Assembly: GCA_017849615.1 (NCBI GenBank)
Contig: JAFIGS010000017.1
Span: 434,001-498,000 of the forward strand
Direction: 5' to 3'
From: Pseudolabrys sp.
Lineage (GTDB): Bacteria > Pseudomonadota > Alphaproteobacteria > Rhizobiales > Xanthobacteraceae
Length of the DNA: 64,000 nt
Shown here: positions 1-64,000 of the stretch, piece after piece
Layout of the letters: every line of letters begins with the position of its first letter
Position numbering within the stretch: the stretch's first letter is position 1
Position numbers and translations under genes: made by a program
The notes under the pieces: generated by a model
Told to the model about the DNA's origin: nothing
Database searches by the model: none
The model's input: only the letters and a program-made list of their open reading frames with translations

Positions 1-291
1 CGCCGACGGCCGCTCATAGAGCGTCGCCGCCGTGGCGAAGTCGCGGCCATAGGTGGTGATCGACGTCTTCGACAAAGTGCGGCCAAGCCCCACCGGCGAG
101 CGCGCCGCGCGGAACGCCTTGATCTGCGCATAGCCGTAAAGGATTTCGCCCGCGCCATAGCGGATGGTGCGCGGATCGTCGCGGAACAACTCATCGAGCT
201 TGTCGACGTCGTTGTTCACCAGCGCCTTCTCATACTCTTCGAAAGCCTTGCGCACCTCGGCGACGACGTCGGGGATATCGATCTCGGGCAT
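1..291 (-). CDS. AtzH/HpxZ-like protein (DUF3225, SnoaL-like fold), 3' end outside window
   Basis: The first 97 codons are visible; the stop lies beyond the window edge. The protein starts MPEIDIPDVVAEVRKAFEEY and continues with a segment reading NNDVDKLDELFRDDPRTIRYG, which is typical of the NTF2/SnoaL-like family annotated as HpxZ (oxalurate catabolism) or AtzH (cyanuric acid/carboxybiuret pathway). It follows the AtzE-like amidase gene by 19 bp in the same direction, which is the usual order of these families. Members act as small cytoplasmic accessory or decarboxylase-type enzymes in urea- or oxalurate-derived nitrogen pathways. The true substrate cannot be read from sequence. Confidence 0.75.
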   Translation of the reverse strand, partial: MPEIDIPDVVAEVRKAFEEYEKALVNNDVDKLDELFRDDPRTIRYGAGEILYGYAQIKAFRAARSPVGLGRTLSKTSITTYGRDFATAATLYERPSA

Positions 292-310
292 CTAGTTTCC
301 TTCAAACCAA

Positions 311-1693
311 TTACAACGCCGGCCGCGGCGCCGCCGCCACGCCCATCGTCTCCAGCGCATGCGCGATGCGCAACGCCACATCCTCGCGCCACGGCGCGGC
401 GATGATCTGCACGCCGATCGGCAGCGGTTTGAGCGGCACCGGCACCGCCACCACCGGCAGGCCGATGAACGAGATCGGCTGGGTATAGAGCCCCATATTG
501 GCGCGCACCGGCATCTCCACGCCGTCGAGCGTGAAATTGACTTGGCCGATCTTCGGCGCGGTGACCGGCGTCGCCGGCGCCAGAATGGCGTCGCAATCCT
601 TGAACAACGCCAGCACCGCGTCGCGATACCAGCGGCGGAAGTTCTGCGCCTTGACGACCAACGTCGACGGGATCATGGCGCCGGCGATCAGGCGATCGCG
701 CACCGCCGGATCGAAATCGTTCGCCTGTGTGCGCAGGCGCTCGAGATGCAGCGCCGCGCCTTCCGTGGTGGTGATGACATAGGCCGCCGAACGCGCGCGA
801 TTGGCTTCGGGTATCGCCACTTCGCGGGCATTGAGCACCTTCGCTACCGTGTCGAGCGCGCCCAAGGCCTCGGGCGAGGCGCCGTTGCGGAAATAGCCGC
901 CGGCCACCGCCACGCGCAGGCCCTCTAGCCCCTGCTCCAGAAACGGCGTCGTCGATTCCAGCGGGCGATCGGCACAGGCGGCGTCTGCGGCGTCAAAGCC
1001 CTGCATGACGTCATAGCTTAGCGCCAGATCGCGCACCGTGCGCGCGAACGGCCCGAGATGATCGAGCGAACCGACGAAGGGAAACGAGCCCGCCCGCGTC
1101 AGCCGTCCATAGGTCGGCTTCAATCCGAAGATGCCGCACAGCGACGCCGGCACGCGGATGGAGCCGTTGGTGTCGGAGCCGAGCGCCACCGGCACCATGC
1201 CGCCGCCGATCGCGCTGCCGGAACCGCCGGATGAGCCGCCGGTCATGCGCTCCGGATCATGCGGATTGCGCGAGGGCCCGTCATGCACATTCTCGCCGGT
1301 GAAGTCGTAGGCGTATTCGCCCATGTTGAGCGCGCCGGTCAGCACGGCGCCGGCGGCTTCCAGCCGCTCGATCAGCACGGCGTCGCGCCTGGCGGCGTCA
1401 CGCTTGCGGTTGATCTTCGAGCCCGCCACGGTCGGCAGTCCCTCGATGTCGAACAGGTTCTTCGCCGCGAAGGGCACGCCGGCGAGCGGCAACTTCGCCT
1501 TGTTCGACACGGCATCGACCGCCTTTGCCTTCTTGCGCGCGCGCTCGGCGGTCACCGCCGTGAAGGCATTGAGTACGGGATTGCGCTTGTCGATGACGGC
1601 GAGCATCTGCTCGGTCACCTCCAGCGCACTCACTTTTCCGGATTGAACCGCCGCCGCGATCTCGGCGGCCGAAGCCCATGTGATGTCGGTCAT
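311..1693 (-). CDS. AtzE/HpxY-like amidase (amidase signature family)
   Basis: The 460-residue product is an amidase-signature hydrolase. The catalytic triad is visible: Lys78 in PFAAKNLFD, cis-Ser154 in TGGSSGGSGS and nucleophile Ser178 in SDTNGSIRVP. The start ATG at 1693 gives MTDITWASAAEIAAAVQSGK; an upstream in-frame start would run into the preceding gene. The gene follows a GatC/AtzG-like 59-residue gene and precedes an AtzH/HpxZ-like gene, so by analogy it is the catalytic subunit of an AtzE-AtzG-type hydrolase acting on carboxybiuret, oxalurate or a related ureide. Neither an allophanate hydrolase nor a cyanuric acid hydrolase lies in the window, so the substrate remains open. Confidence 0.85.
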   Translation of the reverse strand: MTDITWASAAEIAAAVQSGKVSALEVTEQMLAVIDKRNPVLNAFTAVTAERARKKAKAVDAVSNKAKLPLAGVPFAAKNLFDIEGLPTVAGSKINRKRDAARRDAVLIERLEAAGAVLTGALNMGEYAYDFTGENVHDGPSRNPHDPERMTGGSSGGSGSAIGGGMVPVALGSDTNGSIRVPASLCGIFGLKPTYGRLTRAGSFPFVGSLDHLGPFARTVRDLALSYDVMQGFDAADAACADRPLESTTPFLEQGLEGLRVAVAGGYFRNGASPEALGALDTVAKVLNAREVAIPEANRARSAAYVITTTEGAALHLERLRTQANDFDPAVRDRLIAGAMIPSTLVVKAQNFRRWYRDAVLALFKDCDAILAPATPVTAPKIGQVNFTLDGVEMPVRANMGLYTQPISFIGLPVVAVPVPLKPLPIGVQIIAAPWREDVALRIAHALETMGVAAAPRPAL

Positions 1694-1709
1694 GTCGAAT
1701 GCTCCCCGC

Positions 1710-1889
1710 TTACGCCTTGAAGATCGGCGCCGGCTCGGCGTCGTCCGGCAGCGGGAAATCGGCATAGGCCGCGGCGTGGCGCAGCGAGACCTCGAGATTG
1801 GCCTTCACGGCGCTTTTCCAGGCCGGCTCGAGCGGCAGGTCGAGCGCCCCTGCCGCGGCATCGATGAAGTCGTCGAGTTTGTCGGCCAT
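1710..1889 (-). CDS. AtzG/HpxX-like small subunit (DUF4089)
   Basis: This small gene encodes 59 residues starting MADKLDDFIDAAAGALDLPL and ending PAPIFKA. The motif of a short helical hairpin followed by a C-terminal PAPIF tail is characteristic of the DUF4089/AtzG family, which is related to GatC and stabilises the partner amidase. The ATG at 1889 is preceded by AAGGATCACC, an acceptable ribosome binding site; a longer frame back to 1952 exists but adds non-family sequence. It is first in the three-gene minus-strand set and ends 16 bp before the amidase start, consistent with cotranslation and a stoichiometric complex. Confidence 0.8.
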   Translation of the reverse strand: MADKLDDFIDAAAGALDLPLEPAWKSAVKANLEVSLRHAAAYADFPLPDDAEPAPIFKA

Positions 1890-1990
1890 GGTGATCCTTC
1901 CGCAACGGAATGCTGCACGGAGTGTATGCAAGTTTGACGCCGCGCGCGACAAGAGCGTAAGACAGCGCCACCTGCCGGACCGACAACATT

Positions 1991-2899
1991 ATGCCCTACC
2001 CCGCCTCAGGCCCCGTCACCCTCGACACCAACCTCGCCGATTATCCGGTGACGCGCGCGCTGAAGGCCGGCGCGGTGACATCCGGTCTGGTGAATTTCAA
2101 TTTCACCGGACCGAAGGTGGCGAACCAGGGCTTCAAACCGATGGTGCGCGAGGGAAAGTTCGACGCCGGCGAACTCGCCATCGTCACGTTCCTGCAGGCC
2201 AAGATCTACGGCAAACCGCTGACGCTGCTGCCCGCTGTGGTGATGGCGCGCGGCCAGCACCACACCATTCAATACAATGTGGCGCGCGGGCCCCTGGCGC
2301 CGGGAGACATCGAGGGCAAGCACTTCGGCACCCGCTCTTACTCCGTGACGACCGGCGTCTGGGTGCGCGGCATCCTCAAGGACGCCTACGGCGTCGATAG
2401 CGGCAAGGTGACGTGGTGCACCGCCGACGACGGCCATCTCGCCGAATACAAGGACCCGGACAATTGCGTGCGGCTGCCGGCGGGATCGAATGTCGAGACC
2501 ATGCTGGTGAACGGCGAACTCGACGGCGCCATTCTCGGCGGCGAGTTGCCCGACGAACCGCGCGTGAAGCCGCTGATACCCGATCCGCACAAGGCGGCAG
2601 AGGCATGGTCGAAGAAGAACGGCATGGTGCCGATCAACCACCTGTTCGTCGTGCGCAGCGAACTGGCGCAAACACGGCCCGATGTCGTGCGCGACATCTT
2701 CCGCCTGCTGAAAGAGAGCAAGGCGCAAGGTGTGCCGCCGGAGAGCATGAAAGACGGCATCGATCCGGTGCCGTTCGGCGTCGAGAACAACCGCAAGGCA
2801 CTCGAGACCATCATCCGCTATTCATATGAACAGCAGATCATCCCGCGCATGATGTCGGTCGATGAACTGTTCGACGATGTCACGCGGGAGCTGGTTTAA
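1991..2899 (+). CDS. PBP2-fold protein resembling 4,5-dihydroxyphthalate decarboxylase
   Basis: The 302-residue protein lacks an evident signal peptide and begins MPYPASGPVTLDTNLADYPV. It resembles the periplasmic-binding-protein type 2 family that includes 4,5-dihydroxyphthalate decarboxylase, with an early D-x-N-x-x-D-Y-P-V-T-R-A-L segment, a central FGTRSYSVTTGVWVRGIL stretch and a C-terminal PFGVENNRKALETIIRYSYE segment. Such proteins are either cytoplasmic decarboxylases or leaderless substrate-binding homologues. It diverges from the AtzG/AtzE/AtzH-like set across about 100 bp and may share a promoter region with it. The exact function is not known; the family call is moderately firm, the reaction is not. 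Confidence 0.6.
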   Translation: MPYPASGPVTLDTNLADYPVTRALKAGAVTSGLVNFNFTGPKVANQGFKPMVREGKFDAGELAIVTFLQAKIYGKPLTLLPAVVMARGQHHTIQYNVARGPLAPGDIEGKHFGTRSYSVTTGVWVRGILKDAYGVDSGKVTWCTADDGHLAEYKDPDNCVRLPAGSNVETMLVNGELDGAILGGELPDEPRVKPLIPDPHKAAEAWSKKNGMVPINHLFVVRSELAQTRPDVVRDIFRLLKESKAQGVPPESMKDGIDPVPFGVENNRKALETIIRYSYEQQIIPRMMSVDELFDDVTRELV

Positions 2900-2905
2900 A
2901 CCGCT

Positions 2906-3019
2906 GTCATTCCGGGGCGCACCGAAGGTGCGAGCCCGGAATCCATAACCCCGGTGTTTCCGAAACAACGCATACCGGGGATATGGATTTGGGCTCTCGC
3001 TTCGCTCGGCCGGAATGAC
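2906..3019. repeat. Palindromic intergenic repeat, family 1, copy A
   Basis: The element begins GTCATTCCGG and ends CCGGAATGAC, with an internal GAATCCATA/TATGGATT pair, so the whole unit can fold into one long hairpin. It lies exactly between two converging stop codons, leaving 6 and 5 bp. Four further copies occur at 19066, 19896, 29923 and 33047. Confidence 0.9.
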
Positions 3020-3024
3020 TCTGT

Positions 3025-3834
3025 TCAGTTAGCCTCCTTCGGCATCACGTCGAGCCGCACGACGATGCCGTCGAGGTCCTTGTTCAGCGCCGGATAGCGC
3101 TGCATCACCAATGGATCGTGGCCGGGCACGATGTGCGCCGGCGTCGGCGCTTCCGCGTACAACGCCTCGAAGCCGTCGAGCATCTCGCCGACATGGAACG
3201 ACGTCGTGTAAGGCCGGCGGCTCTCGAAGTTCTCGTAGAAATGCGAAACGTCCGACGCGAGCACGACCCAGCCGCGCGCGGTATGCACCCGCACGAACTG
3301 CAGGCCGGCCGAATGGCCGCCGACGACATGCAGCGAAATGCCGGGCGTCAGTTCCTTGGAGCCGAAGTGCCAGGCGACGCGCTGGGCGAAATTAAGCCGC
3401 ACGATGCCGCAGACATCCTCCACCTCGAAGGAATGCGACAAGCGCGGATGCGCCATGTAGTGGCCGGTGGCGTAGTGGATTTCCGGCTCCTGCAGATGGA
3501 AGCGCGCTTTCGGGAAGCGGTGGAAGTTGCCGACGTGATCGTAATGCAGATGCGTCAGGATGACGTCGCTGACGGCGTCGGCATCGATGCCGATCAGCTT
3601 GAGGCCGTCGATCGGGTCGCGCAGGAATGTCCGCTGCCGTTTGGCGGCGATCTCGGCGGTGAAGCCGCAATCGATCACGTATGTTTTGTCAGGCGAAACG
3701 GCGGCCCAGAGGAAGTAGTCCATCGGCATCGGGCCGTCATGCGGATCGCCGCCGATGAAGTGATCGCGGCGCTGCGCCGGCCGCGTGGCGTAGCGGATGG
3801 CGTAAAGCGCAAACTCGGGCAGCGCGGACCGCAT
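3025..3834 (-). CDS. Metallo-beta-lactamase-fold protein, N-acyl-homoserine-lactonase type
   Basis: The 269-residue product has the metal-binding motif HLHYDH at residues 95-100, a later GGHSAGLQ histidine, a DVSHFYEN aspartate and a final PGHDPLV histidine. This is the full ligand set of dinuclear-zinc lactonases such as AiiA/AttM. The N-terminus FALYAIRYAT and the GGDPHDGPMPMDYF segment are typical of the N-acyl-homoserine-lactonase family. No signal peptide is seen, so it is probably cytoplasmic. It diverges from a close paralogue at 4232 of nearly identical length. Quorum-signal lactone is one possible substrate; other lactones are equally possible. Confidence 0.8.
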   Translation of the reverse strand: MRSALPEFALYAIRYATRPAQRRDHFIGGDPHDGPMPMDYFLWAAVSPDKTYVIDCGFTAEIAAKRQRTFLRDPIDGLKLIGIDADAVSDVILTHLHYDHVGNFHRFPKARFHLQEPEIHYATGHYMAHPRLSHSFEVEDVCGIVRLNFAQRVAWHFGSKELTPGISLHVVGGHSAGLQFVRVHTARGWVVLASDVSHFYENFESRRPYTTSFHVGEMLDGFEALYAEAPTPAHIVPGHDPLVMQRYPALNKDLDGIVVRLDVMPKEAN

Positions 3835-4231
3835 GGGGAATTTCCTCGGAGCGCAGCGTCATGACACCGCTGCGGCATATTTACTCGGCCTGCTTGAGCG
3901 GCTCGTTGCCTGACGGCGAGGCTTAAACCATCGGCGCATTTGCAGGCAAAGGCGTCTCATCCCGAGATATTGCAATTCTGATATACAAAAAACGGGTCGC
4001 CTTCCGGTGCCCGGCGTGACAATAATATAATAATACAAAATGGACGTGCGTGGCAGAGCGTCCTACAATCCCGCGGGCGCGCCCGGCCTGGGGCCGGCGA
4101 GCCGGGCGGACGGCATAAAAACACTGCACAGGGAGGTTCAACATGCGATGCCGCGGCCTGACGATCGTCCCGGCTCCGGGCCCGTCGAAGCCCCCCGCTT
4201 TCGCTCGCGGTCACCTGCCGGGGCTGCGGCC
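3835..4231. other. Divergent intergenic region between the two lactonase-like genes
   Basis: This 397-bp gap contains an AT-rich core (about 3957-4040) that stands out from the GC-rich surroundings and probably carries promoters for both flanking genes. A perfect TATAAT lies at 4026-4031. A strong ribosome binding site and a small reading frame occur near its right end and are listed separately. No conserved protein or RNA family was recognised. Confidence 0.6.
4026..4031 (+). promoter_or_regulatory. Candidate -10 element for the rightward lactonase-like gene
   Basis: A perfect TATAAT hexamer sits in a locally AT-rich tract. The hexamer 17 bp upstream (TTCCGG at 4003-4008) is a poor -35 match, so activation by a regulator or an extended recognition would be needed. 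The call rests on the -10 match and on location only. Confidence 0.35.
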
Positions 4232-4235
4232 GTGA
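4143..4235 (+). CDS. Putative 30-residue leader ORF overlapping the start of the lactonase-like gene
   Basis: An ATG at 4143 follows the strong ribosome binding site AGGGAGG by seven bases and opens a 30-codon frame beginning MRCRGLTIVPAPG. Its TGA stop (4233-4235) overlaps the GTG start of the next gene as GTGA. This arrangement is that of a translationally coupled leader peptide. The alternative is that the same ribosome binding site serves an ATG at 4148 that is in frame with the lactonase-like gene and would give it a 28-residue, low-complexity extension. No homologue was recognised. Confidence 0.35.
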   Translation: MRCRGLTIVPAPGPSKPPAFARGHLPGLRP

Positions 4236-5044
4236 GCGACGACACTTACGAGATCTTTGCCGTCAAATACGGCCGGCACGACCGCAATTCTCCCGACAAC
4301 TTCGTCGGCGGCGACACCCATGACGTGCCGATGCCCCTCGACTATTTCGTCTGGGCCATCGTCGGCAAGGAGCGCACCGTCATCCTCGACACCGGCTTCG
4401 ACGAGGCGCGCGCGGCGGCGCGCAAGCGCCACATCTCGAAGCCCGTCGGTGACGGCCTGCGCGCGCTCGGCGTCGATCCGGCCTCGGTGAAGGACGTGAT
4501 CATCTCGCATATGCATTACGATCACGCCGGCAATCACGACCTGTTCCCGAACGCGCGCTACCATCTGCAGGAATGCGAGATGGCCTACGCCACCGGCCGC
4601 TGCATGTGCCATGCCATGATGCGGGTGCCATTCGAGGCGGCCGACGTCACCGCGATGGTGAACAAGGTATTCGCCGATCGCGTCGTTTTCCATGACGGCG
4701 CCGCGGAGATCGCGCCCGGCCTGTCGGTGCATCACATCGGCGGCCATTCCAAGGGCCTGCAGGCGACGCGCGTGAAGACGCGGCGCGGCTGGGTCGTACT
4801 TGCCTCCGATGTCGCGCATTTCTACGCGCATCTCGACCAGCGCCGCGTTTTCCCGATCACCTACAATGTCGGCGACGTGCTCGCCGGCTACGACAAGGTC
4901 GAGGCGCTGGCGACATCGAAGGCGCATGTCGTGCCGGGGCACGATCCCATCGTGCTGAACATTTATCCGGCCGCCCGCCCCAACATGGACGGCTGGGCCG
5001 CACGGCTCGACGCCGATCCAAAACCGAGATCCGCAGCAGTTTAA
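4232..5044 (+). CDS. Metallo-beta-lactamase-fold protein, N-acyl-homoserine-lactonase type (paralogue)
   Basis: With the GTG start at 4232 the product is 270 residues (MSDDTYEIFAVKYGRHDRN), one residue different in length from its divergent paralogue at 3025. Motif HMHYDH is at residues 93-98, followed by a GGHSKGLQ histidine, a DVAHFYAH aspartate and a PGHDPIV histidine, so all zinc ligands are retained. The GGDTHDVPMPLDYF segment matches the paralogue. An ATG at 4148 in the same frame would add 28 residues without similarity to the paralogue. The two genes look like an inverted duplication; the 5119-7858 importer lies directly downstream in the same direction. Confidence 0.8.
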   Translation: MSDDTYEIFAVKYGRHDRNSPDNFVGGDTHDVPMPLDYFVWAIVGKERTVILDTGFDEARAAARKRHISKPVGDGLRALGVDPASVKDVIISHMHYDHAGNHDLFPNARYHLQECEMAYATGRCMCHAMMRVPFEAADVTAMVNKVFADRVVFHDGAAEIAPGLSVHHIGGHSKGLQATRVKTRRGWVVLASDVAHFYAHLDQRRVFPITYNVGDVLAGYDKVEALATSKAHVVPGHDPIVLNIYPAARPNMDGWAARLDADPKPRSAAV

Positions 5045-5118
5045 TGCCGATTTTCATGAGTATTTAGTGTGCTGCGGTATCATAGTATCGACGCTTTAGA
5101 ACCTAAGGAGACGCAACG

Positions 5119-6120
5119 ATGAGAAAAACAATCGCCTGCCTGGCCGTTGGCGCCATGGCCCTGATGACCGCCCCGGCACAAGCCGAGAAGACCGAGCTGC
5201 GCGTGCCGCTCGGCGCCGGCGGCTTCGGCTTCCTGCCGTTGCACATGATGAAAAAACACCAGCTCGTCGAGAAGGAAGCCGAGAAGCTCGGCCTCAAGCT
5301 GACGGTGAACTACGCCAATATCGGCGGCCCGTCGGTGATGAACGACGCCCTGCTGTCTGGCTCCGCCGACTTCATCTCGGCGGGGCCGCCGGCCTTCCTG
5401 ATCCTGTGGGACCGCACCAAGGGCCGCGGCGACGTCATGGGCGTGGCGGCGATGAGCACCATCCCGATGTACCTCAACACCAAGGCCGAGCACCTCACCA
5501 AAATCGAAGACCTCAAGGCCGACGACAAGATCGCGGTGACCGCGATCAAGGTGTCGATCCCGGCCATCATCATGCAGATGTACGCGCGCCAGAAGGAAGG
5601 CGCCGATGCCACCTTCAAGTATGACAAGTATACCGTGTCGATGACCCACCCCGACGCCGTGGTCGCCATCCTGTCCGGCAACAAGCAGGTGACCGCGCAC
5701 TATGCGTCGGCGCCGTTCCATCAGCGCGAGCTCAAGGAAGGCGCCCGCACCATCCAGAACACCAACGACGTGATGGGCGGACCGCAGACCTTCACCATGA
5801 TCTCGACGACCAAGAAGTTCCGCGACGAGAACCCGAAGGGCTATGCGGCCTTCGTGTCGGCGCTCAAGGTCGCCTTCGAGATGATCCAGAAGGACAAGAA
5901 GGGCGCCGCCGAGGTGCTGCTCGAGTCGATGGGCGGCAAAGGCTGGGATGTGGCCGAACTCGCCACCATGCTTGAAGACAAGGACACCAAGTACACCACG
6001 ATGCCGGAAGGCGTCATGAAATATGCCGAATTCATGAACGCGATCGGCACGCTCAAGAACAAGCCGGCGTCGCTCGATGATCTGTTCTTCGACGTGAAGG
6101 GCATCGGCGGCGGCAACTAA
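5119..6120 (+). CDS. ABC transporter substrate-binding protein, NitT/TauT (SsuA/THI5-like) type
   Basis: The 333-residue protein begins with a clear signal peptide, MRKTIACLAVGAMALMTAPA, with cleavage likely after AQA. The mature part has features of the NitT/TauT periplasmic-binding family, including ALLSGSADFISAGPPAFLIL and a PDAVVAILSGNKQVTAHYAS segment. It should capture a substrate in the periplasm for the ATPase and permease encoded immediately downstream. The ATG follows CTAAGGAGACGCAACG, a strong ribosome binding site. The substrate is not evident; sulfonates, aromatic acids, pyrimidine precursors and nitriles are all known for the family. Confidence 0.85.
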   Translation: MRKTIACLAVGAMALMTAPAQAEKTELRVPLGAGGFGFLPLHMMKKHQLVEKEAEKLGLKLTVNYANIGGPSVMNDALLSGSADFISAGPPAFLILWDRTKGRGDVMGVAAMSTIPMYLNTKAEHLTKIEDLKADDKIAVTAIKVSIPAIIMQMYARQKEGADATFKYDKYTVSMTHPDAVVAILSGNKQVTAHYASAPFHQRELKEGARTIQNTNDVMGGPQTFTMISTTKKFRDENPKGYAAFVSALKVAFEMIQKDKKGAAEVLLESMGGKGWDVAELATMLEDKDTKYTTMPEGVMKYAEFMNAIGTLKNKPASLDDLFFDVKGIGGGN

Positions 6121-6201
6121 GTCGTCAGTCTGACATCATTCGGCCAGTGGCGGCGCCTTCCCGGCATCGCCACTGGCCCCATTATTAGGAGCTTCTTCGA
6201 T

Positions 6202-6990
6202 ATGAATGACGGCGTCGCCCCGCTTCTCGCGGTGAAGGGCGTGACCCTTCAATACCAGACCCGCGACCACCTGGTCACCGCGACCTACCGCGTCAGTTTC
6301 GATATCTATCGCTCGGACCGCTATGTCATTCTTGGACCGTCGGGCTGCGGCAAGTCGACCTTGCTGAAAGCGGTCGGCGGCTTTATTCGCCCGGTCGAAG
6401 GCGAAATCCGTCTCAACAACACGGTGATCAGCAAGCCGGGCCCGGATCGCGTCCTTGTGTTCCAGGAATTCGACCAGCTGCTGCCGTGGAAAACGGTGAA
6501 GCAGAACGTCGCTTTCGCGCTTACCGCCAGCGGCAAGATGGGCGGCAGGGAAGCCGAACAGCGCGCGCTGCATTACATCAACATGGTCGGCCTCTCGAAG
6601 TTTGCCGACAACCATCCGCACACCTTGTCCGGCGGCATGAAGCAGCGCGTGGCGATCGCGCGCGGCATGGCCATGGAGCCGGAAATCCTGCTGATGGACG
6701 AGCCGTTCGCCGCGCTTGACGCGCTGACGCGCGCCAAGATGCAGGAAGAGCTGCTGCAACTGTGGGAGGACACCAAGTTCACGGTGCTGTTCGTCACCCA
6801 CTCTATCACCGAAGCCGTGCGCGTCGGCAACCGGATCCTGCTGCTCTCGGCCCATCCGGGCCAGGTCAAGGGCGAGATCAACAGCAACGGCACCGACGAC
6901 ATCGGCCCGGATGGCAAGCCGCTGTCCGAGCGCATCGAGCGTCTACTTTTTGAGCAGAATATCGGCGAAAGGAGCGCGTCCCATGGCTGA
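6202..6990 (+). CDS. ABC transporter ATP-binding protein, NitT/TauT type
   Basis: The 262-residue ATPase shows Walker A GPSGCGKST starting at residue 45, a Q-loop in LVFQEFDQLLPWKTV, signature LSGGMKQR from residue 143, Walker B ILLMDEPFAALD from residue 163 and a switch histidine in FVTHSITEAV. The QEFDQLLPW form of the Q-loop is typical of the SsuB/TauB/NrtD group. It lies between the substrate-binding protein and the permease and overlaps the permease start by 8 bp, so the three form one transcription unit that powers import across the inner membrane. Confidence 0.92.
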   Translation: MNDGVAPLLAVKGVTLQYQTRDHLVTATYRVSFDIYRSDRYVILGPSGCGKSTLLKAVGGFIRPVEGEIRLNNTVISKPGPDRVLVFQEFDQLLPWKTVKQNVAFALTASGKMGGREAEQRALHYINMVGLSKFADNHPHTLSGGMKQRVAIARGMAMEPEILLMDEPFAALDALTRAKMQEELLQLWEDTKFTVLFVTHSITEAVRVGNRILLLSAHPGQVKGEINSNGTDDIGPDGKPLSERIERLLFEQNIGERSASHG

Positions 6991-7858
6991 CGCCCAATCC
7001 GTCCTTCACTCCCGCCCCGAGGTCATCTACCAGGTCAGCACCGCAGGCATCGGCGTCGTGCAGCGTCCGTTGTCGTTCGGCCAGCGCCTTGCCAACCAGG
7101 GGGCCCTGCGCAAGTCTCTTGTGCTCGCCATCCTCGCGTTGATCTGGGAAGGCTACGCGCGCTGGCTCGGCAACGACCTGCTGTTTCCGACGTTCAGCGC
7201 CACGGTGTTGGCATTCTGGCGTTCGATCATGAGCGGAGAACTGCCGGCCGCGACCTGGTTCTCGATGACCATCCTGTTCCAGGGCTACGCGGCAGGCCTG
7301 CTGCTCGCCGGCCTGCTGACGGCCTTCGCCAGTGCGACGCGGATCGGCGCCGACCTGCTCGAAGTGCTGACGGCGATGTTCAACCCCCTGCCCTCGATCG
7401 CGTTGTTGCCGCTGGCCATGATCTGGTTCGGCCTGGGCACCGGCGGCATCGTCTTCGTGCTGATCCATGCCGTGCTGTGGTCGGTGGCGTTGAACACCCA
7501 CTCCGGCTTCCGCGGCGTCAGCCCGACCTGGCGCATGGTCGGCCAGAACTACGGCTTGTCCAACATCGGCTACGTGATCCGCATCCTCATTCCCGGCGCG
7601 TTCCCGAGCATCCTCACCGGCCTCAAGATCGGCTGGGCGTTTGCGTGGCGCACCCTGATCGCGGCGGAGCTGGTGTTCGGCGCCAATTCCGGCGGCGGCG
7701 GTCTCGGCTGGTTCATCTTCCAGAGCAAGAACTCGCTGGAAATCCCTTCGGTGTTCGCCGGCTTGTTGACGGTGATCCTGCTCGGCCTGTTCGTCGAGAA
7801 CGTCATCTTCCTCACCGCGGAGAAAATGACGATCCGCCGCTGGGGCATGCAGCACTAG
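6983..7858 (+). CDS. ABC transporter permease, NitT/TauT type
   Basis: The 291-residue membrane protein has a short cytoplasmic N-terminus, then about six hydrophobic segments. The EAA-type coupling loop is visible around GQNYGLSNIGYVIRILIPGA, followed by a FPSILTGLKIGWAFAWRTLI helix characteristic of SsuC/TauC permeases. ATG 6983 is chosen because it follows GAAAGGAG and overlaps the ATPase stop; an upstream in-frame start at 6911 would lie deep within the ATPase gene. It completes the three-part importer with the genes at 5119 and 6202. Confidence 0.9.
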   Translation: MADAQSVLHSRPEVIYQVSTAGIGVVQRPLSFGQRLANQGALRKSLVLAILALIWEGYARWLGNDLLFPTFSATVLAFWRSIMSGELPAATWFSMTILFQGYAAGLLLAGLLTAFASATRIGADLLEVLTAMFNPLPSIALLPLAMIWFGLGTGGIVFVLIHAVLWSVALNTHSGFRGVSPTWRMVGQNYGLSNIGYVIRILIPGAFPSILTGLKIGWAFAWRTLIAAELVFGANSGGGGLGWFIFQSKNSLEIPSVFAGLLTVILLGLFVENVIFLTAEKMTIRRWGMQH

Positions 7859-7887
7859 AGCGGCTTTCGACCCCATATCCGACAACG

Positions 7888-7918
7888 AAAACGGCGGCCG
7901 CAGGGCCGCCGTTTTTAT
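7888..7918. terminator. Bidirectional intrinsic terminator
   Basis: A GC-rich stem AACGGCGGCC/GGCCGCCGTT with a GCAG-type loop is followed by TTTTTATT on the plus strand and preceded by an A run, so it can stop transcription from both sides. It separates the importer operon from the convergent LysR gene. Confidence 0.85.
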
Positions 7919-7937
7919 TGTTGCCTGCCGGTTCCGC

Positions 7938-8858
7938 TCAGCGCGGGTTCCAGCGACCGTCGCGAACAAGCTCACGCATCTGCGTCGTTACGATCTTGGT
8001 CAGCGCCCGTGTCGCCATCGTCATCGGGCGCTGGCTCGACGTGGCGAGCAGAAGTTGCCGGGTCAATTGCGGCCGCACGATCGGGAAGCATCTGATGCGC
8101 CCGGCCTTCACCAGATGATGCACGGTCGAATAGGACAACACCGTGTATCCAATACCCTTCTCGACCAGATTGAGCGTCGACGGCATGGCGTCGATCTCGA
8201 TGACGATATTCGGTTCGATACCCGCCTTGCCGAACACCTGATCGATCAGCAGCCGCAAGCCATGCGGCCGGCTCGGCAGGATCATGGGAATCTCGGCCAG
8301 AACCTTGGCGGACACGTGCCCCGCCGGCAGTTTCGACGGGTCCTTTGCCGCGCCGAGCAGCACCAGCTCTTCCTTGAGCAGCGGCTCGGACAGCACGTTG
8401 CTCATCGCCGGCTGGTTATACAGCACGGCAACATCGATCTTGCCGGTCAGCAGCCATTCGAGCACATGGCCGCTGAAGCCCTCGACCACGCGCATGGCGA
8501 TCTGCGGGTACTGCTCGCGATAGCGTTCGACCAGCGGCACCGTGAGCACCGAGCCAACCGACGGTGGCATGCCGATGGCAACGCTGCCGTTCGGGCTCAG
8601 TTGCAGGGCCGCGATCTCGGAAGCCGCGCGCGAGGCCTGCTCCAGGATGCCCTTGGCGTACTGATCGAGCAGCTTGCCGGCCTCGGTGAGGATGATGCCG
8701 CGACCGTTGCGATAAAACAGTTTGACGCCGAGTTCGGTCTCGAGCGCCTTCACATAGCGGCTCAGAGCGGGCTGTGCGATCGACAAGGCCACTGCGGCGC
8801 GCGAGAAACTGCCGCACGCCGCCGTTATCGAAAACGCCTTGAGTTGTCTTATGTCCAC
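7938..8858 (-). CDS. LysR-family transcriptional regulator
   Basis: The 306-residue protein starts at a GTG (8858) and opens MDIRQLKAFSITAACGSFSR, with the winged helix-turn-helix running through AAVALSIAQPALSRYVKALE (about residues 20-40) and the wing FYRNGRGIILTEAG. The rest forms the usual two-lobed effector domain. The helix-turn-helix is of the Nac/CbbR type. It lies downstream of and codirectional with the MmgE/PrpD-containing catabolic genes, with its start 55 bp from the end of the MmgE/PrpD gene, so it may be cotranscribed with them. The effector is unknown. It may control the catabolic genes or the neighbouring importer. Confidence 0.88.
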   Translation of the reverse strand: MDIRQLKAFSITAACGSFSRAAVALSIAQPALSRYVKALETELGVKLFYRNGRGIILTEAGKLLDQYAKGILEQASRAASEIAALQLSPNGSVAIGMPPSVGSVLTVPLVERYREQYPQIAMRVVEGFSGHVLEWLLTGKIDVAVLYNQPAMSNVLSEPLLKEELVLLGAAKDPSKLPAGHVSAKVLAEIPMILPSRPHGLRLLIDQVFGKAGIEPNIVIEIDAMPSTLNLVEKGIGYTVLSYSTVHHLVKAGRIRCFPIVRPQLTRQLLLATSSQRPMTMATRALTKIVTTQMRELVRDGRWNPR

Positions 8859-8913
8859 GTGGCGCGAGCCCTCTGGTTTTCCGGCACGCGCCTTTTCGGC
8901 CGGGCCTGCCTGC

Positions 8914-10260
8914 TCACGCTTTCGGCACCGTCAGCGCACAGAGCCCGGCAACATCGGCACTTTGATCCAGCGACCAGATCGCGTCCACGAGCGGCGCGAT
9001 ATCGTGGTCCGGCCGCCACGCCGCTGCGGCGTTGCGCAGCTTGGCTTCCAGCGCTTCGTCACTCATCGGATTGGCCTCGCTGCCGCGCGCCGCCTGCGTC
9101 GAGAGATGATGCACCTTGCCGTCGGCCGTCACGATATCGACGGCGGCGGCAATGGTGGCGAAAGACGGATCGCGCACCACCTCGACCTTGCCGCGCAGCG
9201 CGGCAACCTTAGGATCGGCGACGCATTCGTCGCTGAACTCCTCCGGCCCGGCCTTGCCGCGCAGCAACGCGGCAGCAACGGCGTGCTGCACGCTGACCTG
9301 CGACGGCCGCCCGCTGGTGACCTGCGGACGGTCGGTGCGATCGGCGAGCAACGGGTTGCCGCGCACGATGACTTTGGCAACGTCCACCGCGTCATGATCG
9401 CGCCGCCAGTCGAGCACGCAATCGAGCACCGGATTGATGACGAAGCCGCACGGGTAAGGCTTGTAGGACGTCTCCATGATCTGCCAGGTCTTGCCCCAGC
9501 CTTCGGTCAGGAACGAGAGATCGGGCGGCACGCCCATGGCGTTGTAGAGTCCCTGAACGCCGTTGAGCGGCTCCGGCGGCCCGTCGAAACCCTTCTCGGC
9601 CAGCAGCGCCGACAACAAACCGTTGCGTGCGGCATTGCCGACGCTGGCGCTCTTCGACGCGGTGCCGAGGCTTTCGCAAAGACCGGACGATTGCGTCGCG
9701 GCGGAGCCAAGAGCCCAGACAAGACGCTCGGCATCGAGCCCGATCAGCTTACCGACCGCGGCCGCGGCGCCGAGAACACCGCAAGTCGAGGTGATGTGCC
9801 AGCCCATCGAATAATGCTTCGGCGACACGGCAAGCCCGATGCGGTCCTCGACCTCGTTGCCGATGACAGTGGCGAACAGCAAATCCGGGCCGCTGACATG
9901 ACGCAACTCGGCGAGCGCCAGCAGCGGCGGCACCACCGGCGCTGTCGGGTGGATCACGGTTCGGGTGTGGGTGTCGCAGAAATCGTAGACATTGGCGCCG
10001 GCGGCGTTGAGGAACGCGGCGCTCAGCGCATCGATGCGCTCGCTGCGCCCGGCGAGGGTCGCCTGCCTGCCGCCGGAGAACAGCGCCAAAGTTGCCAGCG
10101 CAATCTCGACCGGCTGCGTCCGGCAACCGGCCAGGGCCACGGCGAAGAAATTCATCACCGAGCGCTTGGCCTGGTGCATCACATGGGCGGGAATGTCCTC
10201 GCGCCGCGTATCGGCGATGAGCTGCGCAAGCTGCCGCGTGACATTGGGTCGGTCGAGCAT
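8914..10260 (-). CDS. MmgE/PrpD family protein
   Basis: The 448-residue product belongs to the MmgE/PrpD family (2-methylcitrate dehydratase, cis-aconitate decarboxylase, iminodisuccinate epimerase). Typical segments include HQAKRSVMNFFAVALAGC near the start, NVYDFCDTHTRTVIHPTAPV and GWHITSTCGVLGAAAAVGKL. ATG 10260 follows GCGAGGACAGTG; an upstream frame extending to 10371 would overlap the neighbouring gene. The family acts on tricarboxylic or dicarboxylic acid intermediates. No prpB/prpC partner is nearby, so it is unlikely to be a standard methylcitrate enzyme; it probably belongs to the adjacent acid-degradation cluster. Confidence 0.85.
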   Translation of the reverse strand: MLDRPNVTRQLAQLIADTRREDIPAHVMHQAKRSVMNFFAVALAGCRTQPVEIALATLALFSGGRQATLAGRSERIDALSAAFLNAAGANVYDFCDTHTRTVIHPTAPVVPPLLALAELRHVSGPDLLFATVIGNEVEDRIGLAVSPKHYSMGWHITSTCGVLGAAAAVGKLIGLDAERLVWALGSAATQSSGLCESLGTASKSASVGNAARNGLLSALLAEKGFDGPPEPLNGVQGLYNAMGVPPDLSFLTEGWGKTWQIMETSYKPYPCGFVINPVLDCVLDWRRDHDAVDVAKVIVRGNPLLADRTDRPQVTSGRPSQVSVQHAVAAALLRGKAGPEEFSDECVADPKVAALRGKVEVVRDPSFATIAAAVDIVTADGKVHHLSTQAARGSEANPMSDEALEAKLRNAAAAWRPDHDIAPLVDAIWSLDQSADVAGLCALTVPKA

Positions 10261-10297
10261 CACTGTCCTCGCAAAAGATCGACCGCTGTCGCGGCCG

Positions 10298-11083
10298 TCA
10301 GGCGCCGGTGAAATTCGGTTTGCGCTTTTCCATGAAAGCCTTGCGGCCTTCCTTGTAGTCTTCGCTGGCAAAGCAGGCCTGAACCATGGCTTCGCAGGCT
10401 GCCAGATCGCGCTCGCTATCGGGCTTGACCGCTTCGCCGACGATGAACTTCACCGAATCGACCGTGAGCGGCGCATTGGCCGCCATGGTTGCGGTGTAAT
10501 CGGCAACGTATTGCTCGAGCGTGTCCGACGGAACGACGCGATTGACAAGCCCCATGCGCTCGGCCTCGTCGGCCGTGAACTGGCGCGCGGTGTAGAAGAT
10601 TTCCTTGGCGAAGGACGGGCCGACGACATCGACCAGCCGCTTGATGCCCTTGAAGCCATAGCCGAGGCCGAGCTTGGCCGCCGGAATGCCGAACTTCGAA
10701 TTGTCGCTGCAGATGCGCATGTCGCAGCACATCGCCAGTGCCATGCCGCCGCCGATGCAGTAGCCACGGATCATGGCGATGGTCGGCTTGGGAAATTCAT
10801 GAAACGCCGCGTAGGCGCGCTCGACGCGAACGCCGTAGCTTCTGACCGCTTCTTCGGTGGAGCGATCCTTCTCGAACCGTGAGATATCGGCGCCGGAGAC
10901 GAAGGCCTTGCCGCCCGCGCCGGAGACAACCATGACACGGATGGCAGGATCGGCCTTGAAGTCGGCGACCACGGATTCGGTCGCCTCCCACATGTCGAGC
11001 GACACCGCGTTGTGTCGCTCCGGATTGTTGAAGATCAGGTGGCCGACCGCGCCATCCTTGCGCGACAGGATCTTGTCGGTCAT
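10298..11083 (-). CDS. Enoyl-CoA hydratase/isomerase family protein
   Basis: The 261-residue crotonase-fold protein begins MTDKILSRKDGAVGHLIFNN. The oxyanion-hole segment GGKAFVSGADISRF and the IRGYCIGGGMALAMCCDMRI segment are present. The following stretch FGIPAAKLGLGYGFKGIKRL has alanine or glycine where classical hydratases carry their second catalytic glutamate, so a reaction other than simple hydration is possible (isomerase, lyase or thioester hydrolase). The ATG follows GGGAGGTTTCG, a strong ribosome binding site. It sits between the hydroxyisobutyrate-dehydrogenase-like and MmgE/PrpD genes in the same direction. Confidence 0.87.
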   Translation of the reverse strand: MTDKILSRKDGAVGHLIFNNPERHNAVSLDMWEATESVVADFKADPAIRVMVVSGAGGKAFVSGADISRFEKDRSTEEAVRSYGVRVERAYAAFHEFPKPTIAMIRGYCIGGGMALAMCCDMRICSDNSKFGIPAAKLGLGYGFKGIKRLVDVVGPSFAKEIFYTARQFTADEAERMGLVNRVVPSDTLEQYVADYTATMAANAPLTVDSVKFIVGEAVKPDSERDLAACEAMVQACFASEDYKEGRKAFMEKRKPNFTGA

Positions 11084-11119
11084 CGAAACCTCCCGATCGG
11101 CCGCAGGACGGCGGCGCCC

Positions 11120-12019
11120 TTACTTGGCGGCCTTGCCCTTGATCTCGACGCCCGCCCATTTCTCGACGGTGCGCGCCGTCGTGGTCAGATCGCCGTTGAA
11201 GCCTTCGATCGACTCGGTGATCGACAGGAGCTGGTTCACGGCATTGCCGACGATCATCGGCACGCCGAGCGACTCGGCGAACTGCACCGCGAGCTTGGCG
11301 TCCTTGTGCATCAGGCCGACGGAGAAGCCGAAGTCGAAGCGCCGGGTGAGCACGCAGCGCGGGAACTTGTCTTCGGTCGCGGTATTGCGGCCGCTGCCCG
11401 AGTTGATGACGGCGATCATGGTGTCGGCATCGAGGCCGGCCTTGGCGCCCATGGCGAGCGCTTCCGACGTCATGGTGACGGCGGTGGCGGACAGGATGTT
11501 GTTGACCAGCTTCATCGCCTGGCCCTGGCCCGGCTCGGCGCCGACCCAGAACATCTTGCCGATGACTTCGACCACCGGCCGCAGCGTTTCGGCCAGATCC
11601 TTCGGACAGGCGACCATCACCGCGACGGTGCCCTTTTCGGCGCCGCTCGGGCCGCCGCTCACCGGCGCGTCGACCGCGGCGATGCCCTTGGCGGCGAGCA
11701 CCGCCGCGACCTCCTTGGCCGCCACCGGACCGGTGGTGGACAGATCGATGAAGGTCTTCACCCTGGAACCGGTGGCGACGTCGGCCGCCACCTTCTTGAC
11801 GATATCCGGCGTCGGCAGGCTGGCCAGCACCGTTTCGGCGCTCGCGGCCACCTCGGCCGGCGAGGCCGCGCGCTTGGCGCCGCGCTGCACCAGACGGGCG
11901 ACGTTGGTTTCGTTGAGGTCGAAGACGGTGACGCCGTAACCCGCCTCGAGGAGGCGTCCGGCCATATGGATGCCCATGCGGCCGACGCCGATGAAGCCCA
12001 GTTCCTGCTTTGCAGACAT
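11120..12019 (-). CDS. NAD(P)-dependent beta-hydroxyacid dehydrogenase (3-hydroxyisobutyrate dehydrogenase family)
   Basis: The 299-residue protein has the N-terminal Rossmann motif GFIGVGRMGIHMAGRLLEAG, the DAPVSGGPSGAEKGT substrate-binding segment typical of beta-hydroxyacid dehydrogenases, and a lysine in GLMHKDAKLAV that corresponds to the catalytic Lys of the family. It should oxidise a 3-hydroxyacid or reduce a semialdehyde in the cytoplasm. It is the second gene of the minus-strand cluster with a carboxymuconolactone-decarboxylase-like protein upstream and a hydratase downstream. The precise hydroxyacid is not indicated by sequence. Confidence 0.87.
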   Translation of the reverse strand: MSAKQELGFIGVGRMGIHMAGRLLEAGYGVTVFDLNETNVARLVQRGAKRAASPAEVAASAETVLASLPTPDIVKKVAADVATGSRVKTFIDLSTTGPVAAKEVAAVLAAKGIAAVDAPVSGGPSGAEKGTVAVMVACPKDLAETLRPVVEVIGKMFWVGAEPGQGQAMKLVNNILSATAVTMTSEALAMGAKAGLDADTMIAVINSGSGRNTATEDKFPRCVLTRRFDFGFSVGLMHKDAKLAVQFAESLGVPMIVGNAVNQLLSITESIEGFNGDLTTTARTVEKWAGVEIKGKAAK

Positions 12020-12046
12020 CAGTATGCGCTTTCCTGTGAGGGCCGC

Positions 12047-12472
12047 TTAGGGCTTCTTAGCGGGGGTAGCGGAGACTTTGCCCATTTCCTTCAAGACTTC
12101 GTTGGCGATCTTGAAGGCGTCGAGACCGGCCGGGATGCCGCAATAGATCGTGGCGTGCAGCAGCGTCTCCTTGATTTCCTCGACGGTGACGCCGTTGTTG
12201 ATGGCGCCGCGCACGTGCAGCTTGATTTCCGGGCCGCGATTGAGCGCCGTAAGCATCGCGAGGTTGAGCAGGCTGCGCGTCTTGCGCGGCAGGCCCGGAC
12301 GCGACCAGCCATAACCCCAGCACCATTCCGTGGTGATGTGCTGGAAGGCCATCATGAAGTCGTTGGCGTTGGCGATCGACGAGTCCACATATTCCGGACC
12401 GAGAACCTCGCGACGGTGCTTGAGGCCTTCGTCGAACATCACCTTCGCGGCTTTATCCATTTCGCTGCTCAT
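12047..12472 (-). CDS. Carboxymuconolactone decarboxylase family protein
   Basis: The 141-residue product belongs to the PcaC/AhpD superfamily. Characteristic segments are TEWCWGYGWSRPGLPRKTRS, a LNLAMLTALNRGPEIKLHVR core and GAINNGVTVEEIKETLLHAT. It lacks the CxxC of AhpD peroxidases, favouring a gamma-carboxymuconolactone-decarboxylase-like role. The ATG follows ACAGGAAGCGATC. It is the first gene of the minus-strand catabolic cluster, which starts in the 337-bp region shared with the divergent SDR gene. Together with the other genes it suggests breakdown of an aromatic or cyclic acid, but no ring-cleavage enzyme is visible here. Confidence 0.82.
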   Translation of the reverse strand: MSSEMDKAAKVMFDEGLKHRREVLGPEYVDSSIANANDFMMAFQHITTEWCWGYGWSRPGLPRKTRSLLNLAMLTALNRGPEIKLHVRGAINNGVTVEEIKETLLHATIYCGIPAGLDAFKIANEVLKEMGKVSATPAKKP

Positions 12473-12809
12473 GATCGCTTCCTGTTGTGTAGAGGTTGCA
12501 AATTCCTGCCGGGAGCTTCGCCCGGTACTGACGATAAGATGCGCCGCCGCTCACGCCGAGACGCGGCCATACTACGGATAGTGTTCGTAAAAATTCCGGT
12601 CCGGGTCGACAAAACCTCGGAATTCTGGCGCATCCTCCATCGTCTTGATCGCCGGCTCCGCTCAGGCTCTGTCTCCGTTGCGGGGACGCTGAAGGGCCGG
12701 ATATTGTCTGATAGTAGTACGGTATGTAAAATATAGGCCGCGGGGGGTCAAGAACCGCCCCGGCGCAGGCCCGATGCAAAAACGAATAGCAGTCTGAGGT
12801 AGTTACACC
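12473..12809. other. Divergent control region between catabolic cluster and SDR-GntR genes
   Basis: This 337-bp region holds no gene. Two copies of an 8-mer, TACTACGG at 12570-12577 and TAGTACGG at 12715-12722, are found, the second inside a near-consensus sigma-70 promoter. They are candidates for binding of the GntR regulator encoded at 13684, because a FadR-type half-palindrome (T-N-G-T-N3-A-C) covers 12712-12720. Confidence 0.5.
12704..12732 (+). promoter_or_regulatory. Sigma-70-like promoter for SDR gene with overlapping candidate operator
   Basis: A -35-like TTGTCT (12704-12709) and a -10-like TAAAAT (12727-12732) are separated by exactly 17 bp. The spacer contains TAGTAGTACGG, one mismatch from the TNGTNNNACNA consensus of FadR-type GntR regulators. 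A regulator bound here would block RNA polymerase. Confidence 0.5.
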
Positions 12810-13592
12810 ATGCTTAAAGGCCGCTGTGCGCTTTTGACGGGGTCCATCGGCGGTATTGGCTATGCGATGGCCAAGGCGCTCGCCGAGGCCGGCGCCAGCG
12901 TCGTGCTTAACGCTCTTTCCGACCCGGCAACCGGCGATGCCGCGGCGGATCGCTTGTCGTCCGAAACCGGCCGGGACGTGGTCTTCGATGGCGCCGACCT
13001 GACCGACGTCGCCGCGATCGAGGGCATGGTCGAGAATGCCAGGACCCGGTTCGGCAATATCGACATCGTCGTCAACAACGCGGTGGTGCGCCATTTCTCG
13101 CCGGTCGATCAGTTCAGAACCGAGGATTGGAACCGCTCACTTGCGGTCAATATCTCGGCCGCGTTTCACTGCATTCGACTGGCCGTGCCCGGCATGCGGG
13201 CGAAAGGCTGGGGCCGCATCATCAACATGTCCTCGATCTTCGGCGCACGCGGGGCGGAGAACCGCATCGACTACGTGACCACCAAGACCGCCCTGCTCGG
13301 CATGACCCGGGCCGTCGCCATCGAGACCGCGCTGACCGGCATCACCTGTAACGCGATCTCCCCGGGCGCGGTACCGACCCCGGCGCTCCTGTCGCGGATC
13401 CCTGAGATGGGAGCCGCAGAAGGCCTCAGCGCGGCGGAAGCCGAGCATCGTTATGCCGCCGCACGCCATCCGACCGAACGCTTCGTCGACCCGGCCAAGG
13501 TCGGCGCTCTGGCCGTGTTCCTGTGCAGTCCCGCGGCCAACGACATCACCGGCGCGACTCTGCCGATCGACGGCGGATGGCAAGCCCGGTGA
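12810..13592 (+). CDS. SDR family oxidoreductase
   Basis: The 260-residue classical short-chain dehydrogenase carries the cofactor motif LTGSIGGIGYA (TGxxxGxG), an NNAVVRH segment (NNAG-like) and the active site with Ser in NMSSIFGARG, Tyr in RIDYVTTK and the Lys four residues later. It resembles 3-hydroxybutyrate dehydrogenase/3-oxoacyl reductases in layout, including the C-terminal GATLPIDGGWQAR. It diverges from the minus-strand catabolic cluster and precedes a GntR regulator, so it is probably a reductase/dehydrogenase of the same pathway. Cofactor preference is uncertain. Confidence 0.88.
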   Translation: MLKGRCALLTGSIGGIGYAMAKALAEAGASVVLNALSDPATGDAAADRLSSETGRDVVFDGADLTDVAAIEGMVENARTRFGNIDIVVNNAVVRHFSPVDQFRTEDWNRSLAVNISAAFHCIRLAVPGMRAKGWGRIINMSSIFGARGAENRIDYVTTKTALLGMTRAVAIETALTGITCNAISPGAVPTPALLSRIPEMGAAEGLSAAEAEHRYAAARHPTERFVDPAKVGALAVFLCSPAANDITGATLPIDGGWQAR

Positions 13593-13683
13593 CAACGAAG
13601 GATGCCATTCCTGCTTTCGCTTTTCCGCTGTAAAGATGTAAGGATTCGGTTCGCCGGAGCCGCTTAGCTGGAGGGAATGACCT

Positions 13684-14427
13684 TTGATCGCGTCGTCTGC
13701 CAGGACCGACTTCAGGGTCGAGAAGGTCGCTGCACCGCTGCGCCAAAGCGTGACGGAGAGCATTCGTTACGCCATCGCACTCGGCCGGTTCAGTGCCGGC
13801 GAACGGCTGACCGAACGCGAACTTTGCGAAATGACCGGCGTCAGCCGCACGTTGGTTCGCGAAGCCCTGCGTCAGCTCGAATCCGAAGGCCTGATCGAGG
13901 TCGTCCCGAACCGCGGCCCGAGCGTGGCCCGGCTATCGGCCGAACAAGCCGAAGGCGTCTATCAGGTGCGCGCCGAACTGGAAGGGCTCGCCTGTCAGCT
14001 TTTCGCCGAACACGCCGACAGCGACCAGCGCGCGGCGCTTCATGAGGCATTCCGTAAACTGAAGCGCTCCTTCAAGGACACCGATCCGCTGGCCCGCCTG
14101 CGCGCCAAGAACCATTTCTACGATTGCCTCGTCGACGGCTCCGGCAACCAGGCGCTCGGCGATACCCTGCGCCTGCTGAATGCCCGGATCATGCTGCTGC
14201 GTGCCACGTCGCTGCGGGCGCCGGGCCGCTCCGCCGCAAGCATGGCCGAGCTTGCCGCGATGATGGAAGCGCTGGACGCCAAGGACGGCAAGAAGGCGCG
14301 CGCGCTCGCCGAGCATCACGTCCACAACGCCGCCAAATCCGCGATCGAACTTCTGTATGCGCAACTGGAGACAGCGCCCGCAAAGCCCAAGCGCGCGCCA
14401 AGGCAAGCAGCGGCCGCCCGGGCGTGA
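13684..14427 (+). CDS. GntR-family regulator, FadR subfamily (FCD domain)
   Basis: The 247-residue protein has an N-terminal winged helix-turn-helix (GERLTERELCEMTGVSRTLV, followed by REALRQLESEGLIE) and a helical FCD ligand domain with the metal-binding histidine-rich helices (KNHFYDCLVDGSGN and AEHHVHNAAKS). The start is taken as TTG 13684, eight bases after GGAGGG; an ATG seven bases upstream is out of frame. It follows the SDR gene by 91 bp and is a good candidate for the regulator of both divergent units through the 12570 and 12712 sites. FCD proteins usually respond to carboxylic acids. Confidence 0.87.
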   Translation: MIASSARTDFRVEKVAAPLRQSVTESIRYAIALGRFSAGERLTERELCEMTGVSRTLVREALRQLESEGLIEVVPNRGPSVARLSAEQAEGVYQVRAELEGLACQLFAEHADSDQRAALHEAFRKLKRSFKDTDPLARLRAKNHFYDCLVDGSGNQALGDTLRLLNARIMLLRATSLRAPGRSAASMAELAAMMEALDAKDGKKARALAEHHVHNAAKSAIELLYAQLETAPAKPKRAPRQAAAARA

Positions 14428-14616
14428 GATCACAACGGTTGGGAAGAGTTGACGCCTCGTCTGGCGGCGCTGGCACGAAAGCCGCGTAGCGAAGTTAGCG
14501 CCGGCGAGATTGCACTCGCTTGCGACGGAAGAGACACAGTCGATAAGCGTCAAATTCCAGGCCGGTAATATTGCCTGAAAAAATTTGAACGGATTTCGCG
14601 GCGTCGCCGCTGACGA

Positions 14617-14691
14617 TGGCTGGGGCGGGAGGGATCGAACCTCCGAATGGCGGAATCAAAATCCGCTGCCTTACCGCTTGGCTACGCCCCA
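14617..14691 (-). tRNA. tRNA-Gln, anticodon TTG
   Basis: The minus strand reads as a complete cloverleaf of 75 nt including encoded CCA. The acceptor stem TGGGGCG pairs with CGCCCCA, the anticodon stem GCGGA/TCCGC encloses loop TTTTGAT with anticodon TTG (reads CAA), and the T arm contains GGTTCGATCC. No neighbour suggests integration at this tRNA. Confidence 0.95.
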
Positions 14692-14702
14692 AAACCGAAT
14701 GC

Positions 14703-14725
14703 CAAGGCCGCTTGAGGCGGCCTTG
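14703..14725. other. Perfect hairpin directly upstream of tRNA-Gln
   Basis: CAAGGCCGC and GCGGCCTTG form a nine-base-pair stem with a five-base loop, 11 bp upstream of the tRNA 5' end. No uridine run follows on the minus strand adjacent to it, so a terminator role is weak. Function is not known. Confidence 0.4.
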
Positions 14726-14840
14726 ATGCGCGCGGACCATAGCGATGCCGCCCTGTATCCGCAACACGATCTAGCCCCTTGATCGTCAACGACGTTTCGC
14801 CCGGCTTCCGCCCGGCGCCAAGTCTCGCTAGATTGCCGCC

Positions 14841-16565
14841 ATGACATACCGCGCCCCCGTTGCCGACATCGCCTTCGCCCTCAAGCACGCCGCCGGCCTC
14901 AAAGCGGCCCTCCAAGAGGGCCTTTATGGCGACCTCGACGAGGCCACGGTGGACGCCGTGCTGGACGAGGCCGGCAAGTTCGCCTCCGACGTGATCGCCC
15001 CGCTCAACGCGGTCGGCGACAAGTTCGGCACCCCGTTCAAGGACGGCGCCGTGACCACCCCGCCGGGCTGGAAGCAGGCTTATACCTCCTGGGCCGCCGC
15101 CGGCTGGAACGGCCTCGCCTCCCCCGCCGATTTCGGCGGCCAGGACCTACCGCACGCCGTCAACGCCGCGTGCATCGAGATGTGGAACGCCGCCTCGATG
15201 GCCTTCGGCATCGGCCCGGTGCTGACCATGGCCGCAGTCGATGCGCTGCACGCCTATGGCAGCGACGAGCTCAAGCAGAAATATCTGGAAAAGCTGATCA
15301 GCGGCGAATGGATGGGCACCATGCAGCTCACCGAGCCGCAGGCCGGCTCCGATGTCGGCGCGTTGCGCACCAAGGCCGAGCGCGCCGGAGACGGCAGCTA
15401 CCGCATCACCGGCTCCAAGATCTTCATCACTTACGGCGAGCACGACCTCACCGACAACATCATCCACTTCGTGCTGGCCCGCCTGCCGGACGCCCCGGCC
15501 GGCACCAAGGGTATCTCGCTGTTCCTGGTGCCGAAGTTCATGCCGGACGGATCGCGTAACGACGTGCGCGCGCATTCGATCGAGCACAAGATGGGCATCC
15601 ACGCCTCGCCGACCTGCACCATGGTCTATGGCGACAAGGGCGGCGCCGTCGGCTGGCTGATCGGGCAAGAGCACAAGGGCATGCTTTGCATGTTCACCAT
15701 GATGAACCGCGCCCGGCTCGCCGTCGCGCTGCAGGGCGTCGCCATCGCCGACCGCGCTTCGCAACAGGCTCACGCCTATGCGCGCGAGCGCAAGCAGATG
15801 GGCCACGCCATCATCGATTATCCGGACGTTAAGCGCATGCTGCTGACCATGCGCGGCCTCACCGGCGCGGCGCGCGCCATCTCCTATGCAACGGGTGTCG
15901 CGCTCGATCGCTCGATCCGCGCCGGGGACGACGCCGCGCGCCAGAAAGCTCATGAGCTCGCGTCGCTGCTGACGCCGGTCGCCAAGGCCTTCTCCACCGA
16001 CATCGGCATCGAGGTCGCCTCGCTCGGCGTGCAGGTGCATGGCGGCATGGGCTTCATCGAGGAAACCGGCGCCGCGCAGCATTATCGCGACGCGCGCATC
16101 GCGGCGATCTATGAAGGCACCAACGGCATTCAGGCCATCGATCTCGTCACCCGCAAGGTGCCGCTCGATGGCGGCAACACGGTCGCCGCCTATATCGAGG
16201 GCTTGCGCCAAACCATCGCCGCCGTGAAAGCGAGCAACGCGCCGGCTTTCGGCGACACCGCGGCGCGGCTGACCGAAAGCGTCGATGCGCTGGAGCGCGC
16301 CACGCAGTGGCTGCTCAAGCAGAACAACTCGCCGGACGCGCTCGCCGGCGCGACGCCGTATCTGCGGCTGTTCGGCAACGCCGCCGGCGGCGTCATGCTG
16401 GCCGAACAGGCGCTGATCGCGCTGCGTCAGAACGACGATGCGGCATCGCGCACGGCGCTGGCGCGCTTCTTCGCCGAGAACATCGCGGTGACGTCGGGCG
16501 GGCTCGAGCGCAATGTCACCGAAGGCGCGCAGAGCATCACCAACGCGGAAGCAGCGCTGGCTTGA
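14841..16565 (+). CDS. Acyl-CoA dehydrogenase with C-terminal extension domain
   Basis: The 574-residue flavoprotein has the acyl-CoA dehydrogenase domains in order: N-terminal helices, beta middle domain with MQLTEPQAGSDVGAL, and C-terminal helices carrying the catalytic glutamate in YEGTNGIQAIDLV. It extends about 130 residues past that glutamate, as in the long-chain FadE/DmdC-type enzymes with an extra C-terminal domain. It should introduce a 2,3-double bond into an acyl-CoA in beta-oxidation or methylmercaptopropionyl-CoA turnover. Sequence alone does not distinguish the substrate. It stands alone, with a tRNA upstream and an opposing small gene downstream. Confidence 0.9.
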   Translation: MTYRAPVADIAFALKHAAGLKAALQEGLYGDLDEATVDAVLDEAGKFASDVIAPLNAVGDKFGTPFKDGAVTTPPGWKQAYTSWAAAGWNGLASPADFGGQDLPHAVNAACIEMWNAASMAFGIGPVLTMAAVDALHAYGSDELKQKYLEKLISGEWMGTMQLTEPQAGSDVGALRTKAERAGDGSYRITGSKIFITYGEHDLTDNIIHFVLARLPDAPAGTKGISLFLVPKFMPDGSRNDVRAHSIEHKMGIHASPTCTMVYGDKGGAVGWLIGQEHKGMLCMFTMMNRARLAVALQGVAIADRASQQAHAYARERKQMGHAIIDYPDVKRMLLTMRGLTGAARAISYATGVALDRSIRAGDDAARQKAHELASLLTPVAKAFSTDIGIEVASLGVQVHGGMGFIEETGAAQHYRDARIAAIYEGTNGIQAIDLVTRKVPLDGGNTVAAYIEGLRQTIAAVKASNAPAFGDTAARLTESVDALERATQWLLKQNNSPDALAGATPYLRLFGNAAGGVMLAEQALIALRQNDDAASRTALARFFAENIAVTSGGLERNVTEGAQSITNAEAALA

Positions 16566-16569
16566 AGCC

Positions 16570-16986
16570 TCAAGGCATCCGGCCGCCTTCGAGGTGGAAC
16601 GTCCAGCCGGCGGCGGTGACGGCCATCTCGACCGCGTTGCGGACCCGTCCGTAATCCACCGTGCCGCCGCCCGCGGGCGAGGCGTCGGTGCGCGAGCCCG
16701 AGCGCGTCCAGCCGCTGGTGGTCGTCACTTCCACCGACAGGGTCGGCGGCGGCAGGCCCCAGCTTTTCTCCACCACGGCTTCGCGGAAATGCACCGTGCG
16801 CGCCGCCTCGTCGAAACGGCACGACATGCGGTAGCTCACCTTGCGGCCGCCGAGCCACCATTTGGCGAGAATCTTCTCGTTCTCGCCGGCGAGTCCACCG
16901 TCCCTGTCGGCGGCGGCGATACCGTTGGCGGCCAGCGCGGATTTCGCGCTGGCTTTGACATCGGCGGCTGATGCGGACGTCAGCAT
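16570..16986 (-). CDS. Conserved hypothetical protein
   Basis: The 138-residue protein begins MLTSASAADVKASAKSALAA and has no motif I recognise. It contains a tryptophan-rich segment KILAKWWLGGRKVSYRMSC and a GGGTVDYGRVRNAVEMAVTA segment. A short hydrophobic N-terminus is absent, so it is probably cytoplasmic. Its stop lies 4 bp from the stop of the converging acyl-CoA dehydrogenase gene. The ATG at 16986 lacks a strong ribosome binding site. The codon use matches the neighbours, supporting a real gene. No function is proposed. Confidence 0.65.
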   Translation of the reverse strand: MLTSASAADVKASAKSALAANGIAAADRDGGLAGENEKILAKWWLGGRKVSYRMSCRFDEAARTVHFREAVVEKSWGLPPPTLSVEVTTTSGWTRSGSRTDASPAGGGTVDYGRVRNAVEMAVTAAGWTFHLEGGRMP

Positions 16987-17106
16987 GGCGCCAGACTAGG
17001 CATGGCGCGAAAAGCCCCTCTTGACCCATATCAACGGCGGGCGGTCCGCATTACATTGGCCGGCAGGGCCCGGCGGGCCAAACGAACACAAAGATCGAGG
17101 GCGGAC

Positions 17107-17967
17107 ATGTCACTGAAGGGCAAGACCCTGTTCATCACCGGCGCGTCGCGCGGCATTGGCCTCGCCATCGCGCTGCGCGCCGCGCGAGACGGCGCCAACG
17201 TCGCCATCGCCGCCAAGACCACCGAGCCGCATCCCAAGCTGGAGGGCACGATCTACACCGCCGCCGAGGACATCGAGAAGGCCGGCGGCAAGGCGCTGCC
17301 GCTGATCGTCGACGTGCGCGAGGAAGCGCAGGTGAAGGAGGCGCTCGACAAGACCGCAGCGCAATTCGGCGGGCTCGACATCGTCGTCAACAATGCCAGC
17401 GCCATCTCGCTGACGCCGGTCGCACAGACCGACATGAAGCGCTTCGACCTGATGCACCAGATCAACGCGCGCGGCACCTTCATGGTGTCGAAATACGCCC
17501 TGCCCCACCTCGCCAAGTCGGCCACCCCGCACATATTGATGCTGTCGCCGCCGCTCGACATGGCGGCGAAGTGGTTCGCGCCGCACACCGCCTATTCGAT
17601 GGCGAAGTTCGGCATGAGCCTTGTGGTGCTCGGCCTGGCCGGCGAGCAGCACGGCAAGATCGCGGTCAATGCGCTGTGGCCGCGCACCACCATCGCCACC
17701 GCCGCGGTGAAGAACCTGCTCGGCGGCGACGCGCTGATCAACATGTCGCGCACGCCGGACATTCTCGCCGAGGCGGCCTGGCGCATTTTCCAGAAGCCGA
17801 AGGTCTTCACCGGCCAGTTCCTGATCGACGACACCTTCCTCGCCGGCGAAGGCGTGACCGATTTCGACCAGTACCGGGTGAACCCGGGCCAGCCGCTGCA
17901 GGTCGATTTCTTCGTGCCGGACACAATGCCGCCGCCGGCGGGGGTGAGTTTGAAGGCGATGAAGTAA
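17107..17967 (+). CDS. SDR family oxidoreductase, HSDL2-like
   Basis: The 286-residue protein opens MSLKGKTLFITGASRGIGLA with a TGxxxGxG motif. The NNASAISLT segment and the YSMAKFGMS active site (Tyr-x-x-x-Lys) are present. The long insert NVAIAAKTTEPHPKLEGTIY before the second strand and the MLSPPLDMAAKWF segment match the hydroxysteroid-dehydrogenase-like 2 subgroup, which lacks a canonical Ser at the usual place. ATG 17107 is preferred over the upstream frame (17002) as it starts directly at the Rossmann fold. Substrate unknown, probably lipid- or acyl-related. Confidence 0.87.
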   Translation: MSLKGKTLFITGASRGIGLAIALRAARDGANVAIAAKTTEPHPKLEGTIYTAAEDIEKAGGKALPLIVDVREEAQVKEALDKTAAQFGGLDIVVNNASAISLTPVAQTDMKRFDLMHQINARGTFMVSKYALPHLAKSATPHILMLSPPLDMAAKWFAPHTAYSMAKFGMSLVVLGLAGEQHGKIAVNALWPRTTIATAAVKNLLGGDALINMSRTPDILAEAAWRIFQKPKVFTGQFLIDDTFLAGEGVTDFDQYRVNPGQPLQVDFFVPDTMPPPAGVSLKAMK

Positions 17968-17991
17968 GGAAGCCGCGAGGACGCCAATCGG

Positions 17992-18080
17992 CCTCATGGT
18001 GAGGAGGGCCGCAGGCCCGTCTCGAACCATGGGGCCGCCCCATCCTTCGAGACGGGCCTGCGGCCCTCCTCAGGATGAGG
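17992..18080. repeat. Palindromic intergenic repeat, family 2, copy 1
   Basis: The left arm CCTCATGGTGAGGAGGGC and the right arm ending CCTCAGGATGAGG are inverted copies around a GGGGCCGCCCC-like centre, with CGAGACGGGCCTG as an internal arm. A second copy lies at 28604-28719. It separates two codirectional genes. Confidence 0.85.
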
Positions 18081-18130
18081 CGGATAACGCGCCTCTTTCA
18101 CCAAAGGCCGCGACGGATTAAGTGTAAGCA

Positions 18131-19060
18131 ATGACCACCCTCCTCATCTCCCATCCCGCCTGTGTCGATCACATCGTGCCGCAGGGTCACCCCGAACGGC
18201 CGGAGCGCATGCGCGCGGTCGAGGAAGCCCTCGCCGCCGAGCAGTTCCAGGATCTGGCGCGCGAGCAGGCGCCGATGGCCGACGGCGAGATCGTCACTCT
18301 CGCCCATCCGATGGATTACTTTGAAGCCATCCGTGAAGCCTCGCCCTCCGAAGGCATTGTGCGGATCGATTCCGACACCTCGATGTCGCCCGGCTCCTTC
18401 GAAGCGGCGTTGCGCTGCGTCGGCGGCGCGGTGCTGGCGGTCGATGAGGTGATGACCGGCAAGGTGGCCAACGCCTTCGTCGCCACGCGGCCGCCCGGCC
18501 ACCACGCCGAGACGGCCAAGCCGATGGGCTTCTGCTTCTTCAACAATGCCGCCATCGCCGCCCGCTACGCGCAGCAGAAGCACGGCATCGAGCGCGCCGC
18601 CATCATCGACTTCGACGTGCATCACGGCAACGGCACGCAGGATATCTTCTGGGCCGACAACTCGGTGCTTTATACTTCGACGCATGAGATGCCGCTTTAT
18701 CCTGGCACCGGCGCCGTGGGCGAGAGAGGCCAGTACGACACCATCGTCAACGCGCCGCTGCGCGCCGGCGACGGCGGCGATCAATTCCGCGAGGCGTTTG
18801 AAACCGTGATCCTGCCGCGGCTGCGCCGCTTCTCGCCGGATCTCGTCATCATCTCGGCCGGGTTCGACGCGCATACGCGCGACCCGCTCGCCAATCTCAA
18901 TCTGGTCGAGACGGATTACGCCTGGGTGACGAAGAAGCTGATGGAAGTCGCCGACGAAACCGCCAAGGGCCGCGTCGTGTCGCTGTTGGAAGGCGGCTAC
19001 GATCTGCAGGGCCTGTCGCGCTCGGTCGCAGCGCATGTCACGGCGCTGATGCGGGGGTAG
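18131..19060 (+). CDS. Histone-deacetylase-like amidohydrolase
   Basis: The 309-residue protein belongs to the arginase/deacetylase fold family of class II HDACs and acetylpolyamine amidohydrolases. Motifs include HPERPERM near the N-terminus, RPPGHHAE with the paired catalytic histidines at 124-125, and DFDVHHGNGTQ with zinc ligands Asp162 and His164. The third ligand lies in ISAGFDAH. Bacterial members deacetylate acetylated polyamines, small amides or proteins such as acetyl-CoA synthetase. No acetyltransferase or acs gene is adjacent, although an acyl-CoA synthetase lies elsewhere in the window. The physiological substrate is open. Confidence 0.88.
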   Translation: MTTLLISHPACVDHIVPQGHPERPERMRAVEEALAAEQFQDLAREQAPMADGEIVTLAHPMDYFEAIREASPSEGIVRIDSDTSMSPGSFEAALRCVGGAVLAVDEVMTGKVANAFVATRPPGHHAETAKPMGFCFFNNAAIAARYAQQKHGIERAAIIDFDVHHGNGTQDIFWADNSVLYTSTHEMPLYPGTGAVGERGQYDTIVNAPLRAGDGGDQFREAFETVILPRLRRFSPDLVIISAGFDAHTRDPLANLNLVETDYAWVTKKLMEVADETAKGRVVSLLEGGYDLQGLSRSVAAHVTALMRG

Positions 19061-19065
19061 CGCTT

Positions 19066-19170
19066 GTCATTCCGGGGCGCTCGCGCAGCGAGCGAACCCG
19101 GAATCCATACGCCGCAGCACAGGGGATATGGACTCCGGCTTCGCTGCCTTCGGCAGCGCCCCGGAATGAC
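19066..19170. repeat. Palindromic intergenic repeat, family 1, copy B
   Basis: The element runs from GTCATTCCGG to CCGGAATGAC with internal GAATCCATA/TATGGACTCC arms. It begins 5 bp after the HDAC-like stop and its last base is the first base of the convergent SDR stop codon. Confidence 0.9.
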
Positions 19171-19886
19171 TACCGCGCCGTCAGCCCGCCATCGATCGGC
19201 AAATCAGCGCCGGTGATGAACGCCGCCTCGTCCGACAACAGATAAAGACACAAAGCCGCAACTTCCGACGGCTTGCCCATGCGTCCCAGCGGAATCCCGG
19301 CGCTCATCTTGTCCATGGCCGCAGCCGGATCGCGCGCACTCTTGGCGATGTCATCGACCATCGGGCCTTCGAGGAAGGACGGGCACACGGCGTTGCAGCG
19401 GATCGGCGGCCTGCTGCGCGCCCCGAGCAGCGCCACGGATTTGGTCAGCAGCGACACGCCGCCCTTCGAGGCGTTGTAGGCGGCAAGATTGTGCCCGCCG
19501 ACCAGCGCCGACACCGATGACAGATTGACGACCGAGCCGCCGCGCGGCTTGAGCAGCGGGAATGCATATTTGCAGCCGAGGAAGGTGCCGTCGAGATTGA
19601 TCGACAGCACGCGCCGCCAGGTGGCGAAATCGAGATTCTCGATGCTGCCGAGCGCGACGATGCCGGCGGCGTTGACGAGGCCGTCGAGATGGCCGTGCGT
19701 CGCGGCCACGTCGTCCACGACGCGCTGCCAGTCGGCCTCCGCGGTGACGTCGAGATCGAGGTCGGCGCCCGCAAGGTCGGTGGCGATGGCGATGCCGCCC
19801 TGCTCGCGCACGCCGGCGGCGACGGCGGAGCCGACGGCCCCCGCCGCGCCGGTGATGAGGATGATTTTGTCGGTGAGGTGAGCCAT
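19170..19886 (-). CDS. SDR family oxidoreductase
   Basis: The 238-residue protein opens MAHLTDKIILITGAAGAVGS with the cofactor motif TGAAGAVG. The NAAGIVALG segment, Ser in NLSSVSALVG and the YNASKGGVS active site are present. The end GADLPIDGGLTAR is typical of classical SDRs. The gene is bracketed on both sides by family 1 repeats: copy B touches its stop and copy C begins 10 bp before its start. The start has only a weak ribosome binding site, part of which lies in the repeat arm. The substrate is unknown. Confidence 0.87.
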   Translation of the reverse strand: MAHLTDKIILITGAAGAVGSAVAAGVREQGGIAIATDLAGADLDLDVTAEADWQRVVDDVAATHGHLDGLVNAAGIVALGSIENLDFATWRRVLSINLDGTFLGCKYAFPLLKPRGGSVVNLSSVSALVGGHNLAAYNASKGGVSLLTKSVALLGARSRPPIRCNAVCPSFLEGPMVDDIAKSARDPAAAMDKMSAGIPLGRMGKPSEVAALCLYLLSDEAAFITGADLPIDGGLTAR

Positions 19887-19895
19887 GGCCCCATA

Positions 19896-19996
19896 GTCAT
19901 TCCGGGGCGCGCGCGAAGCAAGCGAGCCCGGAATCCATACTCACAAACCGGGGTTATGGATTCCGGGCTCGCACCTTCGGTGCGCCCCGGAATGAC
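19896..19996. repeat. Palindromic intergenic repeat, family 1, copy C
   Basis: This copy is highly similar to copy E at 33047, including the central ACCGGGGTTATGGATTCCGG. It sits between the SDR start and the xseB start, so here it is in a divergent gap and must lie in or near a promoter region. Confidence 0.9.
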
Positions 19997-20082
19997 GGGT
20001 GATGTGCATAACCCGCCCGGCTTGCACTATCCCCCACCGCCCCCACTCTCTAGGATGCCGCGCAAACTCGAGGATTCCTGCC

Positions 20083-20325
20083 ATGGCCGACACCGACGTG
20101 AAGAAACTGAGCTTCGAGCAAGCCATCGGCGAACTCGAAACGATCGTGAAGCGGCTGGAGGAAGGCAAGGTTCCGCTCGAGGAATCCGTGGCCATTTACG
20201 AGCGCGGCGAGGTGCTCAAGGCCCGCTGCGAGGAACTGCTCAAGCAGGCCGAGGCCCGGGTCGAGAAAATCACCCTCGATGCCTCCGGCAAGCCGGCCGG
20301 AACCGCCCCGCTCGACGTCGATTAG
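20083..20325 (+). CDS. xseB: Exodeoxyribonuclease VII small subunit
   Basis: The 80-residue protein [20 protein letters not shown] contains the two amphipathic helices of XseB, with [20 protein letters not shown] as the diagnostic segment. It binds the large subunit XseA to form the single-strand exonuclease that works in DNA repair; xseA is not in the window. It is followed by dxs and, after an inserted GIY-YIG element, tlyA, an order common in alphaproteobacteria. ATG 20083 is chosen over the upstream frame opening because it matches the usual family start. Confidence 0.95.
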
Positions 20326-20446
20326 CCCCCGGGACCGACGAACCGCCCGCGGCACGGCGAATTGCCCCGTCCGGTCAATCTGGTGTAAGCCACCCTTACC
20401 GGCCCGGCGCCTCGTTTGCCCGCCGGTTTGCGACCCGGAGCCGATT

Positions 20447-22384
20447 TTGTCCGAGCTTTCCAAGACCTTGCCGACAAAGACCCCGCTGCTCGACCGCGTG
20501 CATATCCCGGCCGACCTGCGCAATTTCTCAGCCGAGCAGCTCAAGCAGCTCGCCGATGAGTTGCGCACCGACACCATCGACGCCGTGGCCCGGACCGGCG
20601 GTCATCTCGGCGCCGGCCTCGGCGTGGTGGAGCTCACGGTCGCGATCCACGCAGTGTTCGACACCCCGGCCGACCGGCTGATCTGGGACGTCGGTCACCA
20701 GGCCTATCCGCACAAGATCCTCACCGGGCGGCGCGACCGCATTCGCACCTTGCGCCAGGGCGGCGGCCTGTCCGGCTTCACCAAGCGCGCCGAGAGCGAA
20801 TACGACCCGTTCGGCGCCGCGCATTCCTCGACCTCGATTTCGGCCGGCCTTGGCATGGCCGTGGCGCGCGACCTCAAGGGCGATAAGAACAACGTCATCT
20901 GCGTGATCGGCGACGGCGCGATGTCGGCGGGCATGGCCTATGAGGCCATGAACAATGCCGGCGCGCGCAACGAGCGCCTGATCGTCATCCTCAACGACAA
21001 CGACATGTCGATTGCGCCGCCCGTCGGCGCCATGTCGGCCTATCTGGCGCGGCTCGGCTCCGGCGCGACCTATTTGAAGCTGCGCGATGTCGGCAAGCAG
21101 CTCACCAAGCATCTGCCGAAGTCGTGGGACCGCGCCATCACCCGCGCCGTCGAGCATGCGCGCGGCTATGTGACCGGCGGCACCTTGTTCGAGGAGCTGG
21201 GCTTCTATTACGTCGGCCCGATCGACGGCCATAATCTCGATCACCTCCTGCCGATCCTGCGCAATGTGCGCGACGCCGAGATCGGCCCAATCCTCGTCCA
21301 TGTCGTGACGCAGAAGGGCAAGGGCTACGGCCCGGCGGAGGACTCGGCCGACAAGTATCATGGCGTCGTCAAGTTCGACGTCGCCACCGGCGCGCAGGCC
21401 AAATCCAAGGGCGGCGCGCCGCAATACACCCGTGTCTTCGCCGACGCGCTGATCAAGGAAGCGAAGAAGGACGACAAGATCGTCGCCATCACCGCGGCCA
21501 TGCCGTCCGGCACCGGCCTCGACCTGTTCCAGCAGCAATTTCCGGCGCGCACCTTCGATGTCGGCATTGCCGAGCAGCATGCCGTGACCTTCGCGGCCGG
21601 CCTCGCCACCGAGGGCTTCAAGCCGTTCTGCGCCATCTATTCGACCTTCCTGCAGCGCGCCTACGATCAGGTGGTGCACGACGTCGCCATCCAGAAGCTG
21701 CCGGTGCGCTTCGCCATCGACCGCGCCGGCCTCGTCGGCGCCGACGGCCCGACCCATGCCGGCGCCTTCGACACCGCCTATCTCGGCTGCCTGCCGAATT
21801 TCGTGCTGATGGCGGCGGCCGATGAGGCCGAACTGACCAACATGGTCGCGACCTGCGCCGCGATCGACGATCGTCCGTCGGCCGTGCGCTATCCGCGCGG
21901 CGAAGGCACCGGCTCCATCATCCCGGCCCAGGGCGTGCCGCTCGAAATCGGCAAGGGCCGCATCCTGCGCGAGGGCCACAAGGTCGCGCTGCTCTCCTAT
22001 GGCACGCGCCTGGCCGAAGCGCTGAAGGCCGCCGACGAACTCGCCGCGCTGGGGCTCTCGACCACCGTCGCCGACGCGCGCTTCGCCAAGCCGCTCGATC
22101 TCGATCTCACCTTGCGGCTCGCCCGCGAGCACGAGGTGCTGGTGACCATCGAGGAAGGCTCGGTCGGCGGCTTCGGCTCCTTCGTGATGCAGGCTTTGGC
22201 CGACCACGGCGCCTTCGACGGCGGCCTCAAGTTCCGCGCCATGGTGCTGCCGGACATCTTCATCGACCAGGACACGCCGGCGGCGATGTATGCGCTGGCC
22301 GGACTCGACGCCAAAGGCATCGTCACCAGGGTGTTCGAGGCGCTCGGCAAGGACGCCGCGTCGGAAACGGTGAAGCTGGCGTAG
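20447..22384 (+). CDS. dxs: 1-deoxy-D-xylulose-5-phosphate synthase
   Basis: The 645-residue enzyme condenses pyruvate and glyceraldehyde 3-phosphate in the first step of the methylerythritol phosphate route to isoprenoids. Thiamine-diphosphate motif [16 protein letters not shown], the [13 protein letters not shown] segment and the later [20 protein letters not shown] and [15 protein letters not shown] segments are diagnostic. TTG 20447 ([16 protein letters not shown]) is taken as the start, with CGGAG seven bases upstream; no ATG gives a normal length. It follows xseB by 121 bp. TlyA normally comes next, but a small element intervenes. Confidence 0.95.
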
Positions 22385-22393
22385 ACTACGCTT

Positions 22394-22440
22394 GTCCCGG
22401 GCGCAGGGCATCGCAAGGCGATGACCTGCAGACCCGGGAC
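22394..22440 (+). repeat. Left inverted repeat of the GIY-YIG element
   Basis: The 47-bp sequence begins GTCCCGGGCGCAGGGCATCG and ends GACCCGGGAC, and is itself partly palindromic. Its reverse complement recurs at 22792-22838 with roughly 80 % identity by eye. Together the two copies bracket the GIY-YIG gene. Confidence 0.8.
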
Positions 22441-22477
22441 CGTTACGCACTGAGCATCAGCTTCAACGGCTTTGCCG

Positions 22478-22771
22478 ATGTCGCGCAGCGCATTCGTCTA
22501 TATCCTGACCAACCGGCCCAAGGGTGTCTTGTACATTGGCGCAACGAGCGATCTTGTGCGCCGCGTCGCCGAACACAAAGGCAAGTATGTCCGCGGTTTC
22601 ACCGAACGTTATGGCGTGACGCGGCTGGTATATTTCGAGGAATACGCTTCTATTCTCGAGGCCCGCTCCCGAGAGCGCTCTATGAAACGCTGGGCGAGGT
22701 CCTGGAAATTCGAGCTGATAGAAAAGCAGAACCCCGATTGGCGCGACCTGTCCGACCAATTGATGTTGTGA
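22478..22771 (+). CDS. GIY-YIG nuclease family protein (UPF0213-like)
   Basis: The 97-residue single-domain protein contains the GIY-YIG core as VYILTNRPKGVLYIG (Tyr8 and Tyr19), a conserved arginine in SDLVRRVAEH (Arg28) and a downstream ILEARSRERSMKRW segment with the metal-binding glutamate, ending NPDWRDL. It should bind or cleave DNA. ATG 22478 is preferred; a TTG six bases upstream is in frame. It lies between dxs and tlyA and is flanked by inverted copies of a palindromic repeat, which suggests that gene and repeats arrived as a unit. Confidence 0.9.
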   Translation: MSRSAFVYILTNRPKGVLYIGATSDLVRRVAEHKGKYVRGFTERYGVTRLVYFEEYASILEARSRERSMKRWARSWKFELIEKQNPDWRDLSDQLML

Positions 22772-22791
22772 TCGCCCTATGCGACTGGAAC

Positions 22792-22838
22792 GATCCCGGG
22801 TCAGCGGCGCATCGCTTCGCGATGCCCCGCGCCCGGGA
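22792..22838 (-). repeat. Right inverted repeat of the GIY-YIG element
   Basis: This copy is the reverse complement counterpart of 22394-22440: CCCGGG, a CATCGCTTCGCGATG hairpin and CGCGCCCGGG. It ends 13 bp before the tlyA start, and its outer edge runs into AAAAGG, which can serve as the tlyA ribosome binding site. Confidence 0.8.
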
Positions 22839-22850
22839 AAAGGCCCCAGA

Positions 22851-23591
22851 ATGACAACCCCATCCCCCAAAAGCCGCATCGACCGCCTGCTCGTGACGCG
22901 CGGGTTGTTCGACAGCCGCGCCAAAGCGCAGGATGCCATTGCGGCCGGGCTCGTGAAAGCCAATGGCAAGGTCGTCGCCAAGGCGTCGGAGGAAGTCGCC
23001 GCCGATGCGGCGATCGAAGCCACGCCCGCGCATCCTTATGTCTCGCGCGGCGCGCTCAAGCTCATTGCCGCGCTCGATCATTTCAGGATCGACCCGAAAG
23101 GCCGTGTCTGCCTCGATATCGGCGCCTCGACCGGCGGCTTTACGCAGGTGCTGATCGAGCGCGGCGCGGCGCGCGTCTATGCGGTCGATGTCGGCACCGC
23201 GCAACTACATCAGAGCCTGCGCGGCGACCCGCGCATCACCTCGCTCGAGCAGACCGACATCCGCACACTCGATGCCGCCAGATTCGATCCCAGGCCCGAC
23301 CTGATCGTCATCGACGTCAGCTTCATTTCGCTGAAACAGGTTCTGCCGGCGGCGCGCGCGCTCGCCGCCCGCCCCGCGCACCTGATCGCACTCATCAAGC
23401 CGCAGTTCGAAGCCGGCCGCGCGCAGCTCAAGAAGGGCATCGTCCGCGACGAGGTGGTGCGGCAAAGCGTTTGCGACGACATCGCGGCGCTGGCGATTTC
23501 GCTCGGCGCCAGCGTTCTCGGCGTCATCCCCTCGCCGATCGAAGGCGGCGACGGCAATGTCGAGTATCTCATCGGCGCGACGTTTTCATAA
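22851..23591 (+). CDS. tlyA: TlyA family rRNA (cytidine-2'-O)-methyltransferase
   Basis: The 246-residue protein has an N-terminal S4 RNA-binding domain (RIDRLLVTRGLFDSRAKAQD) and an RrmJ/FtsJ-type methyltransferase domain. The expected tetrad appears as Lys70 in SRGALKL, the SAM loop DIGASTGGF, Asp in VIDVSFISL and Lys in ALIKPQFE. TlyA proteins 2'-O-methylate cytidines in 16S and 23S rRNA and affect capreomycin sensitivity; the older name is haemolysin A. Its usual partner dxs lies upstream but is separated by the GIY-YIG element. Confidence 0.92.
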   Translation: MTTPSPKSRIDRLLVTRGLFDSRAKAQDAIAAGLVKANGKVVAKASEEVAADAAIEATPAHPYVSRGALKLIAALDHFRIDPKGRVCLDIGASTGGFTQVLIERGAARVYAVDVGTAQLHQSLRGDPRITSLEQTDIRTLDAARFDPRPDLIVIDVSFISLKQVLPAARALAARPAHLIALIKPQFEAGRAQLKKGIVRDEVVRQSVCDDIAALAISLGASVLGVIPSPIEGGDGNVEYLIGATFS

Positions 23592-23718
23592 ACGTCGCCG
23601 ATAACTGTCATCGCTTTGCGTCATCGGTCTGTGACCCTGCCGCCACGCAACATGGCCAAATCGGCCTGCGGCCAAACGCAGCCTTTATTGCGCCACAACG
23701 CAGGTTAGGTTGCGCGCC

Positions 23719-25146
23719 ATGACGACAGGACACGCAAACTACGCCACCGGCACACAGGCGCCGGCGGGGGCTCTGCCGTGGCGCATCGAATTGCGCGCCA
23801 CGGTCAAGCTCGCGCTGCCGATCGCGCTGACGCAACTCGGCCAGGTGGCGATGATGACCAGCGATCTCATTCTGATCGGCCGCCTCGGCGACGTGGCGAT
23901 CGCCGGCGCGGCGCTGGCGCATCTCATCCTGTTCGTCGGTTTCGTGTTCGGCATGGGCCTGATGTCGGCGGTGTCGCCGCTGGCGGCGCAGGCCTATGGC
24001 GCCCGCGAACCGCGCATGGTGCGCCGCAGCTTGCGCGTCGGCCTGTGGGCGGCGGTGATGGTCGGCACGCCGATGACGGTGGCGATGCTGTTCGGCGAGC
24101 ATTTCCTGCTGGCGCTCGGACAGGACCCGGAAGCCGCCCGGCTTGCCGGACAGTATTTGCTGGGCCTGTGCTGGTGTCTGATCCCCGGCTGGTGGTTTAT
24201 CGCCCTGCGCGGCTTCATGAGCGCGGTGAACCGGCCGGAGCCCGCGCTGTGGATCACCGTGGCCGCCGTTCCCGCCAATCTGTTGCTGGCCTATGCCCTG
24301 ATTTACGGCGAATTCGGCCTGCCGCGCCTTGAAATGCTCGGCGCCGGCGTCGCCACCACCGCCGTCAACATCATGATGTGCGCCGCCGCCCTCTGGATCG
24401 CCTACACGCAAAGGCCGTTCAAGAAGTATCAGGTGCTCGGCCATTTCTGGCGCATGGACTGGCCGCTGACCGGACAATTGTTTGTCATCGGCGGTCCGAT
24501 CGCCGGCGCGTTTCTCCTCGAATACGGGCTGTTCGGCGGCGCGGCAATTCTCATGGGCTGGATCGGCACCGTGGCGCTGGCCGCGCATCAGATCGCGCTG
24601 CAGGTCGCGTCGATCCTGTTCATGGGTCCGTTCGGCATTGCGATGGCGGCGACCGTTCGCGTCGGCCACGCCGTCGGCCGTCGCGATCCCGTCGAGACGC
24701 GGCGAGCGGGTTTTGCCGCCATCGCGCTCGGCGCCGTCTTCATGGCGACGATGGTCGTGCTGATCCTGGCGACGCGCCACGTCCTGCCGCTGGTCTTCCT
24801 TCAGGGCGGGCGCGACGATGCCGACGCAGCCCTGGCCCTTGCCGCAACCCTGCTCGCGGCCGGCTCGACATTCTTCATCGCCGATGGCGTGCAGACCATC
24901 GCGGCCGGCGCATTGCGCGGGCTCAACGACACCCGCGTGCCGCTGCTGTTCGCGACGATCAGCTTCTGGATCTTCGGCTTCGGCACCTCCTACACGCTCG
25001 CCTTCCCCGCGGGGCTGGGAGCGATTGGCGTCTGGATAGGCTTTACCGTCGGCCTTGCCCTTTACGCACTGCTGCTGGTCTGGCGCTTCAACGCCTTGAC
25101 GGCGCGCGGCTACATGCCGGACGCGCCGGGCCACGCGCACGGGTGA
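23719..25146 (+). CDS. MATE family efflux transporter
   Basis: The 475-residue membrane protein has about twelve hydrophobic segments in two six-helix halves. The N-terminal LPIALTQLGQVAMMTSDLIL with GRLGDVAIAGAALAH, and the equivalent FLLEYGLFGGAAILMGWIG in the second half, are typical of NorM/DinF-type MATE transporters. It should export cationic drugs or metabolites by Na+ or H+ antiport. ATG 23719 is chosen over a TTG nine bases upstream. It lies between tlyA and an RNA methyltransferase gene without an obvious regulator. Confidence 0.92.
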   Translation: MTTGHANYATGTQAPAGALPWRIELRATVKLALPIALTQLGQVAMMTSDLILIGRLGDVAIAGAALAHLILFVGFVFGMGLMSAVSPLAAQAYGAREPRMVRRSLRVGLWAAVMVGTPMTVAMLFGEHFLLALGQDPEAARLAGQYLLGLCWCLIPGWWFIALRGFMSAVNRPEPALWITVAAVPANLLLAYALIYGEFGLPRLEMLGAGVATTAVNIMMCAAALWIAYTQRPFKKYQVLGHFWRMDWPLTGQLFVIGGPIAGAFLLEYGLFGGAAILMGWIGTVALAAHQIALQVASILFMGPFGIAMAATVRVGHAVGRRDPVETRRAGFAAIALGAVFMATMVVLILATRHVLPLVFLQGGRDDADAALALAATLLAAGSTFFIADGVQTIAAGALRGLNDTRVPLLFATISFWIFGFGTSYTLAFPAGLGAIGVWIGFTVGLALYALLLVWRFNALTARGYMPDAPGHAHG

Positions 25147-25189
25147 CCTCCCCCTTTCGGGCAGGGACCAGGCAGGTTAAGTCCTGCTG

Positions 25190-26428
25190 ATGACCGAGCA
25201 GCTCACCATTGCCCGCCTGGGCCATCGCGGCGACGGCGTCGCCGACTCCAATACGGGCCCGGTCTATGTGCCTTACGCCCTGCCGGGCGAAACGGTGACG
25301 GTCGAGCCGCTGCCCGGGCATCCCGACCGCCGCCGCCTGCTGCATGTCGACAAGGCCAGCCACGAGCGCGCGCAGCCGATCTGCAAGCATTTCGGCGTCT
25401 GCGGCGGCTGCGCCATGCAGCACTGGTCGCCCGCCGAATATCTGATCTGGAAGCGCGAGCTCGTTGTCGAGGCGCTGGCGCTCGCCGGCATCGTCTGCCC
25501 GGTCGATCCGATCGTCGATGCGCATGGCAGAGGCCGCCGCCGCGCCGTGCTGCACGCGCGCCGCGGCAATGGCGACCTGCTGGAAGTCGGCTTTGCCGCG
25601 CCGCGCGCCCACCACATCGTCGCTATCGACGAGTGCCCAATTCTCGCGCCCGGCCTTGCCGGCACCATTCCGGTGTCATGGGCCATCGCCGAGGTGCTCA
25701 AGCCGACCAACAAGCCGCTCGATATTCACGTCACCGCGAGCGACCGCGGCCTCGATGTCGATGTGCGCGGCTCCGGGCCGCTCTCGACCGCGCGGCTCAC
25801 CGACCTCGCCAAGCTCGCCGACAAATACGGGCTCGCGCGCATCACCCGCCATGGCGAACTCGTGCTGCAACGTGTCGAACCCACTTTGAAGATCGGCCGC
25901 GCGACGGTGCCGCTGCCGCCCGGCGCTTTCCTGCAGGCCACCGCCGAGGGCGAAGCGGCGCTGGCGGCGCTCGTCATCACGCACGTCGGCAAGGCGAAAA
26001 AGGTCGCCGATCTGTTCAGCGGCATCGGCACCTTTGCCTTACGGCTTGGCGAGACGGCGCGCGTGCTCGCGGCCGACAGCGAAGCGGGCGCGATCAAGGC
26101 GCTGGAACGCGGCATCAAGAGCGCGCCGGGACTGAAGCCCGTCGAGGCGCGCACGCGCGACCTGTTCCGCAATCCGATGGTGGCAATGGAGTTCAAGGGT
26201 TTCGACGCCGTGGTGTTCGACCCGCCGCGCCAGGGCGCCGAGCGGCAGACGCACGAAATCGCCTCGAGCAAGGTGCCGAAGGTGGTCGCGGTGTCGTGCG
26301 ATGCCACGACCTTCGCCCGCGACGCCCGCATTCTCATCGACGGCGGCTACAAGCTCGCCGGCGTCACGCCGGTCGATCAGTTTCGCTACTCGCATCATGT
26401 GGAAGTGGTGGGGCGGTTCGAGAGGTAG
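25190..26428 (+). CDS. TrmA/RlmD-family RNA 5-methyluridine methyltransferase
   Basis: The 412-residue protein opens with a TRAM RNA-binding domain (about residues 1-55). Four cysteines for an iron-sulphur cluster are present: Cys65, Cys71, Cys74 in [15 protein letters not shown] and one in DECPILAPG near residue 147. The SAM-binding [13 protein letters not shown], the [11 protein letters not shown] motif and the nucleophile in [14 protein letters not shown] complete the RlmD/RumA layout. It probably makes m5U in 23S rRNA (or tRNA). The Gram-negative name rlmD is likely but not certain, so no symbol is given. Confidence 0.9.
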
Positions 26429-26450
26429 CCCCTCGAACTTGGCTTAATAC

Positions 26451-26538
26451 TCCGCTCACCCCCGCGAAGGCGGGGGTCCAGTCAGCTTAACGCTATGGCG
26501 CTTAAGACTGGGTCCCCGCTTCCGCGGGGACGAGCGGA
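26451..26538. repeat. Palindromic intergenic repeat, family 3
   Basis: Outer arms TCCGCTC and GAGCGGA enclose two GC-rich hairpins (CCCCCGCGAAGGCGGGGG and CCCCGCTTCCGCGGGG) and a central AGCTTAACGC/GCGCTTAAG pair. It lies in the gap between two converging genes. Confidence 0.85.
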
Positions 26539-26553
26539 ACGTCAGGTCCTGCG

Positions 26554-27414
26554 TTATCTGAAATCGATCCCGTCGCCCCAGCGCTCGCGCCAGATCTTCT
26601 CGCCGATGGTGCAGGAAACGCGTGGCTTGTCGGCGCGCGCGGGCATGACCTTCGGCTCCGGCTGCAGGCCCGCGATCTCGAGCAGCAGCTTCTGCCGCGT
26701 CGCCTCGATGAACTTCTCCGGCTCCCGGATCGGAATGACGAAGGCGCCGGGGCCGCCGATCACGCAGTCCTCGTAGTAGATGTCGAGGTCCTCGATATCC
26801 ATCGTCGCGTAATTGAGCCGCTTGAGCAGGATCGGCAGGCCGTTGATGGTGATGCCCTCGGCCACGATCGCATCGCGGACCGGCACCACCAGCGGCCCGG
26901 AATTGTTGGCGCCGTCGCCGGACACGTCGATGACCCGCCGCGCGCCGCGATAGCCGCTGTCGTCGAACAAAGTGCGCGCGAATTTGAGAGCGCCCGAGAT
27001 CGAGGTGCGCGAGGCGCGGCTGGTCGGCGCGCGCGCGATCTCGGCGGCCACGGCATCGGCGGCTTCCGGCCCGTCGATCAGACGCCATGGCACGACGACC
27101 TTCTGCGTCGCGGGGCCGGCCCATTCGACATAGGTGACGGCGATCTTGCCGTGACCGCCCTCGCGAATGGCGGTGAGAAACTCGCGCGACGTCAGCGCCT
27201 GAATGTAGCCCTCGCGCTGCAGCTTCTGCTCATCGGGATCCATAGAATAGGAAATATCGACGGCCAGCACGAGTTCGACATCGACCGGGATGGCACCGGG
27301 CCTGAGATCGGCGAGGCGCGCATGCGGCGCGGCATAAGCCATCAGCGCATAAACGGCGCACAGGGCGGCGCATAGTCCGCCGCCGACAGCGCCGTAAAGA
27401 CGAGACCGCCTCAT
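26554..27414 (-). CDS. DUF1194 protein with von Willebrand factor A domain
   Basis: The 286-residue protein starts MRRSRLYGAVGGGLCAALCA, an N-terminal signal sequence or anchor. The VWA domain begins at VDVELVLAVDISYSMDPDEQ, where DISYS is the MIDAS metal site, and continues with RRVIDVSGDGANNSG. DUF1194 proteins are common exported or membrane-tethered proteins of Hyphomicrobiales of unknown role. ATG 27414 is chosen because AGGAGG lies five bases upstream; a TTG at 27432 would add six residues. No moxR-type ATPase is nearby, so a metal-chelatase role is not indicated. Confidence 0.88.
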   Translation of the reverse strand: MRRSRLYGAVGGGLCAALCAVYALMAYAAPHARLADLRPGAIPVDVELVLAVDISYSMDPDEQKLQREGYIQALTSREFLTAIREGGHGKIAVTYVEWAGPATQKVVVPWRLIDGPEAADAVAAEIARAPTSRASRTSISGALKFARTLFDDSGYRGARRVIDVSGDGANNSGPLVVPVRDAIVAEGITINGLPILLKRLNYATMDIEDLDIYYEDCVIGGPGAFVIPIREPEKFIEATRQKLLLEIAGLQPEPKVMPARADKPRVSCTIGEKIWRERWGDGIDFR

Positions 27415-27495
27415 GCCGCCCTCCTGTGTCAATGCACAGGGGAATCATGCTGGCACGGCTACCGGCCGGAAAAAAGGCCGATCAGGGAATGCCCC

Positions 27496-28587
27496 TCAGC
27501 ATTCCAATACGTCGGTTCCCGCGATTTCGATGCCGAAACCGCTCAGGCCGACATAGGTCCGCTGGCTCGAAGTCATCAGCCGGATCGAGGAAATGCCGAG
27601 GTCCTTGAGGATCTGGGCACCGACGCCGACGTCGCGCCATTGCTGCGAACGGGCGGTCTCGGTGGCGCTGACTTCGCCTTTCGGAATGGCGGCCACCGGC
27701 ACGCCGGCGGTGCCGTCGCGCAGGTAGACGATGACGCCGCGGCCAGCGGCCTTGAAGCGCGCGAGCGAAGCGTGGATCGCCTTGCCGCCGCCGAACACGT
27801 CGCCGATGACGTCGGCGCGGTGCAGGCGCGCCGGCACATCCTTGCCGTCACCGATATCGCCATAGACGAAGGCCATGTGATGCACTTCATCGAACGGCGT
27901 GACAAAGGCGTAGCCCTTGAGCGGACCGATTTCGGAGTCGAGCGAGAACTCGCCGACGCGCGTCACCAGCTTCTCGCGCGCCTGCCGGTAGGCGATGAGA
28001 TCCGCGACGGAGATCTGGATCAGCTTGTGCTTCTCGGCGAAGGCTGCGACCTGCGGCCCGCGCATCACGGTGCCATCGTCGTTCATCAGTTCGGACAGCA
28101 CCCCGACCGGCGGCAAGCCGGCGAGCTTGCACAGATCGGTGCAGGCCTCGGTATGGCCGGTGCGCATCAGCACGCCGCCTTCCCGCGCCACCAGCGGAAA
28201 CACATGGCCCGGGCGCACGAAATCGGCGGCGCCGATATTGTCGTTGGCCAGCGCGCGCACGGTGTTGGTGCGCTCCTCGGCCGAGATGCCGGTGGTCGTG
28301 CCATGCTTGAGATCGATGGTGACGGTGAAGGCGGTGCCGAGCGGCGCGTCGTTCTTGGCCACCATCGGGTCGAGGTGCAGGCGCTGCGCGTCGGCGGCGG
28401 TGATGGTGGCGCAGACGATGCCGGAGGTGTGGCGGATGATGAAGGCCATCTTCTCCGGCGTGCACAGCGAGGCGGCGACGAACAGGTCGCCCTCGTTCTC
28501 GCGATCGTCATCATCGGTGACGACGACGAGTTCGCCCTTGGCGAAAGCCTTGATCGCCGCTTCGACTTTGGCGTGGGTGTTTGACAC
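27496..28587 (-). CDS. ribB: 3,4-dihydroxy-2-butanone-4-phosphate synthase with degenerate GTP cyclohydrolase II domain
   Basis: The 363-residue protein has an intact DHBP synthase half (about residues 1-200) with the metal/substrate site DDDDRENEGDLF and GHTEACTDLCKLAGL. The C-terminal half aligns with GTP cyclohydrolase II, but in the region PARLHRADVIGDVFGGGKA the three zinc cysteines of active RibA are missing. It is therefore of the RibBX type: it should make the four-carbon riboflavin precursor but not open GTP. GTG 28587 with GGAG upstream is taken as the start; a TTG six bases upstream is an alternative. An active ribA must be elsewhere. Confidence 0.9.
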   Translation of the reverse strand: MSNTHAKVEAAIKAFAKGELVVVTDDDDRENEGDLFVAASLCTPEKMAFIIRHTSGIVCATITAADAQRLHLDPMVAKNDAPLGTAFTVTIDLKHGTTTGISAEERTNTVRALANDNIGAADFVRPGHVFPLVAREGGVLMRTGHTEACTDLCKLAGLPPVGVLSELMNDDGTVMRGPQVAAFAEKHKLIQISVADLIAYRQAREKLVTRVGEFSLDSEIGPLKGYAFVTPFDEVHHMAFVYGDIGDGKDVPARLHRADVIGDVFGGGKAIHASLARFKAAGRGVIVYLRDGTAGVPVAAIPKGEVSATETARSQQWRDVGVGAQILKDLGISSIRLMTSSQRTYVGLSGFGIEIAGTDVLEC

Positions 28588-28603
28588 TAGCAACTCCGTC
28601 TTC

Positions 28604-28719
28604 TCATCCTTCGAGACGCGCGCCTTGCGGCGCGCTCCTCAGGATGAGGGCACTGCCCTGCTCCGCCCTCATGGTGAGGAGCATCGCGCAAGCGATGCGT
28701 CTCGAACCATAGGGCGGCC
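28604..28719. repeat. Palindromic intergenic repeat, family 2, copy 2
   Basis: It contains inverted TCATCCTTCGAGACGC/GCGTCTCGAACCAT arms and the inner CCTCAGGATGAGG/CCTCATGGTGAGG pair found in copy 1 (17992). It separates aroC from the ribBX-type gene on the minus strand. Confidence 0.85.
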
Positions 28720-28725
28720 TCATAC

Positions 28726-29844
28726 TTACTTCTTCTCGAACGGCCACGGCAGGCTCTCGCCGACCTGGCCGCGATGCATCAGATAGTGATCGGCGATGAC
28801 GCATGCCATCATGGCTTCGCCGATGGGCACGGCGCGAATGCCGACGCAGGGGTCGTGGCGGCCCTTGGTGAAGAGTTCGGTGTTGTCGCCATAGCGGTCC
28901 ACGGTCTTGCGCGGCGTCAGGATCGACGAGGTCGGCTTGACCGCGAAACGCGCGACGATCGCCTGCCCGGTCGAGATGCCGCCAAGCACGCCGCCGGCAT
29001 GGTTCGACAGGAACAGCGGCTTGCCATCGTTACCCATGCGCATTTCGTCGGCATTGTCCTCGCCGGACAGTTCGGCGGCGGCAAAGCCGTCGCCGATCTC
29101 GACGCCCTTGACGGCGTTGATGCCCATCAGCGCGCCGGCGATATCGCCGTCAAGTTTGGCGTAGATCGGCGCGCCGAGACCCGCCGGCACGCCTTCGGCG
29201 ACGATCTCGATCACCGCGCCGATCGAGGAGCCCGACTTGCGCACGCCGTCGAGATAGTCCTCGAAGAACTTCGCCTGCACCGGGTCGGGGCAGAAGAACG
29301 GGTTCTTGTCGACCTCGGCCCAGTCCCAGCGTGCGTGGTCGATCTTGTGCGGGCCCATCTGCACCAGCGCGCCGCGCACATTGAGCCCTGGCACGATCTT
29401 GCGGGCGATGGCGCCGGCGGCGACGCGGGCCGCGGTCTCGCGCGCCGACGAGCGGCCGCCGCCGCGATAATCGTTGATGCCGTACTTCACATCGTAGGTG
29501 AAGCCGGCGTGACCCGGACGATACTTGTCCTTGATCTCGGAATAGTCCTTCGAGCGCTGATCGACATTCTCGATCAGCAGCATGATCGGCGTTCCGGTCG
29601 TGACCTGCCGGCCGCTCGCCTCGTCGGTGAAGACGCCGGACAGGATCTTCACCGCGTCCGGCTCCTGCCGCTGCGTGGTGAAGCGCGACTGGCCGGGCCG
29701 GCGCTTGTCGAGGAAGACCTGGATCTCCTCGGCTGTGATCGGGATGCGCGGCGGGCAGCCGTCGACCACGCAGCCGATCGCCGCCCCGTGGCTTTCGCCG
29801 AAGCTGGTGAACCGGAACAGGTGACCGAAGGTGTTGAAGGACAT
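28726..29844 (-). CDS. aroC: Chorismate synthase
   Basis: The 372-residue enzyme forms chorismate from 5-enolpyruvylshikimate 3-phosphate using reduced FMN, the last common step to aromatic amino acids. The diagnostic segments are [40 protein letters not shown] and KDPC-like [20 protein letters not shown]. The length is normal for the bacterial enzyme. ATG 29844 ([11 protein letters not shown]) is the family start; the open frame upstream runs into family 1 repeat copy D and is not coding. It lies upstream of the ribBX-type gene in the same direction, separated by a repeat. Confidence 0.96.
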
Positions 29845-29922
29845 GGAATTTCGAAGAGTTCGGGGTTCCGCCGCTGCCGGGGTTAGGTAGCCCGGGCCCG
29901 TGCGGGGGTCAAATTCACTCCC

Positions 29923-30024
29923 GTCATTCCGGGACGGCCGAAGGCCGGACCCGGAATCCATACGCCGCAGCACAGGGGATATGGATTCCGGGCTCGCGGC
30001 CCATTGGCCGCGCCCCGGAATGAC
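29923..30024. repeat. Palindromic intergenic repeat, family 1, copy D
   Basis: The element begins GTCATTCCGG and ends CCCCGGAATGAC, with GAATCCATAC/TATGGATTCC arms. It lies between the phosphatase stop (2 bp away) and the aroC start (78 bp away), both genes on the minus strand. Confidence 0.9.
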
Positions 30025-30026
30025 GG

Positions 30027-30620
30027 CTAGGCGTACCGCGTCAGCTTCCCGCCCCTGAACACATAGACCACGCCCTGGGCGATATCGATGAGCGGCGCGG
30101 CGGCCCGCTGGGCGATGCCGAGGCTGGCCATCAGCCCGCGGCAGGTGCCGCCATGGGCAGTGACCACCGCGTCGCCGGTCAGGCCGTCATACCAGCGCTT
30201 CATGCGCGCCTCGACCATCTGGTAGCTCTCGCCGTTCGGCGGCACGAAATGAAACTTGTCGTGCTCGCGCTGGGCGATACGGACCGCGTCGTTCTGATGC
30301 AGAAGCGCGATGGTCGAGCCCTCCCAGTCGCCAAAGGACAGTTCGATCAACTGGTCGTCGCGGCGGAAGCCGTCACGCGGCAATTGCAGGCCGTCGCGGA
30401 CGAGCTGCATGGTTTCGGTAGCGCGGGATAACGGGCTCGAGACATAATCGAGCGCGGCGGCATCGATGCCGTCCTTGGCGAACAGGTCGCGCAGCACGAG
30501 GCCGCAATGCCGGGCCTGAGCGCGGCCTGTGTCGTTGAGCGGAATGTCGCGGTGGCCCTGCAGCCGCCCACCTGCGTTCCAGTCGGTCTCGCCGTGGCGG
30601 ATGTAATAGACCGTCCGCAT
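30027..30620 (-). CDS. Histidine phosphatase family protein (phosphoglycerate-mutase-like)
   Basis: The 197-residue protein opens [20 protein letters not shown] with the RHGE catalytic motif (His9 nucleophile). A second histidine lies in [13 protein letters not shown], and [11 protein letters not shown] matches the acid residue region of CobC/GpmB-type phosphatases. It should dephosphorylate a small phosphorylated metabolite in the cytoplasm; sequence does not separate phosphoglycerate mutase from broad-specificity phosphatase roles. It is downstream of fabI on the same strand, separated by a short palindrome. Confidence 0.88.
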
Positions 30621-30634
30621 TCACTTAATGACTT

Positions 30635-30685
30635 TGCGCATGATCTGATCCGAAAACCGGCTTCCACTTTTCGGGATCGTGCGCG
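30635..30685. repeat. Short palindromic intergenic element
   Basis: TGCGCATGATCTGATCCGAAAA and its imperfect inverse TTTTCGGGATCGTGCGCG flank CCGGCTTCCA. The pattern GCATGATC...CCGAAAACCGG...CGGGATCATGC is a frequent intergenic palindrome in rhizobial genomes (recalled, not searched). It fills the gap between fabI and the phosphatase gene. Confidence 0.7.
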
Positions 30686-30687
30686 CC

Positions 30688-31500
30688 TTACTTCACCGGG
30701 AAGTCCGGCGCTTCCGGATGCTTGATGCCGACGACGTGATAGCCGGCATCGACATGCTGGATCTCGCCGGTGACGCCGCTCGACAGGTCGGACAGGAAGA
30801 ACACGCCGGCCTTGCCGACATCTTCCAAAGTCACGTTGCGCCGCATCGGCGTGTTGTATTCGTTCCATTTCAGGATGTAGCGGAAGTCGCCGATGCCGGA
30901 GGCCGCGAGCGTCTTGATCGGGCCGGCCGAGATGGCATTGACGCGGATGTTCTTAACGCCAAGATCCGCCGCCATGTAGCGCACCGAGGATTCCAGCGCC
31001 GCCTTGGCCAGACCCATGACGTTGTAATGCGGCATCCACTTCTCGGCGCCGTAATAGGTCAGCGTCAGCATCGAGCCGCCATTCTTCATCAGCTTCTCGG
31101 CGCGCTGCGCGATCGCCGTGAACGAGTAGCAGCTGATGAGCATCGTCTTGGTGAAGTTCTCTTCCGTGGTGTCGACGTAGCGGCCGTCGAGTTGATCCTT
31201 GTCGGAATAGGCGATGGCGTGAACGACGAAGTCGAGCGAGCCCCAGGCCTGCTCGACCTGGGCGAACACGGCGTCGAGCGAAGCCGAGTCGGTGACGTCG
31301 CAATGGCCGACCACCAGCCCGTCCACCTCCTCGGCCAGCGGCTCGACGCGCTTCTTGAGCGCATCGCCCTGGTAGGTGAAGGCGAGATCGGCGCCGTGGT
31401 CGCGGCAGGCGCGCGCGATGCCCCAGGCGATCGAGCGGTTATTGGCCACTCCCATGATCAAGCCGCGCTTGCCGCGCATCAAATCCGAGACTTCAGCCAT
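30688..31500 (-). CDS. fabI: Enoyl-[acyl-carrier-protein] reductase (NADH)
   Basis: The 270-residue SDR-type enzyme reduces trans-2-enoyl-ACP in the last step of the fatty acid elongation cycle. Diagnostic parts are GKRGLIMGVANNRSIAWGIA at the nucleotide site, the AIAYSDKDQLDG loop, and the active site with Tyr149/150 and Tyr159 and Lys166 in YNVMGLAK. The C-terminal HVDAGYHVVGI is typical. ATG 31500 (MAEVSDLMRGKRG) is chosen; an upstream open frame adds unrelated residues. The protein is the target of triclosan in related bacteria. Confidence 0.95.
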   Translation of the reverse strand: MAEVSDLMRGKRGLIMGVANNRSIAWGIARACRDHGADLAFTYQGDALKKRVEPLAEEVDGLVVGHCDVTDSASLDAVFAQVEQAWGSLDFVVHAIAYSDKDQLDGRYVDTTEENFTKTMLISCYSFTAIAQRAEKLMKNGGSMLTLTYYGAEKWMPHYNVMGLAKAALESSVRYMAADLGVKNIRVNAISAGPIKTLAASGIGDFRYILKWNEYNTPMRRNVTLEDVGKAGVFFLSDLSSGVTGEIQHVDAGYHVVGIKHPEAPDFPVK

Positions 31501-31735
31501 TTCCGTCCTCGCTTGGGCCCGGCACCGCCGGTCGCCCCCGTATGGCATAGGGTCCGAGGGTCATCAAGCAAACCGCCCTCGCCCGCTCGGCCAATGTGAA
31601 TTTCCGCTGCACCACGGAATAGGGTTGAGGCGGCGGGGTTTTTCGTCTCAGCACCGCGCTGTCGCGGCGCGCTTTGCCCCGGCGACGGCTTGACGCTGCC
31701 GCGGCGATAGGGTCGGCTTTCTCAGGAGCAAGCGG

Positions 31736-32221
31736 TTGGCCACGTTCCGTCGCGATATCGAGGCGACCATCCCGGCGCTGCGCCGCTATGCGCGGGCGCT
31801 GACGCGCGACGCCGACCTCGCCGACGACCTGGTGCAGGACACCCTGGTCCGGGCGCTGCGCTCTGAACACCTTTTCCACGGCGGTGACACCCGCGTCTGG
31901 ATGTACACCATCCTCGCCAACCTGAACCGCAACCGCCTGCGGGCGCTGGCGCGCCGGCCGGCGATGATGCCGATCGACGATGGCGACGCCGCCGAGGGCG
32001 CTCCCGAAGGCGCCCGCGACGTCGAACGCGCCCTCGCCACCCTCGTCGAGGAACAGCGCCATGCCCTGCTCCTCGTCGTGCTCGAAGGCCTGAGTTATCG
32101 CGAGGTCGCGGAAATCCAGGGCGTGCCGATCGGCACCGTGATGTCGCGTCTCGCGCGTGCGCGCAGCCAAATCAAAACTTTCCTCGAGGGCGGGCGCCCG
32201 GCGCTGCGCCGCGTGAAATAG
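31736..32221 (+). CDS. ECF-type RNA polymerase sigma factor
   Basis: The 161-residue protein has region 2 (RRYARALTRDADLADDLVQD, TLVRAL) and region 4 (LSYREVAEIQGVPIGTVMSR, LARARSQI) joined by an acidic linker. The start is a TTG at 31736 seven bases after AGGAG; no better start exists. The next gene, 13 bp downstream, encodes a one-span membrane protein that is almost certainly its anti-sigma factor. The pair should respond to an envelope or oxidative signal. No EcfG-type (GGAAC-N16-CGTT) autoregulatory promoter was spotted upstream. Confidence 0.88.
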   Translation: MATFRRDIEATIPALRRYARALTRDADLADDLVQDTLVRALRSEHLFHGGDTRVWMYTILANLNRNRLRALARRPAMMPIDDGDAAEGAPEGARDVERALATLVEEQRHALLLVVLEGLSYREVAEIQGVPIGTVMSRLARARSQIKTFLEGGRPALRRVK

Positions 32222-32234
32222 GACGGCCAAAATC

Positions 32235-33044
32235 ATGACGGACCATGACAAGCCGGTGACAGACGAAGAATTGCACGCCTATGTGGACGGCGTTCTGCCG
32301 GACGACCGCAAGGAAGCGGTGGCGACCTTTCTCGCCGCCAATCCGGACGCGGCGGCGCTGGTCGCCGCCTGGCGTGCGCAGGCCGACGCCATCCGCGCGC
32401 GCTATGGCGCGGTGGCCGATGAGCCGGTCCCGGAACGGCTGCAACTCGATCGCATCATCGCCGGCGACATCCTCGCCTCACGGCGTGGCAGCACGCCGTT
32501 CCGGATCGCGGCGGCGGCCGCGGTGTTGCTCGCCTTTGCCGGCGGCGCCGGCGCCGGCTGGACGCTGCGCGGCGCGCCGGACCATGCGCCATCGGGTTTC
32601 GACCGGATGACCGCGCAGGCGCTGGACGCGTACCGGCTATATGTCGTCGAGGTCCGCCACCCCGTCGAGGTGCCGGGGGCGGAAGCCGCGCATTTGCGGC
32701 AATGGCTGTCGAAGCGCGTCGGCTACGAGTTGCGGATTCCCGATCTGTCGACGCTGGGTTTGAAGCTGGTTGGCGGACGGCTGCTGCCGGGACCGACAGG
32801 CAGCGCGGCGGCATTCTATATGTACGAGAATGCCGCGGGCGAGCGCTACACGGTCTATTGCGCCAAGGCGAGCGATGGCGAGACGGCGCTTCGCTTTAAG
32901 ACCGGCGAGCAATATGCCGCGGTCACCTGGGTGGACGACAGTCTCGGCTACGTGGTGAGCGGTCCGTCGGACCGCGACAAGCTCGAGAAGGTGGCCAAGA
33001 ACATCTACGACCAGGTCGACAAGGGACCGGAGAAGAAGGGGTAG
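32235..33044 (+). CDS. Anti-sigma factor, RsiW/RskA-like transmembrane protein
   Basis: The 269-residue protein has a cytoplasmic N-terminal helix bundle (TDEELHAYVDGVLPDDRKEA) matching the anti-sigma domain but without the His-x3-Cys-x2-Cys zinc motif. One transmembrane segment follows at about residues 89-110 (FRIAAAAAVLLAFAGGAGAG). The remaining 155 residues are periplasmic and include PRHP-type VRHPVEVPGAEAAHLRQWLS and GPTGSAAAFYMYENAAGERY segments seen in Hyphomicrobiales anti-sigma proteins. It would hold the ECF factor encoded just upstream at the membrane until a signal arrives. Confidence 0.85.
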   Translation: MTDHDKPVTDEELHAYVDGVLPDDRKEAVATFLAANPDAAALVAAWRAQADAIRARYGAVADEPVPERLQLDRIIAGDILASRRGSTPFRIAAAAAVLLAFAGGAGAGWTLRGAPDHAPSGFDRMTAQALDAYRLYVVEVRHPVEVPGAEAAHLRQWLSKRVGYELRIPDLSTLGLKLVGGRLLPGPTGSAAAFYMYENAAGERYTVYCAKASDGETALRFKTGEQYAAVTWVDDSLGYVVSGPSDRDKLEKVAKNIYDQVDKGPEKKG

Positions 33045-33046
33045 CT

Positions 33047-33148
33047 GTCATTCCGGGGCGCGAGCGATAGCGAGCGAGCCCGGAATCCATATTTACGAAC
33101 CGGGGTTATGGATTCCGGGTTCGCGCCTTCGGCGCGTCCCGGAATGAC
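33047..33148. repeat. Palindromic intergenic repeat, family 1, copy E
   Basis: This copy starts 2 bp after the anti-sigma stop and ends 3 bp before the convergent DnaJ-like stop. Its core ACCGGGGTTATGGATTCCGG matches copy C. Confidence 0.9.
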
Positions 33149-33151
33149 AAT

Positions 33152-34156
33152 TCAGGCGAGATCCTTCCTCGGATCATACGGCTTCTCGTCGCGCAGTTTC
33201 TCGATGGCGCGCTTGAGTTCGTCGTCGACCGTCTCCGGCAGCATCACGCGCACAGTGGCGAGCAGATCGCCATGAGCCTTGCTGCCTTTGGTCTTGAGGC
33301 CTTTGCCCTTGAGGCGGAACGTGCGCCCGGCGTTGGTGCCAGCCGGAATCGCCAGCTCGACCGCGCCATCGAGCGTCGGCACGCGCACCCTGCCGCCGAG
33401 CACCGCCTCGTAGAGCGTGATCGGCAGATCGAGGCGCAGGTCATCACCGTCCGCCTTGAACACAGGATGCGGCGCGATGTTGATGGTGATGATGGCGTCG
33501 CCGTTGCGGCCGAGCGGGCCGGGATAGCCCTGCCCCTTCAGCCTGATCTGCTGGCCGCTTGAGATGCCGGCCGGGATTTTGACCTCGATGTCCTTGCCGG
33601 TCGGCAGGCTGACGCGCGTCGTCGCGCCCTTGGCGGCGTCGGTGAGCGAAATGGTAAGCGAGGCGGCGAGGTCCTCGCCGGTCGCCCGCGAGCCGAAGTC
33701 TTCCGGCTCGAAATCGGCGGCATGGCCACCCCGGCCCGGCCCGGCTGCCCGGCCGCCGAACATGCCGCGCAGCAGGTCTTCGAAGCCCGAGCCGCCGGCG
33801 CCGCCCGCGCGCCGCTGGAAACCGTCCGGCCCGAACGAAAAACTCTCGAAACCGCCGCCACCCTGACCGAAGCCGCCGGCGCCCGGATGAAATCCGCCAC
33901 CACCCGGAGCGCCCCCAAAACCCTGAAAGCGCGGCTTGCCCTCGCCATCGATCTCGCCGCGGTCGAAGGCCTTGCGCTTCTCGTCGTCGCCCACGATCTC
34001 GTAGGCGGCATTCAGTTCGGCAAAGCGCGAGGCCGCCTTGGCATCGTCCTTGTTGGCGTCGGGATGGTGCTTCTTCGCAAGCTTGCGGAAAGCGGATTTG
34101 ATCTCCGCCTCGCTCGCGGTCTTGGACACCCCCAGAACGGTGTAGGGGTCACGCAT
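33152..34156 (-). CDS. DnaJ-like co-chaperone lacking the zinc-finger domain (CbpA type)
   Basis: The 334-residue protein has a J domain (residues 1-65) with the HPD motif at residues 31-33, then a glycine/phenylalanine-rich linker (about 78-130, repeated GGG and GGF), and two C-terminal client-binding beta domains (VSLPTGKDIEVKIPAGISSG and VRVPTLDGAVELAIPAGTNA). The four CxxCxGxG zinc repeats of DnaJ are absent, which places it with CbpA. It should stimulate DnaK. ATG 34156 is used; an upstream start nine bases earlier adds three residues. It stands alone, convergent with the sigma/anti-sigma unit. Confidence 0.92.
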   Translation of the reverse strand: MRDPYTVLGVSKTASEAEIKSAFRKLAKKHHPDANKDDAKAASRFAELNAAYEIVGDDEKRKAFDRGEIDGEGKPRFQGFGGAPGGGGFHPGAGGFGQGGGGFESFSFGPDGFQRRAGGAGGSGFEDLLRGMFGGRAAGPGRGGHAADFEPEDFGSRATGEDLAASLTISLTDAAKGATTRVSLPTGKDIEVKIPAGISSGQQIRLKGQGYPGPLGRNGDAIITINIAPHPVFKADGDDLRLDLPITLYEAVLGGRVRVPTLDGAVELAIPAGTNAGRTFRLKGKGLKTKGSKAHGDLLATVRVMLPETVDDELKRAIEKLRDEKPYDPRKDLA

Positions 34157-34279
34157 CCGTGGCAACTCCCGTCAAATCTCGTGAAACAGCCCCCGTCCGG
34201 CAGCGTTAGCCGCCGAATCGAGCCTTAATGTGGGGGGCCTGTTGCCGCGATGCAACGGAGCAGAGCCGTCTTTGGCGGC

Positions 34280-34765
34280 TCAGGATCGCTTCCAGGGCTT
34301 CATCGAGCGGACTTCCCAGACGCCCTTGCTCGGCCGGCAGGCCTCGCCCTGCATCCAGGCCTCACTGGAACCGTTGACGTAGCTGGCGAGGAAGTCGTGG
34401 CAGGTCTGCTCGCCATTGACGTAGGCCTGAGCGATCGGAGTGACGGTACCGCGCGCGCCGGTCGCTGGATTTTCCCACGGCTGGCTCGAATCCTTGCCGC
34501 CGCGTGTCAGCACTTCCTTCACGGCGGCGCGGGCAAAGGCGAGGTCGGCGGCCGGCGGCAGATCGTCCGCCGCCTTGGAACCCGGCGGCGGCGTGATCGA
34601 ACCGGTCACATCGGAATTGGAGCCGAACACCGAGTCGAATTGCCCCGAGAGACTGCAACCTCCTGCGGCCAGCGCGACCAGGAGCGCCGACATACCCGTC
34701 AGTCCGCGCCATAGGCGGGGGGCGGCGGTTCCTCTATATAAGAACCGACGGTCCGAACGGGCCAT
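34280..34765 (-). CDS. Putative lipoprotein, RT0821/Lpp0805 surface-antigen-like
   Basis: The 161-residue protein has a hydrophobic N-terminal segment ending in a lipobox, [12 protein letters not shown], so the mature protein probably starts at that cysteine and sits in a membrane. The C-terminal part ([43 protein letters not shown]) resembles the 17-kDa/RT0821 surface antigen family. ATG 34765 lies 23 residues upstream of the hydrophobic stretch; a start closer to [12 protein letters not shown] is also possible. It diverges from pdxH across 65 bp. Function unknown. Confidence 0.75.
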
Positions 34766-34830
34766 TTCACAGGCCAACTGACAGGTCGGAAGACCGGTCA
34801 CGCGAGACACTCCACCAAGGCAAATTGCCG

Positions 34831-35472
34831 ATGTCCGAAACAACGTCGATTGAACACACAGTTAAGTTAACGAGTGGTGATTTTACGGAATCCGACGAGC
34901 CTATGCGGCTGTTCGCCGCCTGGCTCGGCGACGCGACGCAATCGGAACCGCGCGATCCGACCGCGATGACGCTCGCCACCGTCGATGAGGACGGTCTGCC
35001 GAACGCGCGTATGGTGCTGCTCAAGGGCGCCGATGAGCACGGCTTCGTCTTCTACACCAATACCGAGAGCCAGAAGGGCGAGGAACTCGCCGCGCAGGCC
35101 AAGGCGGCGCTGGTGTTTCATTGGAAATCGCTGAACCGGCAGGTTCGCGTGCGCGGCCACGTCGAGCGCGTGACGCCGGAAGAGGCCGACGCCTATTTCG
35201 CCACCCGTCCCAGGCAGGCGCAGATCGGCGCCTGGGCCTCGCAGCAGTCGCGGCCGCTGGAAAGCCGCCTCGCTTTCGAGAAGGCCATCGCCATCAATGC
35301 CGCCAAATACGCGCTCGGCGCGGTGCCGCGGCCGCCGCACTGGTCCGGCTTCCGCATCGTGCCCTCCTCCATCGAGTTCTGGCACGATCGTCGGTTCCGT
35401 CTGCACGACCGTATCGTGTTCAAGCGCGACAAACCCGGCGCGCCATGGACCCGGACGCGGCTTTATCCGTGA
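34831..35472 (+). CDS. pdxH: Pyridoxamine/pyridoxine 5'-phosphate oxidase
   Basis: The 213-residue FMN enzyme makes pyridoxal 5'-phosphate from PNP or PMP. Diagnostic segments are [60 protein letters not shown] and the C-terminal [22 protein letters not shown] 34831 is used; a TTG six bases upstream is in frame. It is followed by an SDR gene in the same direction. This order (pdxH then SDR) is frequent in related genomes as far as I recall. Confidence 0.95.
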
Positions 35473-35523
35473 CAGGTCGCGTTTACGAAGCGACGAACGC
35501 GAAAGTTTGAGTTAGAGATACCC

Positions 35524-36276
35524 ATGCCCAACGCACAAACCAACCAGCCGCGCCGGACCCTGCTGCTGACCGGCGCCAGTCGCGGCATCGGCCACGCCAC
35601 GGTGAAGCGTTTTTCCGCCGCCGGCTGGCGCGTCATCACCTGTTCGCGCCATCCGTTTCCGGAAAACTGCCCGTGGGACATGGGGCCGGAAGATCACATC
35701 CAGGTCGATCTCGCCAATGAGGCCAATACCGCCGAGGCCGTCGCCGAGATCAAGCGCCGGCTCGAGGGCCACGAACTGCACGCTCTGGTCAACAACGCCG
35801 CCATCTCGCCCAAAGCCGAGGGCGGCTCGCGCCTCGGCTCGATCGACACGACGCTCGATGTCTGGAAGCAGGTCTTCAACGTCAATTTCTTCGCGCCGAT
35901 CATGCTGGCGCGTGGTCTCGTCAACGAGTTGAAAGCTGTGAAAGGGTCGGTTGTGAACGTAACGTCGATCGCCGGTTCGCGCGTTCATCCGTTCGCAGGC
36001 GCGGCCTATGCAACCTCGAAGGCCGCCCTCGCCTCGCTGACACGCGAGATGGCGTCGGACTTCGGCCGTCTCGGCATTCGCGTCAACGCAATCGCGCCGG
36101 GTGAAATCGACACCGCGATCCTGTCGCCCGGCACGGAAAAAATCGTCGAGCAAATCCCGTTGCAGCGGCTGGGCACGCCGGACGAAGTCGCCAAGATCAT
36201 CTATGTGCTGTGCACGGACACCAGCTCTTACGTGAACGGTGCGGAAATTCACATCAACGGCGGCCAGCACGTCTGA
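35524..36276 (+). CDS. SDR family oxidoreductase
   Basis: The 250-residue classical SDR has the cofactor motif LTGASRGIGHATVKRF, the NNAAISPKAEGG segment, Ser in NVTSIAGSRVHPFAG and the active-site YATSKAALAS. The C-terminus NGAEIHINGGQHV is typical of 3-oxoacyl-type reductases. It follows pdxH by 51 bp, so cotranscription is likely, but no biochemical link to vitamin B6 can be read from sequence. Substrate unknown. Confidence 0.88.
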   Translation: MPNAQTNQPRRTLLLTGASRGIGHATVKRFSAAGWRVITCSRHPFPENCPWDMGPEDHIQVDLANEANTAEAVAEIKRRLEGHELHALVNNAAISPKAEGGSRLGSIDTTLDVWKQVFNVNFFAPIMLARGLVNELKAVKGSVVNVTSIAGSRVHPFAGAAYATSKAALASLTREMASDFGRLGIRVNAIAPGEIDTAILSPGTEKIVEQIPLQRLGTPDEVAKIIYVLCTDTSSYVNGAEIHINGGQHV

Positions 36277-36303
36277 GCGCCGGCCGCCGCAATTTTTAAT
36301 CAA

Positions 36304-36504
36304 TTACAAGGCTTGCGGCGTCTGCCTCGGCGCCGGGTCGCGGCGGCCATGTAGGCCGGCGAATTGCAGCTTGTGCGTCTCGCCGCACGGGCACTTGAAA
36401 TCCATCGGCGCCTTGAGCGGATTGATCATATCCTCATAGGCGATGCGGCTGATGACCGCGATGCCGGTATCGGGGCAGGTGATGATGATGCGCGGTCGGC
36501 CCAT
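36304..36504 (-). CDS. Small zinc-ribbon-like hypothetical protein
   Basis: This 66-residue protein, [20 protein letters not shown], contains a single Cys in the N-terminal part and a Cys-Pro-Cys near the middle ([13 protein letters not shown]), a pattern suggesting one incomplete zinc knuckle. The ATG follows GGAGGGAAACC, an excellent ribosome binding site, which supports translation. It is convergent with the SDR gene at 35524, leaving 27 bp between stops. No function can be assigned. Confidence 0.7.
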
Positions 36505-36593
36505 GGTTTCCCTCCAGCGGCTTCGCCAGCTTTCAGGCAATAAACGCAGGGGGATGCGAGGAGTTCCACGCCTCGGAGTTGTTAACAGGTTCG

Positions 36594-37565
36594 TTACAGC
36601 CACTTCTTCCATTTGAAGAACAGGATGGGCCCGATGGCGGCGCCGAGCATGATCATGAGCGCGATGGGGTAGCCGGCGAGCCAGTCGAGTTCGGGCATGT
36701 GTTTGAAGTTCATGCCGTAGATGGACGCGACAAGCGTCGGCGGCATGAAGATCACCGCCGCGATCGAGAATATCTTGATGATGTCGTTCTGCTGGATCGA
36801 CACGATGCCGAGCAGCCCGTCGAGCAGAAAAGTGATCTTGCCGGCCAGATAGGTGGCGTGATCCGACAATGAAATAACGTCGCGCTGCATCGAGGTCAGT
36901 TGCAGCTTGTAATCCTTCGGCCACTTCATCGACTCGGCTTCGTTGGCCAGGAACGACAACAACCGGCCGACGGACACCAGGCATTCGCGGACCTTCGACG
37001 ACAAGTCACCCTTGCGGCCCAGGGTCTTGAGCACTTCCTTGTAAGACGGCGGCCCGGCATCCTCCTCGGGCTCGAACACCGTGCGCGATACCTGATCGAC
37101 CTCGGCGGCAACGCGCTCGAGAATATCGGCGGAGCGATCGATGATGGCGTCGAGCAGATCCATCAAAACGCTGTCGCCCGAAACCTTCGGCCCGCAGAAA
37201 CGGCCGAGCTTGTGCTCGATCAGCGCGAACGGCCGCGGCGAGTCGTAGCGCACGGTGCAAAGGCAGTGATTGGCGAGAATAAAGGTGACTGGCGTGGTCT
37301 TGGGCGTCGCGGAATCCGACTGGCACATCAAGGTGGCCGTCATGAAACGCGCGCCGTTTTCAACATAGAGGCGGCTGGAGACCTCGATCTCCTGCATTTC
37401 TTCGGCGGTCGGCACCGCGATGCCGAGGATCTGCTCGACGAGCTTGTCTTCCTGAACGGTCGGATTGAGGAGGTCGATCCAGACCGGCGCGGCCGGCGGT
37501 TCATCGCCCGGCTCGATCTGAACGCGCTCGAGAAGGCTGCCGCGCTGAACATAGATCGAAAGCAT
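36594..37565 (-). CDS. corA: CorA-family magnesium/divalent cation transporter
   Basis: The 323-residue protein has a large N-terminal cytoplasmic funnel domain followed by two C-terminal transmembrane helices. The signature [11 protein letters not shown] between them, containing GMN, is the ion-selective loop, and the protein ends in the basic FFKWKKWL tail. ATG 37565 is used; a TTG three bases upstream is an alternative. It should form a pentameric channel for Mg2+ (also Co2+ or Ni2+). No riboswitch-like leader was recognised. Confidence 0.93.
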
Positions 37566-37800
37566 CAATCACCCCGGCGCTCGCCGCACGACGCGGCCGC
37601 TGCGGGGCCGGTGATCTTTCATGGCAAGAACGCGTCGTCCCGCGCAAGCCGAAATGCGCGGGCGCCGTGTTCAGGGCAAGGAATACCGCGCGCCCGACAT
37701 CCCGTGCGCGGCGCGGCGGACCCTGACGCTGGTCTGAGAAAAGTGACGCGGCCTGGCTTCAGATGGCGCGGGCCGCAGATTTGAACCGTGAGCGGGCTGC

Positions 37801-37986
37801 TCAGTCGCAATCGTTCGGCACGAAGCGCTTGGCTTCGACTGGCTTGCGCTCCGGCTTGTGGCGTACGGCGCCGGCGACGGCCGAGATGCCGATCTTGCCG
37901 TAGCGCTCGTTGAGCTGGCCCGACGAGCCCTGCTGCTGCTGTTGCTGCGGACGCTGCATACGCTCCGTACCCTTGGGCGCGGTCAT
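37801..37986 (-). CDS. Small glutamine-rich hypothetical protein
   Basis: The 61-residue product begins MTAPKGTERMQRPQQQQQQG, carries a run of glutamines and then a conserved-looking LNERYGKIGISAVAGAVRHK segment ending PNDCD. A start at 37986 has GGAG ten bases upstream; an upstream in-frame start at 38085 would add 33 basic residues. I recognise no family; the C-terminal YGKIGISAVAGAV part looks structured, whereas the N-terminus appears disordered. It is isolated between corA and the L,D-transpeptidase. Confidence 0.55.
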   Translation of the reverse strand: MTAPKGTERMQRPQQQQQQGSSGQLNERYGKIGISAVAGAVRHKPERKPVEAKRFVPNDCD

Positions 37987-38371
37987 TTCAGTCTTGCTCC
38001 ATAAGTCCCCGAGATGTCCTCGACGGTGTTTGTTGTCGGCAAGTGGGGCGGAATTGCGCAACCGGTCGCGGCCCGACTGTGACATTTGCGCCGGATTGTA
38101 CGATTTGAGACTATTTGAGTCAGTATACCCTCCATTATGGTAAACTCCCTGTTAACACCTTGCGGGCAAGGTGCTTTTCGCAACGAACGCAAGCGCTTGG
38201 CGTACCGCGTATAAAATAGCCGAAAAAACTGCGGCTTTACGGCAACAACTGCACAGGAAGAGTCCGTCGGCAGGTTAACAAGCGTGGCAAAATCACGTCG
38301 TCTTCGCTTAATTGCACTGCGGAATGGACAGCTCGGGCGCTGGCCTAGCGACCGGAAAAATAGAGGGCAAA
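37987..38371. other. Gene-poor region upstream of the L,D-transpeptidase gene
   Basis: This 385-bp stretch shows no convincing gene. It contains a hairpin with a short T run (38156-38178, listed) and an AT-rich patch around 38205-38235 (TATAAAATAG) that may be the promoter of the transpeptidase gene at 38372. Confidence 0.5.
38156..38178 (+). terminator. Candidate terminator-like hairpin, gene unknown
   Basis: CACCTTGCGGGCAAGGTG can form a six- to eight-base-pair stem and is followed by CTTTT. No annotated plus-strand gene ends upstream, so it might terminate a small unannotated RNA starting near 38000-38130, or be fortuitous. Confidence 0.35.
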
Positions 38372-39049
38372 ATGCGGGCTAAGGGACTGATTCTGGCTGT
38401 GTTTGGCGTCGGGCTGTTGCTCGGTGGGTGCATGCAGACCACGGTCGAGCCCGCCTCCGAGGCGAGCATGACGCCGCGGGACAAGAAGCTTCTGGCCGCC
38501 GCGCCCTACGAAAAAGTGGCAATTCCTGAGAATTTTCAACGGGCCATTGTTCCCTATCACCGCAAGGAGCAGCCCGGTTCGATTCTCGTCGATTCGGACG
38601 CGCGCTATCTCTACTTCGTGCTCGAGGGCGGCAAGGCCATCCGTTACGGCGTGGCCGTCGGTGAAGAAGCCCTCGCCTTCGCCGGCGTAGCCAAGGTCGG
38701 CCGCAAGGCGGAATGGCCGACCTGGACCCCCACGGCGGACATCAAGAAGCGCATGGACGTGCCGAACTTCGTGTCCGGCGGCCCGCAGAACCCGATGGGC
38801 GCCCGCGCCCTGTACCTCTATGAGGGCAACAAGGACACGCTTTACCGCATCCACGGCACCAATCAGCCGGAATATATCGGCCAGGCGATCTCCTCGGGCT
38901 GCATCCGCATGACCAATGAGGACGTCATCGACCTCTACAACCGGGTGAAGCCGAATTCGGTGGTGGTCGTGCTGGCGCCGAGCCAGGGCGACTCGCCCTT
39001 TGGCCCAGTGCGCCCGCGCATGGCCTCGGCCGGCGGCCTGTTCAACTGA
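38372..39049 (+). CDS. L,D-transpeptidase (YkuD domain) lipoprotein
   Basis: The 225-residue protein has a lipobox LLLGGC with Cys20 as the probable lipidated residue. The YkuD catalytic signature is present: His161 in IHGTNQPEYIG and Cys177 in SSGCIRMTNEDVIDLY. Such enzymes form 3-3 peptidoglycan cross-links or attach proteins to peptidoglycan; an early LVDSDARYLYFVLEGGKAIR strand region is usual. ATG 38372 follows GAGGGCAAA. An in-frame upstream start at 38312 would add 20 residues before the signal. A strong terminator follows. Confidence 0.92.
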   Translation: MRAKGLILAVFGVGLLLGGCMQTTVEPASEASMTPRDKKLLAAAPYEKVAIPENFQRAIVPYHRKEQPGSILVDSDARYLYFVLEGGKAIRYGVAVGEEALAFAGVAKVGRKAEWPTWTPTADIKKRMDVPNFVSGGPQNPMGARALYLYEGNKDTLYRIHGTNQPEYIGQAISSGCIRMTNEDVIDLYNRVKPNSVVVVLAPSQGDSPFGPVRPRMASAGGLFN

Positions 39050-39071
39050 CAAGTTACGGGGACTGAGACGG

Positions 39072-39101
39072 AAACGGCGCCTTCGGGCGCCGTTTTTGTT
39101 T
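39072..39101 (+). terminator. Intrinsic terminator after L,D-transpeptidase
   Basis: AACGGCGCC and GGCGCCGTT form a nine-base-pair stem around TTCG-like loop bases, followed by TTTTGTTTT. The converging metallophosphoesterase stop codon lies at its right end. Confidence 0.9.
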
Positions 39102-40021
39102 TAGCCCAGCGTCACCCGGACGATTTCGGGCGGCATGCCAAGCCGCATCGGGACCTTGCTGGTGCCGAGGCCGCCCGAGACGATCATGGTCCGGTTCTGC
39201 TCGACGATCCGGCCATAGGCGAAGCGCGCGCCGTAGGCCGACGGCGCCCAGAACGGCGCAATCAAAGGCGGCCTGATCTGGCCGCCATGGGTATGGCCAG
39301 CCAAAGTCAGCGACACGCGGTCGGGCACCTGGACGAAGATGTCCGGCTCGTGGACCAGCAGGATGACCGGGTCGGCGGTGTCGCAACGCTTGAGGGTTCC
39401 GGGCAGATCGTCAACGCCCCGAAACCGGCTGTGGCCCAGCCGGTAGGCGAGCTGATCGCCGAGGCCCGCCAGCCAGAACCGCGCCCCCGGCTCCCCGAGC
39501 AGCACGGCGTCGTTTTCCATGACCGGGATGCGCACATGGCGCAGCGCGGCGCGGGTCGGCTCGATGCCGTGCCACCAGTCGTGATTGCCGAGAATGGAGT
39601 AAACGCCCAGGGGGGCCTTCAGCCGCGCCAGTTCGAATGACCAAGCCTCCGGCGGCACCACCTCGGTGACAAAGCGATGGGTGGCGAAATAGTCGCCCAG
39701 CAGCACGGTCAGGTCGCTGCCCAGCGCGTTGGCCGCGTCGACGACCTGGCGCACGCGATCGACACCCATATTGGGACCGCCGGCGTGAATGTCGGCAATA
39801 ACCGTGATGGTCAGCCGCTGCCCGGCGCGCCAGCCGGGCGGACTGAGCCGATAGTCCGTGATCGACAGGCCGTTGGCGGCCTCCATCGCCGCATAGGCCG
39901 CGGTGCCCGGCGCCACGATCCCGGCAATTCCGGTCAGCGTCAGGCCTGTCCTGAGTAGCCGGCGCCGGGTGATTCCCGACGCCGCCGGTGGTGGCGCGTA
40001 GCGGCGCACATCGAAAGTCAT
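39101..40021 (-). CDS. Metallophosphoesterase, probably Tat-exported
   Basis: The 306-residue protein carries a twin-arginine-like N-terminus (GITRRRLLRTGLTLTGIAGI) and then the calcineurin-like motifs: VIADIHAGG, LLGDYFATH, LGNHDWWHG, and GHTHGGQ near residue 240. It should hydrolyse phosphate mono- or diesters in the periplasm. The YkuE subgroup, which includes membrane-associated lipid pyrophosphatase-like proteins, is the closest I recognise. It is convergent with the L,D-transpeptidase gene and upstream lies the extensin-like gene. Confidence 0.88.
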   Translation of the reverse strand: MTFDVRRYAPPPAASGITRRRLLRTGLTLTGIAGIVAPGTAAYAAMEAANGLSITDYRLSPPGWRAGQRLTITVIADIHAGGPNMGVDRVRQVVDAANALGSDLTVLLGDYFATHRFVTEVVPPEAWSFELARLKAPLGVYSILGNHDWWHGIEPTRAALRHVRIPVMENDAVLLGEPGARFWLAGLGDQLAYRLGHSRFRGVDDLPGTLKRCDTADPVILLVHEPDIFVQVPDRVSLTLAGHTHGGQIRPPLIAPFWAPSAYGARFAYGRIVEQNRTMIVSGGLGTSKVPMRLGMPPEIVRVTLG

Positions 40022-40030
40022 GCGCTGGAA

Positions 40031-41035
40031 CTAACGCAAAAGGTTGAAAGGAAAGTGGACGCCGCCGCCGCGCGCTTTCTTGCGCTTGGCCGGGGGGCGC
40101 GGCCGGGGAAGAGGTATATCGGCGAGCGCAATCTTGGCTGAAGCCGGTGCCGCCGCCGTGCCGGCTTCGGCAGCCTTGTCATCCGCATCGTCATCCCCAT
40201 CGGACGGTTCTGGCTTCGCCTCGATCCTGGCACCGGTCTCCGGCTCGACCTTCGCGACCTCGGCCGGCTTCGGTGGTGGAGGCGGCGGTTCGAGCACGTC
40301 CCACTGGCACATACGAAAGCCGCCGCGGCGCTGGATCAGGTCGAGGTGAATGTGCTCCTCGTGATAGCCGTCCGACCCCGGGCCGAGCACCGTGGTGAAG
40401 CGCGCGCAGGCCGAGGCGCGCAGGTCGGCGCGGACATCCTTGGCGTAGGTCTTGTCCGTCAGCGACGCCGCTTTTTTGTCGGTGAAGGTGATGCTGCGAA
40501 TATCGACGGCGTTGCCTTTGCCGTGTTCGCTGAGCCTGGCGCCGCGCACACGGTTGCGGCCGCGGCAACTGAAGTCGTCATAGGTCTCGACGCTGGCCAA
40601 GGTCGCGCCGGTTTTGGCGACGCGGGTCAGCACATCGTCGCGCACCCAGAGCGTCAGTTGCTCCGCCATTTCACAGCGCAGCACCGGCGCCGGCTTGATG
40701 TCGATCGGCTTTCCCTTGGCGACAAGCACCGCCTCCAGCTCGACCATATCCTCGCCGCCGCAGGCGCCCGGCCCCATCAGCCGCGGCAGCGCGCGCAGCC
40801 TGGCGACCTTGTCGAGCCGCTGCCGGCATGCCGAAAGCGCCGACGTTACCACCGCGCTGTCGAAATCCGGGCCCGCCGCCTCGCGAAAGCTCACCGGCTC
40901 GCGCCACGGCGCGGGAGCCGCCGGCCTCGCCGGTCCTATCGCAGGCTTGGGTTGAGGCAACGGCACATCGTCGGCGAAGGCGGGCAAGACGCCGCTTCCC
41001 ATTGCGATGCAAAAAACTGCGGCCACACGCCTCAT
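40031..41035 (-). CDS. Extensin-like (DUF) family exported protein
   Basis: The 334-residue product has a signal peptide MRRVAAVFCIAMGSGVLPAF with cleavage near AFA. The conserved extensin-like C-terminal domain covers about residues 90-240 and includes CRGRNRVRGARLSEHGKGNA and DIRSITF, with a conserved histidine in HGKGNAVDI, and ends FTTVLGPGSDGYHEEHIHLD. This layout resembles peptidoglycan D-Ala-D-Ala peptidases of the LAS fold (the HxxxxxxD and HxH pattern), so a cell-wall hydrolase role is plausible. A proline- and charge-rich tail of about 90 residues follows. It precedes the metallophosphoesterase gene by 9 bp. Confidence 0.87.
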   Translation of the reverse strand: MRRVAAVFCIAMGSGVLPAFADDVPLPQPKPAIGPARPAAPAPWREPVSFREAAGPDFDSAVVTSALSACRQRLDKVARLRALPRLMGPGACGGEDMVELEAVLVAKGKPIDIKPAPVLRCEMAEQLTLWVRDDVLTRVAKTGATLASVETYDDFSCRGRNRVRGARLSEHGKGNAVDIRSITFTDKKAASLTDKTYAKDVRADLRASACARFTTVLGPGSDGYHEEHIHLDLIQRRGGFRMCQWDVLEPPPPPPKPAEVAKVEPETGARIEAKPEPSDGDDDADDKAAEAGTAAAPASAKIALADIPLPRPRPPAKRKKARGGGVHFPFNLLR

Positions 41036-41218
41036 TACCTTCGATGTCTGACACGAATGCGGCCTTTGTGCGAGGCGGAATTCGCGCCACCTCCAAACGT
41101 CGACGTTTCCTCGAACCGCGCCGCCCGCTAGTCTGTCTCCCGACCGGCGAGGGGCCGGTCCAAAAAGCCGTCAGGCTTGCCGGCGGCGACTGCCGTCCAA
41201 CAACAGGGAGGGAATTGC

Positions 41219-42859
41219 ATGCTCGGGCTGATGCAGGGCTGGCCGCTATTGTGCCAGCGTGTCGTCGATCACGCCGCCACCTTCCATGGCGGCCGCAAGG
41301 TCATCACCCGTTCGGTCGAAGGACCGATCGTCGAGACCAATTATGCCGACATCCGCGCCCGCGCGCTGAAAGTGGCGCAGCGGCTGGACAAGGACGGCAT
41401 CAGGCTCGGCGACCGCGTCGCGACGCTCGCCTGGAACACCTGGCGGCATCTGGAATGCTGGTACGGCATCATGGGGATCGGCGCGATCTATCATACCGTG
41501 AACCCGCGCCTGTTCCCCGAGCAGATCGTCTGGATCGTCAACCATGCCGAAGACCGCATGATGTTCGTCGATCTCACTTTCGTGCCGCTGCTGGAAAAGA
41601 TCGCCGACAAGCTGCCGACCATCGAGCGCTATGTCATCCTCACCGACGCCGCGCACATGCCGCAGACGTCGCTGAAGAACGCCGTTCCTTATGAGGACTG
41701 GATCGGAGAAGTCGACGGCGACTTTGCCTGGAAGGAGTTCGACGAGAACACCGCCGCCGGCATGTGCTACACCTCCGGCACGACCGGACACCCCAAGGGC
41801 GTGCTCTATTCGCACCGCTCCAACGTGCTGCATTCGATGATCGCGGCCATGCCCGACGCCATGGCCGCTTCGAGCCGCGACGTCATCCTGCCCGTGGTGC
41901 CGATGTTCCACGCCAATTGCTGGGGTCTCGCTTTGACGGCGCCGATGGTCGGCGCGACGGTGGTGATGCCCGGCGCCAAGATGGACGGCGCCTCGATCTA
42001 CGAGCTGCTCACCCAATACAAGGTCAGTTTCACCGCCGCGGTGCCGACGGTGTGGCTGATGTTGCTGCAGGACCTGGAAAAGACGGGCGGCAAGTTGCCC
42101 GACCTCGAGCGCGTCGTGATCGGCGGCTCGGCCTGCCCGCGCGCCATGACCAAGACCTTCCAGGACGTCTACGGCGTGCAGGTGATTCACGCATGGGGCA
42201 TGACCGAGATGAGCCCGCTCGGCTCGCTCTGCACCATGAAGCCGGAATATGCGGACATCACCGGCGACGCCAAGCTCGATATCGAGATGAAACAGGGCCA
42301 CCCGCCGTTCGGCGTGGAGATGAAAATCACCGACGACAGCGACAAGGCCCTGCCCTGGGACGGCAAGGTCTTCGGCCGGCTCAAGGTGCGCGGCCCGGCG
42401 GTGGCGAAGAGCTATTACAAGGGCGAAGGCGGCGAAGCCTTCGACAAGGACGGCTGGTTCGACACCGGCGATGTCGCCACCATGGATCAATACGGTTACA
42501 TGCAGATCACCGATCGCTCCAAGGACGTGATCAAGTCCGGCGGCGAATGGATTTCGTCGATCGACCTCGAAAATCTCGCGGTCGGCCATCCGAAGGTGGC
42601 GGAAGCCGCGGTGATCGGCGTCGCGCATCCCAAATGGGACGAGCGCCCGCTGCTCGTCATCGTGCTCAAGAAAGGCGAGACCGCAACCAAGGACGAGATC
42701 CTCGGATTCATGCAGGGCAAATGCGCCAAGTGGTGGATGCCGGACGATGTCGCCTTCGTCGATGAAATCCCGCATACGGCGACCGGCAAGATTCAGAAGC
42801 TGACTTTGAGGAAGCAGTTTGAGGGATACCGGCTGCCGACGGGGGAAGCGGCGGAGTGA
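41219..42859 (+). CDS. Long-chain fatty-acid-CoA ligase (AMP-forming)
   Basis: The 546-residue ANL-superfamily enzyme shows the P-loop-like [18 protein letters not shown], the [11 protein letters not shown] adenylate motif, [20 protein letters not shown] and the hinge [16 protein letters not shown], with the catalytic lysine in [12 protein letters not shown]. It is of the medium/long-chain FadD-like type seen in rhizobia (FadK/DmdB-like). It should activate fatty or aryl acids to CoA esters. ATG 41219 follows AGGGAGGGAATT, an excellent ribosome binding site. It stands alone. Confidence 0.93.
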
Positions 42860-42931
42860 GGACTATCGAAGGACCGCGAGGCATACGCCACGAGTTGCCT
42901 TGGGTACTTTATCGTTCGGAAAGAAATTCGA

Positions 42932-43439
42932 ATGCAGTTGAAAAATCGGCTCGTGGGCGCGACGCTTGGATTTTGCGCGATGATTTTAGCCGGCAATGCC
43001 ACCGCCCAAACGGCGCAGGAAAAATCAGCACTTCCGGCTAACTACCGGCAATACGTCGCGCGGGCCACAATTTTTTGTGTACGTTGTAAAAAGCAAAGGT
43101 CCGGCGACAATTTCCGAAAAGTCGACACCCGCCGGCAAGGAGCTCTGCGTCAGCTATCCAGTGCCTAAATTGGGCCTGCTGTCTGCGCACCCGACGGAAA
43201 CCGAACCACTGACTTATAAAATGATTGTCGGGCGTAACATTTTTGGCCAGCGGATTTTTTCGATGAGCGGCGGCGACCAGCTCTTCAGCGAACCGTGCGC
43301 GGGTCCGTCAAAATCCTTCCACGAACTCAACAAACTCGCCGCTGAAGTCAAAGCATGTCGCGCAAAAGGTGGCGGCGACTGCGGCGGCGGCGCCTCCGAG
43401 ATATTCAGAGCGATTAACGAGTTTAAGAACTTGCCGTAA
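42932..43439 (+). pseudogene. Exported hypothetical protein with an apparent frameshift at a T run
   Basis: The first frame (from ATG 42932, GGAAAG upstream) gives a signal peptide, MQLKNRLVGATLGFCAMILA with cleavage near NATAQ, and continues to about NYRQYVARATI. At the six-T run 43071-43076 the frame breaks. The next frame continues with FVYVVKSKGPATISEKSTPA, GKELCVSYPV and ends INEFKNLP at 43439. Deleting one T restores one continuous protein of about 168 residues. It has at least four cysteines in the second part. Causes could be a real mutation, a sequencing error in the homopolymer, or slippage. The family is not recognised. Confidence 0.7.
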
Positions 43440-43462
43440 GCCAATTCGCGTGCTTTCGCGTA

Positions 43463-43897
43463 CTAGCCTGGCGAAGACAGCCCGAGCCTCATAAGCGTCC
43501 GGTCGTCGAACCGCCCGTCGCAATATCTCTCGATCACCTTACTGAACACGCCCTCGCCCTGCGCCTTCGCAAACAATGTCATCGACGATCTGAACTTCAT
43601 GTCGTCGGGCGAGCCGAATATGTCTGCGACCGGACGGCCCGACGCGCCGACGAGCCGTGTGCATTCGACAAGGCGCGGGCCGAGCACCGGATGCGCCAGA
43701 TAGGCCCGCGCCTCGTCCAGGCCGGCGACGGCATACTTCCTCGACATCACGCTTTGCCCGAGCCCCGCGATCTGCGGGAAGATGAACCACATCCAGTGGC
43801 CCGTCTTCTGCCCCGCGCGCAGTTCCTCGCAGACATCGGCATAGACCGACTCCTGTGCCGTCACGAAGCGCTGGAGGTTGAAACTGTCGTTTGCCAT
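43463..43897 (-). CDS. DUF1810 family protein
   Basis: The 144-residue protein starts MANDSFNLQRFVTAQESVYA and has the DUF1810 hallmark HWMWFIFPQIAGLGQSVMSRKYA, where the tryptophan/phenylalanine-rich segment is nearly invariant, followed by YLAHPVLGPRLVECTRLV. DUF1810 (YcfJ-like calpastatin-like in older notes) has no established biochemical role. Start 43897 has GAGG about nine bases upstream; an ORF opening at 43927 would add ten residues. It diverges from the MmcQ/YjbR-family gene over 59 bp. Confidence 0.85.
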   Translation of the reverse strand: MANDSFNLQRFVTAQESVYADVCEELRAGQKTGHWMWFIFPQIAGLGQSVMSRKYAVAGLDEARAYLAHPVLGPRLVECTRLVGASGRPVADIFGSPDDMKFRSSMTLFAKAQGEGVFSKVIERYCDGRFDDRTLMRLGLSSPG

Positions 43898-43956
43898 ATC
43901 GCCGCCCTCGGATACCCTCGCGAACAAAATCGCACAGGAAGGAGAACGGTTTCAAC

Positions 43957-44298
43957 ATGGCCAAAGCATCCGATCTGCGCCGTCTGGCCCTGGCGCTCGA
44001 CGGCACCACCGAGGCGCCGCATTTCGACCGCGCCGCGTTCAAGGTGACACGCATTTATGTAACGCTGGCCGCCGACGGCAGGACCGCGAACTTCAAGTTC
44101 ACGCCGGACGAACAGGCGCTCAAATGTACCGTGGCGGCCGACGCATTCGCACCGGTGCCGAACGCGTTCGGCAAACAAGGCTGGACCACCGCGACGTTGT
44201 CTAAACTGTCGATTCCCGAACTTCGCGCGGCGCTTGAAACGGCTCACGCGCATGCGCTGCCGGCGAAAGCCAAACCAAAGTCGCGAACGCCCCGCTAG
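43957..44298 (+). CDS. MmcQ/YjbR family protein
   Basis: The 113-residue protein begins MAKASDLRRLALALDGTTEA and shows the YjbR fold pattern: a short helix with PHFDRAAFKVTRIYVTLAAD, FKFTPDEQALKCTVAADAF and a C-terminal LSIPELRAALETAHAHA helix. The family has a double-wing DNA-binding-like fold but no proven function. The ATG follows AAGGAAGGAGAACGG. Basic C-terminal residues (KAKPKSRTPR) add a tail. Confidence 0.85.
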   Translation: MAKASDLRRLALALDGTTEAPHFDRAAFKVTRIYVTLAADGRTANFKFTPDEQALKCTVAADAFAPVPNAFGKQGWTTATLSKLSIPELRAALETAHAHALPAKAKPKSRTPR

Positions 44299-44575
44299 CG
44301 CGATCGTCGTTGCGGCACATTGACGCCGCAATTTGCCCGCTTGTCGCCATGGTGTGACAGGCGGTGTTCCAGTCCGATCCATAACAATCATCGGCAAATC
44401 GTAACGGAACGTGACGGCACCGTCGTTCCGGCTGGCGCGTTGTCTTTGCACCTGCAACGCCGGGCACGCCGCCCGGATCAATCTGAAAGAGCGAATTTCG
44501 ATGCGCCGCGCGCTATTGCGCGCGACGGCGAGCCAATGCGCGCTTTGCGGCGCGCCAAAACATACGGAGGGCCCG

Positions 44576-44797
44576 ATGATCAATATCGACCTGCCGCCCC
44601 TCTGCCCCGTTTGCGGCGGCCAAACCCGATTGCGAGAGACGCACCGCGCGCCGCGCGGCGACGGATTCAGTTGTTTCTTCCGCTGCGTCAGTTGCCGAAC
44701 GGACTATCCGCGAAAAGTCAGTTCCACTGACGTGCAGTTGGCGGGCCTTCTGGTGACGCCTCCCGTGGATGACGGCGAACACGACCCCACCGCATGA
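44576..44797 (+). CDS. Small zinc-ribbon protein
   Basis: The 73-residue product begins [20 protein letters not shown] and has two CxxC knuckles: CPVCGG and CVSCRTDYP, in between a FSCFFRC segment, so a single zinc ribbon is likely. ATG 44576 follows CGGAGGGCCCG. A longer reading frame (from 44501) would add 25 residues including another CALCG, but has no ribosome binding site. It is 89 bp upstream of a codirectional FKBP-type isomerase gene. Function unknown. Confidence 0.6.
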
Positions 44798-44886
44798 CGT
44801 CGATTTGGGAAATCGCGCGTCCTCGGCTACAAGGCCGCGACGGCGGCGCCGCTATCCGGCGTCGCGTTTTATTGAGGAGCGCCGGA

Positions 44887-45324
44887 ATGCCGATCACCCG
44901 CCGGGCTGCCTTGCTCGCCGCGCTGGCCGCGAGCGTCGCGCCCTTCCCCGCCACAGCACAGACCGGAAAGACAATGACCACCACCGCTTCAGGCCTTCAG
45001 ATCCAGGACATCCAGGTCGGCACCGGCGCCACGCCCACGCGCGGGCAGACCTGCGTGATGCACTACACCGGCTGGCTCTACGCGAACGGCCAGAAGGGCA
45101 AGAAATTCGATTCGTCCGTCGATCGCGGCGAACCCTTCGAATTTCCGATCGGCGCCGGCCGCGTCATCAAGGGGTGGGACGAAGGCGTCGCCACCATGAA
45201 GGTCGGCGGCAAGCGCACGCTGATCATCCCGCCGGATCTCGGCTATGGCGCCCGCGGCGCCGGCGGCGTTATTCCGCCGAACGCGACGCTCATCTTCGAC
45301 GTCGAACTGCTCGGCGTGAAATAG
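44887..45324 (+). CDS. FKBP-type peptidyl-prolyl cis-trans isomerase, exported
   Basis: The 145-residue protein has a signal peptide [20 protein letters not shown] with a twin-arginine-like RR and a cleavage site near ATAQ, followed by one FKBP domain. Conserved residues include [40 protein letters not shown], and [18 protein letters not shown]. It should catalyse proline isomerisation in the periplasm during folding of secreted proteins. ATG 44887 is preferred because GAGGAG lies just upstream. A GC-rich hairpin follows the gene. Confidence 0.92.
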
Positions 45325-45344
45325 ACCTCCCTGCTCGCGACAAT

Positions 45345-45380
45345 AACGGCCCCCGGCGGCATGCGCCCCGGGGGCCGTTT
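45345..45380 (+). terminator. Putative intrinsic terminator after the FKBP gene
   Basis: AACGGCCCCCGG and CCGGGGGCCGTT form a long stem across GGCATGCGCC bases, but only GTTT follows, so termination may be weak. Confidence 0.55.
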
Positions 45381-45469
45381 GCGTCAGCAGGCCGCTCGCA
45401 AAGAGCGCGCGACAGTGTCGCCCGGAACAGGCTGCCAACCTCCTCGTTGAAAATACAGGAGATATTCAA

Positions 45470-45613
45470 ATGGGAATTCAGGAACTTCTTTTTGGCATGG
45501 GCACGCTGTTGCTGCTCGCCGCCCTCGCCTATGGCGTCATGCGCGCGGGTCGAAAGCGCCAGACGACCAGGCCGGAGATCGAGGCGACGCGCCGCAACTT
45601 CGACAAAGTGTAG
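45470..45613 (+). CDS. Small membrane protein (47 residues)
   Basis: This frame encodes MGIQELLFGMGTLLLLAALA followed by a basic tail (YGVMRAGRKRQTTR) and an acidic end. One hydrophobic helix spans about residues 5-24, so it is a probable single-span membrane protein with cytoplasmic basic residues. The start follows CAGGAGATATTCAA, a strong ribosome binding site. The stop lies 9 bp from the convergent zinc peptidase stop. I know no family for it. It would be missed by ORF callers using a 60-residue cutoff. Confidence 0.65.
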   Translation: MGIQELLFGMGTLLLLAALAYGVMRAGRKRQTTRPEIEATRRNFDKV

Positions 45614-45622
45614 TCGGGCGGT

Positions 45623-46762
45623 TCAGCCGGCCTTGCGCTTCCAAGGCAGAAAGCCGCCGAGAATAGCGTCGGCGAGAGAGATCGACGGCTCTCCTCCCGA
45701 CCGCGCCCGGTCATGCACCAGTTCGTGGATGAAGCCGAGCTTGCGGATGACCGCCGGCGACAGCACGAACGGATACAGGTCCCGCGCCCCCATCGAGCGG
45801 TTGACGTTATTCATGGCGAAGACATACGGCAGCCAGGCGTCGATGATCTGCTCGATCGTATCGGCGCGGTAGGCGTCGAACGTCACCTTCGCGGCAAAAT
45901 CGCCGGTGTTGTCCACCTTCGGCTTCACCGACATGCCGGACGCCGCCACCATCTCCAGCGTATCGACGATGTGGATGTAGTGGGCCCAGGTCTCGGCGAA
46001 GTCTTCCCACGGGTGGGCGCTGGCATACTGCGACACGAAATTGTCCTGCCAGTCCGCCGGGGGCCCTTCCTTGTAGTGCCGCTGTAGAGCCTCGCCATAG
46101 TCCTGGCTGTCGTCGCCGAACATGGCGCGGCAAGCCTCAAGCTTGCCGCCGTCCCGGATCAGGACGTCCCAATAATAGTGTCCGACCTCGTGGCGGAAGT
46201 GTCCGAGCAGCGTCCGGTAGGGTTCGCCCATGGCAACGCGGCGTTTCTCGCGCTCGGCGTCGTTGGCTTCGGCCAGCGCGATGGTGATGTTGCCGTTGTC
46301 GTGGCCGGTCATCACCTTCGGGGCGCCCTTGGGGGCGGTATCTGCGAGAAATTCGAACGACAGGCCGCGCTCCGGATCCTCAACGAACGTCGTCAGCGGC
46401 AGATTGAGACGGATCAGCGAATAGAACAGCCGATGCTTGGCCATCTCGAGCGCCTGCCACGCGGCCAGATTTCCCGGCACCGAGAGGTCGGGCACGGTCT
46501 TGTTATGACGGCATGCCAAACAATAGGCATCGGTCGTCTCGTCCGGCACGAACCAATTACAGACTCCATGCTCCGCGTTGACGCAGAGCAGCCGGCGCTG
46601 CTCCGGCGCGTTGAGAGGCTTCCACCAATTATCGTCAAGCGGCTCGATCGCCGTCAGTTCGGTCTGGGCCGGGCGATAAGCGAGACGGTGGCCACAGACC
46701 TCACAGGAGACGTTCTCGAAATAGACAATGTTGCCGCAGAACCGGCACTTGAACAGTTTCAT
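45623..46762 (-). CDS. Zinc-ribbon-headed putative metallopeptidase (COG4307-like)
   Basis: The 379-residue protein has an N-terminal ribbon with eight cysteines (positions 6, 9, 20, 23, 60, 68, 81, 84), suggesting two zinc knuckles. The catalytic-type motif FRHEVGHYYWDV puts His191, Glu192 and His195 in an HExxH arrangement; downstream EDFAETWAHYIHIVDT could supply a third ligand. The family is annotated as putative zinc-binding peptidase with unknown substrate. It lies 86 bp downstream of the RpfF-like gene on the same strand, so they may be cotranscribed. Confidence 0.85.
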   Translation of the reverse strand: MKLFKCRFCGNIVYFENVSCEVCGHRLAYRPAQTELTAIEPLDDNWWKPLNAPEQRRLLCVNAEHGVCNWFVPDETTDAYCLACRHNKTVPDLSVPGNLAAWQALEMAKHRLFYSLIRLNLPLTTFVEDPERGLSFEFLADTAPKGAPKVMTGHDNGNITIALAEANDAEREKRRVAMGEPYRTLLGHFRHEVGHYYWDVLIRDGGKLEACRAMFGDDSQDYGEALQRHYKEGPPADWQDNFVSQYASAHPWEDFAETWAHYIHIVDTLEMVAASGMSVKPKVDNTGDFAAKVTFDAYRADTIEQIIDAWLPYVFAMNNVNRSMGARDLYPFVLSPAVIRKLGFIHELVHDRARSGGEPSISLADAILGGFLPWKRKAG

Positions 46763-46848
46763 GACGTTTTCAAAAGATGCGGGGGCTGGTACGAGCCGAC
46801 AGCAACGCCATCCCTCCGATGGAGTTCCACGGCGAGCGGCGATCCGCC

Positions 46849-47826
46849 TTATTCAGCAGCCTGCAGCTGCTTCGGCAGCCGGTTCTGCGCGGCGACGAGC
46901 CGCTGCATCAGCCTGAGATCGCGGTCGCTGAGCTTGAGGGCGCAGTCCGCCCATATGCGCACGACGTCGTCGAGTTCATCGAGCGGCATCGGATTGACCC
47001 GACGGCCGACCTCATAGACGGCGCGGATGCCGGCATGGCGGCTCTGGCTGCGCGCGATGTATTCCTTCGCCGCTTCAATCCCCTGCCCCGGCTCCACCAC
47101 CATATGCACCAATCCCGCCTCCTTCATCTCGTCGGCGGTGTAGGTGCGGCCGCTGAGCATCATGTCCTCGGCGAAGGCGGCATTGGCCCGTCGCGCGACG
47201 ATGCTGTAGGCGCCCATGCCGGGAAACAAGCCGAACAAGGTCTCGGGAAAGCCGAATTTGGCTGTGCGCTCGGCGATGACAACATTGAACGACAGCAGCG
47301 ACTCCAGGCCGCCGCCCAGCGCGTCGCCCTGCGCCAGGCCGATCGTGATGATCGGCAGGTCGAGCGCGGTATAAAACCGGTGCAGGACGCGCACGCAAGA
47401 CTTGCCGTAGTCAACCAGCGCCTGCCGGTCCTGATTGCGAATGCAGGCTGCGAACAGGTCGAGATCACCACCGAGGCTGAAGACGCCGGGCGAGCGCGAG
47501 CCTGCGACCAGATAGCGAAGTTCGGTTGGCTCGGCGCCGAACCGCGCCACGATGCCGTCTTGCATGGCGTGGATATCATCGAGCAAGGCCAGGCTGTAGC
47601 TGGGCCGCCCCTTGGCGCGCATGAAGCTCCACAAGGCGCCGTACTTATCGTCGAAGGACACGTCGAGGTGGTTGAGGCAGAACAACCGGGCGGCGTCAGC
47701 CGCCTTCTGCAAATCAACTGGTCGGCTTTCGAGACGAGCCCCGCTGTCTGCCTGCATTGCGGGCGCCAGCGCAAACGGGACAAACCGGCCGGCAGCAACG
47801 GAGTCGCGCGACGCAAAACTCGTCAT
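46849..47826 (-). CDS. rpfF: RpfF-like crotonase: diffusible signal factor (DSF) synthase candidate
   Basis: The 325-residue crotonase-fold protein resembles RpfF, which makes cis-2-unsaturated fatty acid signals from acyl-ACP. The diagnostic block is GGGLESLLSFNVVIAERTAK then FGFPETLFGLFPGMGAYSIV: Glu175 and Glu195 are 20 residues apart, matching the two catalytic glutamates of RpfF (Glu141/Glu161 in Xanthomonas). The C-terminal LDELDDVVRIWADCALKLSD and LRLMQRLVAAQNR also match RpfF rather than ordinary hydratases. ATG 47826 lacks a strong ribosome binding site; a TTG at 47859 is in frame. It diverges from a PAS-GGDEF-EAL gene. Confidence 0.85.
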   Translation of the reverse strand: MTSFASRDSVAAGRFVPFALAPAMQADSGARLESRPVDLQKAADAARLFCLNHLDVSFDDKYGALWSFMRAKGRPSYSLALLDDIHAMQDGIVARFGAEPTELRYLVAGSRSPGVFSLGGDLDLFAACIRNQDRQALVDYGKSCVRVLHRFYTALDLPIITIGLAQGDALGGGLESLLSFNVVIAERTAKFGFPETLFGLFPGMGAYSIVARRANAAFAEDMMLSGRTYTADEMKEAGLVHMVVEPGQGIEAAKEYIARSQSRHAGIRAVYEVGRRVNPMPLDELDDVVRIWADCALKLSDRDLRLMQRLVAAQNRLPKQLQAAE

Positions 47827-48366
47827 CTGACCACCACGCTTACAACGCAACAGACACAACGGCCCACAAAGCAGGCCGTTAAGGATTATTTTACCTTAAC
47901 ACTTAATTAACAATCCGCCAGCGCATTCGTTCAACTTGGTGAACGCCGAGCCGCTTGCCGACACTTTTCGGCGGTCATTGGCAGTAATCCCAAATGTTAA
48001 TCTACATTAACAAGACTATTGAAATTGCAATGACCTGTCTTTGATGCAACCGGCCTGTTCCGCCGCGCCGCCGTGATGAGCCAATAACCAGCGAGATTCT
48101 GACGGCCCTGCACGCTCACTCTTCGGGCGCCGGTTGCGATGGGTTGCTCCCGTTCGGCCGCAGGGTTGCATGGCATCGAGGGCGATCGCGCGCGGCCGGA
48201 CGAGTAAGCCAGGCCGCCGCAGTCGCCGAATCGCGCAAAATTGCGCACTATTTGAACTGATAGAGTTGACGTTTTTTAAGCACGTCCGACGGCAGTTGAC
48301 TTCGTTTGCTTGGTGTTGAGTTTCAGCAGGTAGCATTTCTGGACCCGAGGAAGTCGCGCCGACACC
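47827..48366. other. Divergent intergenic region between rpfF-like and GGDEF-EAL genes
   Basis: The 540-bp gap has no convincing gene. Its left part (47880-48030) is AT-rich against the background and contains four TTAA tetramers, one pair in CtrA-box spacing. Its right half is GC-rich apart from an AT patch near 48270-48320 (TTGAC elements at 48265 and 48296), which probably carries the promoter of the GGDEF-EAL gene. Confidence 0.5.
47896..47911. promoter_or_regulatory. CtrA-like box TTAA-N7-TTAAC
   Basis: TTAA, seven bases and TTAAC match the CtrA response-regulator consensus of alphaproteobacteria. It is 70 bp upstream of the rpfF-like start. A second near-match with six-base spacing lies at 47997-48011. 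Binding is inferred only. Confidence 0.45.
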
Positions 48367-50694
48367 ATGCTCATCAAGCAATTGATGCAAATCCGCCGCG
48401 CCGATGCCGAGCTGCCGAACGAAGTTCGCGCCGCGTTGGTGGAGTCGTTGTTTGCACCGATTGCTTCGCTCGCGATCGGTGCCATTAATTGTTCCATCAT
48501 CGGCATGCTGGTTGCATGGAACCTGAGCAACCATCAGATCATGCTGACCTCTACCGCCATTCTCGGCGTCGGCGCGTTGAGGGTGGTGTCGGCGCTGTTT
48601 TACCGGCGATCCCGAAACCTGGCGCTCCGTCATGTCAGGTTCTGGGAAACCTCCTATGAATATGGCGCATGGGCCTTTTCCGGCCTGCTCGGCCTCCTGT
48701 GCTGGCTGACGCTAACGCAGACGGACAATTCCGCGCTCCAGATGGCGGTGGTCACGACCGCAACCGGTTACGCCGCGGCCATCGCCGGCCGCAACGCCGG
48801 CCGGCCTTTTATCGCCGGCGGCCAGTTCACCCTGGTGATGCTGCCGATCGTGGTCGGACTGCTGATCTACCCGGACTGGACCCATAAAGTCCTCGGATTC
48901 GTCGGATTGCTGTTCATCTACGGCATGATGGACATCACCCTCGGCATCCGCGACGTCATCTTCCAGGCGCTGATCATGACGCGCAAGGAAGCGGCGCTGG
49001 CCGCCCGCTTCGAGGAACAGGCCAACCGTTTCGACGCTGCCCTCAACAACATGTCGCACGGCCTGTGCATGCTCGACGGCCACGACCGCTTGCAGGTCTG
49101 GAACGAGCGTTTCCTCGAGCTTCTGCACCTGCAGAACGCCTCGGTCCGGGTCGGCATGCGGATTTCGCAGATCGTCCGGCACAGCCTGCGCGCCCGTAAT
49201 CACACCTCGGCCAGCGTCAAGCATCTGGTCCACGACCTGCTCAAAGGGCTGCGCCAGGACAATTTCGACCAGTTCCAGGTCTCGCTGGACGGGTCGCGCA
49301 CTCTGGCCATCTCCCGCCGCATGATGCCGGCCGGCGGCTCGGTGGTCATTTTCGAGGACGTGACCGAGCGCAACAGCGCGCAGGAGAAGATCGCGCGGCT
49401 GGCGCGCTTCGACGAACTGACGGGGCTCGCCAACCGCACCCAGTTCCGCGAGCGCATCGCCGAGATGCTGGCCGCGGTGAAGGACCGCGCCAATCACCTC
49501 GCCATTCATCTGATCGATCTCGACCGCTTCAAGACCGTCAACGACACGCTCGGCCACCCGATCGGCGACCTGCTGCTCAAGGAAGTGGCGACGAGGCTCA
49601 CCGCCCTCGTCCGCCCCGGCGACATGATCACGCGTTTCGGCGGCGACGAGTTCGTCATCCTCCAGACCAACACCTCACGCCAGCAGTCGGCTCACGCGCT
49701 GGCCGCGCGCATCGTCAAGGCGTTGAAGGAGCCGTTCCACATCGCCGGCCACCGCATCGATGTCGGCGCGTCCATCGGCATCGCCATGTCGCCGCATGAC
49801 GGCGTCGATGCCGACGAACTGATCAAGAAAGCCGACATGGCTCTCTACGCCGCCAAGAGCAGCGGCGGCGGCGGCCACCGTTTCTTCGCCATCGAGATGG
49901 AGGACGCCGCGCAGGAGCGCCGCTCGCTCGAACTCGATCTGCGCGAAGCCCTCGCCCACGAACAGTTCCATCTTTACTACCAGCCGCTGGTCGACCTGCA
50001 CACCGGGCGGGTCACGACCTGCGAAGCGCTGCTGCGCTGGACCCACCCGCTTCGCGGCAGCATTCCGCCGTCGGAGTTCATCCCGGTCGCCGAGGAGACG
50101 GGTCTCATCATCGCGCTGGGCGAGTGGGTGCTGAACCGCGCCTGCGCCGAAGCGGCGGAATGGCCGCGCCACGTGCGCGTCGCGGTGAACCTGTCGCCGG
50201 TCCAGTTCCGCGACGAGGGATTGGGACTGCAGGTGATCGCCGCGCTGGCCAAATCCGGCCTGTCGGCGCAGCGGCTTGAGCTCGAAGTGACCGAGCGTCT
50301 GCTGCTGGAAGACAACGACAGCACGCTGGAGACCATGCATCAGCTGCACGAGCTCGGCATCAGCCTGTCGCTGGACGACTTCGGCACCGGCTACTCGTCG
50401 CTCAATTACCTGCGCAAATTCCCGTTCCAGAAGATCAAGATCGATCGCTCGTTCATCACCGATGTCGGCGACGGCCGCGATGCCCGCGCCATCATCGGCG
50501 CGGTGGCGAGCCTCGGCGCCAGCCTCGACAAGACCGTCGTCGCCGAAGGCATCGAGACCGAAGAGCAGATGGCTCTGGTGCGCTCGCAGGGCTGCCAGGA
50601 AGGCCAGGGCTATCTGTTCGGCAAGGCGATGCCGGCGGCCGAGATCCGCACGCGGCTGGACAAGCCGATCATCGCCATCCGCCGGGTCGCCTGA
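48367..50694 (+). CDS. Membrane-anchored PAS-GGDEF-EAL protein (cyclic-di-GMP synthase/hydrolase)
   Basis: The 775-residue protein has about five hydrophobic segments in the first 200 residues, then a PAS-like domain (about 215-335, with FDAALNNMSHGLCMLDGHDR and ending VIFEDVTERN), an intact GGDEF domain with GGDEF at 425-429 and an intact EAL domain with EAL at 553-555, DDFGTGYSSLNYL and EGIET. Both catalytic sites look functional. It is divergent from the rpfF-like gene. In Burkholderia-type systems a PAS-GGDEF-EAL protein (RpfR) is the DSF receptor, so a sensor role is a natural hypothesis; here the RpfF-interaction domain is replaced by membrane helices. Confidence 0.92.
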   Translation: MLIKQLMQIRRADAELPNEVRAALVESLFAPIASLAIGAINCSIIGMLVAWNLSNHQIMLTSTAILGVGALRVVSALFYRRSRNLALRHVRFWETSYEYGAWAFSGLLGLLCWLTLTQTDNSALQMAVVTTATGYAAAIAGRNAGRPFIAGGQFTLVMLPIVVGLLIYPDWTHKVLGFVGLLFIYGMMDITLGIRDVIFQALIMTRKEAALAARFEEQANRFDAALNNMSHGLCMLDGHDRLQVWNERFLELLHLQNASVRVGMRISQIVRHSLRARNHTSASVKHLVHDLLKGLRQDNFDQFQVSLDGSRTLAISRRMMPAGGSVVIFEDVTERNSAQEKIARLARFDELTGLANRTQFRERIAEMLAAVKDRANHLAIHLIDLDRFKTVNDTLGHPIGDLLLKEVATRLTALVRPGDMITRFGGDEFVILQTNTSRQQSAHALAARIVKALKEPFHIAGHRIDVGASIGIAMSPHDGVDADELIKKADMALYAAKSSGGGGHRFFAIEMEDAAQERRSLELDLREALAHEQFHLYYQPLVDLHTGRVTTCEALLRWTHPLRGSIPPSEFIPVAEETGLIIALGEWVLNRACAEAAEWPRHVRVAVNLSPVQFRDEGLGLQVIAALAKSGLSAQRLELEVTERLLLEDNDSTLETMHQLHELGISLSLDDFGTGYSSLNYLRKFPFQKIKIDRSFITDVGDGRDARAIIGAVASLGASLDKTVVAEGIETEEQMALVRSQGCQEGQGYLFGKAMPAAEIRTRLDKPIIAIRRVA

Positions 50695-50812
50695 CCGATC
50701 GGTCACCGAGGCGCAGGGCGACATTGCGCGGCAGCCAAGTTGCCTTTATCCCTTTCGCGTATCCGAGGGCCTGAAGGCCGCGTCCAGGCGCGGGCCGGAA
50801 CGGGAATCTGCC

Positions 50813-51649
50813 GTGGCGCGCCGCCTGTATATCGAAGAAAACGTGTCGCCCTGGGCGTTGTGGTCGTCGCGGCTATCGCTGTTCGCCCTCGCCGTCGCGG
50901 CGCTGTCGGCCCTTATTCTGACGACCGGGGCGTTCGAGTTCGGCCCTGCCCTGGCGACCTTCGGCGCGGCCCTGGCCTTCGCCGGCGTCGCGATCCTGTT
51001 CGCCTTCATCGCTTTCATCGCAATCTGGCGGACCGGCGCGGCCGGCCTCGGCCGGGCGCTGCGCGGCCTTTTGCTCAGCCTGCTGATCCTTGTTTACCCG
51101 GCCTATCTGGCGCAACGGGCCTACAAGCTGCCGGCGATCAACGACATCTCGACGGATACCGTGAACCCGCCGCGCTTTTCGGCGCTGGCGGCACAGCGGC
51201 CGGCCAGCCATGTCAATTACCCCGGCGGCCAGACGGCGCAGCTCCAGCGCGCCGCCTATGGCGACATTGCGCCGCTCGAGGTCGATCTGCCGCCGCGCAA
51301 TACCTTTGAGATCGTGCTGGCCGTCATCACCAAGCACAAATGGCCGATCGCCGCGGCGCAACCGCCGGCCGCCAACCGCCGCGAAGCCACTATCGAGACG
51401 ACGGCGCGGTCGCTGGTCATGGGTTTTCACGAAGACGTCGTCATCCGCATTGCCCCGGCCGGCACCGGTTCGCGCATCGACCTGCGGTCGGCGTCGCGCG
51501 TGACCATTCCCGACCTCGGCACCAACGCGTCGCGGCTGCGCAGCCTCGCGGCCGAAATCGACGAAGCCATCAGCAACGCGCCGGAGCCGCGGCCCGAACA
51601 GAAACCGGAACCGCGCAGGCCCACGCCGCGCCGGACGCCGAGCCGCTAG
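50813..51649 (+). CDS. DUF1499 family membrane protein
   Basis: With GTG 50813 the product is 278 residues, MARRLYIEENVSPWALWSSR, followed by three hydrophobic segments (about 18-40, 45-70, 82-98). The DUF1499 domain fills the rest, with PRFSALAAQRP and YGDIAPLEVDLPP, and a final proline/arginine-rich tail. DUF1499 proteins are of unknown function, frequent in alphaproteobacteria. The stop overlaps the stop of the convergent metallo-beta-lactamase gene through a shared CTAG. The reading frame runs far upstream through the GGDEF-EAL gene, so the start is set by position after that gene. Confidence 0.82.
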   Translation: MARRLYIEENVSPWALWSSRLSLFALAVAALSALILTTGAFEFGPALATFGAALAFAGVAILFAFIAFIAIWRTGAAGLGRALRGLLLSLLILVYPAYLAQRAYKLPAINDISTDTVNPPRFSALAAQRPASHVNYPGGQTAQLQRAAYGDIAPLEVDLPPRNTFEIVLAVITKHKWPIAAAQPPAANRREATIETTARSLVMGFHEDVVIRIAPAGTGSRIDLRSASRVTIPDLGTNASRLRSLAAEIDEAISNAPEPRPEQKPEPRRPTPRRTPSR

Positions 51650-52560
51650 GCAGCCAGCCTGAACACGCCGTCGATCGCCGGGATGCCGTCGGTGTCGACA
51701 ACGCCGCGCGCCACCAGTTCTTCCATATGCGCGAGCACGGACAGACCGGCAGCGCCGGTGAGCCGCGGATCGAGGCCGATATAGATCGCGCGCACGATGG
51801 TCGGAATATCGGTCTCGCCCTTGCCGAGCCGGTAAAGGATCGAATCCTCGCGGGCCTTGCGGTGCAGGAGCAGGTAATTGACGAAGCGCGTGGCCTGCGG
51901 AACGACCGGGCCGTGGCCGGGAAAATAAAGCTGTTCGGACCGCGCGGCGAGCTTGCGCAAGGACGCCATGTAATCGCTCATCGCGCCGTCAGGTGGCGCG
52001 ACGATGGTCGTCGCCCAGGCCATGACGTGATCGCCGACGAACAGCGAGTTCTCACCCTTGAGCGCGTAAGCCATATGGTTGGCGCAGTGTCCCGGCGTCG
52101 TGACCGCCTCGACGGCCCAGCCATCGCCTTCGACGATTTCGCCATCCTTGAGATAGACGTCCGGAACGAAGTCGCGATCGCCCGATGAGTCGAGCGGATT
52201 GAGCTCGCCGATGTGGAGCGGACGCGCCGCGCGATGAACGCCTTCGGCGTAAACGGTGGCGCCGGTGGCGTGCTTGAGCGCCGGCACCGCAGGTGAATGA
52301 TCGCGGTGGGTGTGGGTGACGAAGATGTGCGTCACGGTTTCGTTGCGCACGGCATCGAGCAGCGCGCCGACATGCGCCGGATCGTCCGGACCGGGATCGA
52401 CGATGGCGACCTTGCCGCGGCCGATGATGTAGCTGACCGTCCCTTTGAAGGTGAAGGGCCCGGGGTTGTTGCACATCACCCGGCGCACGCCCGGAGCAAC
52501 CTCGTCCACGGTCTCGGGGGCCAGATCGAGGGTTTTGTTGAAGGGAATGTCGTCGGCCAT
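51646..52560 (-). CDS. Metallo-beta-lactamase-fold hydrolase, LACTB2-like
   Basis: The 304-residue protein contains the motif THTHRDHSP (about residue 101), GHCANHMAYAL, VGDHVMAW and PGHGPVV as zinc ligands, followed by a C-terminal winged-helix-like domain (about 225-304) as in LACTB2/glyoxalase-II-like proteins. Such proteins act as RNases or thioester hydrolases; the family function in bacteria is not settled. It is unrelated in detail to the lactonase-type paralogues at 3025 and 4232. It diverges from the toxin-antitoxin module across 115 bp. Confidence 0.87.
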   Translation of the reverse strand: MADDIPFNKTLDLAPETVDEVAPGVRRVMCNNPGPFTFKGTVSYIIGRGKVAIVDPGPDDPAHVGALLDAVRNETVTHIFVTHTHRDHSPAVPALKHATGATVYAEGVHRAARPLHIGELNPLDSSGDRDFVPDVYLKDGEIVEGDGWAVEAVTTPGHCANHMAYALKGENSLFVGDHVMAWATTIVAPPDGAMSDYMASLRKLAARSEQLYFPGHGPVVPQATRFVNYLLLHRKAREDSILYRLGKGETDIPTIVRAIYIGLDPRLTGAAGLSVLAHMEELVARGVVDTDGIPAIDGVFRLAA

Positions 52561-52632
52561 GGCATTTCCTGAAGAATTTCAGGCGCCTTTTCACGCAGAA
52601 ACATGGCTACCGCAACACTTGAAGTTTCCGAG

Positions 52633-52660
52633 AATAGGTAGTACCTATTTGTAATAGGTA
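52633..52660. promoter_or_regulatory. Palindromic operator plus extra half-site before the antitoxin gene
   Basis: AATAGGTA-G-TACCTATT is a perfect 17-bp palindrome at 52633-52649, and a third copy of AATAGGTA follows at 52653-52660, 15 bp before the ATG. This is the expected form of an autoregulatory site for a toxin-antitoxin operon. A TTGAAG at 52619-52624 could be the -35 element. Confidence 0.65.
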
Positions 52661-52675
52661 CATTGAGTTTCTGTC

Positions 52676-53047
52676 ATGTCCAAATACGAAGCGCTCGGCC
52701 AGTTCCTGAAGGCCCAAAAGGCCCAATTGGTCCCGATGACTTTTGCGCAGATCGAGCAGGTCATCGGCGCGGCGCTGCCGCCTTCCGCTCACAAGCACCG
52801 GCCGTGGTGGAGCAACAATGGCTCGAACAGCGCGCTGACGCGCGTCTGGCTGGATGCCGGCTTCAAGAGCGAGCAGGTTGATATGGAGGGGCAGAAACTC
52901 ACATTTCGCCGTGTCGAGGCCGAGAAAAAGACCGTTGCCAATTCAACCGGCCGCCATCCGTTGTTCGGCGCGATGAAGGGCACAGTCATCATTGCCGAAG
53001 GCACCGACCTTACCCAGCCGGCGGACCCGGACTGGGGTGACCTTTGA
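52676..53047 (+). CDS. Putative antitoxin: DUF7662-like N-terminal domain with VapB/AbrB-type toxin-binding tail
   Basis: The 123-residue protein has two parts. Residues 1-80 (MSKYEALGQFLKAQKAQLVP, MTFAQIEQVIGAALPPSA, HRPWWSNN, ALTRVWLDAGF) match a small domain frequent in bacteria that I know as DUF7662. Residues 93-123 (RHPLFGAMKGTVIIAEGTDL, then PADPDWGDL) resemble the C-terminal tail by which VapB/AbrB-type antitoxins wrap PIN toxins. The gene overlaps the PIN-domain gene by one base (TGATG) and follows a palindromic operator. Therefore it is a good candidate antitoxin, even though it lacks a canonical AbrB or RHH domain. Confidence 0.7.
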   Translation: MSKYEALGQFLKAQKAQLVPMTFAQIEQVIGAALPPSAHKHRPWWSNNGSNSALTRVWLDAGFKSEQVDMEGQKLTFRRVEAEKKTVANSTGRHPLFGAMKGTVIIAEGTDLTQPADPDWGDL

Positions 53048-53460
53048 TGCAGCCTATTCTGCTGGATACGTGCGCCGCCATCTGGATGAGCACCGACCAA
53101 CCCGTAAAAGCACAAGCAGCAGCGTTGATGAATTCCGCTTACAGCGAAGGCTCACCCGTTTTTGTTTCGCCCATCACCGCCTGGGAAATTGGGTTACTCG
53201 TTTCACGAAACAGGCTGAGCCTTCAGTTTTCGCCGCAAGTATGGTTTTCCCGGTTGTTCGCCTCATCCGAAATTACCCTCGCCGAGCTGCCGCCGGACCT
53301 GTTCATCGCCTCGTCGTTTCTGCCCGGCAAGCCACCCCGCGATCCGGTCGACCGCATCATTGCCGCGACCGCGCGGCACCTCGGCGCGACATTGATCACG
53401 CGCGACAGCGCCCTGCTCGGCTATGCCAAGCAGGGCCATCTCAGCGCGATACCGTGCTGA
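53047..53460 (+). CDS. VapC-like PIN-domain ribonuclease toxin
   Basis: The 137-residue PIN-domain protein opens MQPILLDTCAAIWMS. Acidic active-site residues are Asp7, Glu47 (AWEIG), Asp99/Asp102 (PRDPVDRIIAATA) and Asp120 (ITRDSALLGY). It should cleave RNA unless held by the antitoxin encoded immediately upstream. The pair overlaps by one base. The stop is directly adjacent, with no spacer, to the stop codon of the convergent dehydratase gene. The DTCAAIW start matches the VapC subgroup found with AbrB-like antitoxins. Confidence 0.87.
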   Translation: MQPILLDTCAAIWMSTDQPVKAQAAALMNSAYSEGSPVFVSPITAWEIGLLVSRNRLSLQFSPQVWFSRLFASSEITLAELPPDLFIASSFLPGKPPRDPVDRIIAATARHLGATLITRDSALLGYAKQGHLSAIPC

Positions 53461-55188
53461 TCAATGAATCTCCGGCTCCGGCACCTGCCCGGGGCGGCTG
53501 AGGAAATCGAAATCGCAGCCGTCGTCGGCCTGACCGATATGGTCGGAGAACAAGGCGCCGTACCCACGTGGGTAACGTGGCGCCGGCTTGGCCCATGCGG
53601 CCTTGCGGCGCGCCAGTTCCTCATCCGACACATGCAGATGAATCTTGCGCGCCGGGATATCGATCTCGATTTCGTCGCCGGTCTGCACGAAGGCGAGCGG
53701 ACCGCCGACGAAACTTTCCGGCGCGACGTGAAGGATGCAGGCGCCGTAGCTCGTGCCGCTCATGCGCGCATCAGAGATGCGCACCATGTCGCGCACGCCT
53801 TGCTTCACCAGTTTCTTCGGGATCGGCAGCATGCCCCATTCCGGCATGCCGGGGCCGCCCTGCGGGCCGGAGTTCTTCAATACGAGAATGTGGTCGGCGG
53901 TGACGTCGAGATCGTCGCGCTCCACTTCGCGGGCCATGTGGTTGTAATCCTCGAACGCGATGACCTTGCCGCGGTGCTTGTGCAGGCGCTTCTCGGCGGC
54001 CGACGGCTTCATCACGCAGCCGCGCGGCGCGAGATTGCCGGTAAGCACCGCCGTGGCGCCGTCGCGCGACACCGGATCGTTCAGCGACTTGATGACGTCC
54101 GGCTTGTAGACCTCGGCGCCTTCGATGTTGTCGCCAACGGTCTTGCCCGTGACGGTCATGGCCGACAGATCGAGCACGCTGCGCAGCTGGCTCATCAGGC
54201 CGCGCAGACCGCCGGCATAGAAGAAATCTTCCATCAGATAGGCGCCGGACGGGCGCACATTGGCTATCACCGGCACTTCGCGCGACAATTCGTCGAAGCG
54301 GCTCATCTCGAGCGGGATGCCGGCGCGGCGGGCGATGGCGATGAGATGAATGATGCAGTTGGTCGAGCCGGCCATCGCCATGTGAACCTTGATGGCGTTG
54401 TCGACGGATTGCTTGGTGATGATGTCCGACGGCTTGAGATCGTCCCACACCATCTCGACGATACGGCGGCCGCTTTCCTTGGCGGCGCGCGGGTGGTTCG
54501 AATCCGGCGCCGGGATCGACGACACGCCGGGCAGCGTGAAGCCGAGCGCCTCGGCGACCGCCATCATGGTGGCGGCCGTGCCCATGGTCATGCAGGTGCC
54601 GAAGGAGCGCGCGATGCCGCCTTCGATCTCTTCCCACTGCGCCTCGGTGATCTTGCCGGCGCGCTTCTCGTCCCAGTATTTCCAGGTATCCGAACCCGAG
54701 CCGAGCACCTCGCCATGCCAGTTGCCGCGCAGCATCGGACCGGCCGGCATGAAGATCGCCGGCACGTTCATGCTGATCGCGCCCATCAGCAGGCCGGGCG
54801 TGGTCTTGTCGCAGCCGCCCAGCAGCACGGCGCCGTCGATCGGATGGCTGCGCAGCAGCTCCTCGACTTCCATGGCCAGCAGGTTGCGGTAGAGCATGGT
54901 CGTCGGCTTGACGAAGGATTCCGACAGCGACAGCGCCGGCAGTTCGATGGGGAAGCCGCCGGCCTGCAGTACGCCGCGCTTCACTTCCTCGGCGCGGGTG
55001 CGCAGATGGACGTGACAGGGGTTGATGTCGCTCCAGGTATTGATGATGCCGATGACCGGCTTGCCCGCCCAGTCCTCGGTGTCGTAGCCGACCTGGCGCA
55101 ATCGCGAGCGGTGGCCGAACGAACGCAGGTCGGTGACGCCCAGCCAGCGATGGCTGCGCAGGTCTTCAGGACGCTTCTTGGCGGACAT
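53461..55188 (-). CDS. IlvD/Edd-family dehydratase, pentonate (L-arabinonate) type
   Basis: The 575-residue iron-sulphur dehydratase has cysteines Cys58 (INPCHV), Cys126 (GGCDKTTPG) and Cys199 ([13 protein letters not shown]), spaced as in characterised L-arabinonate dehydratases with a [2Fe-2S] cluster (59/127/200, as recalled). It should convert a sugar acid to a 2-keto-3-deoxy acid. ATG 55188 is used; an upstream frame adds 18 residues. It lies downstream of the TAXI-TRAP genes on the same strand and 10 kb region contains an RraA-type protein and FadR-type regulator, which fits sugar-acid use. Confidence 0.9.
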
Positions 55189-55207
55189 GGTTGTTACTTC
55201 TTGGGGC

Positions 55208-57127
55208 TCACGAGGTTTTTGCCGGCGCGGGCTGCGCGGCATTGCGCCGCGCGATCATCTGGGTCGCAACTACCACGATTGCGATCAGCGCGCCAATAAG
55301 GTCGGTTTCGAGACCGGGCTTGATCAGCAACAGCCCGCCGGCAAGCAGCAAAACGCGCTGCCAGGCCGAGGTGGCGGTGATGAAATAGCCGTGCAGGCCG
55401 CCGGCGAACATCAGGATGCCGAAGGCCGACGTCAGGAACGCCGAGATGACGGTCGGCCAGTCGCCGATCATCAGCAGGCCCGGCTCGTAGATCACCATGA
55501 ACGGCACGATGAAGCCGGCGGCGCCGATCTTCACCGCCGCGAGGCCCGCCTTCCACATATCGGCCTTGGCGATGCCGGCCGCGGCGAACACCGCCAGCGC
55601 CACCGGCGGCGTGATCGCCGACAGCACCGCGAAGTACAAGGCGAACATGTGCGCGGCCGGCGGAATGACGCCGAGCTTGATGATGGCCGGCACCAGGAGC
55701 GCGGTCATGATGATATAGGCCGGCGTCGTCGGCATGCCCATGCCGAGAACGATGCCGGCGATCATCGTCAGGATCAGCGCGAGCACCAGCATATGCTCGG
55801 ACAGGTGCACGACGAACTGCGTGAACACGATGCCGGCGCCGGAGAGCGTCACCACGCCGATCACGATGCCGGCGCAGGCGCAGGCGGTGGCGACGCCGAG
55901 CGCGTTGCGCGCGCCGTCGACGAAGGCGTCCAGCAGGTTCTTGATGTTGCAGTAATGGCGCGTGGTCTTGCGCAACGCCGCCACGGGGAAGCAGGCCAAA
56001 GTGCCGACCAGCGCCGCCATCGGCGCGCTGTAGCCCGAATACATGACGACCAGGATCAGGATCACCGGGATGAACAGGTGGCCGCGCACGCGCAAGGTCT
56101 CGCCGAGACGCGGCAGCTCCGAACGCGGCAGGCCCACGAGGCCGCGGCGCTTGGCCTCGAAATGCACGGCGGCAAAGCACGATACGTAATAAAGGATGGC
56201 GGGGATGATCGCCCAGATCACCACCTGGCCGTAGGACACCGCGAGAAACTCGGCCATCACGAAAGCGGCCGCGCCCATGATCGGCGGCATGATCTGCCCG
56301 CCGGTCGAGGCGGTGGCCTCGACGCCGGCGGCGAAGTGCGGCGGGAAGCCGGCGCGCTTCATCAGCGGGATGGCGATCGGCCCGTCGACCATGACATTGG
56401 CGACGGCGCTGCCCGAGATGGTGCCGAACAGGCTCGACGACACCACCGACACCTTGCCCGGGCCGCCGGCCTGGCTGCCGGTCAGGCTCATGGCGAAATC
56501 CATGAACAACTGGCCGGTGCCGGTGCGCTCCATGAAGGAGCCGAACAGCACGAAGATGAGCACATAGCTCGCCGACACCGACAGCGGGATGCCGAAGATG
56601 CCTTCGGTGGTCATGTAAAGCTGATCGAGCATCCGCATCGGCTCGAGTTTGGCGAAGAACAGCCCGTAGATCAGGAACACGATCGCCGTGACCGGCAATG
56701 CCCAGCCGATGACGCGCCGCGTCGCCTCGAGCACGACGAGCGTCATGATGACGCCCATGACCATGTCCGTCGTAGTCAGCTCGTCGATGTAGAAGATACG
56801 GTTGACGATGTAATCGTAGTTGACGAACAGATAGATGATCGGCGTCGCCGCCACCGCCATCAGCACATAATCGAACACCGACGGCAGCGATAATCTCGCC
56901 TCGCCCTCGACCTGCGCGCCCTGCGCCAGCTCCATATCCTCGGTCTTGGAGCCGAACCTGAACAGCAGGAACACCAGCACGACCGCGAACAGAAGATGCG
57001 TGCCGCGGTACAGCACCGCTTCCGGCGCGCCGAAAGCAATGGCCCAGATGTGATAAACCGCCATCGCGATGGCGATGACATAAAGGGCGAGCCGCAGAAG
57101 CCCGCGATAACTGGTGTCGATCCGCAT
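55208..57127 (-). CDS. TAXI-type TRAP transporter fused permease (DctQM-like)
   Basis: The 639-residue membrane protein is a fused small/large TRAP permease of the TAXI type with many hydrophobic segments. The large-subunit part has the repeated [20 protein letters not shown] and [20 protein letters not shown] signatures. It works with the solute-binding protein encoded immediately upstream (65 bp) to import a carboxylate by Na+ symport. It is followed by the sugar-acid dehydratase gene on the same strand, 19 bp away, indicating one transcription unit. Confidence 0.92.
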
Positions 57128-57192
57128 GCCGCCCCCACCCGGTCAGAAATAGAAAACGCCGGCCGCTCCGCTAGCGGCCGGCGCCCCGTAGT

Positions 57193-58143
57193 TCAGTTGG
57201 TCGCAACCGTGATGCCGGCTTCCTTGTAGTATTTGGCGGCGCCGGGGTGGAACGGCACGCCGATATCCTCGGCCATCGCCTTTGGCGTCAGCCCCGACAT
57301 CGACTTGTTGACCGCGGCCATCGACGCGATGTTGCCGGCCATCGCCTTGGTCATCGCATAGACCATGTCGGCCGGCAGCTTGCACGACGCCACGATATGC
57401 GTCGCATAGCCGATCACCTTCACGTCGGCGTCCTGCTTGGCGTAGGTGCCCTTCGGAATGGTGACCAGGGTGTAGCCTGGGTTCAGCTTGCGCATGCTCT
57501 CGAGCTGATCGCCGAGATCGAGAATCTTGACATCGCGCGCGGCCGCCAGATCCATCACCGAGCCGGACGGAATGGTGGTGCCGAGACCGAAGGCCACGGC
57601 GTGGCCGTCCTGCATCTGCGTGACCGAGTCCGTGTACGACACGAAGCTCATCTTGACGTCGCTGTAGGACATGCCGTTGACCTTCAGCAACTGGCCGGTG
57701 ATCAGTTCGCCGGTGTTGCCGCGCTGCTGCGTGGTCACGCCCTTGCCCTTGAGGTCCTTGACCGACTTGACCCCGGAGTCGGCGTTGACGACGAGCTGAT
57801 AGTACTGCGGATAGAGCGTCGCGACGTTGCAGACATTCGTTGTCGGCTTCGGGAACGGTGCGGAGCCCTTGAGGCCATCGACGGTCGAGATCGAGTTGCC
57901 GAAGCCGACATCGGCCTTGCCCTCATCGATGCCGCGCACATTGGCGATGCCGGCGCCCGGCAGCGACTGCACATTGAGGCCGGGCACGGCCTTTTCCCAC
58001 ATATCCTTGAGCTGGCCGCCGAGCGGCACCCAGACGCCGCCTTGCGGGCCGGTCATCAGCTTGATGTCGGCGGCCGCGGCCGGGGCGGCCAGACCGAAAC
58101 TGACGCCGACAACAGTGGCGAGAATCGAAAACGTGGTCTTCAT
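57193..58143 (-). CDS. TAXI-type TRAP transporter solute-binding protein
   Basis: The 316-residue protein has the signal peptide MKTTFSILATVVGVSFGLAA, cleaved near AAAAD. The TAXI-family body starts IKLMTGPQGGVWVPLGGQLK and includes VRGIDEGKADVGFGNSISTV and a C-terminal VPFHPGAAKYYKEAGI. It should deliver the substrate to the fused permease. ATG 58143 follows GGAGACAACG; the longer open frame to 58389 is rejected because it would not encode a signal sequence at its start. It is the first gene of the minus-strand unit. Confidence 0.92.
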   Translation of the reverse strand: MKTTFSILATVVGVSFGLAAPAAAADIKLMTGPQGGVWVPLGGQLKDMWEKAVPGLNVQSLPGAGIANVRGIDEGKADVGFGNSISTVDGLKGSAPFPKPTTNVCNVATLYPQYYQLVVNADSGVKSVKDLKGKGVTTQQRGNTGELITGQLLKVNGMSYSDVKMSFVSYTDSVTQMQDGHAVAFGLGTTIPSGSVMDLAAARDVKILDLGDQLESMRKLNPGYTLVTIPKGTYAKQDADVKVIGYATHIVASCKLPADMVYAMTKAMAGNIASMAAVNKSMSGLTPKAMAEDIGVPFHPGAAKYYKEAGITVATN

Positions 58144-58340
58144 CGTTGTCTCCTCCATGCCCGTCATTTTTTGACGTACGGGACTTTTGCGAGCCGCCTT
58201 GCTGGCGGCTTCGGTTTTCCTCGGTCCGACCTTACTGGGCGTCCGGGCCCCTGCACAAGGGTAATTTACAACTCTTGACAACATTGCCGCAGCGGGACCA
58301 AGTGTGTGCGGCAAAGCGACAAACCGTGACGGGGACGGCC

Positions 58341-59051
58341 ATGAAGGAAACGACCAGGAACAAGCTGATGGCGGTCTCGACCGCGACACTGACCACCGTG
58401 TTGTTCAAGCGCGGATTCCGGAACACGTTTATCGCCGGCATTCACCGCATCAATGCGGGCGAGAAGCCGAACATGGTCGGCCCCGCCTATACGCTGCGCT
58501 ACATTCCGGCGCGTGAGGATCTCGACCACCTCGGCGTTTTCGAGGATCGCAGCCACCCGCAGCGCAAGGGTGTCGAGGAATGCCCGCCCGGCGCCGTCTT
58601 CATGGTCGACAGCCGGCGCAACCCGTCGGCGGCATCGGCCGGCAACATTCTGCTGACGCGCCTGTGGAAACGCGGCTGCGCCGGCATCGTCAGCGACGGC
58701 GGCTTCCGCGACACGCCCGAGATCGCCGCCATGCCGTTCCCGGCCTATCACTCCCATCCCGCCGCCCCGACCAACCTCATCAGGCACCACGCCGTCGATC
58801 TCAACGTCCCCATCGCGTGCGGCGAAGTCGCGGTCTATCCTGGCGACATCATCGTCGGCGATGCCGAAGGCGTTGTCGTCATCCCGGCGAACATCGCCGA
58901 CGATGTCGCCGACGAGTCCTTCGAACAGACCGCGTTCGAAGACTACGTCCAGGAGCAGGTGATGGCCGGCAAAAGTATCTTCGGGATCTATCCGCCGTCG
59001 CCGGAAGCGAAGGAAGATTTCGCGCGCTGGCGCAAGGCCAGGAACCGGTAG
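58341..59051 (+). CDS. RraA family protein (HMG/CHA aldolase-like)
   Basis: The 236-residue product belongs to the RraA superfamily. The segments GNILLTRLWKRGCAGIVSDG, FRDTPEIAAMPFPAYHS and GEVAVYPGDIIVGDAEGVVV are the family landmarks; the D-x-E-G-V-V-V-I-P run is shared with 4-hydroxy-4-methyl-2-oxoglutarate aldolases. Such proteins cleave 2-keto-4-hydroxy acids or decarboxylate oxaloacetate; RNase-E-regulator function is limited to some enterobacteria. Near a sugar-acid dehydratase and TRAP importer an aldolase-type role is plausible. It diverges from the TAXI-TRAP unit. Confidence 0.85.
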   Translation: MKETTRNKLMAVSTATLTTVLFKRGFRNTFIAGIHRINAGEKPNMVGPAYTLRYIPAREDLDHLGVFEDRSHPQRKGVEECPPGAVFMVDSRRNPSAASAGNILLTRLWKRGCAGIVSDGGFRDTPEIAAMPFPAYHSHPAAPTNLIRHHAVDLNVPIACGEVAVYPGDIIVGDAEGVVVIPANIADDVADESFEQTAFEDYVQEQVMAGKSIFGIYPPSPEAKEDFARWRKARNR

Positions 59052-59064
59052 AGGCGCGACGCAG

Positions 59065-59802
59065 ATGCCGACGGACCGCTCCACACCGGCGACCGAAGCG
59101 TCCGGTTCGACATGGAGCGAGGCAAAACGCAGCGCCCTCATCTATCAGCGCATCTTCGAGGCCATTGTCGCCGGCGAGTTCGCGGTGAACGCCCGGCTGC
59201 CGTCGGAGACGGACCTCGCCTCGCGCTTCGGCGCGTCGCGGCCGGTGGTGCGCGAGGCGCTGGCGCGGCTGCGCGATGACGGCGTCATCGTTTCAAGGCA
59301 GGGCTCCGGCAGCTACGTGAAACGCCGCCCCGACGTCGCGGTTCTCAACCTGTCGCCCGGCGGTTCGATCGACGACATTCAGCGCTGCTTCGAATTCCGC
59401 CACGGGCTCGAAGGCACCGCCGCCGCGCTGGCGGCCGAGCGATGGGAAGACGCCGACCTTGCCGAAATCCGCGCTTCCTTCGCGGCGCTGGAGGAGGCCA
59501 TCAAGAATGTGGAACTCGGCGTCGAGGCGGACGAGCGCTTTCATGCCGCCGTCGCGCGCGCCACGCATAACCCCTATTACGTATCGGTACAGTCCTCTTT
59601 GCAGCCGCACATCCGCTATGGCATGAACGTGAACCGCAATCTGTCGTTGTTGCGCGCCGCCGAGCGGGTGCGTCTGGTGCAGGATGAGCATCACGCCATT
59701 CTCGAAGCGATCGCCAAACGCGACCCTGAAAAAGCCCGCGACGCCATGCAGCTTCACATCGCCAACGCGCGCCGGCGCATGTTCGAGGGCGTGACGGCGT
59801 GA
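59065..59802 (+). CDS. GntR-family regulator, FadR subfamily (FCD domain)
   Basis: The 245-residue protein contains a winged helix-turn-helix (SETDLASRFGASRPVVREAL, then ARLRDDGVIVSRQGSGSYV) and an FCD domain with helices holding metal-binding histidines (DERFHAAVARATHNPYY and AIAKRDPEKARDAMQLHIAN). It follows the RraA-type gene by 13 bp and overlaps the EamA-type gene by 4 bp as GTGA. It likely controls the divergent TRAP/dehydratase unit and its own operon in response to a sugar-acid metabolite. Confidence 0.9.
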   Translation: MPTDRSTPATEASGSTWSEAKRSALIYQRIFEAIVAGEFAVNARLPSETDLASRFGASRPVVREALARLRDDGVIVSRQGSGSYVKRRPDVAVLNLSPGGSIDDIQRCFEFRHGLEGTAAALAAERWEDADLAEIRASFAALEEAIKNVELGVEADERFHAAVARATHNPYYVSVQSSLQPHIRYGMNVNRNLSLLRAAERVRLVQDEHHAILEAIAKRDPEKARDAMQLHIANARRRMFEGVTA

Positions 59803-60743
59803 CGACCGCAACCCCTCCCGCGGCCGGCGCGCGGCGGTTTTTCGGATTGGCCGACAATCCCTATCTCCTGCTGGCGCTGACCTCGCTGTTCTGGTCTGGC
59901 AACCACGTCGTCGGGCGCGCCATTGGCGGACATGTGCCGCCCTTCGCCATCTCCACCCTGCGCTGGCTCATTCCGTCGCTGCTGCTCTGGTTTTTCTACC
60001 GGCGCACGATCGTCAATGACTGGCCTGCGATGCGGGCATCGTGGAAGATCCTGCTGTGGCTGGGCATCACCGGCGGCACCATGTTCACGTCGCTGCAGTA
60101 TGTCGGCCTGCAATATACAAGCGCGCTCAACGTGTCCGTGCTCAACTCACTGACGCCGGTTCTGATCGTCGCCACCGGAGCGCTGCTCTTTCGCGATCCG
60201 GTAACGCCGCTGCAATCCATCGGCATCGTCACGTCGCTGCTCGGCGTGCTCGCGATCATCGCGCGAGGCGATATGGCGACCTTGCTCCACATGACATTCA
60301 ACGGCGGCGACATCCTCATCGTGTTCAACATGATGCTGTTCTCGGTCTATACCGCCTATTACCGGCTGAGGCCGCGGGTCAGCCCGATCAGCATCCTGTT
60401 TGCATTCGGCGCCGTTTCGGCGCTCGGCAGCCTGCCCTTTGCAATCGGCGAGAGCCTGTCCGGCTACACGTTGCAGGCGGACTGGCAGACGGTCGCCGCG
60501 GTGCTGTATGTCGCGTTCTTTCCGGGGCTGCTCGCCTATGCTTTCTGGAATCGGGGCGTCGAATTGCTTGGCGCCAATCGCGCCGGCCCGTTCCAGCACC
60601 TGATCCCGCTCTATTCGGCGATCCTGGCAAGCACGTTCCTCGGCGAACGGCTCCATGCCTTTCACATCCTCGGCTTTGCGCTGATCATCGGCGGCGTATG
60701 GATGGCCTCGAGCAAGGGCAAGCCCGCCGCCGAGAAGGTCTAG
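59799..60743 (+). CDS. EamA-family (DMT) transporter
   Basis: The 314-residue protein has ten hydrophobic segments in two five-helix halves and begins MTTATPPAAGARRFFGLADN from a GTG overlapping the regulator stop (GTGA). Features of the DMT/EamA superfamily are SLFWSGNHVVGRAIGGHVPP and FFPGLLAYAFWNRGVELLGA with ILASTFLGERLHAFHILGF in the second half. It should export a metabolite or sugar-acid-derived product. Translational coupling to the GntR gene suggests shared control. Confidence 0.9.
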   Translation: MTTATPPAAGARRFFGLADNPYLLLALTSLFWSGNHVVGRAIGGHVPPFAISTLRWLIPSLLLWFFYRRTIVNDWPAMRASWKILLWLGITGGTMFTSLQYVGLQYTSALNVSVLNSLTPVLIVATGALLFRDPVTPLQSIGIVTSLLGVLAIIARGDMATLLHMTFNGGDILIVFNMMLFSVYTAYYRLRPRVSPISILFAFGAVSALGSLPFAIGESLSGYTLQADWQTVAAVLYVAFFPGLLAYAFWNRGVELLGANRAGPFQHLIPLYSAILASTFLGERLHAFHILGFALIIGGVWMASSKGKPAAEKV

Positions 60744-61239
60744 GTACCCAAGGACCGCACGGTCCGCCGCCTTCGGCGCGAGCCCGGAACTGCGCAGAGA
60801 ATAAGTTTCGTCGTCCGAACGCCGCCACAGAGGCAAATTGCCGTGTTCGCCCTGCCTGCGGCACGGCGGTTCTTATTTTTCCGCCGATGTTGACGGGCAT
60901 GGGGGCCTGTGGCGATCTGCATCCAGCGGATCGGCGATGAAGGCCGGTCAGTTCGCATTGTAGCTGGAACCCATGTCCCTCGACGCCACCATCCTCTGTT
61001 GTTGTAGCGGCCCCCTCGCCGCCATTGGCGTCTGAGACGCGCGATAGCGCGCCGATCTCGTTCCCGCTTTCTGCCAGACCACCGAATTTTCCGCGCGGCA
61101 CAGGGCTGCCGGGCCGCCATTCGACCTTCCTCCGAGGCCACCCGTCTTGAGCACAACCTCCCATCTGTCGGATAACCTGACCTTCCGTTCGAGCGACTGG
61201 CTTGAACCGCGCTCCAGGACTTCGACAGGCAAAGCCAAC
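60744..61239. other. Gene-free region upstream of metN
   Basis: In this roughly 500-bp stretch no coding gene of the usual codon pattern was recognised; the open frames here lack family motifs and have arginine-rich composition. A TTGACG at 60890 might be part of a promoter. I looked for SAM-II or SAM-I riboswitch elements because the operon downstream is of methionine type, and did not recognise one, though I could not run a covariance search. Confidence 0.45.
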
Positions 61240-62328
61240 GTGCAAGAACCGACCGCATCTCCTCGGCGAAACGTCAGCGCAAGCGACGGCCTTGTCGTCT
61301 TCGATCATGTTCACAAGGCATTTGCCGCGCGCGGCAGCGCCGGCGAAGTGACCGCCCTGCAAGACATTTCGCTGTCGCTGCGCACCGGCTCGATCATGGG
61401 CATCATCGGCCGCAGCGGCGCCGGAAAATCGACCCTCATCCGGCTCGTCAACGGGCTCGACACGCCGACCTCGGGCCGCGCGCTGTTCGACGGCGTCGAT
61501 GTCGGCTCGCTGAGCGGCAACGCGCTGCGGCAAACGCAGCGGCAGATCGGCATGATCTTCCAGCATTTCAATCTGCTGTCGTCACGCACCGCGTTCGAGA
61601 ACGTCGCGCTGCCGCTCGAGATCGCCGGCACGGACAAGACGGCTATTGCCGCGCGCGTTAACGCGTTGCTGGAACTGGTCGGCCTTGCCGACAAGCGCGA
61701 CCGTTATCCCAGCGAACTCTCCGGCGGTCAGAAGCAACGCGTCGGCATCGCCCGGGCGCTGGCGACCGAGCCCAAGCTCCTGCTGTCCGACGAAGCGACA
61801 TCGGCGCTCGATCCGGAGACCACGCGATCGATCCTCGATCTGCTCAAGACGGTCAATCGCGAACTCGGCCTCACTATTCTTTTGATCACGCATGAGATGT
61901 CGGTGGTGCGCGAAATCGCCGACGAGGTCGTGGTGCTCGAGAGCGGCCGCGTCGTCGAGCACGGCCCGGTCTATGACGTCTTCACCCAGCCGCAGCACGC
62001 GGTGACGCGTTCGTTCTTCGCCAACGACGCCGGGCGGCAATTGCCGGCGGACATCCGCGCGCGGCTGCAGCCAGGGGCGATCCCAGGCGGCAAGGCCATC
62101 GTCCGCATCGTGTTCCGCGCCGCGTCCGCCGACGACGCCGTGCTGTCGAAGCTGGCGCGCGAACTCGGCGTCGATGTCAACATCATGAGCGCGACGGTCG
62201 ATACCCTGGCGGGCAAGCCGTTCGGCTGGTTCATCGCCAGCGTCGACGGCAGCAAGTCCGCGGATGAGATCGTCGCCTATCTCGCCCGTTACGGCGTCAG
62301 CGCGGAGGTCCTCGGTCATGTCGCCTGA
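61240..62328 (+). CDS. metN: Methionine ABC transporter ATP-binding protein
   Basis: With GTG 61240 the ATPase is 362 residues. Walker A GRSGAGKST, Q-loop MIFQHFNLLSSRTAFENVAL, signature LSGGQKQRVGIARAL, and Walker B LLLSDEATSALD are present, as is the C-terminal NIL regulatory domain (about residues 270-362) that binds methionine in MetN. The QHFNLL Q-loop and SDEATSALDP Walker B are the MetN form. A TTG at 61147 would add 31 residues and has GAGG upstream; the start is therefore uncertain. The stop overlaps metI by 11 bp. Confidence 0.92.
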   Translation: MQEPTASPRRNVSASDGLVVFDHVHKAFAARGSAGEVTALQDISLSLRTGSIMGIIGRSGAGKSTLIRLVNGLDTPTSGRALFDGVDVGSLSGNALRQTQRQIGMIFQHFNLLSSRTAFENVALPLEIAGTDKTAIAARVNALLELVGLADKRDRYPSELSGGQKQRVGIARALATEPKLLLSDEATSALDPETTRSILDLLKTVNRELGLTILLITHEMSVVREIADEVVVLESGRVVEHGPVYDVFTQPQHAVTRSFFANDAGRQLPADIRARLQPGAIPGGKAIVRIVFRAASADDAVLSKLARELGVDVNIMSATVDTLAGKPFGWFIASVDGSKSADEIVAYLARYGVSAEVLGHVA

Positions 62329-62986
62329 AATCATTCGCCTCATCGTCAACGCCACGATCGACACCTTTTACATGGTGGCGCTGGCGCTCGGCTTCGGCAC
62401 CTTGATCGGCCTGCCGCTCGGCATCTTCCTCGCGACCGGTGGCAAGGGCGAACTGCTCGCCTTTCCGGCGGCGAAGACCATCCTCGGCCTGATCGCCAAT
62501 GCGACGCGCTCGACGCCGTTCATTATCCTGGTCGTCGCCATCATTCCGTTCACGCGGCTGATCGCCGGCACCTCGATCGGCACCACGGCGGCCATCGTGC
62601 CGCTGACGATTGCCGCCATTCCCTTCATCGCGCGCCTCATCGAGGGAGCGATCCGCGAAGTGGACTATGGCCTTGTCGAAGCGGCCCGGGCCATGGGCGC
62701 GACGCCGCTGCAGATCGTGCGCAAGGTCCTCATTCCCGAAGCGCTGCCGGGCATCGTGCTCGGCCTGACATTGGCGGCCGTCAATCTCATCGGCTTCTCG
62801 GCCATCGTCGGCGTGGTCGGCGGCGGCGGCCTTGGCGATCTCGGTATCCGCTACGGCTATCAGCGCTTCATGCCCGAAGTCATGGCGGTGGTCGTCATCG
62901 TCCTCATCGTGCTGGTGCAGGGCGTGCAGTCCTTCGGCGACCGCCTGTCGCGCCGCCTCAACAAACGTCTTCGTCACTCGTCCTGA
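62318..62986 (+). CDS. metI: Methionine ABC transporter permease
   Basis: The 222-residue membrane protein has five hydrophobic segments. The MetI hallmarks are IANATRSTPFIILVVAIIPF, the EAA loop EAARAMGATPLQIVRKVLIP and IGFSAIVGVVGGGGLGDLGI with a downstream YGYQRF. It pairs with MetN and MetQ for import of methionine or a related amino acid. ATG 62318 overlaps the metN frame. The gene is followed by metQ after 20 bp. Confidence 0.93.
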   Translation: MSPEIIRLIVNATIDTFYMVALALGFGTLIGLPLGIFLATGGKGELLAFPAAKTILGLIANATRSTPFIILVVAIIPFTRLIAGTSIGTTAAIVPLTIAAIPFIARLIEGAIREVDYGLVEAARAMGATPLQIVRKVLIPEALPGIVLGLTLAAVNLIGFSAIVGVVGGGGLGDLGIRYGYQRFMPEVMAVVVIVLIVLVQGVQSFGDRLSRRLNKRLRHSS

Positions 62987-63006
62987 AAATGCAAAGGAGA
63001 ACTCGC

Positions 63007-63786
63007 ATGTCTATCCGTCTCGTCCTCTCGGCCGCCGTCGCGGCTGTCATCGGCGCCGGCGCCGCGCAAGCCGAAACCATCAAGATCGGCGCCACGCCCG
63101 GGCCGCACGCCCAGGTGCTCGAAGTCGTCAAGCCGATCGCGGCCAAGAAGGGCCTCGACATCCAGATCATCGAGTTCTCGGATTACGTCATTCCGAACAC
63201 CGCGCTGGACGCCGGCGAAATCCAGGCCAATTCGTTCCAGCACCAGCCTTATCTGGACAACCAGAAGAAGGACCGCGGCTTCAAGATCGAGAGCGTCGGC
63301 GCGACGCTGAACTTCCCGCTCGGCATCTATTCGAAGAAGCACAAGTCCTTCGCCGACGTGCCGGCCGGCGGCACCATCGCCATCCAGAACGACCCGACCA
63401 ATGGCGGCCGCTCGCTGCTGCTGCTGCAAGCCAATGGTGTCATTAAGGTCAAGCCGGAAGCCGGTCTCAAGCCGAGCGTCGCCGACATCATCGACAACCC
63501 GAAGAAGCTGAAGATCATCGAGGTCGAGGCCGCGCAGGCGCCGCGCTCGCTCGACGACGTCGATGCTGCCTCGATCAACACCAACTACGCCTCGCAGGCG
63601 GGCTTGACGCTGAACGACGCCGTCCTCAAGGAAGACGCCAAGGGCCCCTATGTGAACGTGATCGCGGTACGGTCGGCCGACAAGGACAAGCCCTGGGTGA
63701 AGACCTTGCTCGAGGCCTACCACACCCCCGAGGTGAAGGCCTTCGTGGTCGAGAAGTTCAAAGGCGCGGTGCTGCCGAGCTGGTGA
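63007..63786 (+). CDS. metQ: Methionine-type (NLPA family) substrate-binding protein
   Basis: The 259-residue protein has a signal peptide MSIRLVLSAAVAAVIGAGAA ending near AQAE, and a mature chain IKIGATPGPHAQVLEVVKPI, with ANSFQHQPYLDNQKKDRGFK and ASINTNYASQAGLTLNDAVL of the NLPA/MetQ fold. No lipobox cysteine is present, so it is probably a free periplasmic protein rather than a lipoprotein as in enteric MetQ. ATG follows AAAGGAGAACTCGC. It completes the metNIQ operon; the ligand may be methionine or another amino acid. Confidence 0.92.
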   Translation: MSIRLVLSAAVAAVIGAGAAQAETIKIGATPGPHAQVLEVVKPIAAKKGLDIQIIEFSDYVIPNTALDAGEIQANSFQHQPYLDNQKKDRGFKIESVGATLNFPLGIYSKKHKSFADVPAGGTIAIQNDPTNGGRSLLLLQANGVIKVKPEAGLKPSVADIIDNPKKLKIIEVEAAQAPRSLDDVDAASINTNYASQAGLTLNDAVLKEDAKGPYVNVIAVRSADKDKPWVKTLLEAYHTPEVKAFVVEKFKGAVLPSW

Positions 63787-63804
63787 GCGGCCCCTGATAA
63801 GTAC

Positions 63805-63832
63805 GCGGGAACGGCGTATCAGCCGTTCCCGC
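63805..63832. terminator. Intrinsic terminator after metQ
   Basis: GCGGGAACGGC and GCCGTTCCCGC form a perfect eleven-base-pair stem with a six-base loop. The trailing plus-strand sequence (GTTGGCTTTA) is only modestly T-rich; the same hairpin could also serve the convergent gene at 63840. Confidence 0.7.
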
Positions 63833-63839
63833 GTTGGCT

Positions 63840-64000
63840 TTACCAGTCGGGCCTGATGGAAGGCTTGCCCGGCACGACGATTTCTTCAATTAATTGCGGC
63901 GCGGCCTGCCGGAGCTCTTTCGGAATCGCGTCGAGTTCGTGGCTATCGAACGGCAGCTTCAAGTAACGCGTCGCAATGATCGCCGCAGCCTTGGCCTGTT
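63840..64000 (-). CDS. C-terminal fragment of an unidentified protein
   Basis: The last 52 codons of a minus-strand gene are visible, reading QAKAAAIIATRYLKLPFDSH, then ELDAIPKELRQAAPQLIEE and ending VVPGKPSIRPDW. The remainder lies beyond the window. No family can be assigned from this piece. The hairpin at 63805-63832 is just past its stop. Confidence 0.55.
   Translation of the reverse strand, partial: QAKAAAIIATRYLKLPFDSHELDAIPKELRQAAPQLIEEIVVPGKPSIRPDW

Follow-up and report, generated by a model that had tools for sequence, protein, structure and literature searches.

A membrane GGDEF-EAL protein encoded beside an RpfF-family crotonase in Pseudolabrys suggests a third type of DSF/cyclic-di-GMP receptor

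Introduction

Does an alphaproteobacterial relative of the DSF synthase RpfF have a receptor encoded next to it, and if so, which part of that receptor would sense the signal? The question is raised by a gene pair of Pseudolabrys sp. that lies in the window analysed here (the whole stretch of 64,000 nucleotides from contig JAFIGS010000017.1). One review counts RpfC/RpfG and RpfR as the core receptors for DSF (PMC4504480), and another describes BDSF-RpfR as widespread in beta- and gammaproteobacteria (PMC8846402). An earlier note on this DNA had proposed an RpfF-like synthase facing a membrane-bound counterpart of RpfR.

Results

The crotonase and the divergent protein are both encoded at the coordinates that had been claimed for them, and the locus contains the following features (positions in the window).

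46849..47826, minus strand: RpfF-family crotonase of 325 aa, by its family a probable DSF (cis-2-enoic acid) synthase
47203..47226, minus strand: FPGMGAYS segment, crotonase residues 201-208; FPGMG kept in 117 of 127 alignment rows
47242..47244, minus strand: codon of catalytic Glu195, invariant in 18 aligned proteins; kept in 119 of 127 rows of a larger alignment, Asp in 8
47302..47304, minus strand: codon of catalytic Glu175, invariant in the 18 proteins; kept in 126 of 127 rows
47827..48366, no strand: divergent intergenic region, 540 bp
48367..50694, plus strand: membrane 6TM-PAS-GGDEF-EAL protein of 775 aa, by its domains a probable receptor and c-di-GMP enzyme
48367..49011, plus strand: 6TM domain, about residues 1-215, matching no Pfam family and common to the linked partners examined
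48790..48807, plus strand: R142-N-A-G-R146-P147 motif in the turn between TM4 and TM5, assigned to the cytoplasmic side by helix counting
49042..49386, plus strand: PAS_7 domain (Pfam), residues 226-340, absent from sphingomonad partners
49405..49866, plus strand: GGDEF domain (Pfam), residues 347-500, with the GGDEF motif at 425-429 and the I-site RPGD at 416-419
49936..50625, plus strand: EAL domain (Pfam), residues 524-753, with EAL, N, EVTE, DDFGTGYSS, K and AEGIET motifs intact

The start codon of the crotonase is the ATG at 47826, with a TTG farther upstream at 47859. Inspection of the intergenic region for repeats and operators yielded only short, chance-like repeats and no convincing operator. 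In the divergent protein, Pfam and the motifs bear out the order that had been described, a PAS domain ahead of intact GGDEF and EAL domains, and these domains support a c-di-GMP output.

The crotonase scores 358.2 bits against the NCBIfam family PRK08788 (cut-off 177) and 217.5 bits against the RpfF equivalog NF053515, below its cut-off of 550. That cut-off is also missed, with 181.2 bits, by a protein closely related to the solved RpfF 6dgn, so the shortfall carries little weight; as a xanthomonad-type RpfF reaches 579.7 bits, the cut-off is seemingly restricted to the xanthomonad branch. By profile score, the gene is placed in the wider family PRK08788, outside the NF053515 equivalog. Its top four PDB matches are 7zq7, 3m6m, 6dgn and 5fus; 3m6m and 6dgn carry the RpfF name, and 7zq7 and 5fus are named crotonases, yet are close to known RpfF types. 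In a tree built with RpfF proteins and hydratases, leaving out 12 near-identical or cut crotonases, the crotonase falls on the RpfF side, and seven hydratases of its own genome lie beyond a branch of length 4.43 with an SH-aLRT support of 99. The RpfF family membership proposed in the earlier note is thus borne out by profile score, PDB matches and trees. Glu175 and Glu195 are present at the spacing of 20 that had been reported, but this pair does not tell DSF synthases from hydratases, as had been assumed: four of the seven other aligned crotonases of the genome have both residues, and we dropped the pair as evidence for RpfF over hydratase. The FPGMGAYS segment is present in the crotonase and in none of the seven aligned hydratases.

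Within the genus, both genes lie side by side in 22 of 36 genomes, and neither gene was found in the other 14, which include some incomplete assemblies. In a sample of 347 genomes of the order, the crotonase was detected at E 1e-35 in 46 genomes and a 6TM domain scoring at least 205 bits in 15, all of them among the 46 (hypergeometric probability 7e-15, kinship ignored). Fourteen of these strongest 6TM matches were observed beside the crotonase; for that of genome G208, where each of the two genes sits at the end of a contig, the adjacency is only inferred. The 6TM profile was built from linked proteins and its ranking therefore favours them; a single-sequence search gave the same split. Weaker 6TM matches alone were found in 89 of the 347 genomes, 10 of them with the crotonase against 8.3 expected; these 10 do not include G323, where a divergent crotonase falls barely short of the threshold (2e-35). 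Genus g26 has 6TM relatives and no crotonase in any of its 12 sampled genomes.

Across loci, genes were counted by tblastn, excluding L157-L171, which repeat others. A membrane partner is present at 36 of 67 loci, the arrangement being divergent in 22, convergent in 7, tandem MP-RPF in 5 and tandem RPF-MP in 2, and at 27 of 80 named loci, some of which are short contigs, the fetched DNA showed no 6TM gene and no RpfC-like gene either. The receptor gene is split at L148 (genome G018), and the crotonase of L221 lacks both Glu175 and FPGMG. The pair is therefore conserved well beyond this genome, across Hyphomicrobiales and, with partners that lack PAS, also in sphingomonads, and the pairing exceeds chance; the clustering with hydratases and the lack of conservation that the earlier note had named as evidence against its proposal did not occur.

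A GGDEF-EAL partner accompanies 39 of the 46 order-sample crotonases, 16 being of the membrane type (G208 counted by inference, and G230 truncated at the end of its contig) and 23 consisting of an RpfC-like kinase with a REC-PAS-GGDEF-EAL protein. Such regular c-di-GMP domains argue against the reading of the crotonase as a metabolic thioesterase or hydratase whose pairing serves lipid homeostasis, with no cell-cell signalling. The name of the matched NCBIfam family, merely 'crotonase/enoyl-CoA hydratase family protein', would suit that reading; however, the crotonase stands among RpfF relatives that adjoin RpfC-like kinases or RpfR, and we consider a purely metabolic role improbable. The crotonase is probably, from its family, the producer of a fatty-acid signal.

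In a further tree, the crotonases are sorted mostly by partner type. Thirteen of 17 Hyphomicrobiales membrane-type crotonase rows form one clade with 18 sphingomonad rows (support 100/100), and the RpfC-linked Hyphomicrobiales crotonases are separate from it. Since the membrane-type groups L103/L122, L129/L131 and L221 lie outside the main clades, one common origin is not established.

A Pfam search of the partner returned no family N-terminal of the PAS domain. AlphaFold2 predicts six long helices in residues 1-218 (32-53, 56-81, 90-118, 122-142, 147-167 and 171-217; mean pLDDT 93.7). A Foldseek search with this 6TM model alone gave no match at E 0.001, and the leading matches of the 1-345 model were mainly PAS domains. 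The 6TM domain of sphingomonad partners is 30-43% identical. In the alignment, R142, A144 and R146 are present in all 37 linked proteins and N143 in 36 of them. Regarding this R-[ND]-A-x-R turn, N-A-x-R occurs in none of the 14 nearest unlinked homologues (L330-L333 and L335-L344, all from crotonase-free genomes); it does occur in two more distant unlinked proteins, L347 and L348, whose genomes lack a crotonase match and which the 6TM tree places within the linked clade.

These data bear on the possibility that the 6TM protein senses another cue, such as membrane state or another lipid, and controls the crotonase, or is controlled by it, through c-di-GMP or direct contact. 6TM relatives are common in crotonase-free genomes. 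A partner can also act as an inhibitor: RpfC binds RpfF and regulates it negatively. RpfR, too, reportedly binds RpfF and is a negative regulator of it (PMC6361424). Against this, no near relative outside the linked set has N-A-x-R, and the pairing survives several gene orders, with or without PAS. Overall, we hold sensing of another cue to be unlikely.

The alternative closest to the earlier proposal is that, as in RpfR, the PAS in the cytoplasm is the part that binds the fatty acid and the membrane helices merely anchor the protein. The order PAS-GGDEF-EAL is that of RpfR, all 21 Hyphomicrobiales-type linked rows contain PAS, and of the features by which RpfR is recognised, GGDEF, EAL and adjacency to rpfF are found in the partner. 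However, in one alignment of 37 linked proteins, 27, those of sphingomonads, keep the 6TM domain without PAS, and unlinked homologues also have a domain in the place of PAS. In a profile alignment with the partner PAS_7, the RpfR ligand residues S169, N172, Y183, R187 and N202 had no counterparts, and BLASTP of the RpfR PAS against the partner gave no convincing match (best E 0.17 over 13 residues). We consequently rejected PAS as the conserved sensor; it is probably not the main one, and the anchoring reading seems quite unlikely to us. Of the earlier idea that helices had replaced the FI domain of RpfR, one part stood, as no FI domain was detectable by BLASTP (best E 0.32 over 18 residues); derivation from RpfR with PAS as the receptor did not, given the dissimilar PAS_7 and the PAS-less majority. 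The sensor common to the linked partners is probably the 6TM domain.

Discussion

The best reading of these sequence comparisons suggests a third type of DSF/c-di-GMP receptor beside RpfC and RpfR. The membrane protein adjoining the crotonase is probably the sensor of its signal, altering c-di-GMP, and we lean towards a DSF/c-di-GMP circuit of two genes, in which a one-component receptor sits in the membrane. The crotonase would, like RpfF, turn 3-hydroxyacyl-ACP into a free cis-2-unsaturated fatty acid, which would enter the inner membrane and there bind to the 6TM domain encoded by the divergent gene. The putative site probably lies in the half of the bundle on the inner-leaflet side; R72, Y97, R142, N143, R146 and Q153 are conserved there. 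TM6, predicted as one helix (171-227) reaching the cytoplasm, could relay the change to GGDEF-EAL, with PAS in between in Hyphomicrobiales and without it in sphingomonads; c-di-GMP turnover would then shift, the likelier net effect being, by analogy with RpfR and RpfG, more EAL hydrolysis.

A broader proposal, which we regard as evenly balanced, is that, next to RpfF-RpfC-RpfG and RpfF-RpfR, a third core DSF system exists, in which the R-N-A-x-R 6TM domain is a fatty-acid receptor fused to GGDEF-EAL, common to Hyphomicrobiales (with PAS) and Sphingomonadales (without PAS), and inherited or exchanged with its own branch of RpfF. If this is true, c-di-GMP-linked fatty-acid quorum sensing would also be common in Alphaproteobacteria, its receptor would be independent of both phosphorelay and PAS pocket, and synthase-less 6TM relatives, such as those of g26, could respond to other lipids or to signals from neighbours. 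The signature R-N-A-x-R between TM4 and TM5, together with an adjoining RpfF gene, may serve as a finder for the system, and locates it in cultured strains such as Chelatococcus albus and Sphingobium and Sphingomonas species, so that fatty-acid sensing by a membrane c-di-GMP enzyme could be tested directly.

Among the matches listed in a literature search, mostly without subscription papers and without preprints, none concerned an alphaproteobacterial RpfF circuit or such a receptor. As far as the available texts describe them, the closest known systems are the following. RpfR (PMC6361424; PMC4504480) is likewise a single-protein receptor with c-di-GMP output, a PAS-GGDEF-EAL protein adjoined by an RpfF-family synthase; in Burkholderia and Cronobacter it has an FI domain, whereas the partner here is a membrane protein with 6TM instead and an unlike PAS, and sphingomonad partners have no PAS whatever. 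PA1396 of Pseudomonas aeruginosa perceives DSF through the transmembrane helices of a membrane sensor, with helices IV and V required; unlike the partner, it is a histidine kinase with five helices, and its likeness to the 6TM domain is one of description (PMC6536496). ImcA of P. aeruginosa (8wcn; PMC10904736) may share a six-helix membrane fold with the partner. RpfF/RpfC/RpfG of Xanthomonas (PMC4504480; PMC5391125) also combines RpfF with a multi-helix membrane sensor. The output of the partner is fused directly, whereas RpfC/RpfG is a kinase with a phosphorelay, and Pfam found no HisKA-HATPase-REC-Hpt output as in RpfC. To our knowledge, no synthase gene lies beside PA1396.

When the 6TM domain was compared with the transmembrane input of RpfC-like kinases, hhalign detected no profile similarity, the probability being below 5 percent in both modes. 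In favour of the proposed circuit, a search for an RpfC-like kinase in the Pseudolabrys genome of the pair at E 1e-20 gave hits that began no earlier than residue 182, past the transmembrane part, with the exception of one from residue 112 (31 percent). As a lead only, an N-x-x-R run precedes the last two helices in many 6TM and many RpfC-like proteins.

The crotonase and its place in the RpfF family

The putative signalling pair consists of two divergent open reading frames:

46849-47826, complement strand: crotonase, putative DSF (cis-2-enoic acid) synthase, Pfam ECH_1
48367-50694, forward strand, divergent from the crotonase: membrane partner, Pfam PAS_7, GGDEF and EAL

The crotonase matched NCBIfam PRK08788 with 358.2 bits (cut-off 177), and its top four PDB matches were 7zq7, 3m6m, 6dgn and 5fus (E 4e-55 to 4e-49), the second and third named RpfF and the other two crotonases. 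Its score with the NCBIfam RpfF equivalog was 217.5 bits, below the cut-off of 550; this model was calibrated with L203, a xanthomonad-type RpfF similar to 7zq7 and 3m6m, which scored 579.7, and with L212, closely related to the solved RpfF 6dgn, which scored 181.2. A tree was built by a quick method from 115 crotonases of fetched loci and seven of the other crotonases of the same genome, taken as hydratases. The seven hydratases made up one side of a branch with a support of 99 and a length of 4.43, which bears out the earlier reading of the crotonase as a relative of RpfF rather than a hydratase. The crotonase itself fell into a clade of 27 rows (support 99), where 24 have a membrane partner, two (L172 and L192) have none in the fetched DNA and one (L095) lies at a contig end. 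The glutamate pair, proposed in the earlier note as a mark separating DSF synthases from hydratases, failed in that role: the alignment shows it in four of the seven hydratases as well, and it therefore carries no weight for RpfF identity. Most crotonase rows (117 of 127) carry the FPGMG motif. A very divergent crotonase (L221, genome G323) has Asp for Glu175 and no FPGMG, yet stands in tandem with a gene for a six-helix membrane (6TM)-PAS-GGDEF-EAL protein.

Directly downstream of the crotonase, on the same strand (45623-46762), lies a gene for a protein with Pfam Zinc-ribbon and Peptidase_Mx domains, whose cluster (c8) is present in eight of the loci with called genes. At 52676-53460, a short DUF7662 gene overlaps a PIN-domain gene (Pfam), resembling an antitoxin-toxin pair.

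Conservation of the pair

Among 60 genomes of near relatives, the crotonase was found at E 1e-40 in 24, including the genome under study. Residues 1-338 of the partner, used as a query with a threshold of E 1e-60, matched in 23 of these 24 genomes versus none of the other 36, where the best match was 3e-36 (G054). The exception is G045, whose crotonase (44 percent) belongs to the RpfC type. Both genes occur in 22 of the 36 genomes of the genus; the other 14, several of them incomplete assemblies, have neither. In each of the 22 the two genes lie side by side and divergent, with outer neighbours varying between loci. The receptor gene of G018 (L148, 9084-11319) is split, with residues 1-177 in one reading frame and 201-775 in another; either the copy is broken or the assembly is in error.

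The sample of the order comprised 347 genomes, 46 of which had the crotonase at E 1e-35, and the neighbourhoods of all 46 were searched. A membrane 6TM-PAS-GGDEF-EAL partner occurs in 16 (in G230 up to the contig end, in G208 by inference, because a contig end lies no more than about 600 bases from either gene). Together with the counts for the genus, this supports conservation of the pair across Hyphomicrobiales. In 23 genomes (L096-L101, L105, L108, L109, L112-L114, L116-L121, L123, L125-L128) an RpfC-like hybrid kinase gene lies convergent to the crotonase, and next comes a protein that matches the REC-PAS-GGDEF-EAL type over its length, with the Pfam domains taken from one representative. 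These loci show the rpfF-rpfC-rpfG order, but have GGDEF-EAL in place of the HD-GYP of RpfG; an excerpt of PMC4504480 names rpfF-rpfG-rpfC clusters in xanthomonads, Methylophaga, Leptospirillum, Thiobacillus and Methylobacillus. Two further loci (L132, L133) have an RpfC-like hybrid kinase nearby together with a REC-kinase, and the 17 kb fetched yielded no GGDEF-EAL gene; L104 has a REC-PAS-GGDEF gene 8 kb off, cut by the locus end, L130 a GGDEF-EAL gene 7 kb off, and in L102, L110 and L111 neither partner type was found in the 17 kb fetched. In a set of 67 fetched loci, the membrane type is present in 36, arranged divergently in 22, convergently in seven, and in tandem with the partner first in five and the crotonase first in two.

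The crotonase was found in 21 of 289 genomes of the class sample (E 1e-35) and in 51 of 397 of the phylum sample (E 1e-30). A subset of these matches, 60 loci, was fetched: the convergent neighbour is an RpfC-like kinase in 38 (truncated at a contig end in one of them) and an RpfR-like gene in 11; one locus (L221) has the membrane type, and 10 have another partner or none that was found. RpfR identity was confirmed for one of the 11 by matches of its RpfF-interaction (FI) and PAS domains to 6dga and 6dgg. RpfR signalling is called widespread in beta- and gammaproteobacteria in an excerpt of PMC8846402.

Sphingomonads and the history of the synthase

The best 80 of 530 named related loci, several of them on the same contigs as earlier loci, comprise 39 with the 6TM domain, 14 with an RpfC-like kinase and 27 with neither. 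In many Sphingomonas and Sphingobium, Parasphingopyxis and some Novosphingobium loci, the crotonase is convergent with a 6TM-GGDEF-EAL protein of about 625-760 aa, which lacks PAS and shares 30-43 percent identity with the window partner over the 6TM part (43 percent for S. paucimobilis, at E 4e-35). No neighbour of this kind accompanies the crotonase in Erythrobacter-like members and several Novosphingobium, and the crotonase and the 6TM gene of G505 stand 209 kb apart. In Parasphingopyxis, the crotonase-linked gene is immediately followed by another, different membrane GGDEF-EAL gene (L244, 8910-11255).

In a careful crotonase tree of 60 rows, one clade with 100/100 support united 18 crotonases from sphingomonads, 13 of them linked and five unlinked, with 13 of the 17 membrane-type rows from Hyphomicrobiales, and the 12 RpfC-linked Hyphomicrobiales crotonases stood apart from it. 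L103, L122, L129 and L131 are the four membrane-type rows outside the clade. Such grouping indicates that the synthase follows the receptor type rather than the taxon, in the main. The pairing holds in several gene orders, the two genes are present or absent together, and the synthase sorts by receptor type; all three argue that the crotonase and the membrane partner function together.

Proposed sensor and output

The earlier note compared the partner with RpfR, saw its FI part replaced by membrane helices, and proposed modelling the PAS pocket against that of RpfR. No FI domain was detected in the window partner. A reading of PAS as the receptor is not supported: the RpfR ligand residues described in an excerpt of PMC6361424 have no counterparts in this protein, and PAS is missing in 27 of 37 aligned linked proteins. 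Since the 6TM domain is the sole sensory part common to linked partners, fatty-acid sensing is placed there, and the domain would act as a putative fatty-acid sensor. A precedent for DSF sensing by transmembrane helices is PA1396, which needs its last two helices for this according to an excerpt of PMC6536496; RpfC, in contrast, binds DSF through an N-terminal stretch of 22 residues, as an excerpt of PMC5391125 has it. The Pfam search matched no family in the partner N-terminal to PAS. We rate the synthase family and the output as known, and the sensor, which has no Pfam family, as the part that differs; among the literature matches listed, none was found for an alphaproteobacterial RpfF circuit or a receptor of the 6TM type.

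Of 66 linked proteins, 64 keep an intact GGDEF motif and two (L115, L285) have AGDEF instead; all 66 have E-x-L and 65 have DDFG, the remaining one being truncated at a contig end. With both domains intact, both c-di-GMP activities are possible, and by analogy with RpfR we infer that net hydrolysis by EAL is the likelier response.

Relatives of the 6TM-PAS-GGDEF-EAL type also occur in crotonase-free genomes (genus g26; L332, L333, L335, L344), where the R-[ND]-A-x-R motif of the TM4-TM5 turn is altered to RTYGR, RTFGR, RAYGR or RNYGQ; these may sense other lipids or foreign signals. In genomes of the order, the 6TM domain is found on short proteins as well (open frames of about 390-440 aa), which, judged by length alone, are possibly plain diguanylate cyclases.
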